64,000 bases of DNA, taken from NCBI RefSeq assembly GCF_021538895.1, contig NZ_JADDRL010000013.1:1-64000 (forward strand). Direction: 5' to 3'. Both the position numbers and the translations under genes were made by a program. Below the pieces are notes generated by a model that saw nothing but the letters and a program-made list of their open reading frames with translations, was not told where the DNA came from and made no database searches. Source of the DNA: Streptomyces olivochromogenes (GTDB lineage Bacteria; Actinomycetota; Actinomycetes; Streptomycetales; Streptomycetaceae). Shown here piece after piece: positions 1-64,000 of the stretch. Within the stretch, counting starts at the first letter, position 1. Every line of letters begins with the position of its first letter.

Positions 1-787
1 CGTAGTCGGCGACCTCCTCCCAGCCGTCCTGGCCCACGATGTAGTGGGAGCGGCCGGGAAACTCCCGGTAGGCGGTGACGGCCGTGGACCTGCGGTACAG
101 GCGGACATTCGCCTTGTTCACCTTCGGCGGGACGATCCGGTCGGCTCCGCCGGCGACGAACAGCAGGGGCGCGCGGTCGTTGTTGCGGAAGTCGACGCGG
201 GTGATCGCGCGGGGGTTGAAGTTGGCGAAGGCGCCCTGGAAGAGGACGCGTGCCGAACCCGGGACGTGGTGGCGGTCGTAGACCGCCTGCGACGCGGTGC
301 TGTCCAGGGTGTTGGTGAAGGCGTAGTGGAACTGACGCGGGGTCAACCCCACCGCCTTGTTCCTGTTGGCCGGGTTGCGCAGTACCGGCCACGCCGATCG
401 GAGTGTGGACAGCGGCAGCGGCAGTACGCCCTTGACCGGGGCCGAGTCGATGGCCACGCCCGCTGAGCCCAGGCCCCGGTCCAGCAGCATCTGCACGATC
501 GCGCCGCCGAAGGAATGGCCCATGAGGATCGGGGGCTCGTCCAGGTCGCGGATGAACCGCTCGTAGTGGTCGACGATCTCGCTCAGCCCGACGCCCGCGA
601 TCGGGCTCGGGTCCCGCTGGAGCTGTTCGACGTCGCCGTCCACCCCGGGCCAGGCGGGTGCGAACACCCGGTGGCCGGCCGCGGTGTAGCGGTCGATCCA
701 CTGCTCCCAGCTGCGCGGAGTCATCCACAGGCCATGGATGAGAACGATGGTGCCGGTGCCGGGCTGCGGCCTCGTTGAAGGGGTCAC
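1..787 (-). CDS. alpha/beta hydrolase (3' end outside window)
   Basis: Serine hydrolase of the alpha/beta fold. About 262 codons are visible from a GTG start at 787, chosen because a GAGGAAC ribosome site sits just upstream; the stop lies beyond the left edge. The strand following an early IHG oxyanion segment (residues 17-19) leads to the nucleophile elbow GHSFGG (90-95, Ser92). The Asp (GGADRIVPP) and His (GRSHYIV) parts of the triad follow near the visible C-terminus. Cytosolic; no signal peptide. Substrate is not predictable; family members include lactonases and esterases. It lies 200 bp downstream of a tetR gene on the same strand, with two operator-like palindromes in between, so TetR control is inferred. 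The near-complete length fits the usual 270-290 aa. Confidence 0.85.
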   Translation of the reverse strand, partial: MTPSTRPQPGTGTIVLIHGLWMTPRSWEQWIDRYTAAGHRVFAPAWPGVDGDVEQLQRDPSPIAGVGLSEIVDHYERFIRDLDEPPILMGHSFGGAIVQMLLDRGLGSAGVAIDSAPVKGVLPLPLSTLRSAWPVLRNPANRNKAVGLTPRQFHYAFTNTLDSTASQAVYDRHHVPGSARVLFQGAFANFNPRAITRVDFRNNDRAPLLFVAGGADRIVPPKVNKANVRLYRRSTAVTAYREFPGRSHYIVGQDGWEEVADY

Positions 788-804
788 GGTTCCTCAATCG
801 AGAT

Positions 805-814
805 AGAACGTTCT
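805..814. promoter_or_regulatory. TetR operator-like palindrome, site 1
   Basis: Perfect 10-bp palindrome AGAACGTTCT, 18 bp upstream of the hydrolase start. It belongs to a set of three sites sharing the CGTTCTGT / ACAGAACG half (others at 865-877 and 1593-1603). Assignment to the adjacent TetR is inference from position. Confidence 0.55.
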
Positions 815-864
815 GTCTACTTGGACGCTAGAGGCGCTTTGGTTGGCCTGTCAACAGAGGGAAG

Positions 865-877
865 GAACGTTCTGTAC
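865..877. promoter_or_regulatory. TetR operator-like palindrome, site 2
   Basis: GAACGTTC followed by TGTAC repeats the GAACGTTCTGT core of site 1, 59 bp away, in the intergenic space between the tetR stop and the hydrolase start. Confidence 0.5.
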
Positions 878-987
878 GTGCAGACGTATGTCACACGCCG
901 ATGCCGGCGCGGCGCTCACCGGCACGCGAGCGGATGGAGTGCGTCGAACCCCGAGGACGACCGGGGAGGCAGCGGTCCGTGCCCAGG

Positions 988-1581
988 TCAGCGGGCTGCG
1001 GCCAGCAGTACCTCGGTGCCGCGGGCCAGAGTGTTGCGAGCGGCCTCGGGGTCGCCGAGGTAGCCGGCCACCATGGCGCCGTCACGCAGGGCGACCGCGA
1101 TGTCCGCGGCCTGCTCGGGGTCGGGATGGCCTTCGGCGCCGAACGCGTCGACGAGGGTCTGGCGGAACCACGCCCGATGGGTGAGGACGGCCTGATGGAC
1201 CGGGCTGTCCGGGTCGGGGTATTCCGCGGCGGCGTTGATGAAGGGGCAGCCGCGGAACCCCGGGCTGCACACCTCCTGGCCGATGCCCTCCACGAGCAGA
1301 GTGAGCAGACCGTGGGAATCGGCGGCCTGCCGGGCGCCGGCCGCGACGCCCGCCCTGATGGCGTTGTCCCTGCCGGTGAGGTATGCGGTGACCAGGTCTT
1401 CCTTGCCGGGGAAATGCCGGTAGAAGGTCGCACGGGTCACCTGCGCCTCGGCGATCACCTTGTCGACGCCCACGGCGCGGATGCCCTCGCCGTAGAACAA
1501 CCGCTCCGCCGTGGCCAGCAGGCGGTCACGCGCCTCGGACGGCCGCGCGGGGTCATTCAGGGCGGAGGGTGTTGCAGGCAT
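988..1581 (-). CDS. TetR family transcriptional regulator
   Basis: Repressor-type one-component regulator of 197 aa. The ATG at 1581 is preferred over an upstream in-frame start because homologous sequence begins shortly after it. The N-terminal helix-turn-helix carries the typical TRATFYRHFPGKEDL recognition segment (about residues 45-60). The C-terminal ligand domain contains a CSPGFRGCPFINAAAEY segment shared by a well-populated TetR subgroup. A half-operator ACAGAACGGTC lies 12 bp upstream of the start and two fuller palindromes lie downstream before the alpha/beta hydrolase. Autoregulation and control of that hydrolase are therefore likely but inferred. Ligand unknown. Confidence 0.9.
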   Translation of the reverse strand: MPATPSALNDPARPSEARDRLLATAERLFYGEGIRAVGVDKVIAEAQVTRATFYRHFPGKEDLVTAYLTGRDNAIRAGVAAGARQAADSHGLLTLLVEGIGQEVCSPGFRGCPFINAAAEYPDPDSPVHQAVLTHRAWFRQTLVDAFGAEGHPDPEQAADIAVALRDGAMVAGYLGDPEAARNTLARGTEVLLAAAR

Positions 1582-1592
1582 GCCTTGAGCAT

Positions 1593-1603
1593 ACAGAACG
1601 GTC
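1593..1603. promoter_or_regulatory. TetR operator-like half-palindrome, site 3
   Basis: ACAGAACGGTC just upstream of the tetR start matches the reverse complement of the GAACGTTCTGT core at 806-816 with one change. The position fits autorepression. Confidence 0.45.
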
Positions 1604-1660
1604 GGTCCACCTCGAAGAAGGTCAGCCCTACGCCGTCGTCGGGCCATCCGGCTTCCCCCG

Positions 1661-3745
1661 TCACTGTGAGGGTTCGGGTTCCTGGGCGGACGCCAGTGGC
1701 TGGGCGCGGGCGACGAGGAGGGCGACGTCGTCGTGGCCGTCAGGGTGCTGGAGCTTGTGGAGGAGTTGGTCGCAGGTCTCCTCCGGGCTGCGGTGCGGGG
1801 GTGACAGGAGGCGCAGGAGGTCGGCCAGGCGCTCGTCGATGGGGTCGTTGCGGGTTTCGACCAGTCCGTCGGTGTAGAGGATCAGCTGATCACCGGGCTT
1901 CAGGCTGAGTGCGGTGGTCTGGAAGGGGACGCCGCCGACCCCCAAGGGCGTGCCGGTGGGCAGGTCCAGGAGTTCCGGTGGACTGTCGGCCCGTACCAGC
2001 ACCGGGGGCAGGTGGCCGGCGCAGGCCACCTGCAGCTGGGCGCGGTGCGGGTCGTAGATCGCGTACACGCAGGTGGCGATGTAGGGGTCCAGACCCCGAG
2101 TGATCCTGTCGAGGTGGGTGAGGATGCGTGCGGGGTCGAGGTCCAGGTCGGCGAGGGTGGAAGTGGCGGTCCGCAGGCGGCCCATGGTGGTGGCGGCAGG
2201 GATCCCGCTGCCCATCACGTCGCCCACCGCCAGGGCGGTCCGGTCGGCGTCGAGGGGGATGACGTCGTACCAGTCGCCGCCGACCTTGCTGAAGGCCTGC
2301 GCGGGCCGGTAGCGGGTGGCGACCTCAAGGCCCGGACGGCGGGGCGAGGGCTGTGGCAGCAGACTGCGCTGGAGGGCTTCGGCGGCGCTGCGGATGTGCT
2401 GGTGCAGGACGGCGTTGTCGATGCTCAGCGCGGCGGTCGCGGCGAGTTCGCAGGCGAGGGTCAGGTCGTCCTCGTCGAACGGCAGGGGGTTGCGGGCGCG
2501 GGCCTGGCCCATGACGCCGATGACTTGTCCGCGGGCGATGAGGGGCACTGCCATGGCGGTGTGGACACCGGCCTGCTCAAGCAGGGCGGCGGCGTCGGAG
2601 TCGGCGGCGACGCGGGTGAGGTCGCCGCGCTCCAGGTGAGTGATCATCAGGGGGCGACGGGAGCGGATGCAGTGGGCCGCCGGGTGGTCGCCGTGGTACG
2701 TGGTCAGGCTGCCGGGTGGAATGAGCGCTTGAGCGGCGTCGGTGGGGTACGCGGTCTGCACTGCCAGGGCGCGGAACAGCGGCGGGTCCTCGCCGATGTC
2801 CGTGCGGCCGGTGCGCAGGACGGAGTCCAGAAGGTCCACCGCGACCATGTCGGCCAGGTCGGGCACGAGCACGTCGGCCAGTTCCTGCGCCGTTCGCTCC
2901 ACCTCCAGGGTGGTGCCGATACGGGCCGAGCCGTTGGCCACCAGGCGTAGGCGCCGCTGGGCCCGGTCGGCCTTTCTGGCTGCCTCGTAGCGATCGGTCA
3001 CGTCCACCACGACGTTGGCGATGCCGAGCACGTGCCCGTGGTGGTCCTCCAGCCGGTACAGCGACACGGCCCAGGCGTGGTCGTGCTCCGGGTCGGCGAT
3101 CGTACGGCCCACCGCCTGCCGGTCCACGACGGGGACGCCGGATGCCAGGACCTCGCGCATCGCTGCTTCCGCACTCGTGAACGGCGCACCGGGCAGGATC
3201 TCGCCGAAACGCCGGCCGATGTGGTCGGCCTCGCTGATGCCGTGCATCGCGGCGAGGGCCGGATTGACCGCCACGTACCGCAGGTCGGTGTCCAGGACGG
3301 ACAGTCCGATGGGGGCCTGGGCGACCAGCCGGGTCGACAGGGCCAGACTGCGCTCCACCTGCCGCACGGTGGAACGGTCGATGGCCAGCCCCAGGGCGTA
3401 GTGGTCGCCGATGTTGTCCGTGAGTCGCATGTTGCGGAACTCGACCATTCGGGTCCTGCCGTCCTTGTGCCGGATCGGGAACGCGCCCGCCCAGCCCCGG
3501 CCCGTCTCCATCACCTCGGCGAACAGCCCGATCGCGGCCTCCCGGTGCTCGGGGTGCAGGAGCAGCGGCGCCACGTACTGACCGACCGCCTCGTCGCAGG
3601 CATAGCCGAACAGCGCCTCGGCCGCAGGGCTCCACATGTCGATCCGGCCGTCGGCCTCCACGAGCACCGCGGCCACACCCAGCAGATCCATCAACCCGCT
3701 CGGGTCCGACGCCCGGTCCTGCGGACGTTCCTCCCCGTAGGTCAC
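1661..3745 (-). CDS. PAS-PAS-GAF-SpoIIE (PPM) serine phosphatase
   Basis: Sensor phosphatase of 694 aa that in this family dephosphorylates anti-anti-sigma factors (STAS proteins). Two PAS domains (about 20-125 and 135-250), a GAF domain (about 275-445) and a C-terminal SpoIIE/PP2C domain (about 455-685). The phosphatase metal motifs GGDWYDV, GDVMGSG, LYTDGLVE and DDVALLV are all present, so it should be active. The GTG at 3745 is chosen over the GTG at 3751 because GGAGGA is then 6 nt upstream. No HATPase kinase domain, unlike the related protein at 15563-18598. Soluble. No STAS partner gene lies beside it, so the target is unknown. It stands alone, downstream of nothing on its strand. Confidence 0.92.
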   Translation of the reverse strand: MTYGEERPQDRASDPSGLMDLLGVAAVLVEADGRIDMWSPAAEALFGYACDEAVGQYVAPLLLHPEHREAAIGLFAEVMETGRGWAGAFPIRHKDGRTRMVEFRNMRLTDNIGDHYALGLAIDRSTVRQVERSLALSTRLVAQAPIGLSVLDTDLRYVAVNPALAAMHGISEADHIGRRFGEILPGAPFTSAEAAMREVLASGVPVVDRQAVGRTIADPEHDHAWAVSLYRLEDHHGHVLGIANVVVDVTDRYEAARKADRAQRRLRLVANGSARIGTTLEVERTAQELADVLVPDLADMVAVDLLDSVLRTGRTDIGEDPPLFRALAVQTAYPTDAAQALIPPGSLTTYHGDHPAAHCIRSRRPLMITHLERGDLTRVAADSDAAALLEQAGVHTAMAVPLIARGQVIGVMGQARARNPLPFDEDDLTLACELAATAALSIDNAVLHQHIRSAAEALQRSLLPQPSPRRPGLEVATRYRPAQAFSKVGGDWYDVIPLDADRTALAVGDVMGSGIPAATTMGRLRTATSTLADLDLDPARILTHLDRITRGLDPYIATCVYAIYDPHRAQLQVACAGHLPPVLVRADSPPELLDLPTGTPLGVGGVPFQTTALSLKPGDQLILYTDGLVETRNDPIDERLADLLRLLSPPHRSPEETCDQLLHKLQHPDGHDDVALLVARAQPLASAQEPEPSQ

Positions 3746-4136
3746 GAACACTCCTCCCTCTCAGGCCGCCGGCGCGGCATCGAGGTACAACCACCGGGTA
3801 CCCGGCCTCACGACGACCATGGCGCGGGCCGCGGGCGGCCTCGCCGGCTCACGTCGTCGTGCCACGACAGGGCGATCGATCAGACGGCGCTGTCGAGCGG
3901 GCGGGCGGCGCGGCGTCACGTTTCTTGGTTCTGGCGTCGGACGAGACCCGTGCGATCCGGCCCCGGCTCCGGCACCCGCATGCCGTGACGTTGCGTGACG
4001 TGACGTGAATCATTCCGCTTTCCGGATGAGCTGCCTACGCTGGTACGTCACGAGCGGGGCAACGCGGCTCCGCGAAACAGCTCGCGGAACCGATCAGCCG
4101 GACACAGGCGAGCACGCTCCAGAGGGACCGATCGCC

Positions 4137-4649
4137 GTGCCCCACACGCTGACACCTGTCATAGCCGCCTCCACTCGCTGGCTCCTGGCCGCCTACCCCG
4201 CGCCCACGGGTGCGCTCAGCCACGCGCTGGCCGAGGCCCAGGCCCGGCAGGCCGCGACACTCGCCGCCGTCCTGCGCTACCCCACACCCCTGGATGTGGA
4301 GCTGCTTCATCTGCTCGCACCGAGCGGGTCCCACCGGCTGGACTGGCTCGTCGGCAGTGCCCCGTACCCCGAGGACGCCGACTGGCGGACCTGGGTCGAC
4401 GAAACCGTGGTCAGCTGGGCGGCCTGCTTCCTGGCCGACCCCGCCCTTGCCGCCCGCGCCCACCAGGCCCTCACCGCAACCGAGCACCACGCCGAAGTCG
4501 GCAGTCCGCGGCGGCTCATCGATCCCGGCGACCGGGACACCGAAGCCGCCGCCTTGCTCCGCCACCCCGACCTGCTGAAAAGCGTCGCCGACCTGCACCG
4601 GCCCCAGCTTGAGGAGCTGCTGAACGCCAACAGCGCGGGGCTGCGATGA
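4137..4649 (+). CDS. hypothetical protein
   Basis: Unrecognised 170-aa soluble protein. GTG start at 4137 with AGAGGGA about 8 nt upstream; a longer upstream reading (from 4005) lacks a ribosome site and has poorer codon bias. Codons are strongly GC3-biased, which favours this strand over the overlapping antisense frame. The sequence is rich in Ala, Leu and His with no signal peptide, TM segment or motif that I recognise. It is divergent from the SpoIIE phosphatase (about 390 bp away) and convergent with the LysR gene. No function is proposed. Confidence 0.6.
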   Translation: MPHTLTPVIAASTRWLLAAYPAPTGALSHALAEAQARQAATLAAVLRYPTPLDVELLHLLAPSGSHRLDWLVGSAPYPEDADWRTWVDETVVSWAACFLADPALAARAHQALTATEHHAEVGSPRRLIDPGDRDTEAAALLRHPDLLKSVADLHRPQLEELLNANSAGLR

Positions 4650-4707
4650 CGCCTCTACGGTGGCGGCTACGGTGGCGACGGAGCCGGGGCTGAGTGTCGG
4701 CAGACGG

Positions 4708-5664
4708 TCATCCATCGGCACTGCTGTCAGCCGCGCTGGCCGCGATGCCGTCGTCTCGGATGCTTGCGGTCAGGGTCCGCAGCGCTCTGAGACAGGCGGC
4801 GATCGGGGGTTCCCGCGTCGCGTTGGGCCGGGCGGCGATCTCGATCGTGCGGGCGAGCGTGTCGTCGGCGACCGGTCGCGTCGTGACCGTGGGCGGTACG
4901 TGGGCGGCTGCCATGCGGGGGAGGAGGACAGGGTGGCCACCGCTTGCGGCCAGGGCGATCATGGCGGTGAAGTCGGAGCAGGTATGCCGTATCCGCGGGG
5001 TGAATCCCGCCGCCCGGCAGGCCTGAAGGACGGCTGCCCCGCATGCGGTGTGCGCGGGGGCGGTGATCCACGGCGCCTGCGCGAGCTCTCGCAGCTCGAC
5101 GGGAGATCCGTCCGCGCGAGCCGCTGCGTGGTCGCGTGGCAGTACGGCGACCAGCGGGTCGACGTGCAGGACGCGGGTCTCGACGCCCGGGGGCGGGGGC
5201 GTGGCCAGATTCGTGTAGCGGTAGATCAGTGCGAGGTCGGCACGGCGCTGAAGCAGCAGACGCCCGGCGGGTTCGGGTTCGGCTTCGGTGATGTGCAGCC
5301 GCAGACCTGGGTGAGCGCGTTCCAGTGCGTTGCTGAGGGGAGCGGCCAGCGGGGCGAGGGCGCTGGGGAAGCAGGCGAGGTGCAGGGGCCCGGCGGGTTC
5401 TTCGGTACCGCTGTGCAGGCGACTCTGTGCCTGTTCGAGAGCGGCGAGGACGCGCTCGGTGTCCTCCGCCAGTCGGTGCGCGGCGGCGGTGAGGTGGATG
5501 GAACGGCCTGTGCGTTCCAGCAGGCGGGTGCGGGTCTCCTCTTCCAGGAGCCGTAGCTGCTGCGAGACGGCGGAGGGCGTGACGCCGTGCAGTTCGGCCA
5601 CGGCGGTCACCGTGCCGTGGGAGGCCAGATCGCGCAGGAGGACGAGGCGTCGAACATCGAGCAT
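4708..5664 (-). CDS. LysR family transcriptional regulator
   Basis: 318 aa. N-terminal winged HTH (residues 1-60, starting MLDVRRLVLLRDLASHG, with TPSAVSQQLRLLEEET recognition helix), then a periplasmic-binding-protein-like effector domain (about 90-300). Divergent from the alcohol dehydrogenase at 5776 across a 111-bp gap, the classic LysR target arrangement, so control of the dehydrogenase/reductase pair is inferred. Effector unknown. A second LysR at 47597 begins with nearly the same MLDVRRL sequence and belongs to the same subgroup. Confidence 0.93.
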   Translation of the reverse strand: MLDVRRLVLLRDLASHGTVTAVAELHGVTPSAVSQQLRLLEEETRTRLLERTGRSIHLTAAAHRLAEDTERVLAALEQAQSRLHSGTEEPAGPLHLACFPSALAPLAAPLSNALERAHPGLRLHITEAEPEPAGRLLLQRRADLALIYRYTNLATPPPPGVETRVLHVDPLVAVLPRDHAAARADGSPVELRELAQAPWITAPAHTACGAAVLQACRAAGFTPRIRHTCSDFTAMIALAASGGHPVLLPRMAAAHVPPTVTTRPVADDTLARTIEIAARPNATREPPIAACLRALRTLTASIRDDGIAASAADSSADG

Positions 5665-5775
5665 TAGCTCATCTTAAAAGACGGCTGTAGGTGATGTAGC
5701 TGGACGGGAGGGGCCCGCGGCAGGGAGGCTGAGCAGCCCCCACCGCCCGCGTCCAGCAGTGTCAGGAGCTCTTTC

Positions 5776-6819
5776 GTGCGCGCCACCGTGATCCACGGCC
5801 CAAACGACATCCGGATCGAGGAGGTCCCCGATCCCCGAATACAGCACCCCACCGACGCGGTGGTGCGCGTGATCAACGCCTGTATCTGCGGCAGTGATCT
5901 CTGGGCCTACCGCGGCGTTGCCTCGCGCGTGCCCGGGCAGCGCATCGGCCATGAGTTCCTCGGGATCGTCGAGGAGACCGGCTCCGCGATCACCGGCTTC
6001 GCGCCCGGCGATTTCGTGGTCGCGCCCTTCGTCTGGTCCGACGGTACGTGCGACTACTGCCGGGAGGGCCTGCAGACCTCGTGTCCGCACGGCGGGTTCT
6101 GGGGTGAGGTCGGCTCAGACGGCGGCCAGGGCGAGGCCGTCCGCGTGCCGTACGCCGACGGGACTCTGGTGCAGCTGCCCAAGGACGCGGCCACCGACAC
6201 CAAGCTGCTTCCGGGCCTGCTGGCGCTCTCCGACGTGATGAGCACCGGACACCACGCCGCCGTTTCCGCCGGAGTCCGGCCCGGGGCCACCGTCGCCGTT
6301 GTGGGCGACGGCGCGGTCGGCCTGTGCGGCGTGCTCGCCGCCCGCCGCCTTGGCGCCGGCCGGATCATCGCGCTCGGCCGCCACGAGGCCCGCACGGCCA
6401 TCGCCCGCTCGTTCGGGGCCACCGACGTGGTCGCCGAACGCGGCCAGGCGGCGATCGAGGCGGTCAGGGAACTGACCGGCGGCCAGGGCGCACACGCCGT
6501 CCTGGAAGCCGTCGGCACCGAAGAGTCGATGCGTACCGCGATCTCCATCGCCCGCGACGGCGGCGCGGTCGGCTATGTCGGCGTCCCGCACGGCGGCAGC
6601 GCCGGCGTGGAGATCAGCCAGATGTTCGATCGCAACATCACGCTCGCCGGTGGCGTCGCCCCGGCCCGCGCCTACATCCCCGAGCTGCTCACCGACGTGC
6701 TCGCGGGCGTCATCGACCCGGGACCGGTCTTCGACCGCACCGTCGACCTGGAGGGCGTGCCGGACGGCTACCGCGCGATGGACGACCGATCGGCGCTGAA
6801 GGTTCGCATCACCTTCTGA
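5776..6819 (+). CDS. zinc-dependent alcohol dehydrogenase
   Basis: MDR-family NAD(P)-dependent dehydrogenase, 347 aa, GTG start with CAGGAG upstream. Catalytic zinc motif Cys38 in CICGSD and GHE at 58-60. A structural-zinc loop with three visible Cys (C-x2-C-x7-C) replaces the usual four-Cys pattern, as in the SDGTC-type subgroup. Rossmann domain GDGAVGLCG around 176-184. Cytosolic. Substrate unknown. First gene of a likely two-gene unit with the NAD(P)-binding reductase 51 bp downstream, divergent from and probably regulated by LysR. Confidence 0.92.
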   Translation: MRATVIHGPNDIRIEEVPDPRIQHPTDAVVRVINACICGSDLWAYRGVASRVPGQRIGHEFLGIVEETGSAITGFAPGDFVVAPFVWSDGTCDYCREGLQTSCPHGGFWGEVGSDGGQGEAVRVPYADGTLVQLPKDAATDTKLLPGLLALSDVMSTGHHAAVSAGVRPGATVAVVGDGAVGLCGVLAARRLGAGRIIALGRHEARTAIARSFGATDVVAERGQAAIEAVRELTGGQGAHAVLEAVGTEESMRTAISIARDGGAVGYVGVPHGGSAGVEISQMFDRNITLAGGVAPARAYIPELLTDVLAGVIDPGPVFDRTVDLEGVPDGYRAMDDRSALKVRITF

Positions 6820-6870
6820 ACAGCCCCGAGGACCGAACAGCCAGGACCGAACAGCTCCAAGGAGAAGCCT

Positions 6871-7554
6871 GTGAGGATCGTCATCGTCGGCGGGCACGGC
6901 CAGATCGCTCGACGCCTGGGCCGACTGCTCACCGCCCGGGGCGACAGCGTCGCCGGCCTCATCCGTAACCCGGCCCACAGCGACGACCTGCTGGCCGACG
7001 GCATACAGCCGATCGTCTGCGACCTGGAGGCGGCAGCACACGACGACGTCGTCGCGGCCTTGTCCGGGGCGGACGCCGTGGTCTTCGCGGCCGGTGCCGG
7101 GCCCGGCAGCGGCGCCGCCCGCAAGCACACCGTCGACCATCGAGCCGCCGTCCTGGTGACCGAGGCCGCCGTGCGCGCCGGGATCCGGCGGTACGTGATG
7201 GTCTCCACCCGGGGCGCGGGCAGCCCGACTCCCGCCCACGCCGACGAGGTCTGGGCGGCCTACGTGCGCGCCAAGACCGCCGCCGACGAGCACCTCATGG
7301 CGCAGGACCTCGACTGGACCGTCCTGCGCCCGGCGGCCCTCACCAACGAGCCCGGCGCCGGCCTGGTGCGCCTCACCGCGGAGCGGAGCGTCGGGGAGAT
7401 CACCCGGGACGACGTCGCCCAAGTGCTGCTCGCCCTCCTCGACACGCCCGCCAGCGCGGGACTCGTCCTGGAACTCGCCGCGGGACCCGACCCCGCCGTC
7501 GAAGCCGTGGCACGCGCGGCGAGCGCCCGCACAGGCGAGGTGGCCGACGCCTGA
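6871..7554 (+). CDS. NAD(P)H-binding SDR-like (NmrA type) protein
   Basis: 227-aa atypical short-chain dehydrogenase. Rossmann motif GGHGQIARRLG at residues 7-17; the segment YVRAKTAADEHL carries the Tyr-x-x-x-Lys-like region of extended/atypical SDRs. GTG start with AAGGAG 8-9 nt upstream. Family members are NAD(P)-dependent reductases or redox sensors. It follows the alcohol dehydrogenase by 51 bp, so co-transcription is likely. Ends about 50 bp before a scarred region. Confidence 0.88.
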   Translation: MRIVIVGGHGQIARRLGRLLTARGDSVAGLIRNPAHSDDLLADGIQPIVCDLEAAAHDDVVAALSGADAVVFAAGAGPGSGAARKHTVDHRAAVLVTEAAVRAGIRRYVMVSTRGAGSPTPAHADEVWAAYVRAKTAADEHLMAQDLDWTVLRPAALTNEPGAGLVRLTAERSVGEITRDDVAQVLLALLDTPASAGLVLELAAGPDPAVEAVARAASARTGEVADA

Positions 7555-7607
7555 TGGGTCCGCTCGGCGACGGCGGCCTGGGCGAGACCCCCTCAGGGCC
7601 GGTCGAC

Positions 7608-7847
7608 TTACGACTCCGAGCCAAGTCGGCGGGAGAGGGCGCGGTGGGCCAAGGCGAGCCCGCCCACGAACCGGCCGAGCATCCCGTCCACCCGCAGCGG
7701 GCGCGCCGCGCTCACCTCGTAGCGGACAGCATCGACGGTGCGCGCTTGCGGGGCGTCGGCCTGGGTTCCGAACGCCTGCCGCGCCCGTACCCGCGCCCGC
7801 AGAACGCCCCCCTTCCCGCCGAAGTCGACGCCGCGGACGCCAAAGGG
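7608..7847 (-). pseudogene. possible 5'-truncated gene tail
   Basis: A reverse-strand open frame of 79 codons ends naturally in TAA at 7610-7608, with normal GC3 bias and a plausible C-terminus (VDGMLGRFVGGLALAHRAL), but has no usable start codon before a TAG at 7850-7848. It abuts the transposase fragment on the other strand, consistent with a gene cut by an insertion. Product not recognised. Confidence 0.3.
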
Positions 7848-7943
7848 CTACGTGACCGACGCCGCCTACGGCACCAACGCACCCTGCGGGCCGCCCTGTC
7901 CGACCGCAGGATCGACCACGTGCCGGCCGTCCGCGCGGATCGC
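7843..7943 (+). pseudogene. transposase fragment (IS701-like), frameshifted
   Basis: Frame one reads KGYVTDAAYGTN and, after a frame change near 7880, frame two reads TLRAALSDRRIDHVPAVRAD. Joined, they resemble the DDE-transposase core of IS701-type elements (D-x-x-YG, then LT/SxRGI-x-YV-x-AV). Only about 100 bp is recognisable; ends, inverted repeats and target duplications were not found. Assignment rests on remembered family patterns, so it is tentative. Confidence 0.3.
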
Positions 7944-8200
7944 CCCTTCACGGCCCGCCTCCTCCGCCGCCGACACGAAGGCCTGTACCACCCCGAACTC
8001 CGAGCCAGGGTCACACATTTGTTCGGCGTGCCGCTCCGTTGTGCACTACGGTCTTGCCCGACGGCCTGCCACTCAGGCGCCCCTCGCCACGCGTGCCCCA
8101 CGCGGAGCGCCACGGAGTCCCGAATCGACCGTTCGCGTCCTCGCACTGCAGCTCGGATTCCCGGGCGTTCCGCACGAGACAGAACCAGAGGAAGGCACTT

Positions 8201-9379
8201 GTGAGCAATCAGCATCCCTCGACCCACCGACGTCCGAGGCGCGCCCCGTCCCGGACAAAGGTCCTGCTGGTCGCGCTCCCCGTGGTGGCGGCCACTGCCG
8301 GCGGGGCCTATGCGTTCAGCGCGTTCGGCAGCGAGGCTCCCAGCGGCAAGCAGCGCACGGTCGCCGCCGGCGCGGAGTCCACGCCCACCCTCGTACCCTC
8401 GACGGCCAAGCCCTCGGCGAAGCCGAGCACCGGCCCGTCCACGGCCGAGCCGCAAGCGACCAGGTCTGCCGCGAGCAAGCCCAAGAGCGCCGCCACGCCG
8501 CAGGTGAGCAACGGCGGTTGCGCGGTCGCGCCCGCCGACAGCATCTGGCGCAAGAAGGTGAACTCCCTTCCGGTGCACCCGAAGTCCAGCGCGTACGTGA
8601 GGAGCATCGGCGCGAGCAGCCACGTCCACCCGGACTTCGGCTCCGGTGAATGGGACGGCAAGCCCTTCGGTATCCCGATCACCGAGCTGAAGCCGGGCCA
8701 GGCCCCGGTGTCGGTCTCCTTCGACTACGCCGACGAGAGCGACAAGGGCCCGTACCCGATCCCGCCGAACGCCAGGATCGAGGGCGGCCCGCGGGGCGAC
8801 GGTGACCGGCACGTCATCGCGTGGGACAAGTCGGCCTGCAAGGTGTACGAGCTCTACGACGCCCACCGTCGGAGCAACCGTCACTGGACCGCCCAGTCCG
8901 GAGCCATCTTCAACCTGCGGTCCGACGAGCTCCGTCCGCAGGGCTGGACGTCGGCGGACGCCGCAGGCCTGCCGATCCTTCCCGGCCTGGCCCGTTACGA
9001 CGAGGCCGGTACCGGCACGATCAACCACGCCCTGCGCATCACCGTGCCGCGCAGCCAGAGCGCGCACCTGTGGCCGGCCCGTCACGACGCGTCGGACAGC
9101 TCCAACAGGTCCCTGCCGCCCATGGGGCTCCGGCTGCGCCTCAAGGCGAGCACGAACATCTCCGGCCTGCCGCCGCAGGCCCGCGCGGTGGCCCAGGCCC
9201 TCAAGACGTACGGCGCGATCGTCGCCGACAACGGCTCGGCCTGGTACATCAGCGGTACGCAGGACGCCCGGTGGAACAACGAGCAGCTGAACGCGCTGAA
9301 GAACCTCCGCGGTTCGGACTTCGAGGCCGTCGACGTCTCGCGACTCCAGACCTCCCCGAACTCAGGAGCCGCGCGCTAG
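8201..9379 (+). CDS. secreted protein of unknown function
   Basis: 392 aa. GTG start at 8201 chosen for the AGAGGAAGG ribosome site. N-terminal basic segment followed by a hydrophobic stretch (residues about 18-40), i.e. a signal peptide or anchor. Next comes a Ser/Thr/Pro/Ala-rich linker (about 45-105) and then a folded exported domain with HPDFG, IP, DRHVIAWD and CKVYELYDAH segments and few Cys. Similar proteins occur in streptomycetes, but I recall no assigned activity. The conserved Asp/His/Asp pattern could be catalytic. Convergent with the ricin-B membrane protein, stops only 12 bp apart. Confidence 0.85.
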   Translation: MSNQHPSTHRRPRRAPSRTKVLLVALPVVAATAGGAYAFSAFGSEAPSGKQRTVAAGAESTPTLVPSTAKPSAKPSTGPSTAEPQATRSAASKPKSAATPQVSNGGCAVAPADSIWRKKVNSLPVHPKSSAYVRSIGASSHVHPDFGSGEWDGKPFGIPITELKPGQAPVSVSFDYADESDKGPYPIPPNARIEGGPRGDGDRHVIAWDKSACKVYELYDAHRRSNRHWTAQSGAIFNLRSDELRPQGWTSADAAGLPILPGLARYDEAGTGTINHALRITVPRSQSAHLWPARHDASDSSNRSLPPMGLRLRLKASTNISGLPPQARAVAQALKTYGAIVADNGSAWYISGTQDARWNNEQLNALKNLRGSDFEAVDVSRLQTSPNSGAAR

Positions 9380-9391
9380 GCGAGAGTTGTC

Positions 9392-10855
9392 TCAGGGGTG
9401 GACGATCTGCCAGTCCGGTTCCGTCGGGTTGACGATCTGCCACCTCTGGGCCTCGCCGTCCGCACATTCGTGAATCACGAGACGGGCGGGATCGCCGCTC
9501 CCGCTGCCGGCCATGTCCAGACACGCGCTGTTGCTGGAGTAGTTGCGGATCCAGTAGGTGTCCCTGTCCTGCGCGTCGAGCCACCACAGCTGGTTGTCGC
9601 CGGTGGTGCCGTTGCAGCCGTACGTGGACAGTGCGGTGCCGGCGGGCTTGGCGCCCAACCCCGGCAGGTCGATGCACTGTCTGCCCCTGACCTGACGGAT
9701 CTGGAACAGGGCGGAGCCACCCGGCCCCATGGTCGGGTTCACCACCTCCAGGTTCCAGCGTTCGTTGTCCTCGGTGCTCGGATTGCAGATGGACGCGTTG
9801 GCCGGACCGCCCCGCTGACCCGGGTCGTGGCCCGGGGTGTCGGCGCACTTCCTGACGGCCCTGAGTCTCAGCAGGACGTTGCTCACCGACCGCTGCTCGG
9901 GTTTCTTCTTGGCCGTCGGGGGCTTCGCGCCCCCTCCGCCGCCCGAACCCTTCGGAGCCTGTGACGCCTTCGGTTCGGCAGCCGGGTCCGGGGCCGAGGA
10001 GGGCACCGCGGCCTCGCTCGGAGCTGTGGCCGCGCTCGGCGCGGCACGCTCGCTCGGACCGGGCTGCGGGAGCGTGCTCGCGGCGGCTTCCTTGAGCTGC
10101 TCCGCGGCGGAGCTGCGGACTTGGGGTTTGTACGCGATCCAGAGCATCACGAACGCGATGGTGAGAGCCAGGAGAACGCCGAGTGCGGTGGCGAGCCAGC
10201 CGGGCAGGAACCCGCGCTGGATGTACCTGCCGTCGACCTCCAGCGGCGCCACCCCCGACCGTTGCACGGCCAGCTTGTACGGTCGCTGTTGCTTCGCGCC
10301 GAACCAGATGATCTCGCGTGGCTTGAGCGTGGTGTTCACGAACGCGGCGCGGCCCGGCTTGATCTGCACGTTGCTCGGAAGGATGTCGTACGACAGCTCG
10401 TCGCCGTTGTCGCTGCCACTGACGGACGCCGTGAGCGTGGTGTTGCCGATGTTGTCGATGGCGAGCCTGGGACGTGCGCGGAAGCGGCCCTTGACGGTGG
10501 GCGGCACCAACTCCGCGCGTACCTCGCTGAACGGCGTGATGGTGAGGTTGCCCTCGGGAACGGCGACCGCCTCGGGATGCTCGGTCGGCGTGACGCGCAC
10601 GGCGTACGGGTTCGGGCCGGCTGTCGCGTCGGGCGTACGGGGCGGCGCGAACGTCAGCTCCACCGCCCCCGTGGTCCCCGGATACAGCCGGAGCACGGCC
10701 GGTTCCACGGTGGTCCACGGTGCGATGTCGCCGACCGGCTCGATGCGGTACTCGTCGACCACATCAGCGGTGTTGCGCAACCGCAGCCGAACGGTGGTAC
10801 TGCCACCCGGATCCACGGTCGCGGAGGCAGGTTCCAGAGAAGTCCAAAGGCTCAC
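9392..10855 (-). CDS. membrane-anchored ricin-B (RICIN) lectin-domain protein
   Basis: 487 aa. The N-terminus begins MSLWTSLEPASATVDPGG and forms two immunoglobulin-like beta domains (about 1-95 and 100-205). One TM helix follows (219-242), then a Pro/Ala/Ser-rich linker (about 250-335) and a C-terminal beta-trefoil with QxW-like repeats (DNQLWWL, EAQRWQIV; about 345-487). No N-terminal signal peptide, so the Ig-like half is probably cytosolic and the lectin outside. Close relatives are often called hydrolytic proteins, though no hydrolase motif is visible. I recall relatives near contractile-injection loci, but none is present here. Alone on its strand. Confidence 0.85.
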   Translation of the reverse strand: MSLWTSLEPASATVDPGGSTTVRLRLRNTADVVDEYRIEPVGDIAPWTTVEPAVLRLYPGTTGAVELTFAPPRTPDATAGPNPYAVRVTPTEHPEAVAVPEGNLTITPFSEVRAELVPPTVKGRFRARPRLAIDNIGNTTLTASVSGSDNGDELSYDILPSNVQIKPGRAAFVNTTLKPREIIWFGAKQQRPYKLAVQRSGVAPLEVDGRYIQRGFLPGWLATALGVLLALTIAFVMLWIAYKPQVRSSAAEQLKEAAASTLPQPGPSERAAPSAATAPSEAAVPSSAPDPAAEPKASQAPKGSGGGGGAKPPTAKKKPEQRSVSNVLLRLRAVRKCADTPGHDPGQRGGPANASICNPSTEDNERWNLEVVNPTMGPGGSALFQIRQVRGRQCIDLPGLGAKPAGTALSTYGCNGTTGDNQLWWLDAQDRDTYWIRNYSSNSACLDMAGSGSGDPARLVIHECADGEAQRWQIVNPTEPDWQIVHP

Positions 10856-11175
10856 GCGACGAAGCTACGACGACGCCCTCCTGCCGGTCAGGGCCCCTGG
10901 GGCAGGCTTCCCTGCCCGAACGGGTACGGTCCGCGACCGCGTCGGTGTGCGGACGGCCAGGAGTCCCGGCGCGTGGACCACGACCCAATCCGCCGCCCCG
11001 GATGCGCCGTTCCCCTGTCTATGTGCCCCCATGTCCACGTACCACCCGCCTTACGGATCCATGACGTACAGACGCGCATCGCCTTTCCGTACCGGTGATA
11101 CGCCGACAATCGTGTCGAACCACGAGACGCACGACAGGGCCGACCACGGCACAACCACGACAGCAGGAGGCAGTC

Positions 11176-14031
11176 TTGTCCGGACCGGGACCGATCCACG
11201 AGCGTCAGGAGGCCGTGGCGATGGTCGCCGCCGAGGCCGAGCGCGCCCGGTCCGGCTCCGGTGGCCTGGTGCTGCTGAAGGGGGCCACCGGCACCGGCCG
11301 CACCGCGCTCTTGGAGGCGGTCGCCGACGACGCCGCGGCGCACGGCATGCGGGTGCTGCGGGTCCGGTGCACTCCCGAGCCTCTCGCGCCGTTGACCGCC
11401 GTATGCCAACTCCTCGGCGACAGGCTGGAGTTGGCGTACCCCGTCCTCGGATCACCGGACGACGCCGCGGCCGACTTCGCCTTCCACCGCGACCGTGCCG
11501 CACGGCTGTGGCGCGCACTGCTGAAATGGACGTCCGAGGCCCCACTGTTCATGGCGGTGGACGACGTCCACCTCGCGGACAAACCCTCGCGCGGCTGGCT
11601 CATCGAGGCAGCCCGGCTGGCGGAACGCCTGCCGGTGCTGCTGGCGGCGACCGAGCGCAGCCAGTACGACGTCGAGCCGCCCGCGTCCGGCCTGGCCCAC
11701 GCGCTCTCGCCCGGCCTCGTCCGCACCCACACCTTGACCCCGCTCAGCCCGCACGCGGCGGCGGAACTGGTCCGTTCGGTCGTCGGCGCGGCGCCTGCCC
11801 AGGCATGGGTCGACGACGTCGTACGTGCCGGCGCGGGCAATCCGTTGCTCCTGAAGGCCCTGCTGGACGATCTGCGCGCACAGGCCCCAGGCCGCACCGG
11901 CACCATGACCGTGCCGGACACCTGCGCCGCGCTGTATCCGGGCGCCTACCCGGCCGCCATCTCCTGGTGGCTGGACTGCGCGGGGACCGGCACGGCCGAG
12001 GTCGCCCGCGCGTTCGCCGTCGTCAACGGCGGGCGGGACGGCGACGGCGACCACCACCGGGACACCCACGACGACGGTGACGCAGGCCTGCTCGCCGACA
12101 TGACGGGCACCGATCCCACCCGGGTACACGGCTGGCTCACCGCGATGACCCGTCTCGGGCTGCTGCGCCCAGGCCCGGACGGCCGCCCCCGCTACGCCCA
12201 TCCGCTACTGCGGGACGCCGTACTGGGCGGCTGGTCCGGTGCCCGGAAGGGCGCCGCCCACGCCAGGGCGGCAGAGGTGATGCTGCGCCGCGGCGAGAGC
12301 ACCGAGGCCGTGGCCGGACAGCTGCTGCGGGCGCCCGCGCCCAGCGGGGCATGGGCCGTCGACATCCTGCTGGACGCCGCGGCCCGCGCGGTCACGGAGA
12401 GCCGTACCGACGACGCCGTCGCCTTCCTGCGCCGCGCGCTGGACGAAGCGTTGACACCGGCCCGCCGGGCGGCGGTCCTCACCGAACTGGGCTCCCTGGA
12501 ATTCGCCGCCGTCGGGTCGGCGGCCGGCATACCCCGGCTCACCGAGGCCGTACGGCTGGCGGACACGCCCAGGGACCGGGTGCGTTCGGCGATGGCGCTC
12601 GGTACGGCGCTGGCCGGACGAGGCGAGCAGCGGGCAGCCGTGGCCGTACTGGACTCCCTGGACGCACAGTTGACGGGCCATCAGGACCTGACCCGCACGC
12701 TGCGGACCGCCTCGGTGCTGCTGTCGGACCACGACCAGGCCGCACGGCGCGAGGCGTACGGGCGGCTGCGCGACATGGCCGCGCGCTCGCCCCATCTGGT
12801 CGGCACGGCCGGGCTGGCGTTGCTGGTGCGGTACGAGTCGCAAGCCGGTCTGCTCTCGGCCCAGGCGGCGATGGAACGCATCCGGGCCCTGCTGCACGAA
12901 CCCGCGGACCCACTCGCGGAGCCGATTCTGCTCGGCGCGGCCGCCGCCGTCGCCCAGTGGGCCGACGAACTGGACGAGGCCGCGCGCCTGGTCGAACGGG
13001 GCCTGGCCGGGCAGCGCACCTCGCTGCTGCACCCCATGCACGCGGCCCTGCTGAACGTACGGGGGGACATCGCCGCCGCACGCGGCGGCTACGCCGAACT
13101 GCTTGCCGAGCCCGACATACGGCAGGCCATCGAGGCGCCCGACGACCGGCGCCCCCCGACGAACACACATGCCCTCGCCGTCGTCGCACTGGTCGAGACG
13201 GGCCGTACGCGAGAGGCCGCGACGCTCGTGGACCGCTGCGACCCGCGCGACGCGCCCGACTCCTTGGAGCCGTCCCCCTTCCTCTACGCACGCGGCCATC
13301 TGCGCGCCGCGTGCGGCGATCCGGCCGGCGCGCTCGACGACTTCCTGGAGTGCGGGCGGCGCCAGTCGGCACGGGATGTGGTCAGTCCGGTGGTCACTCC
13401 CTGGCGGACCGCCGCAGCCGAATGCCGACTGGCCCTTGGCCGGCCGGACGAGGCCCTTGCCCTGGCCCAGGAGGAGCTACGGCTGGCCACGGTCTGGAAC
13501 ACGCCACGGCTGCTGGGGCGTGGCCTGCGCGTCCTGGGCACGGCGACCGGCGGTCTGCGCGGCCTGGAACTGGCCGAGCAGGCCGTACGACTGCTGCGGG
13601 ACACGCCGGCCGAGACGGAACTGATCCTGGCGCTGACCGCTCAGGGGCGGCAGTTCGCCGCCGCCGGAGAGCGGACCAGGGCCCGCGATCCGCTGCGGGA
13701 AGCCGCCGAGCGCGCCGAACGCCTCGGTGCGGTCCGTCTTCGGTCCGTGGCCGAACAGGTTCTGCGGGAGAGCGGCGCCCGCCGCACCGCGAAGCCGTAC
13801 ACCGGACCGGCCGCGCTGACCGACAGCGAGCGCCGCATCGCCGAACTCGCCGCGGGCGGCCGGACGAACGCCGAGATCGGTGAACTCCTGCACCTCGCCC
13901 GACGTACCGTCGAGACCCACCTGACCAACGTCTACCGCAAGCTCAGCATCCGCCGCCGCGCGGAACTCCCCACGGCCCTGGACCGACTTCCGGCCGACGG
14001 GATATTAGGTGCGTGCCGTTGTGCTCAGTGA
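11176..14031 (+). CDS. LuxR family regulator, LAL type, with a TTA codon
   Basis: 951-aa large ATP-binding LuxR regulator. TTG start at 11176 chosen because AGGAGG lies 5 nt upstream. Walker A GATGTGRT at 36-43, Walker B-like FMAVDDVH around 136, a long helical TPR-like middle, and a C-terminal GerE HTH (about 872-932: LTDSERRIAELAAGGRTNAEIG...). LAL proteins usually activate specialised-metabolite or sugar-catabolism genes. A leucine TTA codon (14005-14007) eight codons before the stop would make full translation dependent on the bldA tRNA. No biosynthetic cluster is adjacent, so the target is unknown. Divergent from the ricin-B gene. Confidence 0.93.
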   Translation: MSGPGPIHERQEAVAMVAAEAERARSGSGGLVLLKGATGTGRTALLEAVADDAAAHGMRVLRVRCTPEPLAPLTAVCQLLGDRLELAYPVLGSPDDAAADFAFHRDRAARLWRALLKWTSEAPLFMAVDDVHLADKPSRGWLIEAARLAERLPVLLAATERSQYDVEPPASGLAHALSPGLVRTHTLTPLSPHAAAELVRSVVGAAPAQAWVDDVVRAGAGNPLLLKALLDDLRAQAPGRTGTMTVPDTCAALYPGAYPAAISWWLDCAGTGTAEVARAFAVVNGGRDGDGDHHRDTHDDGDAGLLADMTGTDPTRVHGWLTAMTRLGLLRPGPDGRPRYAHPLLRDAVLGGWSGARKGAAHARAAEVMLRRGESTEAVAGQLLRAPAPSGAWAVDILLDAAARAVTESRTDDAVAFLRRALDEALTPARRAAVLTELGSLEFAAVGSAAGIPRLTEAVRLADTPRDRVRSAMALGTALAGRGEQRAAVAVLDSLDAQLTGHQDLTRTLRTASVLLSDHDQAARREAYGRLRDMAARSPHLVGTAGLALLVRYESQAGLLSAQAAMERIRALLHEPADPLAEPILLGAAAAVAQWADELDEAARLVERGLAGQRTSLLHPMHAALLNVRGDIAAARGGYAELLAEPDIRQAIEAPDDRRPPTNTHALAVVALVETGRTREAATLVDRCDPRDAPDSLEPSPFLYARGHLRAACGDPAGALDDFLECGRRQSARDVVSPVVTPWRTAAAECRLALGRPDEALALAQEELRLATVWNTPRLLGRGLRVLGTATGGLRGLELAEQAVRLLRDTPAETELILALTAQGRQFAAAGERTRARDPLREAAERAERLGAVRLRSVAEQVLRESGARRTAKPYTGPAALTDSERRIAELAAGGRTNAEIGELLHLARRTVETHLTNVYRKLSIRRRAELPTALDRLPADGILGACRCAQ

Positions 14032-14072
14032 CGCGGTGGCCCAACAGACCTCCCGGTGCGTGTGGTTGTGGG

Positions 14073-14354
14073 TCAGGGCTTGGTGAGGTGGAAGACGTCC
14101 GGCGGTTGCCGGCACCACTCGTCGAAGGGGTCGCCGGCGACGGCTTGGAAGATCTGGCCGGCGGAGGCTTCGAAGGCTTCCTGCGATTCCCAGAGGGCGA
14201 GGCCGACGAGGCGGTCGCTGCGCTGATCGCGCCAGGCACCGATCTGGATCAGGCCGGGGGCGCCCTGGGCGGCGTCGTCGACGCGGTGCATGGAGGCGAG
14301 CAGGTCGTCGGCGTGCTCGGGTTTGGGGTGGTGGACGGCAAGGTGCACGAACAT
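14073..14354 (-). CDS. antibiotic biosynthesis monooxygenase (ABM)-like protein
   Basis: 93-aa dimeric alpha/beta-barrel protein with the ABM-type pattern HLAVHHPKPEHADDLLASM ... LVGLALWESQEAFEAS. Such proteins are cofactor-free oxygenases or small binding proteins. Its ATG overlaps the TGA of the SRPBCC gene (TGATG), so it is the third gene of the ArsR operon. Cytosolic. Substrate unknown. Confidence 0.85.
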   Translation of the reverse strand: MFVHLAVHHPKPEHADDLLASMHRVDDAAQGAPGLIQIGAWRDQRSDRLVGLALWESQEAFEASAGQIFQAVAGDPFDEWCRQPPDVFHLTKP

Positions 14355-14815
14355 CAGCGTGCCCCCGCCTTCTCGGCGTAGAGGCCCAGGAGTTCGGCCC
14401 AGCCGTGGCTGTAGCCCTCGGCCATGCCGGTACCCGCGGAGGGGACACGGTCCCAGCCGCCATGCTCCACGGTCACCCGAGTGCCTCCCTCGATGCTCTC
14501 GAAGCGGACCTCGACGTCGGTGGTGGCGGATGCGTCCCAGTCGCCCTGCCGCCAGGTGAACACCAGCCGCTGACCGGGCTCCCAGACCAGCACCCGGCCG
14601 ATCTCGAAGCCCTCGCCGGAATCAAGATCGTGGACTTCGACAAGGCGGCCGCCGACCCGCGGCTCGAAGCGCAGTTCCTGCGCCTTGTCGGGCTCGTTCC
14701 AGTAGCGGGTGCCGCGCTTCCACCACCTACCGATGTCGGCGGTGAACACGTCGAAGGCCGTGGCCGGGTCGCAGGCCACCTCGACGGTGGCGGTGGCCGT
14801 TGCGGGCGTACTCAT
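14354..14815 (-). CDS. SRPBCC / AHSA1 domain protein
   Basis: 153-aa START-like hydrophobic-pocket protein (activator of Hsp90 ATPase homologue-1 family): VEVACDPATAFDVFTADIGRWW at the N-terminus and the HGGWDRV / YSHGWAELLGLY C-terminal helix typical of the family. Start ATG overlaps the arsR stop by 4 nt (ATGA), indicating translational coupling. ArsR-AHSA1 pairs are very common in actinomycetes. The role is inferred as small-molecule binding; no catalytic residues are identifiable. Confidence 0.9.
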   Translation of the reverse strand: MSTPATATATVEVACDPATAFDVFTADIGRWWKRGTRYWNEPDKAQELRFEPRVGGRLVEVHDLDSGEGFEIGRVLVWEPGQRLVFTWRQGDWDASATTDVEVRFESIEGGTRVTVEHGGWDRVPSAGTGMAEGYSHGWAELLGLYAEKAGAR

Positions 14816-15153
14816 GGGGCGGTTCCTTTGTTCATGCGCTCGGCGTGCTCCTTGAACGCACCGAGCTGATCGGTCCAGAACGCCTGCACCTGGTCCAGCC
14901 AGGCCTGCAGGCCAATGAATGGTTCGTGCCGCAGCTGATAGACCCGGACCCGGGCGTCGTTCTCCAGGCCGTGCTCGACGACCAGCCCACTGCGCCGCAG
15001 TACCCGCAGGTGCCGGCTTATCGCCGGGGCGCTCACCTCGAACGCGGCCACCAGCTCACCGGCCCGCTGCGGCCGCTGACGCAGCAGCTCCACGATCCGC
15101 CGCCGAGTCGGGTCTGCCAGAGCCGTCAACGTCGCATCGATATCATTAACCAT
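14812..15153 (-). CDS. ArsR family transcriptional regulator
   Basis: 113-aa winged-helix repressor. ATG at 15153 chosen because the family N-terminus (DIDATLTALADPTRRRIVELL) begins right after it and the sequence upstream is promoter. Recognition helix FEVSAPAISRHLRVLR around 42-57. No conserved Cys metal site (the ELCVCDL motif of arsenic sensors is absent), so it is not a metal sensor of the classical kind. First gene of an ArsR-SRPBCC-ABM operon with overlapping cistrons. A perfect palindrome directly abuts the start codon, so autorepression is strongly suggested. Confidence 0.93.
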   Translation of the reverse strand: MVNDIDATLTALADPTRRRIVELLRQRPQRAGELVAAFEVSAPAISRHLRVLRRSGLVVEHGLENDARVRVYQLRHEPFIGLQAWLDQVQAFWTDQLGAFKEHAERMNKGTAP

Positions 15154-15172
15154 GCTGTTAATAATTAACAGC
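15154..15172. promoter_or_regulatory. ArsR operator palindrome overlapping the -10 region
   Basis: Perfect 19-bp palindrome with 9-bp arms GCTGTTAAT / ATTAACAGC around one central base, AT-rich in a GC-rich genome, ending at the base before the arsR ATG. On the reverse strand TTGACA (15189-15184) stands about 16-18 bp upstream of TAATTA/ATTATT inside the palindrome. A bound repressor would cover the -10, and transcription would start at or next to the ATG (leaderless). Confidence 0.75.
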
Positions 15173-15221
15173 CGGTGCACACATGTCAATCGCCGGTGCC
15201 GAACGGCACGGGGAGGGGGTG

Positions 15222-15360
15222 TCAGTGGACGTCGATCACGATCTTGCCTCGGGCGGTGCCCCGGGCCACACCATTCCCGAGGGTGCCGACCGGGCGGTCG
15301 CGACCGAGGCGCAGGCGCAGGAACTCATCAGCGCCCGCTTCCCCGTGTCCCGTTACTGCA
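15222..15360 (-). pseudogene. C-terminal remnant of an MDR (quinone oxidoreductase-type) dehydrogenase
   Basis: The reverse strand reads DEFLRLRLGRDRPVGTLGNG and then ARGKIVIDVH followed by TGA at 15224-15222, the usual tail of zinc-binding/quinone oxidoreductase-like dehydrogenases (GKIVIDV). No Rossmann or N-terminal part is found upstream, and the region above it is promoter-like. A decayed neighbour of the ArsR operon. Confidence 0.45.
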
Positions 15361-15562
15361 CCTTCCTGGGGCGGCCGGCGGTAGCTAAGCGCGAGTCAAT
15401 GCTACGTAAAGTGATCATATGTTAAAGGTTACCGATGAGAGATGAAATCGCCTAGGTTGTTCCAATTAAGATGGGTTCCGCGGATGTAGATCGCTGCGGG
15501 TCCACATCCGATCGCATGTGGTCCAGCGGGTACCCGAGCGGTGAGGGAGGCGAGGGTCGGCA
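15361..15562 (+). promoter_or_regulatory. AT-richer promoter region of the SpoIIE/HATPase gene
   Basis: About 200 bp with markedly lower GC than its surroundings and no gene. It contains a GTTG-N13-GGGTTC arrangement (about 15456-15478) reminiscent of SigB-type stress promoters of Streptomyces (GTTT-N14-16-GGGTAC). This is a weak match; no start site can be assigned. Confidence 0.3.
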
Positions 15563-18500
15563 GTGGTGAACACCAGAGACGGCGATCCGGACAACACCGG
15601 CCCGTCCATACCCCACGTCCCCCATCCGCTGCATCAGCCGCAGGGCCTGCGGACCATGCAGGCCGTGCGGCCCATGGAGCGACACCGCATGCGGATGCTG
15701 CTGCTCGACGCCGTGGACGAGGACCGGCGTGATGTCGACGTGCTGCTGACCGCGCTCCAGCAGGCGGTGGCCGAGGTGCATGGCCTGGGCGGCATGGTGC
15801 ATCTGCCGGGCGGCGGCATGAGCGGCATCCTCTACCTCGTCGCCGACAGTGGCCTGCCGGAATCGATGACCCGGCCCTGGCTGATCATCCCGGCACGGGG
15901 TACGGCGCCACCCAGCAGGGCCGCCCGCAACGACACCATCACCTGGCAGCCCGACCTGGCTCCGCCCGACCCGGTGCCGGGCCGGGACCCCGCCTCCCTG
16001 TGGCCTGCCGAGCTCCCCGCCGGCATCGGTCACCTGTCCGTCCCCATTGCGAGCAGCGGCTGGCGACGCGGCGCGCTCTCCGTCCTCTTCGCCCCGGGCA
16101 CCGAGCCCGGCGCGGCGGAGCTCGCGTTTCTGAACGAGGTGGCGGCCTGGATGTCCGGGAGGCTCAGGTCGTCCGGGATCCTCAATCCGTCGCCCACCCT
16201 GCTGCGCGCCCTGGACAACGGTCCGGGACCGCAGGAAGCCGGCTCACCGTGGGACGCGGAGGGGGGGCCCGCGATCACGTACACCTGGGACCTGCGCACC
16301 GGCGAGCTGACCTCCGACCTGCCCGTCGAGGAGGTACTGGCCGGCATCGATCCGGAGGTGATGAGCGGCGGTATCGAGGCGTGGGCGGAGCTGATCCACC
16401 CGGACGACCTGCCGGGGGCGGTGGCCGGCTTCGACACGGGCATCCAGCTGCGCGGCGGCTTCGAGAACGAGTACCGGATCCGGCGCCAGGACGGCACGTA
16501 CGTCTGGATCGAGGCCAGCGCCCGGACGATCACGGACGAAGAGGGAACGCCGATGAAGGTGATCGGCACCCTCCGGGACAGTAGCGAAACGCATGCCGCC
16601 GCCGAGTCGGTGGGGCGGGCCCTGCAGCACATGAGCGACGGCTTCGTCTCCCTGGACAAGGACTGGCGCATCGGATTTCTCAACCAGGCCGCCGAGCGGC
16701 TCCTCGGCGCCGCGGGCGACGTGGCCGGAACCCTGCTCTGGAACATTCCCGCCGTACGTGCCGTACCGGGCCTGGAGGAGCGGTGCCGGGCCACGGTGGC
16801 CGAGGGCCGGCCGGGCGGATTCGACGTGCCGGGGCCGGACGGGACGTCGTGGTACCACCTGCGGCTGGTGCCGGTGCCGGAAGGCCTCACGCTCTACATC
16901 ACCGACACCACCGAGCGGCATCTGCGAGAGGCCGAGCGGGCCGCCGCGGAGCGGGCGGGCGCGGAGCGGGCAGCCCTGGTGCAGCGGATCACGCGGGAGC
17001 TGGCCGAGGCCGTCACGGCCCAGGACGTGATGACGGCGGTGGCGGACGGCGTGATGACGCCCCTCGGGGCCACCGGACTCATCATGGTCGGCGTGGTCGG
17101 CGACCGGATGACCGTGCTCGGCTCCAGGGGACATTCGGAGCACTTCACCCGACTCCTGAACGCGCAGTGGACCGCGGGGGACACCGCGGACCCGGTGGGG
17201 GACGCCCTGAACACCCGCGCTCCCCTCTACATCTCCTCGCCGGAGGAGTTCCTGAAGCGTTACCCCGAGACCGAGATCGTGGTCCGAGAGAGCGGCACGC
17301 AGGCGTGGGCCATTCTGCCGCTGGCGGTATCGGGGCGCGGTATCGGCGCGGCCGTGATCTGCTTCGGCCGACCGCGGGTGCTGGACGATGACGAACGAAC
17401 GCTGCTGACCGCGCTCAGCGGACTGATCGCACAGGCCCTGGAGCGGGCCGGACTCTACGACGAGGCGACGACCCGGGCCCGTACCCTCCAGCGCAGCCTG
17501 CTGCCGCAGGCGCTGCCCAAGCTGCCCGAGGTGACGGCGGCGGCGCGCTACCAGCCGGCCAAGCAGGGAGCCGACGTCGGCGGCGACTGGTACGACGTGA
17601 TCCCGCTCTCCGCGGCCCGGGTGGCGTTCGTGATCGGCGACGTCATGGGTCACGGCATGGCCGAGGCCGCCACCATGGGCGCGCTCCGTACGGCCGTCCG
17701 CACCCTCTCGGAGCTGGAACTCCCGCCCGACGAGATCCTCGGCCACCTCAACGACATCGTCGGCGAGCTGGGCACCGATGCCTTCGCCACCTGTCTGTAC
17801 GGCATCTACGACCCGGTGACCCGGCGCCTGTCGTACGCGAGCGCCGGTCAGCCGCCCCCGGCGGTCGCCCATCCCGACGGGACCGTCACCTTCCTGTCCA
17901 TGACCCCGGACCCGCCACTGGGGGTGGCCGCGCCGCCCTTCGAGACCCGCGAGACCCTGCTGCCCGCCGAGAGCCTGCTCGCTCTCTACAGCGACGGCCT
18001 GGTCGAGAGCAAGGACAGGGATGTCACCACCGGCATGAACCGCCTCGCCGAGCTGCTCTTCGAGTCCGTGAACGCCATGCCGACCTCACCGGCGGACGCG
18101 TCCGACCTGGACGCCCTCTGTGCCGGCCTCACCTCCGCTCTCCTCCCCGACTACGGCGAACTGGTGGACGACGCCGCCCTGTTGCTGGTCCGCACCCACC
18201 CGCTGGACGCGGAGAACGTCGCCGAGTGGCCGTTGCCGGAGGACCCGGTGGCGGCAGGCCAGGCCCGCGAGCTGGTCCGCGCCCAGCTCACCGACTGGGA
18301 CCTGGCCGACGAGGACCTGATGATGACCACCGAACTCCTGGTCAGTGAGCTGGTCGGAAACGTCGTCCGGCACGCCGTCGGCCCGATGCGGCTGCGCATG
18401 CTCCGCAGTCGCGCACTGATCTGCGAGGTCTCCGACGCCAGCCTGACCACGCCGCACATCCGCCACACCTCCGCCACCGACGAGGGCGGTCGCGGCCTGC

Positions 18501-18598
18501 AGCTCATCTCCGCACTCTGCCAGCGCTGGGGCACCCGGCACACCCGCACCGGCAAGGCCATCTGGACGGAACAGCCCTTGCCCAGCGCCCCAGTTTGA
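15563..18598 (+). CDS. PAS-GAF-SpoIIE phosphatase with C-terminal HATPase (anti-sigma) domain
   Basis: 1011-aa bifunctional switch protein. Order: an N-terminal GAF/ANTAR-associated-like region (about 45-205), PAS (about 220-345), a second PAS (about 345-450), GAF (about 465-640), SpoIIE/PP2C phosphatase (about 655-870; GGDWYDV, GDVMGHG, LYSDGLVE, DDAALLL) and a C-terminal HATPase_c/RsbW-like kinase (about 885-1005; TELLVSELVGNVVRHA N-box, EGGRGLQLI G-box). Such fusions carry both the kinase and phosphatase of a partner-switching pathway controlling an anti-sigma factor antagonist. GTG start after GAGGGAGG. Cytosolic. No STAS or sigma gene is adjacent. Confidence 0.93.
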   Translation: MVNTRDGDPDNTGPSIPHVPHPLHQPQGLRTMQAVRPMERHRMRMLLLDAVDEDRRDVDVLLTALQQAVAEVHGLGGMVHLPGGGMSGILYLVADSGLPESMTRPWLIIPARGTAPPSRAARNDTITWQPDLAPPDPVPGRDPASLWPAELPAGIGHLSVPIASSGWRRGALSVLFAPGTEPGAAELAFLNEVAAWMSGRLRSSGILNPSPTLLRALDNGPGPQEAGSPWDAEGGPAITYTWDLRTGELTSDLPVEEVLAGIDPEVMSGGIEAWAELIHPDDLPGAVAGFDTGIQLRGGFENEYRIRRQDGTYVWIEASARTITDEEGTPMKVIGTLRDSSETHAAAESVGRALQHMSDGFVSLDKDWRIGFLNQAAERLLGAAGDVAGTLLWNIPAVRAVPGLEERCRATVAEGRPGGFDVPGPDGTSWYHLRLVPVPEGLTLYITDTTERHLREAERAAAERAGAERAALVQRITRELAEAVTAQDVMTAVADGVMTPLGATGLIMVGVVGDRMTVLGSRGHSEHFTRLLNAQWTAGDTADPVGDALNTRAPLYISSPEEFLKRYPETEIVVRESGTQAWAILPLAVSGRGIGAAVICFGRPRVLDDDERTLLTALSGLIAQALERAGLYDEATTRARTLQRSLLPQALPKLPEVTAAARYQPAKQGADVGGDWYDVIPLSAARVAFVIGDVMGHGMAEAATMGALRTAVRTLSELELPPDEILGHLNDIVGELGTDAFATCLYGIYDPVTRRLSYASAGQPPPAVAHPDGTVTFLSMTPDPPLGVAAPPFETRETLLPAESLLALYSDGLVESKDRDVTTGMNRLAELLFESVNAMPTSPADASDLDALCAGLTSALLPDYGELVDDAALLLVRTHPLDAENVAEWPLPEDPVAAGQARELVRAQLTDWDLADEDLMMTTELLVSELVGNVVRHAVGPMRLRMLRSRALICEVSDASLTTPHIRHTSATDEGGRGLQLISALCQRWGTRHTRTGKAIWTEQPLPSAPV

Positions 18599-18674
18599 TC
18601 CTCGACCTCGCAGGTCCGGTGCCGGGTGCCGGGTCAAGAGCGGCCCCGTTGCGCGCCGCTGCCTGCTCCGATGT

Positions 18675-18800
18675 CAGCCGATGAGGTCCCCGTAGACGAT
18701 GATGTTGTCGGGGTGGTGACCGTTCTCGACCGGCCCACCACAGGTGATCAGCCTCAACTCGGGCCGCGTGGTGCGGAAGGGTGAGTTCCCCGTCACTGCC
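18675..18800 (-). pseudogene. class F/E sortase C-terminal remnant
   Basis: The reverse strand reads GNSPFRTTRPELRLITCGGP and then DNIIVYGDLIG before TGA at 18677-18675. This is the catalytic Cys strand (LITCGG) and last strand of streptomycete sortases. The catalytic His region (usually about 60 residues earlier) and the signal anchor are absent; upstream sequence in frame is unrelated. No LPXTG substrate is nearby. A decayed tail only. Confidence 0.5.
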
Positions 18801-18909
18801 GTGTCACAGGCCACACCTGAACAGCCTTGTTCTCGGCGCGCGTTGGGATGCATGCGGGGGTACGCGTCCCAGTCGAGATCTCACCCGGACTGAGCCTCCA
18901 CACGACGCA

Positions 18910-19305
18910 TCAGTCACTAGTGGTGGAACAGTCCTCCGGCTTCGTGCCGGTGAGATCACACAGGGCGGCGTCGGCTTGGCCCTCCGAAGGGTATTCATGA
19001 AGCAGGGTGGCTGCCGCACGAGCGCCGACGTCGAAGCATGTGGGGTTCTGTTGCACGATCAGGCCGAGGATCTTCGCTCGCGATGCGTCGATGGTGGTCT
19101 GGTGGGAGTCGATCTCCTCCGCTTGGGACCCTCGACGCAGTTGCTCGCGGATCTGATCGGCTCGTCGATCAAACTCGTGCTTGGTCTGTTCACACGCAGC
19201 GGACCGCTCGGATGCGCCGTCCTGTTGCCCAGCCCCGACGGCGTAGCCGCCCGTGGCGAGAGCGATTGCCGCTGCGCCGGCCAGCGCGATCAACGAAGGT
19301 CTCAT
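18910..19305 (-). CDS. small secreted protein
   Basis: 131 aa with an N-terminal signal peptide (MRPSLIALAGAAAIALATGG, cleavage after about residue 25). The mature part is hydrophilic and helical and contains four Cys. No recognised domain. It lies between the sortase remnant and the divergent TetR gene. Likely exported to the cell envelope or medium; function unknown. Confidence 0.7.
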   Translation of the reverse strand: MRPSLIALAGAAAIALATGGYAVGAGQQDGASERSAACEQTKHEFDRRADQIREQLRRGSQAEEIDSHQTTIDASRAKILGLIVQQNPTCFDVGARAAATLLHEYPSEGQADAALCDLTGTKPEDCSTTSD

Positions 19306-19528
19306 GGCGAGGGATGTTATCTGCCCAGGTCAGGAAGCCAGTAGGCGGGTCCGCATCACGGATATCGCCACAGCATGGGCCCCGGGTGCTGTCACCACAT
19401 CCCGGGGTCATGCATCCACTTCCTTGACCACGCGGTTCAACGACTGGCAGGGGCAAGGGTTACGCCCAAGGTCCCACCCACGCACAGCGCTCCCTCGTTG
19501 AACTCGACGGGCAGACTCACCTGTTTAG

Positions 19529-19570
19529 GAACGATCGTTCTTGACTGGTCGTTCTTTTACTCCGTAGGGT
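19529..19570 (+). promoter_or_regulatory. TetR autoregulatory promoter/operator
   Basis: Perfect 12-bp palindrome GAACGATCGTTC (19529-19540), immediately followed by TTGACT (19541-19546), an 18-bp spacer containing a second GTCGTTCT half, and TAGGGT (19565-19570). The start codon is 7 nt beyond the -10, so the message is probably leaderless. Operator-promoter overlap fits autorepression by the TetR gene it drives. Confidence 0.65.
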
Positions 19571-19576
19571 CGGGGC

Positions 19577-20062
19577 ATGGGACGACCACGCGCCTTTGAC
19601 ACGGATCAGGCTGTGACGACAGCGGCCGCCCTCTTCGCCGCTCGCGGCTATGAGGGCACCTCGGTGGACGACCTGGTCACTGCCACCGGCATCCACCGGG
19701 GCAGCCTGTACAAGGTCTTCGGCTCCAAGCGGAGCCTGCACCTGACGGCCCTGCGCAATCACCTCGACCGCGAGATCCTCCCGACCACCGCCGCCGTCGC
19801 CACCCTCACCGACCCCACGCAGGCCCTGACCGCGGCCATCGCCTCGTACGACAACGGCCCGGCCGCAGGCCTCCTGCTCATGGCCGCGGTCGAACGGGCG
19901 CCCCACGACCCGGAGGTCGCCACGCTGGTCACGAACGCGATCACCGCACTCGAAGACGCCCTGCGCCCCTCCCACGGCGAGGCCGCCCCTCATATCGCCT
20001 CCACCGTCCTCGGCGCCCGACTGCGCCTGCGCGCCCAGCCCAGCACCCCCAAGGAGCACTGA
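19577..20062 (+). CDS. TetR family transcriptional regulator
   Basis: 161 aa, short for the family (usually 185-210). N-terminal HTH with GRPRAFDTDQAV and TGIHRGSLYKVFGSKRSL (about 36-53). The C-terminal half is compact, with AAGLLLMAAVER and a RLRLRAQPSTPKEH end. Start is the ATG at 19577 next to an operator-bearing promoter. Coupled to a following PH-like gene (1-bp gap), which is itself broken. The neighbour probably was its regulated partner. Confidence 0.88.
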   Translation: MGRPRAFDTDQAVTTAAALFAARGYEGTSVDDLVTATGIHRGSLYKVFGSKRSLHLTALRNHLDREILPTTAAVATLTDPTQALTAAIASYDNGPAAGLLLMAAVERAPHDPEVATLVTNAITALEDALRPSHGEAAPHIASTVLGARLRLRAQPSTPKEH

Positions 20063-20063
20063 C

Positions 20064-20296
20064 ATGGCCCGGATCTCCATCGATCGTGAACACGGCCTCC
20101 TGGACGCCGAATTCCAGGGCCTGGACAAGCTCTGGACCTTCAAGAGCCGCCTGGAAGTCCCCCTTGTCCACGTGCGAGGCGCCACCCACGACCCCGGCAT
20201 CGCCCGCGAGCCGAGACCTACGACCGCCTCGTCATCGAGGTCGACGATCCGCGCGCCGCTGTCGCCCTCATCGAGCAATCCATCGCCCAGAGCTGA
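20064..20296 (+). pseudogene. PH-like domain protein with internal deletion and frameshift
   Basis: Begins MARISIDREHGLLDAEFQGL with AAGGAG upstream, as in the small TetR-linked PH-like family of actinomycetes. After about 47 codons the family sequence jumps, in another frame, to its C-terminus (ETYDRLVIEVDDPRAAVALI ... AQS, TGA at 20294-20296). The family's middle (about 40-50 residues including the TxxDGxxFWxV region) is missing, so a deletion of roughly 130-150 bp is inferred from family length. The last 79 bp are antisense to the 3' end of the GH5 gene. Confidence 0.6.
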
Positions 20297-21738
20297 TGAT
20301 TCAGGGGATCTCGGGTGCCGGCGCAGGCCACTCCGGCCTTGGGTGTCACAACCACCGTCACATCGCGGTCGGCAGCGGCGCTTGTGGTGAGTCGGACCGT
20401 TGCCGCCTTCCCTGCAGGTACCGCGGAGGGTTGGGCAGTGGCTGGGCCGTCGACGGCGATCCGCCAGCCCGCCGGGCTTGGGGGCAAGGACAGTTCGGTC
20501 GTTCCGCCGCGCCGCGGTTCGTAGCTGAGCCGGTAGGTTCGTGTGGCCGGGGTGTAGCTGTCGACGTGGACCGAGCCCGCGACAGCTCGGGCGTACGGCC
20601 GTACGGTCCGCTCTTTGTTGGGGCGCAGCTGACCGTTCGCGTCCACCGCGCAGTAGCCGCCGCCATAGCACCACTCCCAGCCTGCCCAGCCGCCGCTGTA
20701 GCGGTCCATGGATGTCAGGGCGTCGTCGTAGAAATGGTGCATGTTGGGCAGGTCGCCGTTCAGCGGCCCCCACTCACCCACGACGACCGGGGTGCCGTAC
20801 CGGCGCGGATAGCCGACCACGGCGGCCTCGTACGCCTCCAGCCAGCCTCCGTCCGGGTCGTAGTCTCCGCCCGCCTCCATCACGGCGTTGTACAGGTGAG
20901 GGGCGTACACCACCTTGGGGTCGTCGATCCGGCCCAGACCGGTCGGCACTCCCTCGCCCACGATCGGGGTCGGCTCGACGAACAGCCAGTTGTCCGAGCC
21001 GACCTGCCGGACGGCGTGGGCAATCCGGTTGTACATGGGAGTGAGCTGCTGGGCTTCGATTCGCCCCGCGGCGGTCGGCAGGTCCTCGCCCGCGTTGATG
21101 CGGCCCATCGGCTCGTTGATGAGGTCGTAGCCGAGAACGGCGGGGTGCCGGCCGAACCGTGCGGCAAGCAGTCGCCACATGCGTCCCTGCGCCCTTCTCA
21201 GATCGGCGTCCTGGTAGAGGTGCTGGAACGCGGCCTGCACCGCCGGCTCGAAGTACTCGGAGAACCAGTCGTCCGGGTGAGGTGTGAACGGCAGACCGTC
21301 CGTGCGCGTCGCCCACTCGGGGATGCCGCGGTGTCCGAACCGGGGGCCGAATACGTCCTGGTGGGCATCGATCACCACATGGATCCGGTAGCGGTGGGCC
21401 CAGTCCAGGATCCGCTCGATCTTGCCCAGATATCGTTGGCTGTAGTGGCCGGGTTGCGGCTCCAGGTCGTCCCAGAAGACCAGTAGCCGGGCGAAGTCGA
21501 AACCCTGGGTCGACAGGTCACGGAAGTGCCGCTCCGTGATCGCGGACAGCGCGTCGGCACCGCGGTGCGCCTTGTCTCCCACGTTCCAGCCCCGCAGGGT
21601 GAGTGCCCGGCCTCGGTCATCGGTGACAGGGTGCCCGGCAGCGGCAGGCTCGACGGCACCCGCATACGCGGGACCGGGATGCACCAGGGCCGCGAGGATT
21701 GCCAAAGCGGCCATGGCGGCGACCGCGCACCTGCGCAT
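20218..21738 (-). CDS. GH5 glycoside hydrolase (endoglycoceramidase-like)
   Basis: 506-aa secreted glycosidase. ATG at 21738 chosen for GGAGG 5 nt upstream. Signal peptide residues 1-27 (ends PAYAG). The (beta/alpha)8 domain carries acid/base Glu209 in LINEP and nucleophile Glu322 in GEWGP, followed by a C-terminal beta domain (about 385-480). The RGWNVGDKAHRG and DAHQDVFGPRFG segments resemble endoglycoceramidase/glycosylceramidase-like GH5_29 relatives. Substrate is inferred. The last about 25 residues (to SSTSMTRRS) are antisense of the PH-like pseudogene and probably not native. An inverted repeat sits just upstream of the start. Confidence 0.88.
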   Translation of the reverse strand: MRRCAVAAMAALAILAALVHPGPAYAGAVEPAAAGHPVTDDRGRALTLRGWNVGDKAHRGADALSAITERHFRDLSTQGFDFARLLVFWDDLEPQPGHYSQRYLGKIERILDWAHRYRIHVVIDAHQDVFGPRFGHRGIPEWATRTDGLPFTPHPDDWFSEYFEPAVQAAFQHLYQDADLRRAQGRMWRLLAARFGRHPAVLGYDLINEPMGRINAGEDLPTAAGRIEAQQLTPMYNRIAHAVRQVGSDNWLFVEPTPIVGEGVPTGLGRIDDPKVVYAPHLYNAVMEAGGDYDPDGGWLEAYEAAVVGYPRRYGTPVVVGEWGPLNGDLPNMHHFYDDALTSMDRYSGGWAGWEWCYGGGYCAVDANGQLRPNKERTVRPYARAVAGSVHVDSYTPATRTYRLSYEPRRGGTTELSLPPSPAGWRIAVDGPATAQPSAVPAGKAATVRLTTSAAADRDVTVVVTPKAGVACAGTRDPLNHQLWAMDCSMRATAARGSSTSMTRRS

Positions 21739-21758
21739 CAACACCTCCGGGTCATGGC

Positions 21759-21779
21759 GCGAACTCGCGCCGAGTTCGC
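21759..21779. promoter_or_regulatory. inverted repeat upstream of the GH5 gene
   Basis: Perfect 9-bp arms GCGAACTCG / CGAGTTCGC separated by CGC, 21 bp upstream of the start codon. Could be a repressor operator or a 5' hairpin; no regulator gene is adjacent. Confidence 0.5.
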
Positions 21780-21901
21780 AACCACTCGACTGCGCAGCGA
21801 GCTAACCGGGTCGCCCGGCTCTCCACAAAGGCGAGAACCGGACGACGTCAGGTGCGGGTCGGCGTCGGTCAGCTTCGGGCGGGCGCGTGCTCGCCCCAAG
21901 T

Positions 21902-22249
21902 TCAGCGGTGGCTCAGAACGTTGACCACGCGGCCGTTGGGGTCGCGGACGAAGAACCGCCGTACGCCCCAGTCCTCGTCCTGCAAAGGGTGAACGATCTC
22001 CGCGCCGCTGTCCCGCATGACCGCATAAGCCGCATCCACGTCGTCGACTTCGACGCTCATTTCGGGGGTGATCGGAGCGGTCTTGTCGCCGGTCATCACG
22101 CTCACCTGGGCCGACGGACTGGACGGCGAAGCAAGGGTCATGATCCAGCCGTGGTTCATGACTTCTTCAAAGCCCAGCAGGCCATAGAACTCCCGGCTCT
22201 CTGTCGCGGCCTCTGACTGGATGACGGGCATGACACGGCGAACGGCCAT
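21902..22249 (-). CDS. VOC (glyoxalase/bleomycin-resistance) family protein
   Basis: 115 aa, ATG at 22249 with TGAGGAG upstream. Paired beta-alpha-beta-beta-beta modules: VMPVIQSEAATESREFYG at the N-terminus, and FFVRDPNGRVVNVLSHR with the usual D-P-(N/D)-G turn at the C-terminus. Metal ligands cannot be assigned with confidence. Cytosolic; could be a dioxygenase, isomerase or drug-binding protein. Monocistronic, divergent from the SNase-like gene. Confidence 0.88.
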   Translation of the reverse strand: MAVRRVMPVIQSEAATESREFYGLLGFEEVMNHGWIMTLASPSSPSAQVSVMTGDKTAPITPEMSVEVDDVDAAYAVMRDSGAEIVHPLQDEDWGVRRFFVRDPNGRVVNVLSHR

Positions 22250-22478
22250 CGATGACTCCTCAAGAGCACGAACGGATCCAGGACGGTCCAGGGGTACCAC
22301 GGTCCGTCCGCCGCCACCGGTTGACGGCGTCCAGGCTCAATCCGCGCGCCTCACGGACAAACTCCCCATTCGACCCCTACTTTGGTCACTACGCGCAAAT
22401 TGTCCGTATGTTCGAGTTGCATCCGTGTGTGCGTACGGCGGTGCTACCCATCCTCCTTCGTTCCCCCTAGGAGTCGCC

Positions 22479-23327
22479 ATGCCTCTGCTGCTGGTCCAAG
22501 GCACGTTCCATCTGAAGAACACTCAGCCGGACGGCGATACCGTCCACTTCGTCGCGGACAACGCGAGTGACTGGAAGCTGGTCAAGGGCAGGAACCCGGT
22601 GCAACTCACCGGCACGGGTGAAGCCAAACTCCGGCTGGAGGGCATCGACGCGCTGGAGACGCACTACCACGACGAACACCAGCCGCTGCAGTTCGGCCAT
22701 GCCGCTGCCGCCGAACTCCTCACCTGGCTCGGCTTCAACGACGTACAGCGTCGGCCGGACGAGACTGTCACCGCCTCGACCCCCGAGAGCACGCCCGGGT
22801 ACGTCCTCACCGGGGGCGCCGACCTGTACGGCCGCGTCGTTTCCCTCGTCGGCCGGGGCACTCCGCCCGCGGCCAGTGGCGCGGCCGTCACCGTCGACGT
22901 GCCGCTGCTGCGGCAGACCGCCAACCATTACCTGGCCGCACAGGGGCTGGTCTATCCGACCTTCTACGCCGGCCTCTTCCGCGACCTGCGAGAGGAACTC
23001 ACCACCGTCGCGCAGAGCGCCCGGGCGGCCGGTCAGGGGCTGTGGCCCCAGGACGTGACCACCACCGGATTCAAGGTCACCGGGCCGTCCACCATCACCG
23101 ACGACGTCGTGATCCTGCCCAAGGTGTTCCGGCGACTGATGGACCACTTCCACGCCGGCATGTCGATCTCCTGCTTCCCCGCCTACCTCGCGGGCAAGGA
23201 GGACAAGTTCACAGTCCTGTCCACCAACGAGCGCTTCGCGGGTCTGCAACACGTCGTCACCGTCACCAACAGCGGAACCGTCCGCGTAACCCGCCCGGTC
23301 GACGACCTGATCTTCGACGAGGAGTGA
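22479..23327 (+). CDS. thermonuclease (SNase)-like protein
   Basis: 282 aa, ATG at 22479 with TAGGAG upstream. The segments LRLEGIDALETHY, QPLQFGHAAAAELL, DLYGRVVSLVG and SARAAGQGLWP follow the order of the staphylococcal-nuclease (OB) fold. There is no signal peptide, so it would act inside the cell, unlike most bacterial SNases. Catalytic Arg/Glu are only partly apparent; the family Arg-Glu-Arg set is not clearly conserved, so nuclease activity is uncertain. The last about 80 residues form an unknown extension. Convergent with the DUF418-like gene. Confidence 0.65.
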   Translation: MPLLLVQGTFHLKNTQPDGDTVHFVADNASDWKLVKGRNPVQLTGTGEAKLRLEGIDALETHYHDEHQPLQFGHAAAAELLTWLGFNDVQRRPDETVTASTPESTPGYVLTGGADLYGRVVSLVGRGTPPAASGAAVTVDVPLLRQTANHYLAAQGLVYPTFYAGLFRDLREELTTVAQSARAAGQGLWPQDVTTTGFKVTGPSTITDDVVILPKVFRRLMDHFHAGMSISCFPAYLAGKEDKFTVLSTNERFAGLQHVVTVTNSGTVRVTRPVDDLIFDEE

Positions 23328-23360
23328 GAAGCCGGGCCGCGTGTGCGCACTGCGTCCGCT

Positions 23361-24623
23361 CTATTTGACGATCCGTGCCGACCGGGTCGCCGTGTGGAGG
23401 AGTTGTTCCAGGGGGCCTCGCCGAAACAGTCGCGTCCAGACGGTCGCCAAGAGCATGGCTCCTGCGATGAAGGCGAGCAGCACCGGTAGAGCGGAGAGGC
23501 CGTCCCCGTCGACCGCGGCCACGTACCAGACATCGCTGAAGAACCACAGCGCCACGATGTGCAGGACGTACACGGTCAACGCTGTCATGCCGACCGCGGC
23601 GACGGGTGTGGCCAGGCGCGTGAGGCGCGGCATCCGTTCGGCAACGGTCAGGCACGCGGCGACCACGGCAAGGGCAACTCCGGTGTTCCCGACGATCGAA
23701 AAGGTCGTCTGGCTGTGCGGTGCCGCCACCAGCAGCCAGGCGAGCGGGGTTCGGCCCTCGGGCGTGCCGACGGTGTCGGACCACCAGGCGGACGATGCCG
23801 AGCCGCCGTCCGTGGCGGAGGCGACGGCGGACAGGGCGTGGGGGACCAGGCGCAGGGCCAGCCAGGAGCCGCCGTAGCCCAGCAGGGCGAGCGCCCCGCC
23901 GATGAGCGCGAGCCGGGATCTGATGCCTGGCCGAGTGAGGTCCAGCCGGGCCACTGCCATGCCCGCGATCAGGAAGGGGATCCAGGTGAGCACGGGATAC
24001 TCGCCGGTGAACAAAAGTTCGACGATGCCGTCCGTGCCACTGAGCAGGGCCAACGGGTCATGGCTGGTGATGGCGTCTGCCCAGTTCCCGTCCTCGATGG
24101 ATCTTCTGATCACGTACAGGACCTGGGGCAGGACCAGCGCACTCGCGGCAGCGACGAGGACGAGCGTCCCCGCCCGCAATCGGCGCAGCGGGAGGACGGT
24201 CAGGAAGAGCAGCCCGTAGAAGCTGAGGATCACGTCGACGTCGGTGTCCAAGGCGGTCAACGCGTAACCGAGCGCCAGCAGGACGACGGCCCGGATCACT
24301 ATCCTGACCGTCGCCTGACGGCCTGCGCGCCCGGTATGGGGGTCCGGGCGCCCGGTGATGATCACCAGCGAGAAGCCGGCGAGCAGGGCGAAGAGGGCGG
24401 AGGAGCGGCCACGTGCCGTCTCCAGCAGGAATCCCATCGGGCCGCCGACCGTCACATCGGGCCCGACGTGGGCGGAGTACATGCCGAGGACCGCGAGTCC
24501 GCGAGCCAGGTCGATGCCGATCAGCCGCCCCGTCGAGGGCCGTTCGGCGGCAATGGGGGAACGGTCGTCCAAGAGCGAGGGGGACACGTCTGCCGACTCG
24601 ACCGAGGGCGCATTCTGGGTCAT
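23361..24623 (-). CDS. DUF418/HGSNAT-like multi-pass membrane protein
   Basis: 420 aa, about 10-11 TM segments. The N-terminal RLIGIDLARGLAVLGMYSAHVGP motif and ALFALLAGFSL are typical of the acyltransferase-like DUF1624/DUF418 group related to heparan-alpha-glucosaminide N-acetyltransferase; the C-terminal module PVAAVGMTALTVYVLHI is DUF418. Likely transfers acyl groups to an extracytoplasmic acceptor, but the substrate is unknown. Single gene, separated from the MFS gene by a bulged hairpin. Confidence 0.85.
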   Translation of the reverse strand: MTQNAPSVESADVSPSLLDDRSPIAAERPSTGRLIGIDLARGLAVLGMYSAHVGPDVTVGGPMGFLLETARGRSSALFALLAGFSLVIITGRPDPHTGRAGRQATVRIVIRAVVLLALGYALTALDTDVDVILSFYGLLFLTVLPLRRLRAGTLVLVAAASALVLPQVLYVIRRSIEDGNWADAITSHDPLALLSGTDGIVELLFTGEYPVLTWIPFLIAGMAVARLDLTRPGIRSRLALIGGALALLGYGGSWLALRLVPHALSAVASATDGGSASSAWWSDTVGTPEGRTPLAWLLVAAPHSQTTFSIVGNTGVALAVVAACLTVAERMPRLTRLATPVAAVGMTALTVYVLHIVALWFFSDVWYVAAVDGDGLSALPVLLAFIAGAMLLATVWTRLFRRGPLEQLLHTATRSARIVK

Positions 24624-24677
24624 ACCTCAAGGATTCACCACCCGAGCGCCCGAGACACCCCGGCAGCCTTCCGGAAA

Positions 24678-24720
24678 CACCCCGCCGACCGGCCGACGTC
24701 ATGTCTCCGATCGGCGGGTG
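24678..24720 (-). terminator. bulged hairpin downstream of the MFS gene
   Basis: Arms CACCCCGCCGA / TCGGCGGGTG (one bulged C) around a 22-nt loop, located 33 bp past the MFS stop and 55 bp before the DUF418 start. No U-tract, as usual in streptomycetes. Confidence 0.4.
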
Positions 24721-24752
24721 CTCCGTGCCCGTCGCCGGGAGGACGGCCCACC

Positions 24753-26006
24753 TCATCCGGTCACCGGCACCGGTACGGGCGCGAGGTGCCCGGTGCGGTG
24801 CAGACGTGCCACCAGTCCGGCGCACAGGAATCCGGTGGCGGCCAGCGCCGCCCAGGGCAGCCAGCGCACGCCCGTGTCGAACAGCGCCCCGACCACGAGG
24901 TTCCCGAGCGAGATCGCGATGCCGGAGACGGTGTTGTAGGCGCCGTAGTAGGTCGCGATGAGCCGGTCGCTGGAGAGGCGGACCACGGTGTCCATCTCGA
25001 AGGGGTAGAGCAGGGCCCCGCCCCAGGCCAGCAGCGCGGCGCAGAGCAGGAGCGCGAGGACGCCGGCCGCGAGGCCGACGGCTCCGTCGTAGGGGCCGGG
25101 CAGGACCAGCAGGAACGCGGCCCCCATCATCGCCAGCCCGTAGGCGATGGCCCGCGGCCCAGGCAGAGTTCGCTTCGCCCAGGCGGTCAGCTTCAGCTGT
25201 CCCGACAGCGCGGCGAGCGCGGAGACGGCGAAGACCGCCCCGGTCACCAACCCTGTCCGGTCACCGAAGAGTTCCCGGGCACGGAGAGGGAGAGCGAGAT
25301 AGACCTGGAAACCCAGGACGTACGAGCCCGTCATGGCGGCGGTGAACAGCAGGAAGGGCCGGTTGGCGGCGACGGTGCGCCAGTCCGCGGCCACGGCGCG
25401 CCAAGCCGGTTCCGCGCTCCGGTCGGCCGGGGGGCGGGCCGACAGGGCGCGGGCCTGGAGGACGGCCAGGACGGCGAAGATGAGCGCCGCGACCGTACAC
25501 ACCGCGCCGAAGTCCCAGGTCAGCAGGGCGAGTCCCATCAGTGGGCCGATCAGGATTCCGGCCTGGTAGAAGACGTTGAAGGCGGCGAAGGCCTCGACCC
25601 GGCGTTCCTCGCCCGCGTCGGCGGCCAGATAGGCCCGCACGGCCGGGTTGAACAGCGCACCCGCCAGCCCGGTCAGAGCAGAGGCCATCAGCAGCGCGGG
25701 CAGCGTGTCCGCCAGCGCGAGCAGTCCGAAGGCGATCGTCCGCAGCGTGCATCCGATGAGAATCATCGGCTTGCAGCCGTAGCGGTCGGCGAGGGTGCCG
25801 CCGACGAGGAACATGCCCTGCTGGGAGAGGTTGCGCACGCCGAGAACCAGGCCCACCGTCCAGGCCGCGAGGCCGAGACCGTGGGCGAGGTGATCGGCCA
25901 GGTAGGGCATGAGCATGTAGAAGCCGAGATTGATGGCGAACTGGTTGACCATCAGCAGCCGCGCCGGCCGGTCGAAGGAGGCCACCTGGGTCCGCAGCCC
26001 CCTCAT
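24753..26006 (-). CDS. MFS transporter
   Basis: 417 aa, 12 predicted TM helices; [12 protein letters not shown] is the loop 2-3 motif. ATG at 26006 overlaps the TGA of the upstream cysteine-synthase-like gene (ATGA), so the two are translationally coupled. Looks like a drug:H+ antiporter-type exporter. Coupling suggests it exports the product of the PLP enzyme or handles a related amino acid. Confidence 0.93.
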
Positions 26007-27127
26007 CGGGCGGCCGCCTCGGCGCGCTGCGCGGTCGTGCGACCGAGTGGATCGCGGACCTTGCCGCACCTGGTCCAGCCGGTCACCTCACGCTCGTCGG
26101 GCTCGGCGATCTCATCGGGTTCCGGCGGTGGTTCCTGCACCAGCAGTTGCTGGTCGCGGCACCATGCGTCGTTGTAGACGGTGTCCAGGTAGCGGTGCGG
26201 GCCGTCGGGGAAGACCGCCGCGATCCGGGTGCCGGACGGATGCGTCCGGGCGACCCATCCCGCGACGAGCGCGACGGCCCCGACGCTCCAGCCACCTGTC
26301 GCGTAGTGGCGCCGGCCCAGCTGGCGGCAGGCCCACACGGCCTCGACCGGCGCCACCCAGTGCACCTCGGCGAAGGCCCCGTAGTCGACGTTGCCCGGGT
26401 GGATGCTGGAGCCCAGGCCGCGCATGAGTCTCCGCCGGGCGGGCTGCCCGAAGATCGTGGAGCCGACCGAGTCCACGCCGATCGTGGTCAGCGTGGGGAA
26501 GGACTCGCGCAGTACGCGGGAGATGCCGGCGGAGTGGCCTCCGGTGCCCACCGACACCACGAGGACGTCAATATGGCCGAGTTGCGCGATCAGCTCCGTG
26601 GCCAACGGCCCATAGGCGGCCGCACTGTCGGGATTGTGGTACTGGTCCGGGCAGTACGCGCCCGGCGTGCGCGCCAGCAGTTCCGCGACGCGCTCGCGGC
26701 GGGCCTGCTGCCAGCCGCCGTCCGCATACGGGGCGGCGACCTGGTCGACGTGCGCGCCGAGTGTGGTCAGCAGCCGCAGCACCGACGGCTCCATACCGGG
26801 ATCGGTCACGACGGTGACCGGATGCTCGAAGGTCAGCCCGGCCAGCGCGAGCCCCAGGGCGAAGGTGCCGCTGGAGGACTCGACGATGGGAGTACCCGGC
26901 GCGAGCTCCCCGCGCCGACGGGCCTCATGGATCATGTGGAGACCGGGACGGTCCTTGATGCCGCCGGGGTTCGCGCCTTCGAGTTTGGCGTAGAAGCCGC
27001 GGCCGGGTGGGGCGAAGGGTTCGTCGACCCACAGGACCGGCGTGCTGCCGACCAGTTGCGAGGGGCGGCGGGCAACCAGGGGGAGCGGTGCGTGGGCTCC
27101 GAGGGCTTGAGGCAGGGGGAAGTTCAT
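26003..27127 (-). CDS. PLP-dependent cysteine-synthase family protein
   Basis: 374-aa fold-type II enzyme. ATG at 27127 with AAGGAG upstream. PLP lysine Lys58 in [11 protein letters not shown], the [12 protein letters not shown] substrate loop and [10 protein letters not shown] phosphate-binding loop are present. It differs from housekeeping CysK (GSVKDR, TSGNTG), resembling actinobacterial cysteine-desulfhydrase (Cds1-type) or diaminopropionate-synthase-like branches. The C-terminal about 60 residues (Pro/Glu-rich, ending AQRAEAAAR) exceed the usual length. Coupled to an MFS exporter. Confidence 0.88.
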
Positions 27128-27203
27128 GCGCGTTCGGCTCCTTCGCACCGCGCATACCGGGGCGCGGTGCGGTCGTCATGGGTCGGGGGTCATAGGCGCG
27201 CGG

Positions 27204-27244
27204 GCACGCCCCTGCCGCGGAATGCGGGCGGGGTCGGGGCGTGC
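27204..27244 (-). terminator. hairpin downstream of the His-rich small gene
   Basis: Arms GCACGCCCC / GGGGCGTGC with a 23-nt intervening segment that itself pairs partly, between the small membrane protein stop (27254) and the PLP-enzyme promoter. Confidence 0.4.
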
Positions 27245-27253
27245 GGGCGGCGC

Positions 27254-27667
27254 TCAAAGACGCCAGACGCAATGGAGCGCGAGGATCCGGGGGCTGTCGC
27301 TGGTGGGAACGGCGGTGTCGGACCGCCGGCACCGGACGGCGAGCATGAGTGCGCCGTCGGCCGATCCGGACGAGCCGGCCGCCGGTTCGGCCTGGTCGGA
27401 CTCGGTGACCGCTTCGCCCGCCGTGGTCCTGGGGCGGTCGGCCGCGTGATCGATGTGGCCCCCGGAACTGTGCCGGTGTTCGGGGGCCGGCTCGTGATCG
27501 TGCCCGGTCTCGGCCGGCGGGCGAGGAACTGCGGCCGTCTCTACGGCCACATGCGGCCCGGTGAAGGAGGAGGCATGGACGGCACCGGCGAGGTGGGCGG
27601 CGATCAGGAGGACGAGGCCCAGGAAGAACCCCACGCGACCGGGCCGCATCGAGGCCCGCCGCACCAT
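27254..27667 (-). CDS. small His-rich membrane/exported protein (DUF6153-like)
   Basis: About 137 aa from the ATG at 27667; GTG starts at 27688, 27682 and 27673 are also possible and no ribosome site decides. One hydrophobic segment (VGFFLGLVLLIAAHLAGAV) is followed by a His/Asp-rich low-complexity extracytoplasmic part (GHDHEP, HRHSSGGHIDH), suggesting metal binding. The C-terminus LHCVWRL is unusual. The layout resembles small actinomycete DUF6153-type proteins. Upstream of the PLP enzyme/MFS pair but separated by a hairpin. Confidence 0.6.
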   Translation of the reverse strand: MVRRASMRPGRVGFFLGLVLLIAAHLAGAVHASSFTGPHVAVETAAVPRPPAETGHDHEPAPEHRHSSGGHIDHAADRPRTTAGEAVTESDQAEPAAGSSGSADGALMLAVRCRRSDTAVPTSDSPRILALHCVWRL

Positions 27668-27756
27668 CCACACTCTGCTCACATACACAGCGTATTCGGC
27701 AGATTACGGACGGCGCGGGAAGCGGGGTGCCGGGGCGAGCCGCAGCCCCGGACGGT

Positions 27757-28479
27757 TCAGGGGAGAGGAATGGACTCGCCGGCCGCATGGGACCGTACGA
27801 GAACGGCGTCCCCTTCCGCGGGCCGTACGACATGGGCGCGCCCGAGCCCCGAGACCCGGGCGTGCCCGTCGTCCCCGAGCCCCACGAGGGTGTTCTCGTC
27901 GATGGCGATGCCGTACGGGACGTACCCGCGGGCGACGGCAGCGGCGAGCCGCGGGAGTGTGCCCCACTGCGCGGCGTGCACGTCCACCCCGAAGGGAACG
28001 AGCCCGAGTCCGGGCCGTACGTCGATCTCCGCCAGGTCCTCCGCGCTGTCCTCCGGACACACCGGGACCGCGTCCAGGAGCCATCCGCCGACCACGGCCT
28101 GCCGTGCGGCCACGGCGGCGCCCGCGGAGAACCCGGCATACGGGATCCCGCGTTCGGCGAGCAGACGCGGCAGCACTTCGAGGCACTCCGTGAACGCCTC
28201 CTGGTACGCGGGCGTCAGCCCGCCGCACACCAGCACCCCGTCGACGTCCGCCGCCCGCTCCGCCTCGAACCGTGTGCCGAGCGGCACCAGCAGGGGTACG
28301 GGCACGCAGTCCCCGGCCTTGCGCAACGCCCCTTCGTACCGGGCGAATTGTTCCTCGCCGTCGCCCTCGTCCGCGATCACACATCCGATGCGCGGAGCGT
28401 CCCCGGCCGCCCTCAGAAACGGCGCGTAGACCTCGGCGGTGTCCCATCCTCCGCCGATCAGAAACGTACGGCTGCCCAT
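27757..28479 (-). CDS. peptidase S51 (cyanophycinase/dipeptidase E-like)
   Basis: 240 aa, class I glutamine-amidotransferase-like fold. Gly-rich FLIGGGWD at the N-terminus, VLVCGGLTPAY, nucleophile Ser118 in GFSAGAAV, and a YGIAIDENT segment with the acidic residue of the S51 family. Cytosolic peptidase probably cleaving Asp-X or a modified peptide. Start ATG at 28479 with GGGAGGGA upstream. Monocistronic. Confidence 0.88.
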   Translation of the reverse strand: MGSRTFLIGGGWDTAEVYAPFLRAAGDAPRIGCVIADEGDGEEQFARYEGALRKAGDCVPVPLLVPLGTRFEAERAADVDGVLVCGGLTPAYQEAFTECLEVLPRLLAERGIPYAGFSAGAAVAARQAVVGGWLLDAVPVCPEDSAEDLAEIDVRPGLGLVPFGVDVHAAQWGTLPRLAAAVARGYVPYGIAIDENTLVGLGDDGHARVSGLGRAHVVRPAEGDAVLVRSHAAGESIPLP

Positions 28480-28580
28480 CCTGGTCCCTCCCGTGCTGTG
28501 AAGGGCGAATGTAGGAGGTGGGCAGGGGAACGGTCGACCGGATTACCGTGCGGGCCCCGGGCCCGAGGCGAATCGACACG

Positions 28581-28630
28581 ATGCCCGCCGTGGGCAGGCG
28601 CGCCGGCGGCGGCCTGCCCACGGCGGGCAT
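28581..28630. terminator. strong intrinsic hairpin
   Basis: Perfect 18-bp arms ATGCCCGCCGTGGGCAGG / CCTGCCCACGGCGGGCAT with a 14-nt GC loop, between the stop of the alpha/beta hydrolase (28654) and the start of the S51 gene (28479). Placed to end transcription of the hydrolase; no U-tract. Confidence 0.8.
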
Positions 28631-28653
28631 GCTCTGGCTGTGCCAGGGGGAGA

Positions 28654-29874
28654 TCAGTCGGGCAGGCGGTCCAGCAGCCAGCTGCCCAGTTCCTCCGTGA
28701 TGGCGGTGTGCGCCGTCGTGGTGGAGGAGCAGACGAAGTCGTCGACGTCGCTCTCGGACGGGTCGAGTTCGTCGATGTTCACGTACAGGTCCTTCTGCGC
28801 GTCGATGTCGCGGATCGAGACGGCGCTGATCGAGGGGACGAAGCAGACCTCCTCGTGCCGCAGGTCGACCTGGGCGCCGAACTTCTTCAGCATGTCGGCG
28901 AGGATCCCGTAGGAGCGGAGGGTGCCGCCGGGGGCGCCGTCCAGCTCCGGGAAGCCGGAGGTCTTGATGATCTTCTCGGCCTTGGGGAACCGGCGCTTCA
29001 GCTCGGCGACGATGACGTCCTTGCCCTGCGCCTGGGTGTAGAAGGTGGTGCCCGGGTAGATCCGGTCGACCTTCAGTGCGGTCTCGCCCGGCGTGATGGG
29101 CAGGCCGGTGCCGTCGCCGCGGCCGTTGGCGAGTGCGAGGATGCGGGGGATGCGCGGCCAGTTGCCGACGTCCGCCAGCCTCTGCAGGAACTCGGTGCGC
29201 TCCGGTGCGATCCCGATCTCGCCGCTCTTGGGGTCGTAGTGCCGCCAGAGCATCTGCCGGGCGGCCGGGCTGTTCATCTGCCGGGCGAAGTCGTTGGCGA
29301 CCGGGATGAAGTGGGAGAACGCCTGCAGGCCGACGGGGATGACGGCGCCGCGGTGCGGGCTGTCGTAGGAGAAGTACAGGCGGGTGCGGTGGTCCATCCG
29401 CTGCGTCTCCATCTGGGCGAGGGCATAGCGGGTGACCATGCCGCCCATGCTGAAGCCGCCCACCGTCATCCCGGCGTCGCCGAGCTGCTCGGACAGCGTC
29501 CGCATGATGCACGCGTACGCCGCCTGGGCGTTGTCCAGGATGGAGGCGCTGCGCTCCTCGAACCCGAGCAGGATGACGTCACGGCCGCGGCGGCGCAGCT
29601 CGCTCAGGAAGGGGTAGTCACGGTCGAGGCCGGCGTAGAGCCACTTCAGGTCGCTCCTGCCGAGGTTGAAGCCGTCGGCCATGATCACCGGCCGGACGAT
29701 GCCCTGGTTGCGTTCGCCGTAGTAGACGTGGGCGTAGCCGTTCGGCAGCTGCCACTGCTCGTCCGGCTCCGGCACGGGGTAGGGCAGTTGGACCGGGGGC
29801 GTGGAGCTCAACGGGGTGGGGAGAGTGAATTCTCCGACGCTCTGCTCGGCCTTCTCGTCCTGCTGTTCGGACAC
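28654..29874 (-). CDS. alpha/beta hydrolase, lipase-like
   Basis: 406 aa. GTG at 29874 chosen for GGAAGGAG upstream. Core strand FSMGG nucleophile (GGFSMGG, Ser142) in VGGFSMGGMVTRYAL, preceded by DVILLGFEERSAS and followed by YFSYDSPHRGAVIP. This resembles bacterial and plant lipase-like (PGAP1/LCAT-type) proteins in which the nucleophile precedes a SPHRG block. No signal peptide. Acid and His residues are not certain. Substrate unknown. Single gene ended by a strong hairpin. Confidence 0.8.
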   Translation of the reverse strand: MSEQQDEKAEQSVGEFTLPTPLSSTPPVQLPYPVPEPDEQWQLPNGYAHVYYGERNQGIVRPVIMADGFNLGRSDLKWLYAGLDRDYPFLSELRRRGRDVILLGFEERSASILDNAQAAYACIMRTLSEQLGDAGMTVGGFSMGGMVTRYALAQMETQRMDHRTRLYFSYDSPHRGAVIPVGLQAFSHFIPVANDFARQMNSPAARQMLWRHYDPKSGEIGIAPERTEFLQRLADVGNWPRIPRILALANGRGDGTGLPITPGETALKVDRIYPGTTFYTQAQGKDVIVAELKRRFPKAEKIIKTSGFPELDGAPGGTLRSYGILADMLKKFGAQVDLRHEEVCFVPSISAVSIRDIDAQKDLYVNIDELDPSESDVDDFVCSSTTTAHTAITEELGSWLLDRLPD

Positions 29875-30103
29875 AGCCGGTCTCCTTCCGGATCCGCGCA
29901 GGGCGCAGCAGCCCGGTGGCACCGGGCTGGACGGCTACGGACGGCGCGAAGATCACGACCATCTTCAGCACACGCTTCCGCGGCATCCTGGATGCCGCTC
30001 GCTGTGTCCTTCGTATTAATGCAAGGCGTGGAGCCTGTGTTTGAAGCGGCCGTCTCACCCGTACGGCACAGGATCCTCATGGAGCCGGCGCAGAGCGGCC
30101 GGC

Positions 30104-30337
30104 TCACGCGAGAGCGGCGGCCGCACGCTCTGCCTCGTAACAGGGTTCGCACGTCAGGCGTCTGGCTTCGGGCCCCGGCGTCGCGGAGCCGGGCGGGCCG
30201 GGGAGCGGGTGATTGGTCACGTGCGCATGCCTGCCACAGATCCCCGCTCCGCACCGGGCGCAAACGGCTGCGGCAACGGCCGGGCTTGGGGTGACGGTCG
30301 AAGCACGACTCTCAAGAAGGCAGTCAAAGCAGTTCAT
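30104..30337 (-). CDS. DUF2180 family zinc-ribbon-like protein
   Basis: 77 aa starting MNCFDCLLESRAS at 30337 with AAAGG upstream. Cys/His pattern C-x2-C ... C-x2-CG-x4-CGRHAH ... C-x2-C is typical of DUF2180, a putative zinc-binding protein. Cytosolic, no known function. The adjacent upstream region (to 30610) has AT-rich stretches suggesting its promoter (AATATAGTATG around 30381). Confidence 0.8.
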   Translation of the reverse strand: MNCFDCLLESRASTVTPSPAVAAAVCARCGAGICGRHAHVTNHPLPGPPGSATPGPEARRLTCEPCYEAERAAAALA

Positions 30338-30609
30338 GGCGACGTGCCTTTCTGGGTTTCGAAGCTTTGCCGGTCCCAATATAGTATGCCCGGCCCCATT
30401 AGGGCGCGCCGTAGCCCTATCTCCGGGAATCGCGGATTGTTGTCCGGCTGCGGAAGACCTGAGGTGGGGCCATTTGAATAAAGTCCGCCGAAGAAGTCCG
30501 GAATGCAAGTCCTGGCCTCTCGTGTGCATTACCCGCAGCATGACCGGTTCACCGGCCTTATTGAGGCAGTCCTCGCGCGCCACCTGCTCCCATCATGGTG
30601 GCAGGGGGC

Positions 30610-30960
30610 TCACTGGGCGTCGTTCTGCTCGGCCTGGTCGAAGAACTTCATGGCCATGAAGCCGTGTGCGTAGCCACCGCCCGCGCGCAGTGCCGCCGCG
30701 GTCATGACGGTCTCCGCCAGTTCCTGCTGAGTGGCGCCCTCGGAGTGCGCGGCCTTGGTGTGCGCCTCGATGCAGTACGCGCACTGGGTGGTCAACGCCA
30801 CGGCCACCGCCATGAGTTCGGTGTACTTGCGCGGGATGACGTTGTTGCTGCCGCGCAGGACCTGTGCGTCCCAGGCCATGAACGCCTTGAAGGCATCGGG
30901 GGCGCCGGCGCGTATGTGCTTCGCGTACTGGTGGTCGGTGTGCTCGTGGTAGGACACCAT
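30610..30960 (-). CDS. carboxymuconolactone decarboxylase / AhpD-like protein
   Basis: 116 aa. CAYCIEAHTKAA contains the AhpD-type Cys-x-x-Cys-x-x-x-His active site, and MTAAALRAGGGYAHG follows. Such proteins act as alkylhydroperoxide reductases. Downstream of an SDR by 87 bp on the same strand, so it is likely co-transcribed. Confidence 0.92.
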   Translation of the reverse strand: MVSYHEHTDHQYAKHIRAGAPDAFKAFMAWDAQVLRGSNNVIPRKYTELMAVAVALTTQCAYCIEAHTKAAHSEGATQQELAETVMTAAALRAGGGYAHGFMAMKFFDQAEQNDAQ

Positions 30961-31047
30961 GTGCTCCTGTGCTGTCGGCTGAGGAGTGCGGGACGTGGTG
31001 TCGTCCCGCAGTCGGCTGGCTGTACGGGGAGGGGGAGTGGCGGTTGG

Positions 31048-31830
31048 TCAGGTTCGCCCGGCCCGAACGCCGCCGTCGACGTCCCAGATGGCGCCGGTGA
31101 TCCAGTCGGCCTGGTCGGACAGGAGGAAGGCCACGGGGGCGGCGACGTCCTCGGGGTATCCGATACGGCCGAGAGGGTGGAGGTCGATGAACGTCTCAAG
31201 CGTGGAGTCGATTTCGTCCTTGGGGACGAACGCCTCGTAGATGGGGGTGTGGACCACGGCGGGAGCGACGGCGTTGACCCGGATGCCGTGCGGGGCGAGT
31301 TCCAGGGCCAGGTGCTGGGTGAGGGAGTGCAGGCCGGCCTTGGCCACCGAGTAGGCCGAGGAAGGTGTCGCGGCCATGGCCTGATGCACCAGCATGCCGC
31401 CGATGTTGACGATGGCTCCCTTGTTGCCGCGGGCGATCATGTTGCGGGCGACGGTCTGGGTCACGAGGTAGAAGGCCCGGGTGATGGCCTGGTAGCGGTC
31501 GTAGTCCTCCGCGGTGTGGTCCAGGAAGGACTTGGGCTCGAAGACGCCGGCGGCGTTGACGAGCAGGGTGGCGTCGCCGTGCCGCTCGGTCAGCTCGTCG
31601 CGCAGGCGATCCACGGCGGAGCGGTCGAACAGGTCGGCGGCCAGGCCGACGGCGTCTCCGAATTCGGACAGCTCGGCCGCGGCCTTGTCGGCGCTGGCCT
31701 GGGTCCGGCCGGTGACGACGGCACTGCCGCCGCCCTTAAGGACCTGGCGGGCGGAAGACAGCCCGATACCGCTGGTACCGCCGATGACGATGACTTTCTG
31801 GCCGGTGAAGTGGAGAGCGTTGGTGGTCAT
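31048..31830 (-). CDS. SDR family oxidoreductase
   Basis: 260-aa classical short-chain dehydrogenase. ATG at 31830 chosen for CCAGGAG 8 nt upstream. TGxxxGIG cofactor motif IGGTSGIG (about 17-24), NAAG, catalytic Ser/Tyr-x-x-x-Lys in [10 protein letters not shown], and the C-terminal DVDGG. NAD(P)-dependent; substrate unknown. The 5' region holds four copies of a 14-bp tandem repeat and, further up, a TTATC-TG-GATAA palindrome. Likely operon with the AhpD-like gene. Confidence 0.92.
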
Positions 31831-31845
31831 GTGTGTGCTCCTGGA

Positions 31846-31901
31846 TGCGTGTTCTGGGGTGCGTGTTCTGGGGTGCATGCACTGCGGTGCGTGTTCTGCG
31901 A
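31846..31901 (-). repeat. 14-bp tandem repeat, 4 copies, in SDR leader
   Basis: Period-14 units starting at 31846, 31860, 31874 and 31888. Units 1 and 2 are TGCGTGTTCTGGGG, unit 4 is TGCGTGTTCTGCGA, and unit 3 (TGCATGCACTGCGG) is diverged. Lies 16 bp upstream of the SDR start, i.e. within the leader or promoter. 14 bp is not a helical-repeat multiple; could be stacked operator sites or a slipped-strand array. Confidence 0.75.
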
Positions 31902-31938
31902 GGGTTCGCAGGGAGCCGTAGGGGCTCACTTTTGTTTC

Positions 31939-31950
31939 TTATCTGGATAA
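31939..31950. promoter_or_regulatory. operator-like palindrome TTATC-TG-GATAA
   Basis: 5-bp arms around TG within an AT-rich patch, followed by another GGATA half at 31962. Between the divergent SDR and truncated VOC genes. Possible binding site of an unlinked regulator. Confidence 0.4.
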
Positions 31951-32079
31951 AAGGGACTATGTGGATATGGCCTGAGCAGGGGTGGGCGTGGGTGGGTGCC
32001 GGTCCCGAGCGCAGGAGACGTGCGCCTTGCACGTAATTCGCGAGCAAGGCGTCGAGGGTGGCCGAGCCGCTCGCCCCTC

Positions 32080-32454
32080 ATGCTCAGTGACGACTACCGG
32101 TTGGTGCACTTCACGCCGCCCGGCTCGGCGTGCTCGATCATCTTCGGCAAGGGAATGATCTCCGCCGAACCCGGCTCGGCCCAGGGCCTGTATCTCATCG
32201 TGTCGGACGTCGAACAGGCGCGCGCGGAACTCGTCGGGCGCGGCATCAAGGTGAGCGAGGTGTTCCACGACGCCGGCGGGCTCCTCCACCATGGCCACGA
32301 GGGCGGAGACGCCGTCCACCGCGACGCGGGCCAGGAACGGATCGCCGGCCCCGACCCCGACCGCACCTCCTATGCCTCCTACGCCACCTTCAGCGACCCG
32401 GACGGCAACGGCTGGCTGCTTCAGGAGATCACGCAACGCCAGCCTGGCCGGTGA
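32080..32454 (+). pseudogene. VOC family protein, 5'-truncated
   Basis: From ATG 32080 the sequence reads LSDDYRLVHFTPPGSACSII ... GPDPDRTSYASYATFSDPDG, matching the C-terminal three quarters of a common VOC dioxygenase-like family. The first beta-alpha-beta unit (about 25-30 residues including the first metal ligand) is missing, and no frame upstream supplies it. No ribosome site precedes the ATG. Either a decayed gene or a short product lacking the first module. Confidence 0.55.
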
Positions 32455-32951
32455 CACTTCGCTCGGCGGGGCCGCAGTACGTCGTTGCCTGCGGGTGTCT
32501 CTGGCGCCGCGTTGGTAAGTCGGCGCGAGCGGCTCCTCGCGCATAAGCCGTCGGCGGTGAAGTCGTACAGAGCCTGAAGCGGGGGCGTGCGGACGGCGGG
32601 ATGGAACGGCCGTGCACGTCGTAACGGGACCACGCGCGCCCCTGCGCGGACGCCACGGCCGTGATCGAGCGAAGCCAACAGGCAGAAGACCTGTGTTCGA
32701 GGCGCCGCTCCGGACGCCGGCTGATGTCACCGACCGCTGGCCAACGCGGTGCTGCCCAACCCCGTCCACCCCGACGCGCTCCGAAGGTGGAAGGCGACGA
32801 TGTCGCGCCTCTGATCGACCCCGACCCCGACGTGCGCACCGAGTTTTGAGACACGCTTTACACGACACGTGCAACTGCGGCCCACGTCCTGACTGTCTGA
32901 CAGGGAGTCGGGCCCGTCGGGGGGCCGAAGAGCGAGAGATCGGGGCACGTC
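32455..32951. other. gene-poor spacer, about 500 bp
   Basis: No frame on either strand has a start with a ribosome site, consistent codon bias and a recognisable product. A short forward frame ends PLIDPDPDVRTEF (stop at 32847-32849), which could be a gene tail, but nothing upstream supports it. Likely decayed sequence plus the L,D-transpeptidase promoter. Confidence 0.5.
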
Positions 32952-33938
32952 GTGGTACGGCGCAAGGGCAGCATAGGGATCGCACTCGTCACGGGTGCCG
33001 TGCTGGTGGGCGTCAGTGCCTGCGGCGGGGGCGGCAGCGACAAGGCGAGCGGGGACGACGGAAAGGCGTCGGGCAAGCCGAATGCGAGCGCCTCGCCGTC
33101 ACCGACGAAGCCCGCGGGCCCGCCGATGCTGCTGGAGACGATCACCCCGCAGACGGGAACCACGGTCGGCGTGGCCATGCCGGTCTCGGTCGTCTTCACG
33201 AACCCGGTGGCGAAGAAGGCGCGGGCCGCGGTGGAGAAGCACATGAAGGTGAGTGCCTCGCAGCCGGTGGCAGGCGCCTGGCACTGGCTCACCGACAAGC
33301 GCGCCGACTGGCGTCCGAAGGAGTACTGGCCCTCCGGTACGACGGTGAAGATCGACGCTGACATGAAGGGCATCAGCAACGGCAACGGACGCTACGGAGT
33401 GCGCAATTACACGCACACCTTCAAGATCGGCGACGACGTGCGCGCCGATGTCTCGGTGACCGGCCACACCATGAAGGTGACCCGGAACGGCAAGGCGGTG
33501 CGCACCCTGTCGATCAACGCCGGCAGCGCTCAGTATCCGACGTGGAACGGCACGATGGCCGTCATCGACAAGCAGGAGAAGGTTCACATGAACTCCTGCA
33601 CCGTCGGTATCAGCTGCGACAAGGGCAGCCCCAACTACTACGACCTGACGCTGCCGTGGGACGTCCACCTGACCCAGTCCGGCACGTACGTGCATTACTC
33701 GACCGGCGACCCGTATCCGGGCAGCGGCAGCGCCCGTGGCTCGCACGGCTGCGTCCATCTGTCCAAGTCGGACGCCAAGTGGTTCTACGGCCAGGTCAAG
33801 CAGGGCGACCCCGTCACCATCACCGGTTCTACCCGTGCCAAGGCCTCGCCCGAGAACGGCTACGCCGACTTCAGCCTGGGATGGGACGAGTGGCTCGCGG
33901 GCAGTGCGTCCGGGGAGGGGACGACCGCGACGTTGTGA
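32952..33938 (+). CDS. L,D-transpeptidase lipoprotein (YkuD)
   Basis: 328 aa. Lipoprotein signal with lipobox VSAC (Cys24), then a Ser/Pro/Lys linker, an Ig-like domain (about 58-150) and a C-terminal YkuD domain (about 155-300). Active site HY...SHGCVHL with Ser264-His265-Gly266-Cys267. Forms 3-3 peptidoglycan crosslinks or attaches proteins, acting outside the membrane. Domain order matches mycobacterial/streptomycete Ldt enzymes. GTG start. Monocistronic. Confidence 0.94.
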   Translation: MVRRKGSIGIALVTGAVLVGVSACGGGGSDKASGDDGKASGKPNASASPSPTKPAGPPMLLETITPQTGTTVGVAMPVSVVFTNPVAKKARAAVEKHMKVSASQPVAGAWHWLTDKRADWRPKEYWPSGTTVKIDADMKGISNGNGRYGVRNYTHTFKIGDDVRADVSVTGHTMKVTRNGKAVRTLSINAGSAQYPTWNGTMAVIDKQEKVHMNSCTVGISCDKGSPNYYDLTLPWDVHLTQSGTYVHYSTGDPYPGSGSARGSHGCVHLSKSDAKWFYGQVKQGDPVTITGSTRAKASPENGYADFSLGWDEWLAGSASGEGTTATL

Positions 33939-34087
33939 TGCACGGCGGTGGCGGCGTGAGTCAGCGCATCGATGATGCTGACCGCGAGGCCACCGCATTA
34001 CTCGCTCTTCGGGCTGACCGGAAACGGGCCGGCCGGCACACGCCAAGTCCCGGCCGAGCGGCGGCTGATGGCAGGCCACCACCACGA

Positions 34088-34626
34088 TCAGGCGCGGGCC
34101 CCGACCCGGGCCAGCATGCGGTCGGCAAGCTCCCGTGGGGGCAACTCGCCGTCCAGGAACACCGTGTCGCCGGGCAGGGCATCGGCCGCGGCCACGCACG
34201 CTTCGATCCTGTCCTTGCACCAGCGCCTGACACGCTCGTCCTGCTCGGGGTCGTCAGGCGTGAAGCTTCGGCCGTCGATCCGCTCTTCCAGGACCTCTCG
34301 GGAGACCTTGAGGAAGAAGTGGTGCACGTCGATGCCCGTGTCCTTCAACGCGCCGAAGATCTCACCGACATACCTGGGGTTGACCAGGGTCAGGGGACCA
34401 GGACCGGGCGGTCGTACTCCTCGATCAGTGCCACCGCCAGGTCGGCGACCTGGCGACGCCACAGGCGAAGGTCCTGGAAGTCGCCGGTCGGCACCTCCAC
34501 GATCTCCCGCAGCACATAGCCGACCAACTCCGGGTCATAGGCCAGCGCCTCGGGCCAGCGCGGACGCAACTCGTCCACGAGCGTGCTCTTGCCGCTGCCG
34601 AACGCACCGTTCACCCAGACGATCAA
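34088..34626 (-). pseudogene. AAA/P-loop kinase-like gene split by a frameshift
   Basis: TTG start at 34626 behind GGGGAGGA. The first frame gives VNGAFGSGKSTLVDELRPRW (Walker A) through ALIEEYDRPVLVP, then stops at TGA. The next frame continues LTLVNPRYVGEIFGALKDTG to GELPPRELADRMLARVGARA. Adding one C to the C4 run at 34393-34396 (reverse strand) restores a normal P-loop nucleotide kinase of about 178 aa, of the tunicamycin-resistance/AAA type. Genuine frameshift or sequencing error cannot be told apart here. Confidence 0.75.
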
Positions 34627-34805
34627 CGCATTCCTCCCCGGTCGCTGTCATGCCCGTGCGTCGGGCGGGATCAGCATGTCACTGCGTACGCCGCCCTGAT
34701 CGGCGCAAGTGCCGCGCGTTTTCGCGCTCTCCGGCCCGCACAGTGGCCAAATGGCGCCCAGGGTAGTCATGTTCAACGGGTCCTGTCGGCAGGAGTCTTG
34801 AGGCC

Positions 34806-35729
34806 GTGATGCAAGATCGTCCCATGAACAACACCAGCAGACGCACCGTCCTGGCCTCGGTCGCCGCCGTTGCCGCCAGCCTGCCCACCCTCAATGCCGT
34901 GATGGGCAGCGGCGCCACGCCGGCCGCGGCAGCAGACCAGTACGGGTCCAACACCGAGCTGTACACCCGTACCGCCGCCAAGGAGGGCACCGACTGGGTG
35001 CGCCGTTTCCGCATCGGCGCGCCGGTGCAGGTCACGGACAATGCCCGCAGCACGAGCAGCCCCGTCAACAGCACGGCGGTGATCGCGCCGCACGGTGGTG
35101 GGATCGAGGCGGGTACGAGTGAACTGTGCATGGCCGTCGCCGGTTACACGCCCTTCGAATCCAACACCGACCCGGCGACCGCGGCGGTGCCGGGAGAGCC
35201 GCAGCGGGACTACTGGATCTTCGAGGCTCTGGCCAACTCAGCCGCGCAGCACGTCACTTCCACCCACTGCGACGACCCGGCCGCCCTCGCCGCCTGCGGC
35301 AACAACCTGTACGCCGTCTCCCTGCACGGCTTCGACGACACGTCCGTGAAGAAGATCATCATCGGCGGTCGGGACGAGCGGCTCAAGCGCAACCTGCTGG
35401 CGGCCTTCAGGAAGTACGATCTGACCTCCCCCGCGAGCAAGGCCGAATGGAACGTGACCGTGGTCCTCGCGGGTGCCGACGACCCCATCAACGGCGACGA
35501 CCCGGCCAACATCGTCAACCGCACCCGCACCGGCGGCGGCGCCCAGATGGAGCTGTCCACGGCGCTGCGCGCGGCGATGTTCGGTGACTTCTCCGGCGCG
35601 GCCAAGCGCAGGACGACGGCCGGCGTGCCGAGCACCGGCAGCCCCGACGCCGACCACTTCTGGAACGGTTTCGTCAGCGCCGTCCGCGAGGCGATCAAGA
35701 ACCACGAACTCGGCCTCGATTCCCTCTAG
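34806..35729 (+). CDS. poly-gamma-glutamate hydrolase family protein, Tat-exported
   Basis: 307 aa (a start at 34809 or 34824 is also possible). Twin-arginine signal NTSRRTVLASVAAVAASLP ends near AAAADQYGS. The mature domain has the zinc-peptidase-like IAPHGGGIEAGTSEL segment, SLHGFDD and IIIGGRDERL of the phage-derived poly-gamma-glutamate hydrolase family (PF05908). Secreted, probably cutting gamma-glutamyl polymers or peptidoglycan-like bonds. No RBS clearly favours one start. Convergent with the esterase pseudogene. Confidence 0.9.
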   Translation: MMQDRPMNNTSRRTVLASVAAVAASLPTLNAVMGSGATPAAAADQYGSNTELYTRTAAKEGTDWVRRFRIGAPVQVTDNARSTSSPVNSTAVIAPHGGGIEAGTSELCMAVAGYTPFESNTDPATAAVPGEPQRDYWIFEALANSAAQHVTSTHCDDPAALAACGNNLYAVSLHGFDDTSVKKIIIGGRDERLKRNLLAAFRKYDLTSPASKAEWNVTVVLAGADDPINGDDPANIVNRTRTGGGAQMELSTALRAAMFGDFSGAAKRRTTAGVPSTGSPDADHFWNGFVSAVREAIKNHELGLDSL

Positions 35730-35914
35730 GCCTGCTGCTGGGGCACGTTGGTGACAGCACTGTGCTCTCACTGTGCTCTGGCATGGGTGAGGGTCCTCTG
35801 GATCCGGTGGGGATTGCGATCTCTACCGCCGGCCTCAGGAGGCCCTCATCCGACAGCCCGCAGCACGCCGACCAGACCGTTGCCCGCACCCGCGATCTCG
35901 CCCCCACGCCGGAT

Positions 35915-36610
35915 TCAGGGGTGCAGTGCGCGTTGCAGTGCCTCGATGGCGAGTGTGCGGGCGACTGTTGTCGCCTTGGAGTCGCGGAGGCTGTCGAGCA
36001 TCAGGAAGTCGTGGACCATTCCCAGGACTCGGACCGCGGTGACGTCCACTCCTGCCTCGCGGAGCTTGGCCGCGTAGGCCTCGCCCTCGTCACGCAGTAC
36101 GTCGGCCTCGTCGGTGATGACCAAAGTGGTGGGAAGACCACGGAGTTGCTCGATGCCGGCGCGCAGCGGCGAGGCATAGATTTCGGTGCGCTGCTTGGGG
36201 TCCGAGGTGTAGGCGTCCCAGAACCACTTCATCCCGTCGCGAGTGAGGTAGTAGCCGTCGGCGAACTGCTGGTAGGACGGGGTGTCGAAGCCGGCGTCGG
36301 TGACGGGGTACAGGAGTACCTGGGCGGACAGTCGCACATCTCCGCGTTCCTTGGCCATCAGCGCGAAGACCGCCGACATGTTGCCGCCCACCGAATCGCC
36401 GCAGATCGCTATCCGAGAGGCATCGAGGTTCTGTTCCCCGCCGTTTTGGAGGATCCACTTTCCGACCGCGTAGTTCTGCTCGATCTGAGTCGGGTACTTC
36501 GCCTCGGGGCCCTGTCGTAGACGGGGAAGACCACCGCGGCGCCCGCTCCGACCGCCAGTTCGCGGACCAGCCACTACGAGTGACCGTGCCCCCGGCGTGC
36601 CCGATGAGGG
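35915..36610 (-). pseudogene. alpha/beta hydrolase (HSL-type esterase), frameshifted and 5'-decayed
   Basis: The C-terminal about 195 residues are intact (EAKYPTQIEQNYAVGKWIL, nucleophile GDSVGG, LVITDEADVLRDEGEAYA, GMVHDF). Upstream, WLVRELAVGAGAAVVFPVYD lies in another frame (shift at about 36511, again repaired by one extra C in a C4 run). Before that, HAGGTVTRSG lies in a third frame. The normal N-terminus and HGGGW oxyanion motif are not continuous. Relatives are about 310-aa esterases. Confidence 0.8.
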
Positions 36611-36801
36611 GGGCAAGTGGCGGAGAACAGGCGGACGTCGGCCCGCGCCCGGAGAGCGTGCAGGTCAGCGGTCCTCCAGGTATGCGCCCGTCCGCACGTG
36701 CGATCTTCCAAACTGGTGGGGTTCCGGGATCGCAACCGCACTTGATTGGATAGTTGAGACTCCGCCGACACCAGCGGCACGCGCCCATGTCTTGTCCGTC
36801 T

Positions 36802-37047
36802 TCAGGACTCGTCGCAGGCGTCACGTTGACGCTGAAGGCTTACCTCATGCTCAGCAATCCACTCAGGCGGTGCTTCGAGTCCCAAGGCCACCGTCAACCT
36901 GTCTGGATCGTGTACCGAGATGGAGAGCTAGCCGTCTTCGTGTGGGTGAAAGTACAGCTCCAGCCCTCGGGTTGAACGCGGCCAGCCGGCGTCTTCACCA
37001 GCACTGAGGCGCTTCAGCGCTTGCTCCCACTCCTCTTGGCCGATCAT
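36802..37047 (-). pseudogene. small gene with a single in-frame amber stop
   Basis: From ATG 37047 the frame reads MIGQEEWEQALKRLSAGEDA to ELYFHPHEDG (39 codons), then TAG at 36930-36928. The same frame continues LSISVHDPDRLTVALGLEAP to RQRDACDES and TGA at 36804-36802 (41 codons). Both halves read as one coherent, charged, soluble about 81-residue protein. A TCG-to-TAG change would explain the break. Codons are far less GC3-biased than neighbours (CAA, AGT, TCA, TTT), suggesting transfer. AGGAG lies 13 nt upstream. Product not recognised; divergent from the Cpt-like kinase. Confidence 0.55.
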
Positions 37048-37165
37048 GCATCCAGAGGCTCTCCTGAGCTCGATCACACTCCATACTTGGCCCTGCGAGT
37101 CTCCCGGGCCGTCGGGATCCAGTGGAGATCCGAACGCGGTGCCGACGACATGTGATCATGACGCC

Positions 37166-37744
37166 ATGTCATCTGGCCGGATCATCTTCCTCAACGGCAC
37201 CTCCAGCTCAGGGAAGTCGAGCATCGCCCGGGAGCTGCTGGACATCCTGGACGATGGCGTCTTCTTTCACTTGGCGGTCGACGGCTTCAACGCGATGCGC
37301 ACCAAGCGGGTGCTGGAAGCGGACGAACTCGACGCCGCACTGCGGCGGACCAGGATGGGCTTCCACCGCTCGATCGCGGCCATGGCCGAGGCCGGCAACG
37401 ACGTGGTGGTCGACCACGTGCTGAGCGAACCGTGGCGGTTGCTCGATTGCCTGACGGTGCTGCAGCCCGAGAATGTGCTGTTCGTGGGCGTGCACTGCCC
37501 GCTGGACGAGCTGGCCCGCCGCGAGCTGGCCCGCGGCGACCGCCCGCCGGGGCTCGCGGCGCACCAGTACGACCTGGTTCACAGCCACGGTGACTACGAC
37601 CTGGAGTGCGACACAGGCGCCGCAAGCCCACGCGCATGCGCGCAGCAGATCAAGGAGTTCCTCCCATGCCGCCCCAGTCCCACCGCCTTCACTCGCCTCC
37701 GCCGAGACTACCTGGCGGGTAGTCAGGAATCGGTAACGGCGTGA
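37166..37744 (+). CDS. chloramphenicol phosphotransferase-like P-loop kinase
   Basis: 192 aa, ATG at 37166. Walker A GTSSSGKSS (11-19), the LAVDGF segment with the catalytic Asp of Cpt at about residue 37, and HCPLDELARRELARGDRPPG near the C-terminus, as in the Streptomyces chloramphenicol 3-O-phosphotransferase family. Family members phosphorylate chloramphenicol or other small alcohols. True substrate is not proven. Codon bias normal. Possible resistance determinant; no export or regulator gene attached. Confidence 0.88.
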   Translation: MSSGRIIFLNGTSSSGKSSIARELLDILDDGVFFHLAVDGFNAMRTKRVLEADELDAALRRTRMGFHRSIAAMAEAGNDVVVDHVLSEPWRLLDCLTVLQPENVLFVGVHCPLDELARRELARGDRPPGLAAHQYDLVHSHGDYDLECDTGAASPRACAQQIKEFLPCRPSPTAFTRLRRDYLAGSQESVTA

Positions 37745-38340
37745 GGCGCACATGTTCCGACGTGCCGGTCTGGTCGCGGCTGACCTCAGAGCCCCGAGCC
37801 TGATCCGTGCGGGCTGGGCATTGAAGACTCGCATCTACGGTTGGAATGTCCGCTGCGGGAAGCGCGGGCCGTGGGGGCAGGCGCCGCGGGACGGACCGTT
37901 GGGTGCCGCCACGCATCACGCTGTGGCCGCTCCACCATCGGCCAGACCAGGCAGGAGCACGGCGTGGCGGGACAGCTCCGGCATCGACGTGTCGTCCCCC
38001 GGGCTGTGCCGCCACGGCTGGCGCGCCCCAGTCGACGGGCTGGGGCAGCCGAGGCACGGCGGCGGAGCCCTCCGGGCCGGCGGCCGAGTCAGCAGACCGC
38101 GGCCCTGGCTTCGGCACGGCAGAAGTGAACACTGGGCCGCGCCGCAGTCCTCGGCGCCTCACCATATCCGGAGTTGGTGGGCCGTCTTGTCGGCAAGGCT
38201 CTCATTACCTGGGCGGTAATCGCGTGGCTGGGCAGGGCGCGGCATGGTGAGGTCATCGGGTTTCGGGCCGGCGCACTCCGACTCGCACCCGCGCCAACTG
38301 ACCTGAATAGCAGGCCACTTCACTGGATGGAGAGTCCGTC
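37745..38340. other. gene-poor spacer, about 600 bp
   Basis: Open frames exist on both strands only because of high GC. None combines a ribosome site, GC3 bias and a recognisable product. Probably decayed sequence with the promoter of the NTF2-like gene at its right end. Confidence 0.45.
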
Positions 38341-38709
38341 ATGTCGATCTACGCTGCTGCTGTTGCCCGTTACTTCGAGGCGTGGAACGCCACCAGCGCC
38401 GACGCGCTCGCCAAGGCGGTTGCCGCGGCGTGGTCCGAGGACGGTACCTACACCGACCCGTTGGCCGACGTGCGTGGCCACGAGCAGATCGCCTCGGTCA
38501 TCGCGGCCGCGCACGAGCAGTTCCCCGGCTTCGAGTTCAAGCTGGCTGGTGACGTCGAGGGCAACCATCTCATCGCCCGTTTCAGCTGGGAGCTCGTGTC
38601 CACCGCCGATGGCTCTGCGCCGGTCGCCGGCTCGGACGTGGTCACCCTTGCCGAAGACGGCCGGATCACCTCCGTCCTCGGTTTCCTCGACCGGCTCCCT
38701 GAGGCATGA
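38341..38709 (+). CDS. NTF2-like / SnoaL-type protein
   Basis: 122-aa cone-fold protein: YFEAWNATSADALAKAVAAA, then DGTYTDPLADVRGHEQIASV with the usual Asp and His pocket residues, and a C-terminal ITSVLGFLDRLPEA strand. Family includes polyketide cyclases, isomerases and binding proteins. Cytosolic. Single gene preceded by a GGATGGAGAGTCCGTC leader. Substrate unknown. Confidence 0.9.
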   Translation: MSIYAAAVARYFEAWNATSADALAKAVAAAWSEDGTYTDPLADVRGHEQIASVIAAAHEQFPGFEFKLAGDVEGNHLIARFSWELVSTADGSAPVAGSDVVTLAEDGRITSVLGFLDRLPEA

Positions 38710-38830
38710 ATCTTCGCCCGAGCGGAGATCGACAAGGGCCCGCCCTCCGGTCGCCCATGGTAGCCCCGGGACCGGGAGGACCGGCGCCTGATTGACCAGC
38801 AGCCACACATCGCGCAGGGCGGGCAACCGA

Positions 38831-38970
38831 CTATCCGGCGGCCCGCCCCATGGCGTTTGGCCACGCTGCCCACTCCAACCCGAGGTCGGTGAGCTGCTGA
38901 AGCTTGTCGGCGGCGAACTCGGCACGGCTCTTGGCTTTCGGTAGGAACACCAAGGACCGCCTTCGCGGGC
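38831..38970 (-). pseudogene. possible helicase-associated (HA) domain tail
   Basis: Reverse strand ends ADKLQQLTDLGLEWAAWPNA ... RAAG with stop at 38831. The LTDLGLxWAA pattern is the C-terminal signature of helicase-associated repeats in streptomycete helicases. Only about 45 residues are visible and nothing precedes them. Tentative. Confidence 0.3.
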
Positions 38971-39039
38971 TCTGGGGGCCTTCACGGAGACCGTGCCGGA
39001 CCCTGCGCACCAAGAGCTGTGCAGCCCAGGGGCGCCCGA

Positions 39040-39459
39040 TTACGGCCTGTTGAAGGTCAGGCAGTTCAAGTGGTTGCGCAGGTCGTCCAGGCAGATGTAC
39101 AGGAAGTCCGCCCCGCCGACGACGTCTGCGGGGACGGCCACGGAGATGGCAATCGACTTGCCGCACACGGGCTTGGTAGTACGTTCGCTCAGCCGGGTGG
39201 TGTTGGGGCCACCGTCGGATCGGTAGGCCGCGACATAGGTCAGGCGGCAGCTTGATGTACTGACCGACTTTTGCTCCCCGGTGAGCTGAACCGACCTGTT
39301 GTACCAGGTCAGGGTCCCCTTGGTGTAGGTCTGGCCGAAGGGGACCGCGTACTCACTCGTCGGGTAGGTGGCGGCATTCGAGTGCCCGACGGGCAACAAG
39401 GATAGGACCGCGGTTGCCAGTCCCAGAGAGGCGACGCGTCTTGTGGCAGAAAAGGCCAT
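39040..39459 (-). CDS. small secreted protein
   Basis: 139 aa from ATG 39459 with CGGAG upstream. Signal peptide residues 1-30 (SLLPVGHSNAA). Mature part has four Cys (positions about 71, 99, 123 and 133) likely forming two disulfides. No recognised domain. Secreted; function unknown. Codon bias moderate. Stands alone between decayed sequence and the TrmO-like gene. Confidence 0.75.
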   Translation of the reverse strand: MAFSATRRVASLGLATAVLSLLPVGHSNAATYPTSEYAVPFGQTYTKGTLTWYNRSVQLTGEQKSVSTSSCRLTYVAAYRSDGGPNTTRLSERTTKPVCGKSIAISVAVPADVVGGADFLYICLDDLRNHLNCLTFNRP

Positions 39460-39767
39460 GAGTACTCCGTGAGTTGAGAAAGAGCCCGGCCGGGCTCGGA
39501 CCCAGTGTTCCTGTTGACGGACCTGTGTTGCGGGCGTCTGAGGGAAGATCTGCCGATGGTCGATGAACTCCTCGTCCAGGGTGGGCAGTTCACTGGCGTG
39601 GAAGGCCTGCGCGTGGTCCCGGTCCACGCGTACGGCAGGCGGGACGCCGGCTGCGGGAGATCTTCCAGGACGTGGCGCCGGAGCCGCCGGTGCGGGTACA
39701 AGGCGGCGGTCGGCGGCGGTGTGATGACCGCGCTGTGCTGTGCAGCGATCACCTTTGTCGCCACGTC
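39460..39767. other. spacer, about 300 bp
   Basis: A reverse-strand segment reads HAQAFHASELPTLDEEFIDH with fair codon bias but without a start or a family match. May be a gene fragment; otherwise nothing. Confidence 0.35.
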
Positions 39768-40235
39768 TTACGGCTGGAAGTACTCCGACATCAGGCGGCT
39801 GACCCATTCGGGCTGCTTGATGTTCACCGGGCGGAACTCCTCCATCGTCGGCTTCAGGTCGATGACCGGGGTCCCCGAGACGGCGTCGAGGCCCATCACC
39901 GTCAGTTCGCGGCCGTGGACGGACTCGATGGCGCAGGACGTTACCCCGATGCGGTTCGGCCTACGGGGGCCGCGGCCGGCGAAGACGCCAACGGGCGGGA
40001 GGTCGGAGCGGCCGCGGTAGGGGCGGGGTTCGCGGTAGTCGTCGCGTTCCGGAAACTGGTCGAAGATGAAGAGCACCTCCACGTGGGAGAAGCCCTCCAG
40101 ACCCTGGAGGCAGGCCTCGCCGAAGCGCTCGTCGATGGTGATCGTGCTGCGGACGGCACCCCAGTTGTCGGTGTGCTGGACGTCCGTCCGGTTGTTCCGG
40201 ACCGTGCCTATCGGTGTGATCTCGAAGCTCGGCAT
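39768..40235 (-). CDS. TrmO-like SAM-dependent methyltransferase (UPF0066)
   Basis: 155 aa. Begins FEITPIGTVRNNR, then GFSHVEVLFIFDQFPERDDY and the signature GRGPRRPNRIGVT, then GLDAVSGTPVIDLKPTMEEF: the single-sheet beta-barrel TrmO/UPF0066 family that N6-methylates t6A37 in tRNA(Thr) in enterobacteria. Streptomycetes carry several divergent paralogues, so the tRNA role is inferred only. The C-terminal RNA-binding module of E. coli TrmO is absent. Weak ribosome site. Confidence 0.85.
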   Translation of the reverse strand: MPSFEITPIGTVRNNRTDVQHTDNWGAVRSTITIDERFGEACLQGLEGFSHVEVLFIFDQFPERDDYREPRPYRGRSDLPPVGVFAGRGPRRPNRIGVTSCAIESVHGRELTVMGLDAVSGTPVIDLKPTMEEFRPVNIKQPEWVSRLMSEYFQP

Positions 40236-40350
40236 GGCCAGAGGTTATCCCCGCCGCACCCTGTCGGCATCGAGGCGATCGGCTCCGCCGTAGACCAGGT
40301 CCTGACCCGTCGGCAGGCCCGCGTCCAACAAGGATGGTGCACCGGCGATC

Positions 40351-40814
40351 TCAGATGAGGCTGATGGCGATGGAGATAGCGACGGCGATAACGGCGGCGA
40401 TAACGACGGAGGCGAGGAAGCGCTCGTAGCGGCGGTGCAGTCGGCGGCAGCCGTTCAGCCAGGACACGGTGCGATCGACTACCCAGCGCTGTCGGCCCAG
40501 GCTGCCCGAGTTCTCCAAGCCGTGCCCGGCGATGCTCGGAACGATCTGTCGCGTGCACAGCCAGCTGCGCAGATGTCGGTCCCGTCAGGTGCCCCCTCGG
40601 TGGCAGCTACCGGCAGGCACAGCCCCACGCGGCCGTGAAGGTGATCGCTGTCGGCACAGCTCGGCCATCGCACCGCCACCAGCGGCCACTGCCACCGCCA
40701 CCTCGTACTCGCCTCCACGGGCGGCTCCGGCGCCACGCTCTGGAAGATCACCCGCAACCCGTCCGGCACCGACCGCTCAACGAGTGCCGCATCTGATACG
40801 GCAACCACGACCAT
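40351..40814 (-). pseudogene. degenerate IS5-family transposase
   Basis: N-terminal remnant VERSVPDGLRVIFQSVAPEP (start near 40814). Then, in another frame, AITFTAAWGCACR followed by a stop, and after a further break the C-terminus DRHLRSWLCTRQIVP, GRQRWVVDRTVSWLNGCRRL, HRRYERFLA ending TGA at 40353-40351. The order and motifs match the IS5 (IS427-like) transposases common in Streptomyces. The central DDE core (about 120 residues) is deleted. Inverted repeats were not located. Confidence 0.75.
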
Positions 40815-41160
40815 CCACCTCGCGCGCTGTGCGGCCGCCGATTCCGTCGATGCCGCCGATTCCGGCGGTCGAAACCCCGCCGAGATCCGCCCGGATGCCG
40901 TGCCACGACCTCGTCCGGCAGGCTTCCGCACCCCCGGCCGTGAGATCTACCTCCCCGGTCCCTCGACGGACCCTCGGCCCGTGACGCCTACCTCGTGCCA
41001 CGCCAGTGCTAGCTCCGCGCATACCGTGATCTGCTGCGCGAGCCGCCGGCTGAGCTGCCAACCGATGCGGGCCCCCGGTCCGGAGGGTTCGGAGGCGCGC
41101 CCTCGCCCCCGCTGCGCACAGCGCCAGGAGCGCGGCGTGTTTGCCCGGTAACAGGGAGCC
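40815..41160. other. gene-poor spacer left of the flavin-oxidoreductase operon
   Basis: No credible gene. A reverse frame reads QITVCAELALAWHEVGVTGR before a stop near 40947, possibly a gene tail with good codon bias, but no upstream part is present. Confidence 0.4.
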
Positions 41161-41171
41161 ACCCCCCTTAG

Positions 41172-41213
41172 TTGACACGTCAATCTCCCTGGCGTAACTA
41201 TTTGACGCGTCAA
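41172..41213 (+). promoter_or_regulatory. MarR-type operator pair and promoter of the flavin-oxidoreductase operon
   Basis: TTGACACGTCAA (41172-41183) and TTGACGCGTCAA (41202-41213, perfect palindrome), centres 30 bp apart. TTGACA at 41172-41177 is followed after exactly 17 bp by TAACTA (41195-41200), a good housekeeping promoter. Thus site 1 covers the -35 and site 2 covers the predicted start point. The same motif recurs at 44632 and at 49069, upstream of marR. Confidence 0.75.
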
Positions 41214-41263
41214 TCAAAATGCGGGCGCGGTACCGGACGTCCCGGGTGCCAGAGGAGGAGTCC

Positions 41264-42313
41264 ATGACGGCCACAACGTTCGAATTGGGGCTGAACTCGT
41301 TCGGAGAGGTCGCCACCGACGGCGGCCGGACGCTGAGCGATGCCGAGACCGTCCGTCTGTTGATCGAGGAAGCCAAGCTCGCCGAAGCCGTGGGGCTCGA
41401 CACGTTCAGCGTCGGCGAGCACTACCGTGCGGGCCACAACGACAGCGCCACCCCCGTCCTGCTCGCCGCGATCGCCACCGCGACGGAACGCATCCGGCTC
41501 GGCACCTCCGTGACCGTGCTGAGCACCAACGACCCCGTGCGGCTCTACCACGAGTTCTCCACGCTGGACGCCGCCTCGAACGGCCGCGCCCAGCTCGTAC
41601 TGGGGCGGGCATCGGCCACTGAGTCGTTCCCGCTGTTCGGCTACGACCTCGCCGACTACGAGGAACTGTTCGAGGAGAAGCTCGACCTGTTCATGCGCCT
41701 CCAGCGCGAGGAGACGGTGACCTGGTCGGGACGCTTCCGGCCGCCGCTCGTCGAGCGGCGGCTGCGTCCCCGGATGCCGGTCGGCGGCATACCCACCTGG
41801 ATCGGCGTGGGCGGCAGCCCGAACTCCGTGGTCCGCGCCGCCCGTTACGGCCTGCCGCTCATGCTGGCCATCATCGGTGGACGCCCCGAGCGCTTCGCCG
41901 GCCACGTCGAGCTCTACCACCGGACGCTCGAACAGTTCGGGCACGCGAGGCAACCCGTCGCCCAGCACTCGCTGGGGCTCATCGCCGAAAGCGACGAGGA
42001 GGCGATCGAGACCTGGTGGCGGTACTGGCAACCGGTCGTCGCCGCTCTCGCGGAGGAGCGCGGGTTCTACAAGCCGACCCGCGAGCGCTACCTGTCCGAA
42101 GTGGGCAAGGGCGCGCTGTTCGTCGGCTCCCCGGAGACCGTCGCGCGCAAGATCGCGACGGTGGCCCGCGATCTGCACCTCACTCGCTTCGACCTCAAGT
42201 ACGACGTCATGAACCTCCCCCGCGACGCCCGGGCCCGCACGATCGAGTTGCTGGGCCGCGAAGTCGCCCCGCGGGTGAGGGAACTGCTCGCGAAGGAGCC
42301 GGCCCATGTCTGA
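41264..42313 (+). CDS. LLM-class flavin-dependent oxidoreductase (copy 1)
   Basis: 349-aa luciferase-like (beta/alpha)8 oxidoreductase. ATG at 41264 with AGGAGG upstream. Typical core: [55 protein letters not shown] and TWIGVGGSPNSVVRAARYGLPL. Uses FMN or F420 with a second substrate, probably a reductase or monooxygenase. First gene of an operon with a paralogue (8-bp overlap) and an F420/NADP oxidoreductase-like protein. Operator palindromes upstream indicate repression by the MarR protein at 48589. Confidence 0.93.
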   Translation: MTATTFELGLNSFGEVATDGGRTLSDAETVRLLIEEAKLAEAVGLDTFSVGEHYRAGHNDSATPVLLAAIATATERIRLGTSVTVLSTNDPVRLYHEFSTLDAASNGRAQLVLGRASATESFPLFGYDLADYEELFEEKLDLFMRLQREETVTWSGRFRPPLVERRLRPRMPVGGIPTWIGVGGSPNSVVRAARYGLPLMLAIIGGRPERFAGHVELYHRTLEQFGHARQPVAQHSLGLIAESDEEAIETWWRYWQPVVAALAEERGFYKPTRERYLSEVGKGALFVGSPETVARKIATVARDLHLTRFDLKYDVMNLPRDARARTIELLGREVAPRVRELLAKEPAHV

Positions 42314-43337
42314 TCTCGTCTTCGGTCTCGACACGTTCGGCGATGTCCCGCAGGACGACGCGGGCAACCTGGTCTCCGACGCACGGGCCATCCGGCAGGT
42401 GCTCGAAGAGGCCGTTCTCGCGGAGCAGATCGGTGTCGACGTCCTTGCCCTCGGCGAACACCACCGCCCGGAGTTCGCGATCTCCAGTCCGGAGACCGTC
42501 CTCGCCGGCATTGCCACGCGCACCAGCCGCATCCGGCTCTCGTCCGGTGTGACCGTGCTGAGCTCGGACGATCCGGTCCGCGTGTTCCAGCGGTTCTCGA
42601 CGGTGGACGCGCTCTCGAACGGCCGGGCCGAGGTCATCCTCGGGCGCGGCTCCTTCACCGAGTCGTTCCCGCTCTTCGGATACGACCTGGCCGACTACGA
42701 CGTGCTGTTCGAGGAGAAGATCGAGCTCTTCGCCAAGCTGCTGGAGGAGAAGCCCGTCACCTGGAGCGGCACCAAGCGGGCGCCGCTCGACGACGCCGAC
42801 GTCTTCCCCAAGACCGAGTCCGGGCACCTGAGCACCTGGGTCGGTGTGGGCGGCTCACCCCAGTCGGTCATCCGCACCGCGTACTACGGGTTCCCTCTCA
42901 TGATCGCCATCATCGGCGGCAGCCCGGAGCGCTTCGCGCCCTACATCGACCTCTACCAGCGAGCCACCGACAAGTTCGGCACGACCGCTCACCCGGTCGG
43001 AATGCACTCGCCCGGCTTCATCGCCCCCACGGACGAGGAGGCCCGGGAACTGCACTGGCCGCACTACAAGGTCATCCGTGACCGCATCGGCGCGTTGCGG
43101 GGCTGGCCGCCGGTCAGTAAGGACGAGTACGAGGCCGAGATCGAGCACGGCTCGCTCTACATCGGCTCGCCCGCGACGGTCGCCCGCAAGATGGCCCGCG
43201 TCATCAAGGCGCTCGGCGTCGGCCGTTTCGACCTCATCTACACCACGGGGGCACAGTCGATCAGCGCCCGCCTGCGCGCTGTCGAGCTGTACGGCACCAA
43301 GGTGCTCCCGATGGTCCGCGACATCCTCGCAGGCTGA
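42306..43337 (+). CDS. LLM-class flavin-dependent oxidoreductase (copy 2)
   Basis: 343 aa, tandem paralogue of the preceding gene; the two share long blocks such as [13 protein letters not shown] and SPxxVARKxA. The ATG lies inside the 3' end of copy 1 (8-bp overlap), so translation is coupled. Keeps [20 protein letters not shown] and [20 protein letters not shown]. Tandem LLM pairs may form heterodimers as bacterial luciferase does, which is inference. Confidence 0.93.
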
Positions 43338-43356
43338 CGCCATGAACGGAGCAGAA

Positions 43357-44079
43357 ATGGACATCACCGCCGCCGCTACCGTGCGCACGGTCGGCATCTT
43401 GGGTGCGGGGAAGGTCGGCACCGTGCTGGCGCGTCTGGCCCTGGCGGCCGGCAATCGCGTGGTCATCGCCGGATCGGGCGAGCCCGCCAAGATCGCACTC
43501 ACCATCGACGTCCTCACGCCCGGCGCCGTCCCGGTGACCGCAGCGGAGGCCGCGGAGGCCGATGTCGTCGTCCTGGCGCTCCCGCTCGGCAAGTACCGCA
43601 CGATTCCGGCCGAGGCGCTACGGGGCAAGCTCGTCATCGACGCCATGAACTACTGGTGGGAGGTCGACGGCATCCGCGATGACCTGACCGACCCACTCAC
43701 CTCTTCGAGCGAGATCGTGCAGGCGTATCTGTCCGGGGCGCGGGTGGTCAAGGCGTTCAACCACATGGGCTACCACGATCTTGAGGACGGCGCCGAGCCC
43801 GCGGGGGCATCGGGACGCAAGGCGATCGCGATCGCCGGTGACGACCCGGACGACCTCGCCACCGTCGCGCGCCTCGTCAACGCGTTCGGCTTCGACCCCG
43901 TCATGGCAGGTCCCCTCGCCGAAGGAGTACGGCTCGAACCGGGCACCGAGCCTTTCGGCGCCAATGTCAGCGCCGGGGAGCTGCGCGCGATGCTCCTCCG
44001 CTTCCCGGAATCGGCGCGCGGACGGGCCGTGATCAGCGCGAGGGCCGCCGCCTCGGGGCCCAGCGACCAAGCAGCCTGA
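43357..44079 (+). CDS. F420/NADP oxidoreductase-like (NADP_F420) protein
   Basis: 240 aa. ATG at 43357 preferred over 43342 because GGAG precedes it by 7-8 nt. Rossmann [20 protein letters not shown] at the N-terminus, [18 protein letters not shown] and [14 protein letters not shown] as in the F420-dependent NADP reductase family (PF03807). Would shuttle hydride between NADPH and a deazaflavin or flavin for the two LLM enzymes upstream. Third gene of the MarR-controlled operon. Confidence 0.9.
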
Positions 44080-44630
44080 CCGACCAACCCTGCGCTTGGC
44101 TGTCGGCAGGCGGCCGAAGGCCCGCGGGCTCAGCCCGGCGAACGAGGCTGTCCAGAACGCTTCCACGCCGTGACCACATCAGCTATGAGCAGGATCGTCC
44201 CACTGCAAGTGACAACAGGAGGCCGGGAGTTCAGGCGACCGATGCCCGGAAGGGGTCGGTGGGGAGGATCTCCGCCTCGTCGAAGATCTGCTTGCATCAC
44301 TCACCGCGCGATCGTCCCAGACCGCGATCGACCACCCCTACCGGGAAAGCGCGACGTCGCCGATGTCCACGGCCCTTCTTCCCGAGCCATAGGTACCCGT
44401 TGTACCCGCATTACTCGCGACCCTCTACCGGAGCCGCGCGGAGCCGCTTACGGTCGGTGGGTCGGGCGGACGCGCCCCGTGCTGTCGCATGCCCCTCGCC
44501 TCGCCTCGCTGAGGCCTCGTCATGGCTGCGGCAATGCCGTTGGGCCGAGGCCCGTCAGCGCACCGAGACCAGGTGGCGACGCCGGTCACTGTCCGCAGGA
44601 CCACCTGCACGAGACGACCACCCGGAATTG
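44080..44630. other. spacer with possible gene tails
   Basis: About 550 bp without a complete gene. The reverse strand at 44231-44300 reads FDEAEILPTDPFRASVA then TGA, which looks like an authentic C-terminus with nothing upstream. Otherwise no supported feature. Confidence 0.35.
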
Positions 44631-44631
44631 C

Positions 44632-44681
44632 TTGACGCGTCAAGCATTAGCTATTGTTCAGTCATCAACTACATGGTTGAT
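44632..44681 (+). promoter_or_regulatory. MarR-type operator (site 3) and second inverted repeat
   Basis: TTGACGCGTCAA (44632-44643) identical to the site at 41202. It sits inside a TTGCTT-N18-TATTGT promoter (44628-44657) in an AT-rich island. Twenty bp further on, ATCAAC (44664-44669) and GTTGAT (44676-44681) form another inverted repeat with a 6-bp spacer. This promoter drives the membrane-protein gene at 44876. Confidence 0.7.
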
Positions 44682-44693
44682 CGTTAAATTACG

Positions 44694-44879
44694 ATGTCGA
44701 TCGAGGTGTTCCCCATGGGAACTGACACCGCTGCCGCGACGGACACCGGCTTCACGTCGGCGGCCCCGGGCGTCGGACGACTCCTGGTGCCGCCAGTACG
44801 GCAGCGCCTGACCCCGTGCGCCGACCACAGCCGAACCGGCAACCACCGCACCGCCGTTGAACTCGGGCGGAACCGGTGA
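44694..44879 (+). CDS. possible 61-aa leader protein
   Basis: ATG at 44694 directly after the operator-bearing promoter. The frame ends TGA at 44877-44879, overlapping the GTG start of the membrane gene (GTGA). That overlap is typical of translational coupling, but there is no ribosome site and no recognisable domain. Low-confidence gene or coupled leader. Confidence 0.3.
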   Translation: MSIEVFPMGTDTAAATDTGFTSAAPGVGRLLVPPVRQRLTPCADHSRTGNHRTAVELGRNR

Positions 44880-45583
44880 AGTCCGCGATGCACGCCTCAG
44901 GCACGTGGTCGATCGCCATGAAGCGGACGTTGCGCCACGCAGGCACGGGAGCGGCGGCGCTCGCCCTCCTCCACGCGGCCCTTGTGGCGCTCTTCCCGGG
45001 CGACCGCAACCACCTCGGCCTGCTGGAGACGGCGCATGCCTTCTCAAAGATCCACGGCATCGCCCCGTTGGCCCTGATGGCACCGACCCTGCTCTGGCTG
45101 GCCCACCGGCAGCCCGCGGCCTACGCTCGCGCGGCCATCGCGTTGCTGCTGTCCGTTACGGCCGGCCTCGTCTTCGCCAAATCCGCGGCCATGCGCGGGC
45201 TGCCCTCGCCCGAGGGGTCTGTCGTTCATGACTACGTCGCGCTGCCAGGAGCCCTCACGGGTTGGTACCTGCTGATGGCGCTGGCCTTGGCCGCCGCCCT
45301 CTCGGCCGTGCGGGCGGGCATCGCCGTGCTGGTGGTCGCCGTGTCCGCTGTCGCGACGTCCGTGCTGACCGCCGACGACCCTGTGTACGGCGCGGTGTGG
45401 GCCGCGGGTGTGCCTCTGGTGGCGTGGTACGCCGCTGGACGCGTCCAGCGGCCCAGGACACGTGGTCGCGGGGGTGCGGATGCCTGGGAGCCGGAGGGCC
45501 GGGTCGTGCCGTTCCCGCATGGTGACCGGGTGACGCGGCAACGGCCGGCCACCGCCTCCGTATCGCTGCGGAAGACGGGCTGA
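44876..45583 (+). CDS. multi-pass membrane protein
   Basis: 235 aa with about five to six hydrophobic helices (for example AAALALLHAALVALF, AAIALLLSVTAGLVF, GWYLLMALALAAALSAV, GIAVLVVAVSAVATSVL) and a basic C-terminal tail. GTG start at 44876. No family recognised. It lies under a MarR-type operator and is followed 5 bp later by a DedA fragment, so it was probably part of a stress or drug-response operon. Confidence 0.6.
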   Translation: MKSAMHASGTWSIAMKRTLRHAGTGAAALALLHAALVALFPGDRNHLGLLETAHAFSKIHGIAPLALMAPTLLWLAHRQPAAYARAAIALLLSVTAGLVFAKSAAMRGLPSPEGSVVHDYVALPGALTGWYLLMALALAAALSAVRAGIAVLVVAVSAVATSVLTADDPVYGAVWAAGVPLVAWYAAGRVQRPRTRGRGGADAWEPEGRVVPFPHGDRVTRQRPATASVSLRKTG

Positions 45584-45588
45584 CGACC

Positions 45589-45738
45589 GTGCACATCGAT
45601 GGCTTCATCGAGGCGGCCGGCTGGTGGTCCTACGCCGTTGTGTTCGCCGCGACGGCCGGCGAGACCAGCGCCTTTATCTGGCTGTTGGTCCCCGGGGAGT
45701 CCGTCATCCTCCTCGCGTCCGCCATCGCGGGCCGAGGT
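45589..45738 (+). pseudogene. DedA-family N-terminal fragment
   Basis: VHIDGFIEAAGWWSYAVVF ... ETSAFIWLLVPGESVILLAS matches the first about 50 residues of DedA membrane proteins (E-x-x-x-P-x-P-G-E core). The family sequence stops abruptly at about 45738 in a GGCCGAGGTGGG context and an unrelated coding frame follows. Starts 5 bp after the membrane-protein stop. Confidence 0.65.
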
Positions 45739-45986
45739 GGGTCTTCGAAGTCGCGGCCCGCGGTGAGCAGCACTCACAAGTCGTTCAGCTCGCCGCCAAC
45801 GACCTCTGGGAGACCTGCCGCCGCTCCACGGCCGTCCGGAACGACAAGGCCGGCCTCCAGCGGATGGGAGACCGCCGCTTCGCCGGCGTCGTCAGCCCCG
45901 CGCTGCCCCCGCACGACGTGATGCGTCTGCGTGGCTGCATCGAGGACGCGAACACATACCGCACGAGCGCGGTGGTTCTGGACTGA
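45739..45986 (+). pseudogene. unidentified 3' gene fragment fused to the DedA fragment
   Basis: In a different frame from DedA, the sequence reads VFEVAARGEQHSQVVQLAAN, WETCRRSTAVRND, GDRRFAGVVSPALPPHDVMR and ends AVVLD with TGA at 45984-45986. Good GC3 bias, but no start codon at its beginning, so its 5' end was lost at the junction. Family not recognised. Confidence 0.45.
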
Positions 45987-46149
45987 CCCGTCGCCGCGAC
46001 ATGCGACGCCGTTGCCCTGCCGATGTCTTGGCCCCGGAACGGCCGACGGACCGGGCGCCTCGCCGACGTCGGCATTCCTCACACGACCTCACGACCCGTC
46101 CGAACTCCCCTGCATGAGCAGTGAACAACCCACCCTGGGAAGGGAAGCC

Positions 46150-46383
46150 ATGACTACCTCCATCACCGACAGCCAGACCGACGACTTCTGGTCGGCGAGT
46201 TCCCTTGCCGACCCCGGCACCGGCCGGCACCGTGGCCGCATCGCCGAGGACGATCGCTGCCCGCGCGCGAACGAACCCTTCGTGGGGCATGGCCGGCACC
46301 GTGGAATCACTCTCATTCCCGCCGTTGAGCTCGCACCCGTCGAGACTTTCCCGCGGCCCGAGGAAGTACCGGACGGGCGGTGA
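46150..46383 (+). CDS. small hypothetical protein with two GRHRG motifs
   Basis: 77 aa, ATG at 46150 with GGGAAGGGAAG upstream. Acidic Ser/Thr-rich N-terminus (MTTSITDSQTDDFWSASS) followed by GRHRGRIAED and GHGRHRGITL repeats. No TM segment. Possibly a regulatory or precursor peptide, but no modification enzymes are adjacent. Convergent with the EamA gene. Confidence 0.55.
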   Translation: MTTSITDSQTDDFWSASSLADPGTGRHRGRIAEDDRCPRANEPFVGHGRHRGITLIPAVELAPVETFPRPEEVPDGR

Positions 46384-46465
46384 TCGACTCCTCCCGCGTC
46401 CGGTCGGCCGGGCGGGGCCTGATGGCTGGCCGGGCCCTGCCGACCGCGCGGCAAGCACCGCGGCC

Positions 46466-47428
46466 TCAAGGGTGAGGCAGTCGTCGGGGCACGCTGCTGC
46501 CTTCGACAACACGCTCCTGGGGCCGCGGCGTGGCCTGCGAGCGGTCCTCGCGGGGGGTGGCCGCGCGTGAGCCGTGGTTGATCAGCAGTACACCGCTGAT
46601 GATGACCGCGCCGCCGGTCACTTCGAGCAGATGGGGAACCTCGGACAGCCACACGAACGAGACGACGAGTGCGACCGGCGGCACCAGGTACAGGGCGGCG
46701 GTGGAGACGGCGAGCGGCAGCCGCGCCACGGCATAGCCCCAGATCACGAATCCCACGGCGGAGGGCAGCAGGCCGAGGTACGCCACTGAGACGAGCGCTT
46801 CCGACGGGGCACCGGCGACCACCTCCAGCGTCGCTGGAAGCAGCGGCAGCGCGAAGACCATCCCTGCCACCATCGCGTACGTCGCGACCTCGACGCCGCT
46901 GTAATGGCGCAGGAGGGGTTTGGACACGCTGTGGTACACGCCCTGCACCACAGCGGCTGCCAGGACCACGAGCGCGCCGGGTGAGAATCCGGTGGAGCCG
47001 CCTCCGAGCGCGACGACCACGCACCCTCCGAGGGCCACACCGCTGCCGATGATCACGCGACGCGTCAGCGCTTCCGACAGGAACGCCCTGCCCAGCAGAA
47101 GGCTGAAGACGGGGGCGATGGCGATGAGCATGCTGGCGGTGCCGGCGGACACATGCACCTCGCCCCAGTTGAGCAGGACCTGGTAGGCGGTCATGCCGGT
47201 GGCCCCGGCGAGGGCGATCAACGGCAGGTCCCCGCGCCGCGGGCACCGGACGCCGAGGAAGGGCGCCACCGCTGTCAGGGCCACGGCGGCGATGGCCAGC
47301 CGGAGGAAGGACAACGCGGCCACGCCCAGGCCCTCGTCCGCGACACGGATGGCCGGAAAGGCCGAGGCCCAGAGGACGACGACCCCTGCCAGGGCGAGGA
47401 AGTTGCGAGTGCCGGTGCCTGAGCTCAT
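46466..47428 (-). CDS. EamA/DMT-family transporter
   Basis: 320 aa with ten TM helices in two EamA repeats (VVLWASAFPAIRVADEGLG; second repeat from about 150). ATG at 47428. Metabolite or drug exporter of the RhaT/YdcZ superfamily. Divergent from LysR at 47597 across a 168-bp intergenic region that contains AT-rich promoter sequence, so LysR probably regulates it. Confidence 0.92.
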   Translation of the reverse strand: MSSGTGTRNFLALAGVVVLWASAFPAIRVADEGLGVAALSFLRLAIAAVALTAVAPFLGVRCPRRGDLPLIALAGATGMTAYQVLLNWGEVHVSAGTASMLIAIAPVFSLLLGRAFLSEALTRRVIIGSGVALGGCVVVALGGGSTGFSPGALVVLAAAVVQGVYHSVSKPLLRHYSGVEVATYAMVAGMVFALPLLPATLEVVAGAPSEALVSVAYLGLLPSAVGFVIWGYAVARLPLAVSTAALYLVPPVALVVSFVWLSEVPHLLEVTGGAVIISGVLLINHGSRAATPREDRSQATPRPQERVVEGSSVPRRLPHP

Positions 47429-47596
47429 GACAATCACGATGCTCAGCAAGATGACAAAGGTCCAGTTATTTGTTCTTGCGTGACAAGGAAGGGGTCCTTA
47501 TGTATTTGATGAGGGAGTGACCTGGCCATCGACACGGCTGATCGTCGAAGCGTGGCTATGCTTGAATCGTCCAGGGGAAATGCGTAAGGAACGCTC

Positions 47597-48544
47597 ATGC
47601 TTGATGTGAGGCGACTGCGAGTACTGCAGTACCTGGCCACCCACGGAACCGTCGCGGCCGCGGCGGAGGCGCTGTTTCTGACCGCACCCGCCATTTCCCA
47701 GCAGCTGGCCGCGCTGGAACGGGAGGTGGGGCTGCCCGTCGTGGAGCGGCGCGGGCGCACCCTGCATCTGACCCCTGTCGGTGAGTTGCTGGTGTCCCAT
47801 GCCGAGATCGTGCTGAGCAACCTGGCAGCCGCGGAATCGGATCTGGAGGCCATTCGCGGGGGTGGCCGCGGCCTCGTACGCGTCACCGCCTTCGCGTCCG
47901 CGGCCCGCGCTCTGATCGCTCCGGTGTGGAAACAGATGCTGGATGCGGAGGAGGAAACCGCAGGCTCGTTGACGCTGGAATTCGTCGAGCAGGAGCCCGA
48001 GGCCGCCTTGGAGGCCCTGCGTCGGCGAGACGTCGACCTGGCCGTCGTCCACGGGTACACGGTCTTGCCGCGGGACTTTCCGAGTGGATGTGAGCAGACC
48101 AAGCTGCTTGAGGAGCCCGTCCTGCTCGCGCTGCATCCCGAACACGCCTCGCGCATGGGGTTGAAGCCGGGCGAATCCGTGGACCTGGCGCGCCTTTCCG
48201 ACAGTGTCTGGCTCACGCCCGCACCGGAGACGTCCTGCTACGAGATGATCCAGCGCGCCTGCGGCGCGGCCGGTTTCGTGCCGACCGTCCGCTCCCGCAG
48301 CAGCGACTTCTCCGTGCTCGCGTCGCTGGTTGCCGCGGGCGCCGGAGCGGCCCTCCTTCCCCGGATGACCCTCCCGGACACGCTGCCCGGGCCGATCAGC
48401 CTGCACCGTCTCCTTCACCCGGTGACCCGCACGGTCTACTCGGTCACCCCGAGCGGCACGTCCCGGCGACCCGACATCCGTCACCTCCAGGAACTGCTGC
48501 ACCAGGCTGCCGAGACGGCCGTCCTGCGGACGCAGCCGATCTGA
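47597..48544 (+). CDS. LysR family transcriptional regulator
   Basis: 315 aa. HTH at residues 1-60 (MLDVRRLRVLQYLATHG, TAPAISQQLAALEREVG), effector domain about 90-300 with SSDFSVLASLVAAGAGAALLPR. Divergent from the EamA transporter it likely controls. Same subgroup as the LysR at 4708. Confidence 0.93.
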   Translation: MLDVRRLRVLQYLATHGTVAAAAEALFLTAPAISQQLAALEREVGLPVVERRGRTLHLTPVGELLVSHAEIVLSNLAAAESDLEAIRGGGRGLVRVTAFASAARALIAPVWKQMLDAEEETAGSLTLEFVEQEPEAALEALRRRDVDLAVVHGYTVLPRDFPSGCEQTKLLEEPVLLALHPEHASRMGLKPGESVDLARLSDSVWLTPAPETSCYEMIQRACGAAGFVPTVRSRSSDFSVLASLVAAGAGAALLPRMTLPDTLPGPISLHRLLHPVTRTVYSVTPSGTSRRPDIRHLQELLHQAAETAVLRTQPI

Positions 48545-48588
48545 GGGCGCCCGACGAAGGACTCCACGCCGTAACGTGCGCCTCGGCC

Positions 48589-49050
48589 TCAGCATGCCTT
48601 CGCGATGTTCCGCAGCGCGGCGGTGAGTTGGGTGAGGTCATGACCGGCGAGGTCGTCCAGCATGCGCCGCCGCACGCTGGCCAGGTGGGCGGGCCAGGCT
48701 TCGCGGAGGCGGGCGAGCCCGCTGTCGGTGAGGACCGCGTTCCAGCCGCGCAGATCCTCGGTGCACCGGACGCGCTCGACGTACCCCTCCTTCTCAAGGC
48801 GGATGACGACTCGGGTCATCCCGCTGAGCGTGAGGGTGCAGGCCTCCGCGAGTTCACTCATCCGCATCTGACGGTCGGGCGCCTCTGACAGGAACATCAG
48901 GGGGGTGTACTCGGAGAGCCGCAACCCTCCGTCACGGATCATGTCCGCGTCGACCGCGCGCGGCAGCGCCATCATGACTTCGCCCAGCGCACGCACGAGC
49001 GCCTCTTCGGTGGCGTCCAAGGGGCGGAGGCCCTGCTCTGGAAGGTGCAT
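48589..49050 (-). CDS. MarR family transcriptional regulator
   Basis: 153-aa winged-helix dimer: MRMSELAEACTLTLSGMTRVVIRLEKEGYVERVRC (about 62-97) is the HTH and wing. ATG at 49050 with AAGGAG upstream. A TTGATGCGTCAATCAAA element 18 bp above the start matches the palindromes in front of the flavin-oxidoreductase operon (41202) and the membrane gene (44632). It is therefore the probable repressor of all three. Ligand unknown, likely a phenolic or quinone-type compound as for many MarR proteins. Confidence 0.92.
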   Translation of the reverse strand: MHLPEQGLRPLDATEEALVRALGEVMMALPRAVDADMIRDGGLRLSEYTPLMFLSEAPDRQMRMSELAEACTLTLSGMTRVVIRLEKEGYVERVRCTEDLRGWNAVLTDSGLARLREAWPAHLASVRRRMLDDLAGHDLTQLTAALRNIAKAC

Positions 49051-49068
49051 GCCTCACACTCTATCTCC

Positions 49069-49086
49069 TTGATGCGTCAATCAAAT
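49069..49086. promoter_or_regulatory. MarR autoregulatory operator (site 4)
   Basis: TTGATGCGTCAATCAAAT: shares GCGTCAATCAAA exactly with the site at 41207-41218 and the TTGAYGCGTCAA palindrome with one change. It lies over the marR leader next to its ribosome site. Confidence 0.7.
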
Positions 49087-49125
49087 AGTCGTTCTCTTGA
49101 GGAGCGCTTGCGTCAACAAGGCGAA

Positions 49126-49908
49126 TCAGTGGTGGTGGCCGCTCCGGCCGAGGGTCTCCACGGGGGTCGCGCCGGGGCGGGTCCACTGCGGTACGGGGCG
49201 GCTGGTCGGGCCCCAGGTGGCGTTCCCGTCCGCGTCCGAGCGCCAGGACCAGCACGCGTTGCGCCCCTCGGGCCAGCCCTCGGGGCTGTCCTCCCACGCC
49301 TCGCCGCGGCCGTACGGCGTCATGTCGAGCAGTCCGAGGGATCCGTTGACCCGCTCATTGCCACGCCCTGTCGTGGAGTAGGTGAGGAACGCGCGGTCGC
49401 CGTCGCGCAGGAAGCAGGTGATGTGACCCATGTGGCCGCCGACCGGCGCGTCCACGTCGCGTACCGAGTACCAGGGCTGGGTGTAGCCCATGAACTCGAC
49501 GTAGGAAGCCACCTCGTCCCAACGGCCCGTGGTCAGGAAGGCGAACGAGACACCCCGGGCGTTGAGGTAGACCGCGTCCTTCAGGTGCCAGGCCGTGGTG
49601 GTGCAGCCCTCGCACTGCCCCTGGTGCGGCGCGCCGTCGTGCCACATGTGCTTGTAGACCACGAGTTCGTCGCGGCCCTGGAACAGGTCCAGGAACGGGA
49701 CCGGGCCGTCAGGCCCGACGACCTCGACCGTCCCGTCGAACTCCACCATCGGCAGCCGGCGGCGGGCCGCGGCGAGGGCGTCGCCCTCGCGGGTGTGCGC
49801 CTTCTCGCGGACCAGAAGCTCGTCACGGGCCGCCTGCCAGGTGGCCAGGTCGACGACAGGCGGGCGGCCGGGCAGCGCGGTGGTCGGATCGTGCGGCGTG
49901 GTCGTCAT
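49126..49908 (-). CDS. DUF899 thioredoxin-like protein
   Basis: 260 aa. Family blocks: WQAARDELLVREKAHTREGD, MVEFDGTVEVVGPDG, DELVVYKHMWHDGAPHQGQC with CEGCTTTAWHL (Cys-x-x-Cys), FAFLTTGRWDEVASY and FLTYSTTGRGNE. Thioredoxin-fold redox protein, activity undefined. Cytosolic. Upstream of marR but separated by the operator, so not clearly in one operon. Confidence 0.9.
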   Translation of the reverse strand: MTTTPHDPTTALPGRPPVVDLATWQAARDELLVREKAHTREGDALAAARRRLPMVEFDGTVEVVGPDGPVPFLDLFQGRDELVVYKHMWHDGAPHQGQCEGCTTTAWHLKDAVYLNARGVSFAFLTTGRWDEVASYVEFMGYTQPWYSVRDVDAPVGGHMGHITCFLRDGDRAFLTYSTTGRGNERVNGSLGLLDMTPYGRGEAWEDSPEGWPEGRNACWSWRSDADGNATWGPTSRPVPQWTRPGATPVETLGRSGHHH

Positions 49909-50161
49909 GGTGTCCTCCGTGGCGTCTCGTGTCGGTCAGCGTCCTACACCGTCCTACGACGGTCACCAGAACAGACTCGCGACCCGCCCGGAACTCATCG
50001 CGGCAGCGGGCGCCCCGGCCGAGCCCGCACGGACCATGTCGGGCTGACAAGTTCACGGACGGCACCCCGGCACCGGCGGGGACGAGGACGATTCAAGCGG
50101 CGCCTGCCCGCATCGCCCCAGGTGTGGAATCAGGGTTGTCGGACGTCATCGGACAGCGAGT

Positions 50162-50187
50162 CGGCCCCGCGCATGTACGCGGGGCCG
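50162..50187. terminator. intrinsic hairpin
   Basis: Perfect 10-bp arms CGGCCCCGCG / CGCGGGGCCG with loop CATGTA, 42 bp downstream of the SDR stop. Terminator for that gene. The rest of 49909-50228 holds no gene. Confidence 0.75.
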
Positions 50188-50228
50188 GCTGTTGGCGTCG
50201 GTACGGCGTCATCTCGCCCGCTGATGGG

Positions 50229-50978
50229 TCACTTCGCCTGAGCGAGCCAGACCGCGTCGGCGCCGGCCGGGAACCGCAGCTGGCCGGTCGTGTCGTGCAC
50301 GGCTCGCCACACCGCCTCGGCCACGTCGCTTTCCCTGGTGTACAGCTCCTGGCCCATGAAGTCGTCCATGGCCCTGCTCGCCCACGGCACGTAGGGCGCC
50401 GGGACCAGCTCGTCCAGCGAGGCGCCGTTCGTCGCCCTGGCCGCGAAGTTCGTCGTCAGGCAGGCGCCCGGCTCGACCGTCTTGGCCCGCACACCGAACG
50501 GAGCGAGTTCGAGCGCGAGGGACGCGGTGAAGCCCTCGACGGCCATCTTGCTCGCCTTGTACACGGCCGAGAGCGGCATGTGTCCCAGCACCACGCTGGA
50601 GGTCACGTTGACCACCACGCCGCTGCCGCGCTCGCGGAACTGGGGGAGTACCGCCTGGGTCGTCGCCATCACGCCGAAGGTGTTGGTGTCGAAGACCTCC
50701 CGTACCCGGGCCATGGGGGTGCCCTCGAACACGCTGATCGAGGGCACGCCCGCGTTGTTGACCAGGGCGTCGACGGGGCCGGCCGCATCGACTGCGGCGG
50801 TGATGCTCTCCGGGTCGGTCACGTCGAGTCCGACGACGCGCAGCCGGTCCGAGGCGGGCAGGACGTCCGGACGCGGGGTGCGCATCGTGGCGATGACGTT
50901 CCACCCCTGCGCGTGGAAGTGAAGCGCTGTCGCCCGCCCGTATCCGGATGACGTACCGGTGATCAGAACTGTCTTCAT
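50229..50978 (-). CDS. SDR family oxidoreductase
   Basis: 249 aa. TGTSSGYG cofactor loop (7-14), NNAG, and catalytic S...YKASK (SAVYKASKMAVEGF). ATG at 50978. NADP-dependent; substrate unknown. Downstream of AraC on the same strand (157 bp gap) with a 14-bp element matching one upstream of araC, so AraC control is inferred. Confidence 0.92.
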   Translation of the reverse strand: MKTVLITGTSSGYGRATALHFHAQGWNVIATMRTPRPDVLPASDRLRVVGLDVTDPESITAAVDAAGPVDALVNNAGVPSISVFEGTPMARVREVFDTNTFGVMATTQAVLPQFRERGSGVVVNVTSSVVLGHMPLSAVYKASKMAVEGFTASLALELAPFGVRAKTVEPGACLTTNFAARATNGASLDELVPAPYVPWASRAMDDFMGQELYTRESDVAEAVWRAVHDTTGQLRFPAGADAVWLAQAK

Positions 50979-51101
50979 AGTGATCCTCGCGATGTGGTGG
51001 GATCCACGGAACGGACAGACATTTTCCTGCTCCGTGGAGGAATCAGTGATCCCAGTAAATCGCCCTGACCTGCTGAAATAGTAGAACTATCCTCGCTCCT
51101 T

Positions 51102-51115
51102 CTTGCACGATCCTC
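51102..51115. repeat. 14-bp inverted-repeat arm, SDR side
   Basis: CTTGCACGATCCTC, exact reverse complement of 52086-52099. Lies in the SDR promoter region, 124 bp upstream of its start and just after the araC stop. Candidate AraC binding site. Confidence 0.6.
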
Positions 51116-51134
51116 CAACGCGCTCCGGGCTTGT

Positions 51135-52049
51135 TCAGGGCAAGACCGTCACGGGGGCCGGGGTGGCGCCGCGCAGGCGGGCAGCGTCCCGGCTCGGCGG
51201 CGCGCCGAACTGGCGGCGGTACTCCCGGCTGAACTGCGAGGGATTGTCATAGCCGACGCGCTGGCCGACCCCGGTGACGTCGCCGGGGTGGGTGGCGAGC
51301 AGCAGCCGGGCCTCCTGCAGCCGGATCTGCTTCTGGAACTGGATGGGGCTCATCGCGGTCACCGCCTGGAAGTTGCGGTAGAAGGCGGAGACGCTCATGC
51401 CGGACATGCGTGCCACGTCCTCGACGCGGAAGGACTGCGCGTAGTGCTCGCGGATCCACCGCACGGCCCGGGACACGTGGCTGAGGCCGCTGTCGGCCAG
51501 GCCGAGCTCGCGTACCGTCGCACCCTGCTCGCCGGTGATCAGGCGCCACAGGATCTCGCGCTTGACCAGCGGCGCGAGCACGGCCCGGTCGCGGGGTTCG
51601 TCGAGCAGACGCAGCAGCCGGACCACCGCGTCGAGCAGCGCGGTCGAAGCGTCGCTGACGGCGATCCCCGACGGAACGCCTCCGCCGACACGGGGGAGGT
51701 CGCCGGGACCGGCCTGCAGCAGCAGTTCGGCGACGGCGGACGGTTCCAGGGTGAGACCGAAGCCGAGAGCCGGCTGCTCGGGATCGGCCTGGGTGAACTG
51801 CCCCGTGACGGGCAGGTCGACGGAGGCGACCAGGTACTGGCCGGGCCCGTACTCGTAGACCCTCTCGCCCAGAGCGAGGCGTTTGGCGCCCTGGGCGATG
51901 ACCGCCAGCACCGTGCCCGACATGGAGGGCGCCGGCGGATCCGGGCGGTCCACCTTCGAGATGAGGACGCCATCGATCGCGGTGGTCCAGTCGGGCCGGG
52001 CATGCCGGTCCAGCAGGGTGCGGAGCTCTTCGAGGCACATGCCGTTCAT
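51135..52049 (-). CDS. AraC family transcriptional regulator
   Basis: 304 aa. ATG at 52049 with GGAAGGG upstream. N-terminal AraC_N-type cupin (about 10-155; GTVLAVIAQGAKRLALGERV), C-terminal two-HTH domain (about 200-290; VEDVARMSGMSVSAFYRNFQ, VGYDNPSQFSREYRRQFG). Likely activates the SDR downstream and possibly the divergent esterase at 52308. Flanked by the 14-bp inverted pair. Confidence 0.93.
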   Translation of the reverse strand: MNGMCLEELRTLLDRHARPDWTTAIDGVLISKVDRPDPPAPSMSGTVLAVIAQGAKRLALGERVYEYGPGQYLVASVDLPVTGQFTQADPEQPALGFGLTLEPSAVAELLLQAGPGDLPRVGGGVPSGIAVSDASTALLDAVVRLLRLLDEPRDRAVLAPLVKREILWRLITGEQGATVRELGLADSGLSHVSRAVRWIREHYAQSFRVEDVARMSGMSVSAFYRNFQAVTAMSPIQFQKQIRLQEARLLLATHPGDVTGVGQRVGYDNPSQFSREYRRQFGAPPSRDAARLRGATPAPVTVLP

Positions 52050-52085
52050 TGCAGCACCCTTCCCTGGCTGGGCTCCCACGACAGA

Positions 52086-52099
52086 GAGGATCGTGCAAG
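52086..52099. repeat. 14-bp inverted-repeat arm, araC/esterase side
   Basis: GAGGATCGTGCAAG, 37 bp upstream of the araC start and about 210 bp from the divergent esterase. See the matching arm at 51102-51115. Confidence 0.6.
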
Positions 52100-52307
52100 T
52101 ACGGGCGAGCATCATTCTAACGTTTTCGCAGGTCAGGCCGCTTGAATGGAATCACTTCCCGACCCCGACCCCGACTACGTCCCGGTCCGCGGCAACGCCG
52201 CCTTCTGAACCTCGATTCGATCCGCGCCCTTCTGTCGTCCTCGGCGTCGGCCGACACCCCCGTCCTCGCCCCACCGTCCAGCAGCACCCCATGAAAGGAC
52301 CGCGACC

Positions 52308-53285
52308 ATGACCACGGCCCGCCCCGCCCTGGACCCACAACTGCGTGAACTGCTGGCGGACATGCCCCTCATGTCCCAGCTCACCCCGGAAGTACTCGCC
52401 CACCTGCGTCAACTCCCCTCGACGCCCGTCGAGCCACCACTCGCACAGCGGCAGGTCGACCGGCGCGAGTTCACCGTTCCGACCAAGGACGGTGCGCAGC
52501 TCCGCCTCTCGGTCTTCAGTCCCGCGTGCACCGACCGCACCACCACAGCCGCTGCCGCACCCTGCATCTACTGGATCCACGGCGGGGGGATGGTCATGGG
52601 AGACCGCTTCTCGCAGATCGACATCCCGCTGGAGTGGCTCGACGAGTTCGGCGCGGTCGTCGTCTCCGTGGACTACCGGCTCGCACCGGAGGCCACCGGC
52701 ACCACCCTCGTCGACGACTGCTACCAAGGTCTCCTCTGGACCGCCGAACACGCCGCCGAACTGGGCATCGACCCCGCCCGGATCATCGCCGCCGGCGCCA
52801 GCGCGGGCGGCGGACTCGCCGCCGGCCTCACCCTGCTGGCACGCGACCTCGGCACCCCGGCGATTGCCGCACAGATGCTGATCTGCCCCATGCTCGACCA
52901 CCGCAACACCAGCACCTCCAGCCGCCAGTACGCCGACGCGCCCGGCGTGTGGACCGGCGAGATGAACGCGTTCGGATGGCGCGCCGTCCTCGGCGACCTC
53001 ACCGACGAGCAGATACCCCCGTACGTCTCACCCGCACTGGCCGCCGACCTCTCGGGCCTGCCGACCACCTACATCGACACCGGCTCCGCCGAAGTCTTCC
53101 GCGACGAGGACACCGACTACGCCACCCGCATCTGGGCGGTCGGCGGCCAGGCCGAACTCCACGTCTGGGCAGGCGGCTTCCACGGCTTCGACGCCCTGTT
53201 CCCGCGGGCGCCCATCTCGGCAACAGCCCGCCGAACCCGCACCGACTGGCTGGCCCGACTTCTGCTCCAGAACCGCGCCGCGTAA
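52308..53285 (+). CDS. alpha/beta hydrolase-3 (HSL-type) esterase
   Basis: 325 aa. Oxyanion motif HGGGMVMG, nucleophile GASAGG (in IIAAGASAGGGLAAG), Asp in GSAEVFRDED and His in GGFHGFD. Hormone-sensitive-lipase family. ATG at 52308 after GAAAGGA. Cytosolic esterase of small acyl esters. Divergent from AraC, convergent with GH92. Confidence 0.93.
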   Translation: MTTARPALDPQLRELLADMPLMSQLTPEVLAHLRQLPSTPVEPPLAQRQVDRREFTVPTKDGAQLRLSVFSPACTDRTTTAAAAPCIYWIHGGGMVMGDRFSQIDIPLEWLDEFGAVVVSVDYRLAPEATGTTLVDDCYQGLLWTAEHAAELGIDPARIIAAGASAGGGLAAGLTLLARDLGTPAIAAQMLICPMLDHRNTSTSSRQYADAPGVWTGEMNAFGWRAVLGDLTDEQIPPYVSPALAADLSGLPTTYIDTGSAEVFRDEDTDYATRIWAVGGQAELHVWAGGFHGFDALFPRAPISATARRTRTDWLARLLLQNRAA

Positions 53286-53300
53286 TGCGGGCGACGGCGC

Positions 53301-53328
53301 AGGCGGCGAGCACACTGACTCGCCGCCT
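53301..53328. terminator. bidirectional hairpin terminator
   Basis: Perfect 10-bp arms AGGCGGCGAG / CTCGCCGCCT with loop CACACTGA, between the convergent esterase (ends 53285) and GH92 (ends 53431). Confidence 0.75.
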
Positions 53329-53430
53329 TGCCGGCGACCGGAGCCGGGAAGCGCAGTCGGACAACGGACACCAGCACGCTATGGCAATCGCTCACCCCTT
53401 GCAGGGACCGGAGCACACCTGGTGGCAGCG

Positions 53431-55752
53431 TCAGCGCAGTGGGGGCGGCCCGTCCTCGGCCCCCGTTCCCCATCCAGATGGATCGGTGCCCACCGTGAAC
53501 GCGAGGGACTGTATATGCCGCAGCGCATCTGTCGTCAGATACGTTCGGCCGTACGGCGCGTTGTCGACCCGCGCCGACTGGATGTAGCGGCGGGCGTCCG
53601 AGGTGCCGGGTGCCGTCACCGTGAGCGCCCCGCGGGGGTAGTAGCGGCGGTCCAGCCGCAGGTCGACGCGTTCGAAGACGGGTGTGGACAGGCCCCAGGT
53701 GTCGTAGCCGGGCTGCACCGGGAAGATGCCGATCGAGGACAGCACGTTCCAGGCGGACATGGTGCCCAGGTCGTCGTTGCCGGTCATGCCGGTCGGGGCG
53801 TCCGTGAAGAGGGTCAGCGCGGCGTGCACGACATCGGTGGTCTTCCACGGCTGGCCGGTCGAGAGGTAGGTGTACGGGGCGATGAGGTCGGGCTCGTTCT
53901 GCGGGTTGTACTTGTCCGCGTTGTAGTAGTCGTACGGGCCGTTCACCCATACCTCGCGAGCCGTCTTCGCGGGGTCCCGCACCAACTGGTCGTAGGCGAA
54001 GAAGGAGTCCAGCCGGTCGTTGGCCGACTGCTTGCCGCCGATCAAACCGACCATCCCCGGCAGGTCCTGCGGTACGAGCCACTGGTACTGCCAGGCCGTG
54101 CCCTCGTGGAATCCCTCGCTGCGCGCCGGGTCCGCCGGGCCCGTGAAGGCGCCGGAGGCGTCGCGTGCGCGGAAGAAGCCGGTCGAGGTGTCAAAGATCT
54201 TCCGGTAGTTCTGGGCCCGGGCGGCGTAGCGTGACGCGTCGGCGTCGTGGCCGAGGTCGCCGGCCATCTGGGCGAGCATTGCGTCCGACAGCGCATACTC
54301 CAGAGTCGCGGACGCACCGTGGTCGTAGTCGGAGTCACCGGGTTTCACGTGCGGGCGGCCCTTGATGTAGGGCGCGAAGCCTCCCCCGATGTATTCATCG
54401 TTGGCCTCGCGGCCCACGGCCGGCGAGTCGGCGGGCGGCACTCCGTCGGCGTTTGTCTTCAGCGCGCGGTAGGCCCGTTCCTCGTAGCCCTTGAGCAGAC
54501 CCTGCTGGTAGGCGTTGGTGAGGAACGGGGTCACCGGGTCGCCGGTCATGATGTTCGTCTCGACCGTGCCGTAGCCCCACTTCGGCAGCCAGCCGCTCTC
54601 CTCGTCGATCTTGATGACGGAGATCGCCATGTCCCGCGCCTCACGCGGTGCGAGCAGGGACAGGAGCTGGGACTGGGTGCGGTAGGTGTCCCACAGGGAC
54701 CAGTTCTGGTAGTACGTGAAGCCCCGGGCGCGGTGGATCCTCTGGTCCCAGCCGGTGTATCGGCCGTCGGCGTCGCTCCCGATGTTGGGTGCCAGGAACG
54801 ACCGGTACAGGGACGAGTAGAAGGTGCGGCGGAGCGTGTCGCTGCCACCCTGCGCACGTACGGTTTCGAGTCGGTCCTCCCAGGCGAGCCGCGCGGCGTC
54901 GCGAACCTGGTCGAAGGAACGGCCGCCCTCGGTGAGGAGGTTGACGGCCGCGCCGTGCGCGTCGACGTACGAGAGGGCCGTCGTCGCCTCGACGGTCCGG
55001 TCCTTGGTCGTGTCGAAGCGGACGTAGGCGCCGTCCCGGCCGGTGTCCGAGCCGTCGGTGACCGTGGAGCCGTTCCACGTGCCGTGGGCGGTGAACGGAC
55101 GGTCGAAGCGGGTGATGGTGTAGACGGTGTACGGCTTGGTGTCCTGGCAGAAGCCGCTGCCGGTGATCGTGGTGCGCACGGTCCGGTTGTCGAGCACCTC
55201 GACCTTGGTGGAGACGTTGCGATGCAGTGACTGGCCGGCGTTCAGCAGGACGTTGGCCTTGTCGGTGGCCGGGAAGGTGTAGCGCTGCACGCCGGTGCGC
55301 GCGGTGGCCGTCAGTTCCGCGTCGATGCCGGTCTTCAACCCGACCTTGTAGTAGCCGGGGCTTGCCTTTTCCGTGTCGTGACTGAACTCGGCCTGGTACT
55401 TGGCGTAATCCGTCTGCGTGACCTCGCCGGTGGTCGGCAGCACCGGCAGGTCGCCGCCCAGGCCGCAGCCGACACCGGAGAGATGCACGAGGGAGAAGCC
55501 GCGGATGTGGTTCTGGGAGTAGTCGTAACCGGTGTTGTGTCCGGTGTCCGGCGAGAACTGCACCATCCCGAAGGGCACCGCCGCGCCGGGGTAGGTGTTC
55601 CCCTCGTTCTCGGTGCCGATGAACGGGTTGACGAGATCGGTGAGTTCGCCGTCCTCGGCGGCAGCCGCCTGGGACGCCACGGGCGCGATGAGTGCGGCGC
55701 CGAGGACCGCGAATGTCGCGAGCGCACTGCGTATGCGCTGAGTCCATCTCAT
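53431..55752 (-). CDS. secreted GH92 alpha-mannosidase
   Basis: 773 aa. ATG at 55752 with GAGGGAG upstream. Signal peptide 1-33 (ends SQAAAAE). GH92 N-terminal beta domain with VNPFIGTENEGNTYPGAAVP and FGMVQFSPDT, then the (alpha/alpha)6 domain with WDTYRTQSQL, GYGTVETNIMTGDPV, DYDHGASATLEYALSD, the EGTAWQYQW motif and GNDDLGTMSAWNVLSSIGIF carrying catalytic acids. Calcium-dependent exo-alpha-mannosidase acting on mannans or N-glycans outside the cell. A perfect GACAACGTTGTC palindrome precedes it. No transporter or LacI gene nearby. Confidence 0.95.
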   Translation of the reverse strand: MRWTQRIRSALATFAVLGAALIAPVASQAAAAEDGELTDLVNPFIGTENEGNTYPGAAVPFGMVQFSPDTGHNTGYDYSQNHIRGFSLVHLSGVGCGLGGDLPVLPTTGEVTQTDYAKYQAEFSHDTEKASPGYYKVGLKTGIDAELTATARTGVQRYTFPATDKANVLLNAGQSLHRNVSTKVEVLDNRTVRTTITGSGFCQDTKPYTVYTITRFDRPFTAHGTWNGSTVTDGSDTGRDGAYVRFDTTKDRTVEATTALSYVDAHGAAVNLLTEGGRSFDQVRDAARLAWEDRLETVRAQGGSDTLRRTFYSSLYRSFLAPNIGSDADGRYTGWDQRIHRARGFTYYQNWSLWDTYRTQSQLLSLLAPREARDMAISVIKIDEESGWLPKWGYGTVETNIMTGDPVTPFLTNAYQQGLLKGYEERAYRALKTNADGVPPADSPAVGREANDEYIGGGFAPYIKGRPHVKPGDSDYDHGASATLEYALSDAMLAQMAGDLGHDADASRYAARAQNYRKIFDTSTGFFRARDASGAFTGPADPARSEGFHEGTAWQYQWLVPQDLPGMVGLIGGKQSANDRLDSFFAYDQLVRDPAKTAREVWVNGPYDYYNADKYNPQNEPDLIAPYTYLSTGQPWKTTDVVHAALTLFTDAPTGMTGNDDLGTMSAWNVLSSIGIFPVQPGYDTWGLSTPVFERVDLRLDRRYYPRGALTVTAPGTSDARRYIQSARVDNAPYGRTYLTTDALRHIQSLAFTVGTDPSGWGTGAEDGPPPLR

Positions 55753-55773
55753 GAGCGTCAGCTCCCTCTTGTA

Positions 55774-55785
55774 GACAACGTTGTC
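55774..55785. promoter_or_regulatory. LacI-type operator
   Basis: Perfect 12-bp palindrome GACAACGTTGTC, 22 bp upstream of the GH92 start. The central CG and the TTGTC arms are typical of LacI-family sites in front of streptomycete glycosidases. No LacI gene lies in the window, so control would be in trans. Confidence 0.7.
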
Positions 55786-55875
55786 ATGACGGTCGCTCAT
55801 CCTTCAGGTCGCATGAGTGGCCGTCAAGAGGTTCATTGCCAAGGGGAGTTGGCAGAGCTTCGTGGTCGCTGGGGC

Positions 55876-56667
55876 TCAGTCGGCCGAGACCGTCTCCGCT
55901 TCGGCTGCCGGCGAAGTCGATTTCGAGGCACGGCCAGGGTCCTGCCCGATGCCGCGAGGAGTGGTGGGCGACCCGGAAGCCTGACCGCGTGGCCGCCTGA
56001 ATGGGGGGACGGCCACCAGTCCGAAGCCGAGGAGCGCCGCGATCAGGTGGCCGACCGTGGTGAAGTCCGGCAGGGGCCCGGGCCACTCGGCACCGCCCAG
56101 GGGCCAGGCGAGCACGAAGGCCGCCCAGGGGAGGCGGGCACGCCGGGGCAGGGCGAGTGTGCCGACCGCCATCACGGCCTGGGCGCCGTAGCTGACCCCG
56201 TAGTCCGAAGCCTGCCGGACGGCCGCCGGATACCAGCCGTGCTGAAGTGCGACGGTGGCGACGACAGCGGTGAGCAGGGTGGCTGCGACATGCCCGCCGA
56301 GGAACACGGCCACGGCGCGCGGCTTGCCCCACCGGCTCTCCACCCAGGCCAGGAAGCAGCAGACGCCTAGGCCCAGAGTGATGAAGGTCCCTACGAATTC
56401 GAGTGAGGCGACATCCGTGAGCGTACCGTCGAAGAACAGCAGGCTGCCGAGCAGTGAGGCCGCTGGATGGTCATGCAGGTTGTCCAGGTTGGTGCTGACG
56501 TGGTTCAACAGGGTGGCCGCCCGCTCGGCCGACAGCCCGTAGCTGACCCAGGCGTGGCTGACGAGGAGTAGACAGACATAGGCGAGGGTCAGCGGCGCAC
56601 GGCGCGGGTACGCACGGGCGGTACGGAGCAGGCGGCCCAAGTGGTCCCACGGGGACTGAGAGTTCAT
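55876..56667 (-). CDS. rhomboid-like membrane protein
   Basis: 263 aa with about six TM segments (LTLAYVCLLLVSHAWVSYG, FVGTFITLGLGVCCFLAWV, AATLLTAVVATVAL, and others). Catalytic-type elements DYGVSYGAQAV (GxS-like, Ser in VSYG) and VGHLIAALLGF (His) fit the rhomboid-like family of streptomycetes. Protease activity is plausible but unproven. ATG at 56667 chosen after AGTCCCCGTGGG; weak ribosome site. C-terminal cytosolic tail rich in Ser/Pro/Arg. Confidence 0.8.
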   Translation of the reverse strand: MNSQSPWDHLGRLLRTARAYPRRAPLTLAYVCLLLVSHAWVSYGLSAERAATLLNHVSTNLDNLHDHPAASLLGSLLFFDGTLTDVASLEFVGTFITLGLGVCCFLAWVESRWGKPRAVAVFLGGHVAATLLTAVVATVALQHGWYPAAVRQASDYGVSYGAQAVMAVGTLALPRRARLPWAAFVLAWPLGGAEWPGPLPDFTTVGHLIAALLGFGLVAVPPFRRPRGQASGSPTTPRGIGQDPGRASKSTSPAAEAETVSAD

Positions 56668-56764
56668 GCTGTGAGATTGTCCCGGTCGACCGACGCTGAG
56701 GAGTGGCAGGGTGCCGGTAGTCCGGCGTGTCGCAATCTGAGTCCAGCGATCACCGGTCCTGCGC

Positions 56765-57322
56765 TTGCAGGCGTATGCACACCTCGAACTGCGCGCCGAC
56801 CTGTCCCGCGCGCTGCGGGTCAGCGGCGTCGTCATCGTCCCGGCCGCCGTCTTCTTCCTCGCCTTCGGCCCGCAGATCGCCCAGCTGCTGTTCGCGCACG
56901 GCGCCCCCAAGGCCCCCGCCACCGTGCCCCTGGGCCGCATGCTGCAAGCCTTCGGCCTGGGACTGATCCCGTTCTCCGCCCAATACCTCCTGCTGCGCGG
57001 TTTCTACGCCTACGACGACACCCGCACGCCGTTCCGCATGGCTCTGTGGATCAGCGGCATCAACATCGCTCTCGCCGCGGCCTGCCACCTCCTGTTCTCC
57101 CCGCGCTGGGCGGTCACGGGGATGGCCGCCGCCTACGCCCTGTCCTACGCGATCGGCCTGCTGCTGACCGCCCTGCGGCTGCGACGGCGCACGGAGGGGC
57201 TGCTGGACGGCCGACGGATCTGTCGCACCTACGCCAAGTTGACCGCAGCCGCCACTGCTGCCGGAGGCGTGGCGCGGATCCTGCGGATCGGCGAACTGCG
57301 TAGCCTGCCGGGGATGGGCTGA
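56765..57322 (+). pseudogene. murJ: murJ (lipid II flippase) internal/C-terminal fragment
   Basis: 185-residue open frame containing RADLSRALRVSGVVIVPAAV, FGPQIAQLLFAHGAP, YLLLRGFYAYDDTRTPFRMA and NIALAAACHLLFSPRWAVTG, the later TM helices of the MOP-family flippase MurJ. The first about 300-350 residues (with the N-terminal helices and charged cavity) are missing, no ribosome site precedes the first TTG, and the C-terminus ends early. A truncated duplicate; the functional murJ must be elsewhere. Confidence 0.75.
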
Positions 57323-57370
57323 ATCCGGCGCCAGTGGTCACGCTGGTGACCTGAGTCGCAGATGTGTCAT

Positions 57371-57410
57371 ACGGGCGATCGCCCGTCGCTCAGCTCTGCT
57401 GATGCATCAG
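57371..57410. promoter_or_regulatory. two perfect palindromes upstream of the YczE-like gene
   Basis: ACGGGCGATCGCCCGT (57371-57386) and CTGATGCATCAG (57399-57410), centres 26 bp apart, about 100-120 bp before the GTG at 57505. Could be regulator sites or remnants; no regulator gene adjoins. Confidence 0.45.
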
Positions 57411-57504
57411 TGGATCGATCAGGCGAGTTTTGTGCATTGGACGGATCGGTTCCGGGGTTCGTACGTTCCACGGCAAGCCGCCAACACCGCCCCGGAGGTC
57501 CGCC

Positions 57505-58257
57505 GTGAGCACCGACACCTCGCACCCTCATGGCCGCCCACCGGAAGCCATGACGGCCGCGGCGGCACCTGCCCCGCCCGTGCCGCTTCTCGCCTACGTC
57601 CCCCTTCGCGAGCGTCCGCTCAGACGCCTTCCCCAACTGATCGCCGGCCTCGCCCTCTACGGATTCAGCCTCTCGGTCATGGTTCGGGCCTCGCTGGGCG
57701 TCAACCCCTGGAGCGTTCTCAACGAGGGGGTGGAGAACCACACGCCCCTCAGCTTCGGCATGGTCAGCGCCGTCGTCGGAGCCTTCGTGCTCCTGCTGTG
57801 GATCCCGCTCCGGCAGCGACCGACACTCGGCACCGTCGCCAACGTGATCGTCCTGGCCTGCTCGTCGGATCTCGGCCTCGCACTGATCCCTCAGCACCTC
57901 GGGCTCCCGGTCCGGGCGTGTCTCCTGGCCGGAGGCATTCTCCTCAACGGGTTCTCCATCGCCGTCTACGTCGGCGCACGCTTCGGACCGGGCCCCCGAG
58001 ACGGACTGATGACCGGAGTGTCCAGTGTCACCAAGGGCTCCATACGTGTCATCCGCACCTTGATCGAGATCGCCGTGCTCGTGGTGGGCCGGCTGCTCGG
58101 CGGAAGCGTGGGCGTGGGCACAGTGGTGTACGCACTGAGCGTCGGTGCCATCACCCAGTTCTTCCTGCCCCGGTTCGCCTACCGCAAAGACACCGACCCC
58201 GGGGCGCCCGGAACGCGCCGCGCTCCGCGCACGGATCCCGCCCAGGGTCTGCTGTGA
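57505..58257 (+). CDS. YczE/YitT-like membrane protein
   Basis: 250 aa, five to six TM helices. GTG at 57505 with CGGAGG upstream. Family blocks: LYGFSLSVMVRASLGVNPWSVL, GMVSAVVGAFVLLLWIP, AVYVGARFGPGPRDGLMTGV (the GPRDGLM signature) and IRVIRTLIEIAVLVVGRLLGG. YczE-type proteins are multi-pass membrane proteins of unknown transport or regulatory role. Cytosolic N-terminus precedes the first helix. Convergent with the DUF2867 gene, stops 22 bp apart. Confidence 0.88.
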   Translation: MSTDTSHPHGRPPEAMTAAAAPAPPVPLLAYVPLRERPLRRLPQLIAGLALYGFSLSVMVRASLGVNPWSVLNEGVENHTPLSFGMVSAVVGAFVLLLWIPLRQRPTLGTVANVIVLACSSDLGLALIPQHLGLPVRACLLAGGILLNGFSIAVYVGARFGPGPRDGLMTGVSSVTKGSIRVIRTLIEIAVLVVGRLLGGSVGVGTVVYALSVGAITQFFLPRFAYRKDTDPGAPGTRRAPRTDPAQGLL

Positions 58258-58278
58258 AAGTGGATCGCGCTGCCCGTT

Positions 58279-58680
58279 CTACGCAGCCTTCTCCGCGGCG
58301 AGAGCGAGCCGGCGGTGGGTGCGTGCCATCATGGCGCGGGCCATGAAGGGGTGGATCCTTTTCACGACGCCCCAATAGAGCCTGGAGCGCAACGCGTTCG
58401 TCTGCACCGAGCTGCACAGGGTGACGTACTCGTCGTCGACGACGATCGAGGCCCAGGCGTCGAGGCCGGCCGTGCTCACCTCCATGAGCGCCTCGCCGTC
58501 CTGCTGCGCCGCGATGGGAAAGGCGTCACGCAGGATGCCCGTCCAGGCCGCCGGATCGCGTGGCATTCCGGGCCGCAGCTGCATCGCGTACGCGTCCTGG
58601 TAGTCGGGCCGGTCCACGGCTGTCCTGATCAGTCGGGCGCCCTCGGGAAACCCCACTGCTACGGGCCAGTTCTTGCCCAT
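58279..58680 (-). CDS. DUF2867 family protein
   Basis: 133 aa with the DUF2867 pattern DRPDYQDAYAMQLRPGMPRD, TGILRDAFPI, and a C-terminal RLYWGVVKRIHPFMARAMM. SRPBCC-like fold suspected in this family. Start ATG at 58680 immediately below two TetR-type palindromes shared with the divergent TetR gene, so probable regulated partner. Confidence 0.85.
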   Translation of the reverse strand: MGKNWPVAVGFPEGARLIRTAVDRPDYQDAYAMQLRPGMPRDPAAWTGILRDAFPIAAQQDGEALMEVSTAGLDAWASIVVDDEYVTLCSSVQTNALRSRLYWGVVKRIHPFMARAMMARTHRRLALAAEKAA

Positions 58681-58689
58681 CGTGCACCT

Positions 58690-58728
58690 CCATACGCTGG
58701 CGTATGGAAACCGTACGGTAGCGTATGG
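58690..58728. promoter_or_regulatory. dual TetR operators between divergent genes
   Basis: Perfect 18-bp palindrome CCATACGCTGGCGTATGG (58690-58707) and a second copy CCGTACGGTAGCGTATGG (58711-58728, 15 of 18 identical), 21 bp apart (two helical turns). The second ends 2 bp before the ATG at 58731, so the tetR message is probably leaderless. Confidence 0.75.
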
Positions 58729-58730
58729 TC

Positions 58731-59315
58731 ATGGTGCAACGGCAGCAGAACAAGAAGGCCAGGCTCAGTGCCCGTGACTGGGCGGACGCCGCGCTCGCCG
58801 CCATTCGCGAAGGCGGCCTCGCGGCGGTGGCGGTCGAGCCGCTCGCTGCCCGCCTCGGTACCACGAAGGGCAGCTTCTACTGGCACTTCGGCAACCGCGA
58901 AGCACTGATCGAGGCCGCGCTCGCCCGCTGGATCGAGGCGGACACCGAAGAGATCATCGCTGCCGTGGAGACCGAGCCGGACCCGGAGCAGCGACTGCGC
59001 AGACTGTTCACCAAGGTCACCAAGCCCGCGGTCGCCGATCCGACCGAGCTCTCGCTGCTGGCCAGCATCGACCGTCCCCAGGTCGCCGCCGCGCTGCGGC
59101 AGGTCACCGAACGCCGGATCGGCTACCTGGCCGGGCTGTTCACGGAGCTCGGCTTCGCCGAGGACGAGGCACGGCGGCGCGGACTGATGGCGTACAGCTT
59201 CTATCTGGGACACACCCAGCTCGGCCACGCCGTTCCGTCGGTACTCCCGTCGTCCGAGGGCTTCCTTACGTACCTGGAGGCGACGATGGACGCGCTGCTC
59301 CGCCCGAAGTCCTGA
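58731..59315 (+). CDS. TetR family transcriptional regulator
   Basis: 194 aa. ATG at 58731 preferred to 58725, which lies inside the second operator copy. HTH LGTTKGSFYWHFGNREALIEA (about 41-61). C-terminal ligand domain about 70-190. Divergent from DUF2867 with both genes under the paired palindromes. Ends at a strong hairpin. Confidence 0.93.
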   Translation: MVQRQQNKKARLSARDWADAALAAIREGGLAAVAVEPLAARLGTTKGSFYWHFGNREALIEAALARWIEADTEEIIAAVETEPDPEQRLRRLFTKVTKPAVADPTELSLLASIDRPQVAAALRQVTERRIGYLAGLFTELGFAEDEARRRGLMAYSFYLGHTQLGHAVPSVLPSSEGFLTYLEATMDALLRPKS

Positions 59316-59332
59316 GCTGCCGGTGGGGGAGT

Positions 59333-59364
59333 GGTCCGTGCCGGAGGCGCACTCGGCACGGACC
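59333..59364. terminator. bidirectional hairpin terminator
   Basis: Perfect 11-bp arms GGTCCGTGCCG / CGGCACGGACC with a 10-nt loop, between TetR (ends 59315) and the small membrane protein (ends 59386). Confidence 0.75.
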
Positions 59365-59385
59365 GCCGGCACATCGTTTGGGCCG

Positions 59386-59667
59386 TCAGGGCGTCAGCGA
59401 GTTGGACGGCGGTCCCGACGGAAGCCCGTCGTCCGGGGGCGGCGTGTACCGCCACATGTCCGTCGGTGTGCTCAGCGGCGCGGGAGCGGGATCTGTGGGG
59501 TAGGCGAACGGCCCGGCATGGTTGTACATGAGCAGGAGCATGACTCCGACGAAGACGATGGTGATGATGATCAGGGCGAAGCCGATGGGGTTCTGCGGGT
59601 TGTACTGGTAGCGGTTCGTCCCCCACTCGCTTCGCTTGAATATCGGTTCGTTGTCATCGAAGCGCAC
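59386..59667 (-). CDS. small single-pass membrane protein
   Basis: About 93 aa from a GTG at 59667 (GTG 59691 also possible). Sequence NRYQYNPQNPIGFALIIITIVFVGVMLLLMYN contains one TM helix, followed by a Pro-rich tail ending in LTP. Function unknown. Overlaps another possible small gene frame upstream, so its true 5' end is unclear. Confidence 0.5.
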   Translation of the reverse strand: MRFDDNEPIFKRSEWGTNRYQYNPQNPIGFALIIITIVFVGVMLLLMYNHAGPFAYPTDPAPAPLSTPTDMWRYTPPPDDGLPSGPPSNSLTP

Positions 59668-59882
59668 ACACGGGACCCTATGCGCCGGCACACCTTGTGC
59701 GAAGCCGTCGTCACCACCACCGCCCGCGGCCTTTCTCCTGGGTGCCGGAGGGCATCGTCCAGGGCTGCGCGGAAGGTCCGCTGGTCGTTTTCCGGTAGCG
59801 GCCCGTCCTTCGGGTGGAAGAAGCCCGTGGAGCCCCGCGGCAGTGTGAACGCTGCGTCCTTGTCTTCGGCCATGTTGCTCAT
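59571..59882 (-). CDS. possible small protein overlapping the membrane-protein frame
   Basis: From ATG at 59882 (or 59873) the frame begins MAEDKDAAFTLPRGSTGFFH and FRAALDDALRHPG, which looks coding. Its C-terminal half is antibiased and overlaps the TM-protein frame on the same strand. Could be a real about 45-residue N-terminus with a frameshift into the following protein, giving one longer gene. Low confidence. Confidence 0.3.
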   Translation of the reverse strand: MSNMAEDKDAAFTLPRGSTGFFHPKDGPLPENDQRTFRAALDDALRHPGERPRAVVVTTASHKVCRRIGSRVCASMTTNRYSSEASGGRTATSTTRRTPSASP

Positions 59883-59910
59883 TCTGCCGGGGGGAAACCC
59901 AGTCGGCGTC

Positions 59911-60933
59911 TCACCACGTCCGCGACGTGCTCAGGTGTGCGCACAGCCCCGCCAACGCCGTCAGCACGGTGTCGTTGGCATTCCGGTTGCCGACGGTGAG
60001 ACGGAGTCCCTCGCCGGGGTAGTGGCGTGCCTGGACACCGGCGTTGGTGAGTGCTGCGGCGCCCTCGTCGATCGGATCGGGTGCGGCGAGCCAGACGGAA
60101 TTGGCATGGCCGGGGCGTACCTGCCAGCCGAGGGACATGAGTTCACGCCGGAGCCGTTCGCGTTCGGCGACGACGGTGTCCACGCGTAGGCGCAGCTCGC
60201 CTTCGGCCTGTAGGGAGGCCTTTACCGCCGCCGTTGCCACCGCGTTGATCCCGAAGGGCAACTGTTGCCGACGGATCCGCTCCACCAGGTCAGGAGCGCC
60301 GAGTCCGAAACCGACCCGCAGGGCGGCGAGGCCGTAGGCCTTCGAGAAGGTGCGCAGGACCAGCAGGTTGGGATGTGCGTCCAGGAGCGCGGACGTATCC
60401 GGCAGGCGCGTGTCGCGGGCGAACTCCACGTACGCCTCGTCGAGGAGCACGGTGACGCGTCGGGGGACCTGACGCAGGAACACCGACAGTGCGTCGGCGG
60501 TGACGAGGCTCCCGGTGGGGTTGTGCGGATTGCACAGCACCACGACGCGGGTGCGCTGGTCGATTGCAGCGAGCAGGGCGTCCAGATCCTGGTGTCCGTC
60601 CGGCGACAGCGGGATGGGGACAGGTTGAGCGCCGACCATGGCGGCCAGCAGGGGATAGGCGTCGAAGGTGCGCCAGGCGTAGGCCACCGTGTCGCCGGGC
60701 TGGACCACCGCCCGGAGCAACTGCAGGGCCACGCCGACCGATCCGCTGCCGACCGCGACGCGGTCGGAGGTCACCCGGCACCACGTGGCGATCTGCTCGG
60801 TGAGGTCGTCGGGGTGGAACTGCGGGTACCGGTGGGCCTGTGCGACGGCCCGTTGCATCGCCTCGCGTACCGAGGGCAGTGGGGGATACGGGCTCTCGTT
60901 CAGGGCAAGTCGGTGCAGCACCGGGATGTCCAT
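59911..60933 (-). CDS. HisC-like PLP aminotransferase
   Basis: 340-aa fold-type I enzyme of the histidinol-phosphate/aromatic aminotransferase branch. N-terminal LNESPYPPLPSVREAM, NPHNPTG (135-141), LDEAYVEF (163-170), PLP lysine Lys198 in RTFSKAYGLAALRVGF, and C-terminal RLTVGNRNAND. ATG at 60933, 3 bp after the KAS III-like stop. Last gene of the visible operon. A housekeeping HisC would sit in the his operon, so this copy probably transaminates an aromatic or branched amino acid for the pathway. Confidence 0.92.
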   Translation of the reverse strand: MDIPVLHRLALNESPYPPLPSVREAMQRAVAQAHRYPQFHPDDLTEQIATWCRVTSDRVAVGSGSVGVALQLLRAVVQPGDTVAYAWRTFDAYPLLAAMVGAQPVPIPLSPDGHQDLDALLAAIDQRTRVVVLCNPHNPTGSLVTADALSVFLRQVPRRVTVLLDEAYVEFARDTRLPDTSALLDAHPNLLVLRTFSKAYGLAALRVGFGLGAPDLVERIRRQQLPFGINAVATAAVKASLQAEGELRLRVDTVVAERERLRRELMSLGWQVRPGHANSVWLAAPDPIDEGAAALTNAGVQARHYPGEGLRLTVGNRNANDTVLTALAGLCAHLSTSRTW

Positions 60934-60936
60934 GCC

Positions 60937-61956
60937 TCAGTCCCGTCCGCCGTGCCAGCGAACGGCCACGGCACCGGCGAAGTCGCCTGCGTGGGCGAAG
61001 CCCCCGAGCACCATGAGGTCGCCGTCCTCCACCTGCCGGGAGCCGATCGCGCGGTCCAAGGTGATCGGGATGGCCGCGCCGAACAGATTCCCGTACTCGT
61101 CGAAGGTGTTCAGGTGCCGTTCGGCCGGCAGTTGCAGCGCCTCGCGCCAGTTCCGCAGGAACGTACGGTTGGGCTGGTTGGTGATGAGGACGTCGATGTC
61201 GGTGCTCGCCACGCCGAGCCGCCGGCACAGGTCCATGACCACCTCGGGGACGAGGCGGTTCCCGCGTGCCAGGACCTTGGCCACGCTTGCGTCGGTGAAC
61301 CCGATCCGCAGCTGGGACTCTCCCGGCTCCCAGTACTTGCGACCGTCCTCGACCGCCACGGTCATGTCGCCGGCGTACTCGCCGATGTGCCGGGTCTCCA
61401 CGTCGAGGACCGGTGACTGGGCCGACGTCGTCACGAACGCCACACCGCACCCGTCGCCCGGGATCGCCGCTTGGGCGAGTTTGCGCACCTCGGACTGGGT
61501 GAAGCACTGCCCCGCGGCGCTTTGCGCGTTGCAGATCAGCGCGGTCTTCGCGTCAGTGGTGGTGAGGATCTGCCGGGCCATCTTCACCATGTACACAAAG
61601 GACGCGCAGCCCGCGTTGGCCACGTCGACGAGCCACTCCGGGTTCAGTCCCAGCCGACGCGCCACCTCGGTTCCGGCGCCCACGAACGGCAGGTCCGGCA
61701 ACTGGCTGTGCACCAACAGCACGTCGACGGCTCGGATCTCCGCCCCGCCGTGCCGTTCGATCAGGGGTTGTACGGCCCGTTCGATCATGTCCGCGTTCGT
61801 CTCGTCCGCGGCCACATGGTGCCGTGACGGTGGGACCTTGAACATGGGGTGGTTGCGGAGCTTGTCCTCGGCTCCGGGGTACTCGGTGTAGAACTCCGCG
61901 GGGACCGGCTTGCCGGGAAGATAGCTCGCCACGTCGGTGAGGCTGACCGTCGTCAC
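60937..61956 (-). CDS. KAS III-like acyl transferase/condensing enzyme, active-site His replaced
   Basis: 339 aa, FabH-like thiolase fold. Catalytic-type Cys117 in DVANAGCASF and Asn290 in EYGNLFGAAIP are present. In the segment equivalent to FabH PHQAN the sequence is ITNQPNRT, so Asn260 stands where His is expected. Start GTG at 61956 overlaps the SRPBCC stop by 4 nt (GTGA). Such altered KAS III proteins often catalyse acyl transfer to O, N or C nucleophiles rather than decarboxylative condensation, which is inference. Lies between SRPBCC and aminotransferase genes. Confidence 0.92.
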   Translation of the reverse strand: MTTVSLTDVASYLPGKPVPAEFYTEYPGAEDKLRNHPMFKVPPSRHHVAADETNADMIERAVQPLIERHGGAEIRAVDVLLVHSQLPDLPFVGAGTEVARRLGLNPEWLVDVANAGCASFVYMVKMARQILTTTDAKTALICNAQSAAGQCFTQSEVRKLAQAAIPGDGCGVAFVTTSAQSPVLDVETRHIGEYAGDMTVAVEDGRKYWEPGESQLRIGFTDASVAKVLARGNRLVPEVVMDLCRRLGVASTDIDVLITNQPNRTFLRNWREALQLPAERHLNTFDEYGNLFGAAIPITLDRAIGSRQVEDGDLMVLGGFAHAGDFAGAVAVRWHGGRD

Positions 61957-62606
61957 CGCGCCACCGCCCTGGCCGGAGCCACGCTGACCGGCAGGCCGCC
62001 CCGGTGCCGATGTTCCAGGATCGCCTTGAGATTGTTCATCTCCAAGGTGTGCCCCGCGTAGAAGAGGTCCCAGTAGTCGCCCACCCAGGGCCGGTCCGGG
62101 CGCGGCGCCTTCTCGGGATGCGGGTTGGTGTCGTAGTAGGGGTGCCGGCAGTTGGTCCAGGTGATCACCGAACCCGGCTTGTCGAGCACCAGGCGGGCCG
62201 GGACGACACGCATCAGGTAGATCATCCACAGCTTCTCGCCCTGGTCCCACGAGCAGTGGTAGTCCACGGTCATGGCCTCGGGGTTGGCGACCACCTCGCA
62301 GTAGATCCTGGTGTCGTCCTCCAGTCGGTCGTGACCGACCCACAGCCCCGGGGTGCCGCTGGGCGCGAAGTCCCGCAGGCTGCAGGTCCATTCCTCCAGA
62401 TGGTGCCCCTGGCGCAGGTAGTCGTAGGCCTGCTCAGGGGGGCAGTCGACGTACTCGTGGATGGTGCAGTACTGCCCGTAGACCTGGTGGTGGGGGTAGA
62501 CCGCGTGGGTGAGCTCCATGCAGTGGGCGGTCAGTTCCTGCTTGTCGGCGTTCTCGATCCGGATCAGACCGGGGATGTCAGCCAACGTGGACGACTCCTC
62601 GCTCAT
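61953..62606 (-). CDS. SRPBCC-fold protein
   Basis: 217-aa START/polyketide-cyclase-like domain: YGQYCTIHEYVDCPPEQAYD, EEWTCSLRDF, YHCSWDQGEKLWMIYLMRVV and TWTNCRHPYYDTNP, with an amphipathic C-terminal helix (TLEMNNLKAILEHR). Larger than simple SRPBCC proteins. Overlaps the ThDP-enzyme stop by 29 bp and the KAS III-like start by 4 bp, so the operon is translationally coupled. Probably binds or cyclises the intermediate made by its neighbours. Confidence 0.85.
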   Translation of the reverse strand: MSEESSTLADIPGLIRIENADKQELTAHCMELTHAVYPHHQVYGQYCTIHEYVDCPPEQAYDYLRQGHHLEEWTCSLRDFAPSGTPGLWVGHDRLEDDTRIYCEVVANPEAMTVDYHCSWDQGEKLWMIYLMRVVPARLVLDKPGSVITWTNCRHPYYDTNPHPEKAPRPDRPWVGDYWDLFYAGHTLEMNNLKAILEHRHRGGLPVSVAPARAVAR

Positions 62607-64000
62607 CTGAACCCTCCTTGCTCTTGTTGGCTTCGGTGAAGGACTGGAAGGGAAGGAACGGGGGGATCTCCCGCGGGTCGCAGGGCACCACGACGAACGC
62701 CGGGCCGCCGCCCGCGTTGCCGCGCAGCAGGGCCGTGCGCAGCTGTGCCGCGTCGTCGGCTCCCGTGGCCTCCAACGACGGGAAGGCGGCGGCCACTCCG
62801 GCGGCTATGTCGGTCGGGGCGAACAGATCGTCGCTGCGGACGCCGCCCTGGAGGAACTCCTCGCGCAGCGCGCACATGGCGTGGGCGTTGTTGTTGAAGA
62901 TCACGAACGTCACGGGTGCGTCGTACTCCACGGCGGTGTGCACCTCCATCCCGTGCATGAAGAAGGCCCCGTCGCCGGCGATGACGTAGGTGCGTCGGCC
63001 GGTGGCGAGCGCGGCACCGATGCCGGCACCGAAGGTGTAGCCCATGCCGCCCATGCCGAGCGCCACCACGAAGCGGCCGTGGCGCGGTGCCGGCAGGAGA
63101 TGGATCGCGCTGGCGCCCGTGTTGCCGGCGTCCACGAAGACGTGGGCGTCCTGGGGGAGTGCCGCCTCCACCGCGGCGACCGCCTGGTCATGGGGGACGG
63201 TTCGTTCTCGGTCCCCAAAGAGCGGACCCGGTGTGGGCGCGGGAAGGGGGCCGGCGTGCGGCGGGCAAGGACGTGGGTGCGGTGGCAGCCGTACGGTCAC
63301 CGCGCGCAGCGCGTCGCGCAGATTGCCACCCAGTGCGATGCCTGCCACGAACGGTGGTTCGGGGCCGAGACAGACGACGTCGGTGGCGGCCAGGGCCTGG
63401 TCGAGGCCACCGCGTGCCAGGAGCGGCAGTCGGGTACCGACCAGCAGGCACAGGTCGGCCCGCCGCAGACAGTCTTCGACGTTGGCGTGGCCCATCACCC
63501 CGGCTACGCCCGCGAATCGGGGATCACGGTTGTCGAAGACGTCCTTGGCGTCCGGGGTGACCGCCACCCATGCCCCGAGGCACTGGGCCAGTTCGGCCAG
63601 TTCCCCGCGCGCGTCGTCGGCGGCAACACCCTCACCGGCGATGACGAGGACGCGACCGGCCTCGTGAAGGGCGTCCGACACGGCGCCGACGGCAGCTGTG
63701 TCGAGCCGCGCCGCGGATGCCGTCGCGGGGCCGCCCGGTGATGTCGGGGCCATGTCGTGGGCGGGTACCTGGATGCGCGCCTGCTGCACGTCCTTGGGCA
63801 GCAACAGCACGGCCGGCCCGCGCGGTTCGGCCTGCGCCGCCGCGACTGCCAGGGGCAGCAACTCCGTGAGCGAGGACGCGTCATCGACCCGGGCGCAGAA
63901 CCGGGAGACGGGCGCGAAGACCTCCCGTGCGTCGAAGGAGCCCGCCTTGCCGCTGGAGTCCTGGAACGCCCCGTGCCCTTCCTGGCCGGTCGGAGGCTGA
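62578..64000 (-). CDS. thiamine-diphosphate-dependent enzyme (5' end outside window)
   Basis: About 474 residues are visible of an acetolactate-synthase/benzoylformate-decarboxylase type enzyme; the PYR domain N-terminus is beyond the right edge. Central DHS domain includes RVLVIAGEGVAADDARGELA. The C-terminal PP domain has FVDAGNTGASAIHLL and the ThDP motif GDGAFFMHGMEVHTAVEYDA through FVIFNNNAHAM (GDG ... NN), so cofactor binding is intact. Catalyses decarboxylation and/or carboligation of 2-oxo acids. First visible gene of a coupled operon with SRPBCC, KAS III-like and aminotransferase genes. Confidence 0.92.
   Translation of the reverse strand, partial: QPPTGQEGHGAFQDSSGKAGSFDAREVFAPVSRFCARVDDASSLTELLPLAVAAAQAEPRGPAVLLLPKDVQQARIQVPAHDMAPTSPGGPATASAARLDTAAVGAVSDALHEAGRVLVIAGEGVAADDARGELAELAQCLGAWVAVTPDAKDVFDNRDPRFAGVAGVMGHANVEDCLRRADLCLLVGTRLPLLARGGLDQALAATDVVCLGPEPPFVAGIALGGNLRDALRAVTVRLPPHPRPCPPHAGPLPAPTPGPLFGDRERTVPHDQAVAAVEAALPQDAHVFVDAGNTGASAIHLLPAPRHGRFVVALGMGGMGYTFGAGIGAALATGRRTYVIAGDGAFFMHGMEVHTAVEYDAPVTFVIFNNNAHAMCALREEFLQGGVRSDDLFAPTDIAAGVAAAFPSLEATGADDAAQLRTALLRGNAGGGPAFVVVPCDPREIPPFLPFQSFTEANKSKEGSDERGVVHVG

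Follow-up and report, generated by a model that had tools for sequence, protein, structure and literature searches.

Carbazoles are a known class of bacterial antioxidants with three rings. The CQS route to this scaffold starts from tryptophan and uses the enzymes CqsB7, CqsB3, CqsB1, and CqsB2 (PMC7466098). These roles recur as NzsD, NzsH, NzsJ, and NzsI in the neocarazostatin (nzs) cluster and, together with those of the carquinostatin (cqs) cluster, are shared by the operon described here. For a further group of carbazoles, a review infers that the enzymes of carbazomycin and carbazoquinocin biosynthesis use non-β-hydroxy acyl groups. The carbazoquinocins, carazostatin, and the lipocarbazoles have the alkyl-methyl-carbazole skeleton that would be expected from such a gene set without tailoring; no gene cluster assigned to any of them was found in the literature searched. 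We propose, with a probability of about 75%, that the operon from Streptomyces olivochromogenes is a self-contained cassette of minimal size for carbazole biosynthesis, making a 1-alkyl-2-methylcarbazole-3,4-quinone or catechol of the carbazoquinocin type.

Results and Discussion

Gene Layout and Proposed Pathway

The analyzed window comprises positions 1–64,000 of the forward strand of contig NZ_JADDRL010000013.1 (120,896 bases; assembly GCF_021538895.1). An earlier note on this DNA had described four coupled reverse-strand reading frames coding for a ThDP enzyme, an SRPBCC protein, a KAS III-like protein, and a HisC-like aminotransferase, all of which lie where it had placed them:

62578–64000 (gene cut by the window end), reverse strand: ThDP-dependent carboligase, CqsB3/NzsH-type (Pfam TPP_enzyme_M/C)
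61953–62606, reverse strand: SRPBCC/Bet v1-like carbazole synthase homologue, CqsB2/NzsI-type, 217 aa (phmmer, predicted fold, catalytic residues)
60937–61956, reverse strand: KAS III-like condensing enzyme, putative CqsB1/NzsJ role, GTG start, 339 aa (Pfam ACP_syn_III/III_C)
59911–60933, reverse strand: class I/II aminotransferase, predicted CqsB7/NzsD-type, 340 aa (Pfam Aminotran_1_2; NCBIfam PRK03321)

The ThDP gene, with its stop at 62578, overlaps the SRPBCC gene by 29 bp, the latter overlaps the KAS gene (GTG start at 61956, stop at 60937) by 4 bp, and 3 bp separate the KAS and aminotransferase genes, in agreement with the spacings noted earlier; together with the order kept among relatives, this bears out the claim of a single operon. 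Extension past 64 kb, which had been suggested as a check, completes the ThDP gene to 64332 (contig 62578–64332, 584 aa, from the contig ORFs) and reveals a fifth gene: a GlxA-type regulator (Pfam DJ-1_PfpI plus AraC HTH) that ends at 64329 and overlaps the ThDP start by 4 bp. No tailoring genes adjoining the operon were seen among the ORFs listed up to 78 kb of the contig and in Pfam searches of ten neighbors; coverage of 78–97 kb was by ORF listing alone.

As the four genes match CqsB7, CqsB3, CqsB1, and CqsB2 in role, the set would span the path from tryptophan to a tricyclic carbazole. In the proposed pathway, the aminotransferase would convert tryptophan to indole-3-pyruvate, which the ThDP enzyme would join with pyruvate to an α-hydroxy-β-keto acid. 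The KAS III-like enzyme would take a non-β-hydroxylated acyl group from ordinary fatty-acid metabolism and, once loaded, condense it with the ThDP product under loss of CO2. The SRPBCC protein would then fold the unstable condensation product and close ring A, the end product would serve as a radical scavenger, and the adjoining GlxA-type regulator would turn the cassette on. We infer the substrates, acyl chain, product, regulation, and role in this scheme; gene order, homology, catalytic residues, phylogeny, and distribution were observed directly. The earlier note had already assigned a 2-oxo-acid carboligase, a condensing enzyme, and a cyclase to a small-molecule pathway, and both the roles (by domain calls and Cqs matches) and the pathway (as the carbazole core enzyme set) are supported. 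Its aminotransferase, expected to supply an aryl or alkyl 2-oxo acid, is probably an aromatic aminotransferase feeding the carboligase, whereas the acyloin that it had suggested as a product is predicted to be an intermediate. The combination, which had appeared unfamiliar, is recognizable as the bacterial tricyclic carbazole core (CqsB7-B3-B1-B2/NzsD-H-J-I).

Active Sites and Relatives of the Four Enzymes

No Pfam or NCBIfam model matches the SRPBCC protein at E 0.001; phmmer aligns it with the carbazole synthase CqsB2 (PDB 6ipv) at E 1.6e-49. The top fold match of its AlphaFold2 model (pLDDT 86) is again 6ipv (Foldseek 3.1e-19; VIA Z 21.3 versus 13.6 for the next match), in structure searches that list matches only, so that absence from them is uninformative. 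By sequence and predicted fold the protein is a CqsB2 homologue. Four of the five catalytic residues of CqsB2 (Glu105, Tyr144, Tyr172, His206, Glu209) are identical and Glu105 is replaced by Asp (Asp93); counted per sequence and not per species, equivalents of Tyr144, His206, and Glu209 are present in 116/116 aligned SRPBCC sequences and that of Tyr172 in 115/116. This homology and the retained ring-closing residues argue for carbazole formation; the identity to the cqs/nzs proteins, which is only ~40%, counts against it.

The solved chains closest to the ThDP protein are BbmA (8xod/8x3x, 7.8e-62) and CsmA (8x3z, 5.3e-47), that is, CybE-type enzymes of furanolide biosynthesis (BbmA by sequence rank), which make α-hydroxy-β-keto acids and thereby support the carbazole reading. 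The protein is 37–38% identical to its homologues in the cqs/nzs loci (group C), keeps the cofactor Glu and the GDG motif, and is predicted to be an α-hydroxy-β-keto acid synthase acting on indole-3-pyruvate and pyruvate. A furanolide pathway, considered because of the CybE-like structures, was set aside because the partners here, the KAS and SRPBCC proteins, belong to the carbazole route. Furanolide formation depends on coumaroyl-CoA and the furanolide synthase CybF.

The aminotransferase, a predicted CqsB7/NzsD-type enzyme converting L-tryptophan to indole-3-pyruvate, clusters (100/98), in a small sample, with ten aminotransferases from Mycobacteriales and three from cqs/nzs-type clusters, and the HisC-like paralogue of its own genome (46% identical) falls outside; this grouping favors the carbazole reading. 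It scores below the cut-off of TIGR01141 (hisC) and above that of NCBIfam PRK03321, a subfamily model named histidinol-phosphate transaminase, and the latter match counts against that reading.

The KAS model (pLDDT 91) adopts the FabH fold with a Z of about 39, and both the KAS III fold and the neighbor position fit CqsB1/NzsJ. The active-site positions are Cys117, Asn260, and Asn290: Cys and Asn are kept and the catalytic His is replaced, as the alignment to FabH shows (TNQPN versus PHQAN). Asn occupies this position in 113/113 KAS sequences of the wider branch, again counted per sequence; His is retained only in five CqsB1-type and two priming KAS sequences of the group C loci, so that the Cys-His-Asn triad (THQPN) of the carquinostatin/neocarazostatin subtype is absent here. 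Because of this branch-wide Asn, the chemistry of the KAS may differ from that of CqsB1, which counts against the carbazole reading.

Comparison with Carbazole Clusters

The cqs/nzs clusters differ from the operon in gene order, in the Glu105-to-Asp exchange of the SRPBCC protein, and in the KAS, which is only 25–28% identical to the group C proteins besides its His-to-Asn exchange; this KAS identity, too, counts against the carbazole reading. Moreover, prenyltransferase, IPP isomerase, P450, and ACP-like families occur in 3/5 cqs/nzs loci, whereas a squalene/phytoene-synthase-like prenyltransferase, IPP isomerase, P450, ACP, and priming KAS are not among the families shared around the Streptomyces-type loci (group A). 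The best match to the cqs/nzs prenyltransferase in the operon's own genome reaches only E 5.9e-8 at 28% identity, and an ACP search of this genome, run without a positive control, was empty.

A concatenated tree places the operon and the carbazomycin-like clusters in one clade (100/99) with cqs/nzs outside, a placement that favors the carbazole reading. These carbazomycin/chlocarbazomycin (chlCz)-like loci were recognized by gene content fitting the chlCz gene table and not by comparison with chlCz proteins, and the set of eight (B1) includes one locus (L062) that is devoid of chlCz-like genes and is placed by the tree among those of Nocardia and Rhodococcus. They share the clade of the operon for ThDP, SRPBCC, and KAS proteins as well as both active-site exchanges, and are inferred to use non-β-hydroxy acyl units. 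They differ in having an ACP, an FAD oxidoreductase, SDRs, and other genes, and the aminotransferases near two of them belong to a different branch; around the group A cassettes, no neighbor family beyond the five genes is found in more than a few loci (see below). For carbazoquinocins E and F, PMC10817652 gives m/z 324.196 and 338.211. Carbazoquinocin F has been reported, by formula only, from a strain with a known carbazole cluster of chlCz type; such compounds may therefore have an origin other than a cassette of the present kind, which counts against the carbazole reading.

Conservation and Distribution

The named loci are the best 80 of 472 relatives, 44 of group A and 36 outside it; being nearest to the query, they give biased shares. 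Within these best 80, the order regulator-ThDP-SRPBCC-KAS is kept in 42/44 group A loci; of those 42, 35 share the 29-bp overlap and 40 the 4-bp overlap, so that the arrangement is far beyond chance among close loci. The cassette is portable: its order stays constant and its flanks differ, no neighbor family beyond the five genes occurring in more than 3/22 or 6/44 group A loci in two neighborhood surveys. In 25 of the 44 (again within the best 80 of 472), including the closest relative, from S. malaysiense (L075), the aminotransferase gene does not directly follow the KAS gene, which counts against the carbazole reading. No carbazole producer from the cited literature is among these 44, and naming the product by species gave nothing. 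Several genomes came from two collections and were counted twice (e.g., L037 and L075), rows of ≤150 aa were excluded, and the locus L074 contains an additional, broken copy. Genes were called by a home-made codon-score method with approximate starts; the SRPBCC genes of L060, L106, and L108 escaped it, and in L005 it called an opposite-strand gene over the regulator. Plasmid carriage was rejected: a relative occurs in 6 of 72,556 plasmid records, the best being 60.2% identical, and hence none belongs to group A.

Homologues are present in 201/297 genomes of the genus identified as Mycobacterium. In 14 of the 36 named loci outside group A (within the best 80 of 472), a sigL-rslA-like pair immediately precedes the cassette. 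The M. tuberculosis counterpart of this pair senses oxidation. A TrpB-like gene lies second past the KAS gene in a Tsukamurella relative, which counts for the carbazole reading; lipocarbazoles come from this genus.

Alternative Explanations

The replaced KAS histidine would also fit a pathway with the same early steps that ends at an open indole acyloin, ester, or ketone, in which the KAS would pass on the acyl group and skip the customary decarboxylative condensation, while the SRPBCC protein would do no more than guide this step. Two NzsH homologues are reported to make the sattazolin indole acyloin core in Clostridium, and the review describes a spontaneous conversion of the CqsB1 product to indole-containing esters. 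We nevertheless consider this outcome unlikely, since the SRPBCC ring-closing residues are kept and the same His-to-Asn exchange is found in loci resembling the cluster that genome mining has linked to chlocarbazomycin producers. Slightly less probable still is a cascade on another aryl-2-oxo acid, such as phenylpyruvate or 4-hydroxyphenylpyruvate, to a non-indole benzannulated quinone or catechol: the HisC-like aminotransferase family is broad, and 4-hydroxyphenylpyruvate is the substrate of CybE, an enzyme of the same type as the closest solved ThDP relatives. With CybE/CybF, conversion of an indole substrate reached only about 1.2%. Against it stand the grouping of the aminotransferase with those of three cqs/nzs-type clusters, the TrpB-like gene near the Tsukamurella cassette, and ring closure itself, which, going by the mechanism described for it, should need a nucleophilic indole ring.

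An accidental assembly of acetolactate synthase, FabH, and HisC copies from ordinary primary metabolism is highly improbable, despite the general family names, the matches to the TIGR00118, fabH, and hisC models, and the PRK03321 score. This explanation was rejected because TIGR00118, TIGR00747, and TIGR01141 all score below their curated cut-offs and because the order of the genes persists amid different flanks in 42/44 named relatives; moreover, a search of the operon's own genome with the KAS at E 1e-5 gave just two weak matches (27% and 24%), and this genome also holds the separate HisC-like gene.

Conclusion

The enzyme set of the bacterial carbazole core is known; new are the portable stand-alone cassette, the branch-wide Asn for His in the KAS, the occurrence in Mycobacterium, and the sigL-rslA-like neighborhood. 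The earlier note had considered that the same gene order might already be characterized, which holds for the enzyme set and not for the stand-alone cassette, for which no report was found in the open-access papers searched. With its four genes, the operon lends itself to testing what may be the smallest carbazole pathway, and it supplies candidate genes for the alkyl-carbazoles, namely carbazoquinocins, carazostatin, and lipocarbazoles.

More tentatively, and with appreciable doubt, we suggest that the cassette might be a widespread actinobacterial pathway whose products, alkyl-carbazole quinones or catechols, would serve in membranes as redox-responsive antioxidants. It might have been the original target of the mycobacterial SigL-RslA-like pair, lost where only the sigma pair remains, and the Streptomyces version would be the same pathway under a GlxA-type regulator. 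If true, mycobacteria would make an undescribed class of indole-derived lipids. Carbazole-synthase homologues that are common in Mycobacterium, often beside a sigma/anti-sigma pair with a redox-sensitive M. tuberculosis counterpart, provide a lead both to a new natural antioxidant and to the purpose of SigL.

Operon Layout and Homologues Within the Genus

The window represents bases 1–64000 of a 120,896-base contig from a genome of 10.25 Mb, and the operon at its right edge is built as the earlier note had claimed, with gene overlaps of 29 bp and 4 bp followed by a 3-bp gap. Extension past 64 kb added the rest of the ThDP gene and a regulator:

59911–64000, reverse strand: genes for a ThDP enzyme, an SRPBCC protein, a KAS III-like enzyme, and an aminotransferase, the ThDP gene going on to 64332
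End at 64329, reverse strand: gene for a GlxA-type regulator (DJ-1/PfpI domain plus AraC HTH), overlapping the ThDP gene by 4 bp

Because of this last overlap, the unit comprises regulator–ThDP–SRPBCC–KAS–aminotransferase (hereafter the cassette). Its closest named relative among the best 80 of 472 relatives belongs to Streptomyces malaysiense, with an SRPBCC protein that is 99% identical. Elsewhere in the window, two overlapping luciferase-like monooxygenase genes are followed by an F420-type oxidoreductase gene (41219–43337 and 43261–44079), and 53431–55800 encodes a large GH92 family glycosidase, which appears from its start to be secreted.

Homologues occur in 37 of 392 genomes of the window's genus, and three groups were drawn by identity and neighbours. 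Group A consists of 22 genomes (71–100% identity), among them that of the window, and has a stand-alone cassette. Group B comprises 11 genomes (52–60% identity), and six of its 11 loci carry genes for an 83-aa-type ACP, an FAD oxidoreductase, two SDR-type proteins, a CMAS-type methyltransferase, and a desaturase (Pfam on one locus); gene content and protein lengths agree with chlCz, the chlocarbazomycin cluster assigned by genome mining as given in Table 5 of PMC10100901. Three of the five group C loci (42–44% identity) resemble the cqs/nzs clusters in having a prenyltransferase, an IPP isomerase, a P450, and an 80-aa ACP-like gene. The first three were confirmed on one locus; the 80-aa protein is matched by neither Pfam nor NCBIfam, and its name is based on size, place, and sequence.

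In a concatenated tree of 40 rows with group C set as outgroup, group A (10 rows) forms one clade (100/100, two support values per branch), and group A, carbazomycin-like, B2, and Mycobacteriales rows share a 100/99 clade within which the branching order is not resolved. The locus L062, labelled B1, is placed with Nocardia and Rhodococcus. Some branches were flagged as long, including that of Tsukamurella. In the Streptomyces B2 loci L058, L059, and L061, ThDP–SRPBCC–KAS lies near a class III aminotransferase gene and an MqnE-type gene (aminofutalosine synthase model above cut-off on L058, same family in the other two), presumably together with ferredoxin-like and MqnA-like genes. One genome holds, besides an intact cassette on contig C11, a second SRPBCC copy broken into three pieces (G194:C12:83556–84204, locus L074). 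About 5 kb from the operon, an MFS transporter gene (69183–70715 of contig C35; 10184–11716 of L005, the window's own locus) shares a loose sequence family with the MFS gene of six of the 11 group B loci; MFS genes being common, this likeness is possibly due to chance.

Proposed Assignment to Carbazole Biosynthesis

Pfam and NCBIfam give no match to the SRPBCC protein at E 0.001. Its one match among solved proteins is CqsB2 of Streptomyces exfoliatus (6ipv/6ipw; E 1.6e-49, 191 residues), described in passages of PMC7466098 as the carbazole synthase in carquinostatin biosynthesis, and 6ipv is also the top match of the predicted model (mean pLDDT 86) in Foldseek (3.1e-19) and in VIA-align (Z 21.3, 167 residues, 2.5 Å; runner-up 13.6). 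Counted by sequence, equivalents of CqsB2 Tyr144, His206, and Glu209 are found in 116/116 aligned SRPBCC sequences and that of Tyr172 in 115/116, while at the position of Glu105 only the five cqs/nzs-group sequences have Glu, the remaining 111 all having Asp.

In the carquinostatin route as outlined in the same source, the aminotransferase CqsB7 provides indole-3-pyruvate, the ThDP enzyme CqsB3 couples it with pyruvate, and CqsB2 closes ring A. Judged from sequence, the four enzymes of the operon are the putative holders of the four roles of this route, CqsB7, CqsB3, CqsB1, and CqsB2. The nearest solved structures to the ThDP protein are BbmA and CsmA; passages of PMC12395478 describe the latter as a homologue of CybE, whose type yields alpha-hydroxy-beta-keto acids, and spell the second new homologue 'BpmA'. 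All 117 rows longer than 500 aa retain the cofactor Glu and the Asp of the GDG motif. Within GDG...NN, one Asn is Asp in 9 of 29 group M and one of five B2 sequences.

Of the catalytic residues of the KAS protein, Cys117 and Asn290 are retained, but the His is replaced by Asn: the motif reads TNQPN, as against PHQAN in FabH and THQPN in cqs/nzs-type clusters. This replacement is present in 113/113 sequences outside group C, within which the His is seen in five CqsB1-type and two priming KAS sequences.

In the aminotransferase tree, the operon enzyme joins its counterparts from three cqs/nzs-type clusters and ten Mycobacteriales loci (100/98), and a HisC-like paralogue from the same genome (46% identical) falls outside; the split within this grouping is weaker (89/84). 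Aminotransferases near two carbazomycin-like loci, and those near two further loci of group C, fall in other parts of the tree. Counting against a CqsB7-type role, the operon enzyme scores above the cut-off of the subfamily model PRK03321, which carries the name histidinol-phosphate transaminase.

Portability of the Cassette

The best 80 of the 472 relatives in the named scan consist of 44 group A loci and 36 outside group A. The former come from Streptomyces, Kitasatospora, Streptacidiphilus, Wenjunlia, Streptantibioticus, Planosporangium, and a record titled Saccharothrix. Regulator–ThDP–SRPBCC–KAS stand in this order in 42 of these 44; in the other two the SRPBCC gene was missed by the gene caller and is present by tblastn. 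In 19 of the 44 the next gene is the aminotransferase. Among the same best 80, the gene adjoining the cassette belongs to no family common to these group A loci in 29/42 cases upstream and 27/42 downstream, any one neighbour family adjoins it in at most two loci, and the commonest non-core family anywhere occurs in 6/44. The group A cassette is portable. We found no report of the cassette itself in the open-access literature.

Distribution Beyond Streptomyces and the Mycobacterial Locus

The 36 loci outside group A among the best 80 of 472 comprise 20 titled Mycobacterium/Mycolicibacterium, seven Nocardia, two Rhodococcus, two Streptomyces (B2), and five MAGs of other phyla or classes; 33 of the 36 have ThDP–SRPBCC–KAS, and 28 the aminotransferase next. 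In L120, L128, and L147 (loci of Planctomycetota and Myxococcota/Deltaproteobacteria MAGs) the order is SRPBCC–KAS–ThDP. Of 297 genomes in the genus to which genome G428 belongs, taken to be Mycobacterium, 201 have the carbazole-synthase homologue (a count that does not imply the whole cassette) and 96 gave no match. Hits in G810, G922, G1036, and G1007 share contig number and position with the named Mycobacterium records L142, L122, L143, and L154, which points to this genus. In a draw of 396 Actinomycetota the homologue occurs in 14: 12 genomes from the family of G428 and two from the window's genus, one of which is the window's own. Two genomes of the genus of G428, G842 and G882 (3.3 Mb), give weak matches only (E 1e-24 and 4e-26), which could be decayed copies.

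The exact order adk–map–sigma–anti-sigma–ThDP–SRPBCC–KAS–aminotransferase–MarR is found in 14 of the 36 loci outside group A, that is, 14 of the 20 mycobacterial loci (best 80 of 472). Gene identities come from Pfam on one member per family from the loci L122 and L123; the gene that we take to be adk was named from its position. Genes for 3-hydroxyisobutyrate dehydrogenase, acyl-CoA dehydrogenase, and aldehyde dehydrogenase lie downstream, and SecY lies on the upstream side. From these flanks and the M. tuberculosis layout, we take the site to be the sigL-rslA locus. Among the best 80 of 472, a sigma/anti-sigma pair adjoins or lies near the cassette in both Rhodococcus loci and stands directly upstream of it in none of the seven Nocardia loci. 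All 22 anti-sigma proteins of the mycobacterial-locus family (loci from the best 80 of 472) contain HxxxCxxC. In M. tuberculosis RslA, oxidation converts the CXXC cysteines to a disulfide and SigL is then bound about 8-fold more weakly, according to passages of PMC2877774; Rv0737, a MarR regulator near sigL, is described in part of PMC13002591 as binding the sigL-rslA promoter. We found no report of carbazole genes in mycobacteria in the open-access literature.

Predicted Product and Meaning

In passages of PMC7466098, the carbazomycin and carbazoquinocin enzymes are inferred to use non-beta-hydroxylated acyl groups. From this and the position of group A in one 100/99 clade with the carbazomycin-like rows, we infer an untailored pathway in which the acyl group would be borrowed from fatty-acid metabolism and the predicted end product, without tailoring, would be a 1-alkyl-2-methylcarbazole-3,4-quinone. 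The exchanges of the KAS His for Asn and of SRPBCC Glu105 for Asp follow the branch, and one divergence could explain both.

For the chlCz strain, carbazoquinocin F is reported on the basis of its formula alone (PMC10100901), and carbazoquinocins in a Micromonospora are software annotations (PMC10817652); in the relevant passages neither report is tied to such a cassette. A Tsukamurella tyrosinosolvens plasmid (locus L155) encodes flavodoxin–ThDP–SRPBCC–KAS, and the second gene beyond KAS is TrpB-like. A reference title in PMC7466098 names lipocarbazoles as antioxidative carbazoles isolated from Tsukamurella pseudospumae; together with the TrpB-like gene this gives a chemical hint. A styrene/indole monooxygenase gene also lies nearby on the plasmid. 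For carbazoquinocin, carazostatin, and lipocarbazole alike, we found no gene cluster reported in the open-access literature.

The earlier observation is sound. The combination was not recognised there as a known cluster. The kind of pathway, carbazole biosynthesis, is already known; the cassette adds to it a new variant that is both minimal and widespread, marked by an unexplained catalytic change, the His-to-Asn exchange in the KAS protein, and by a striking location in mycobacteria.
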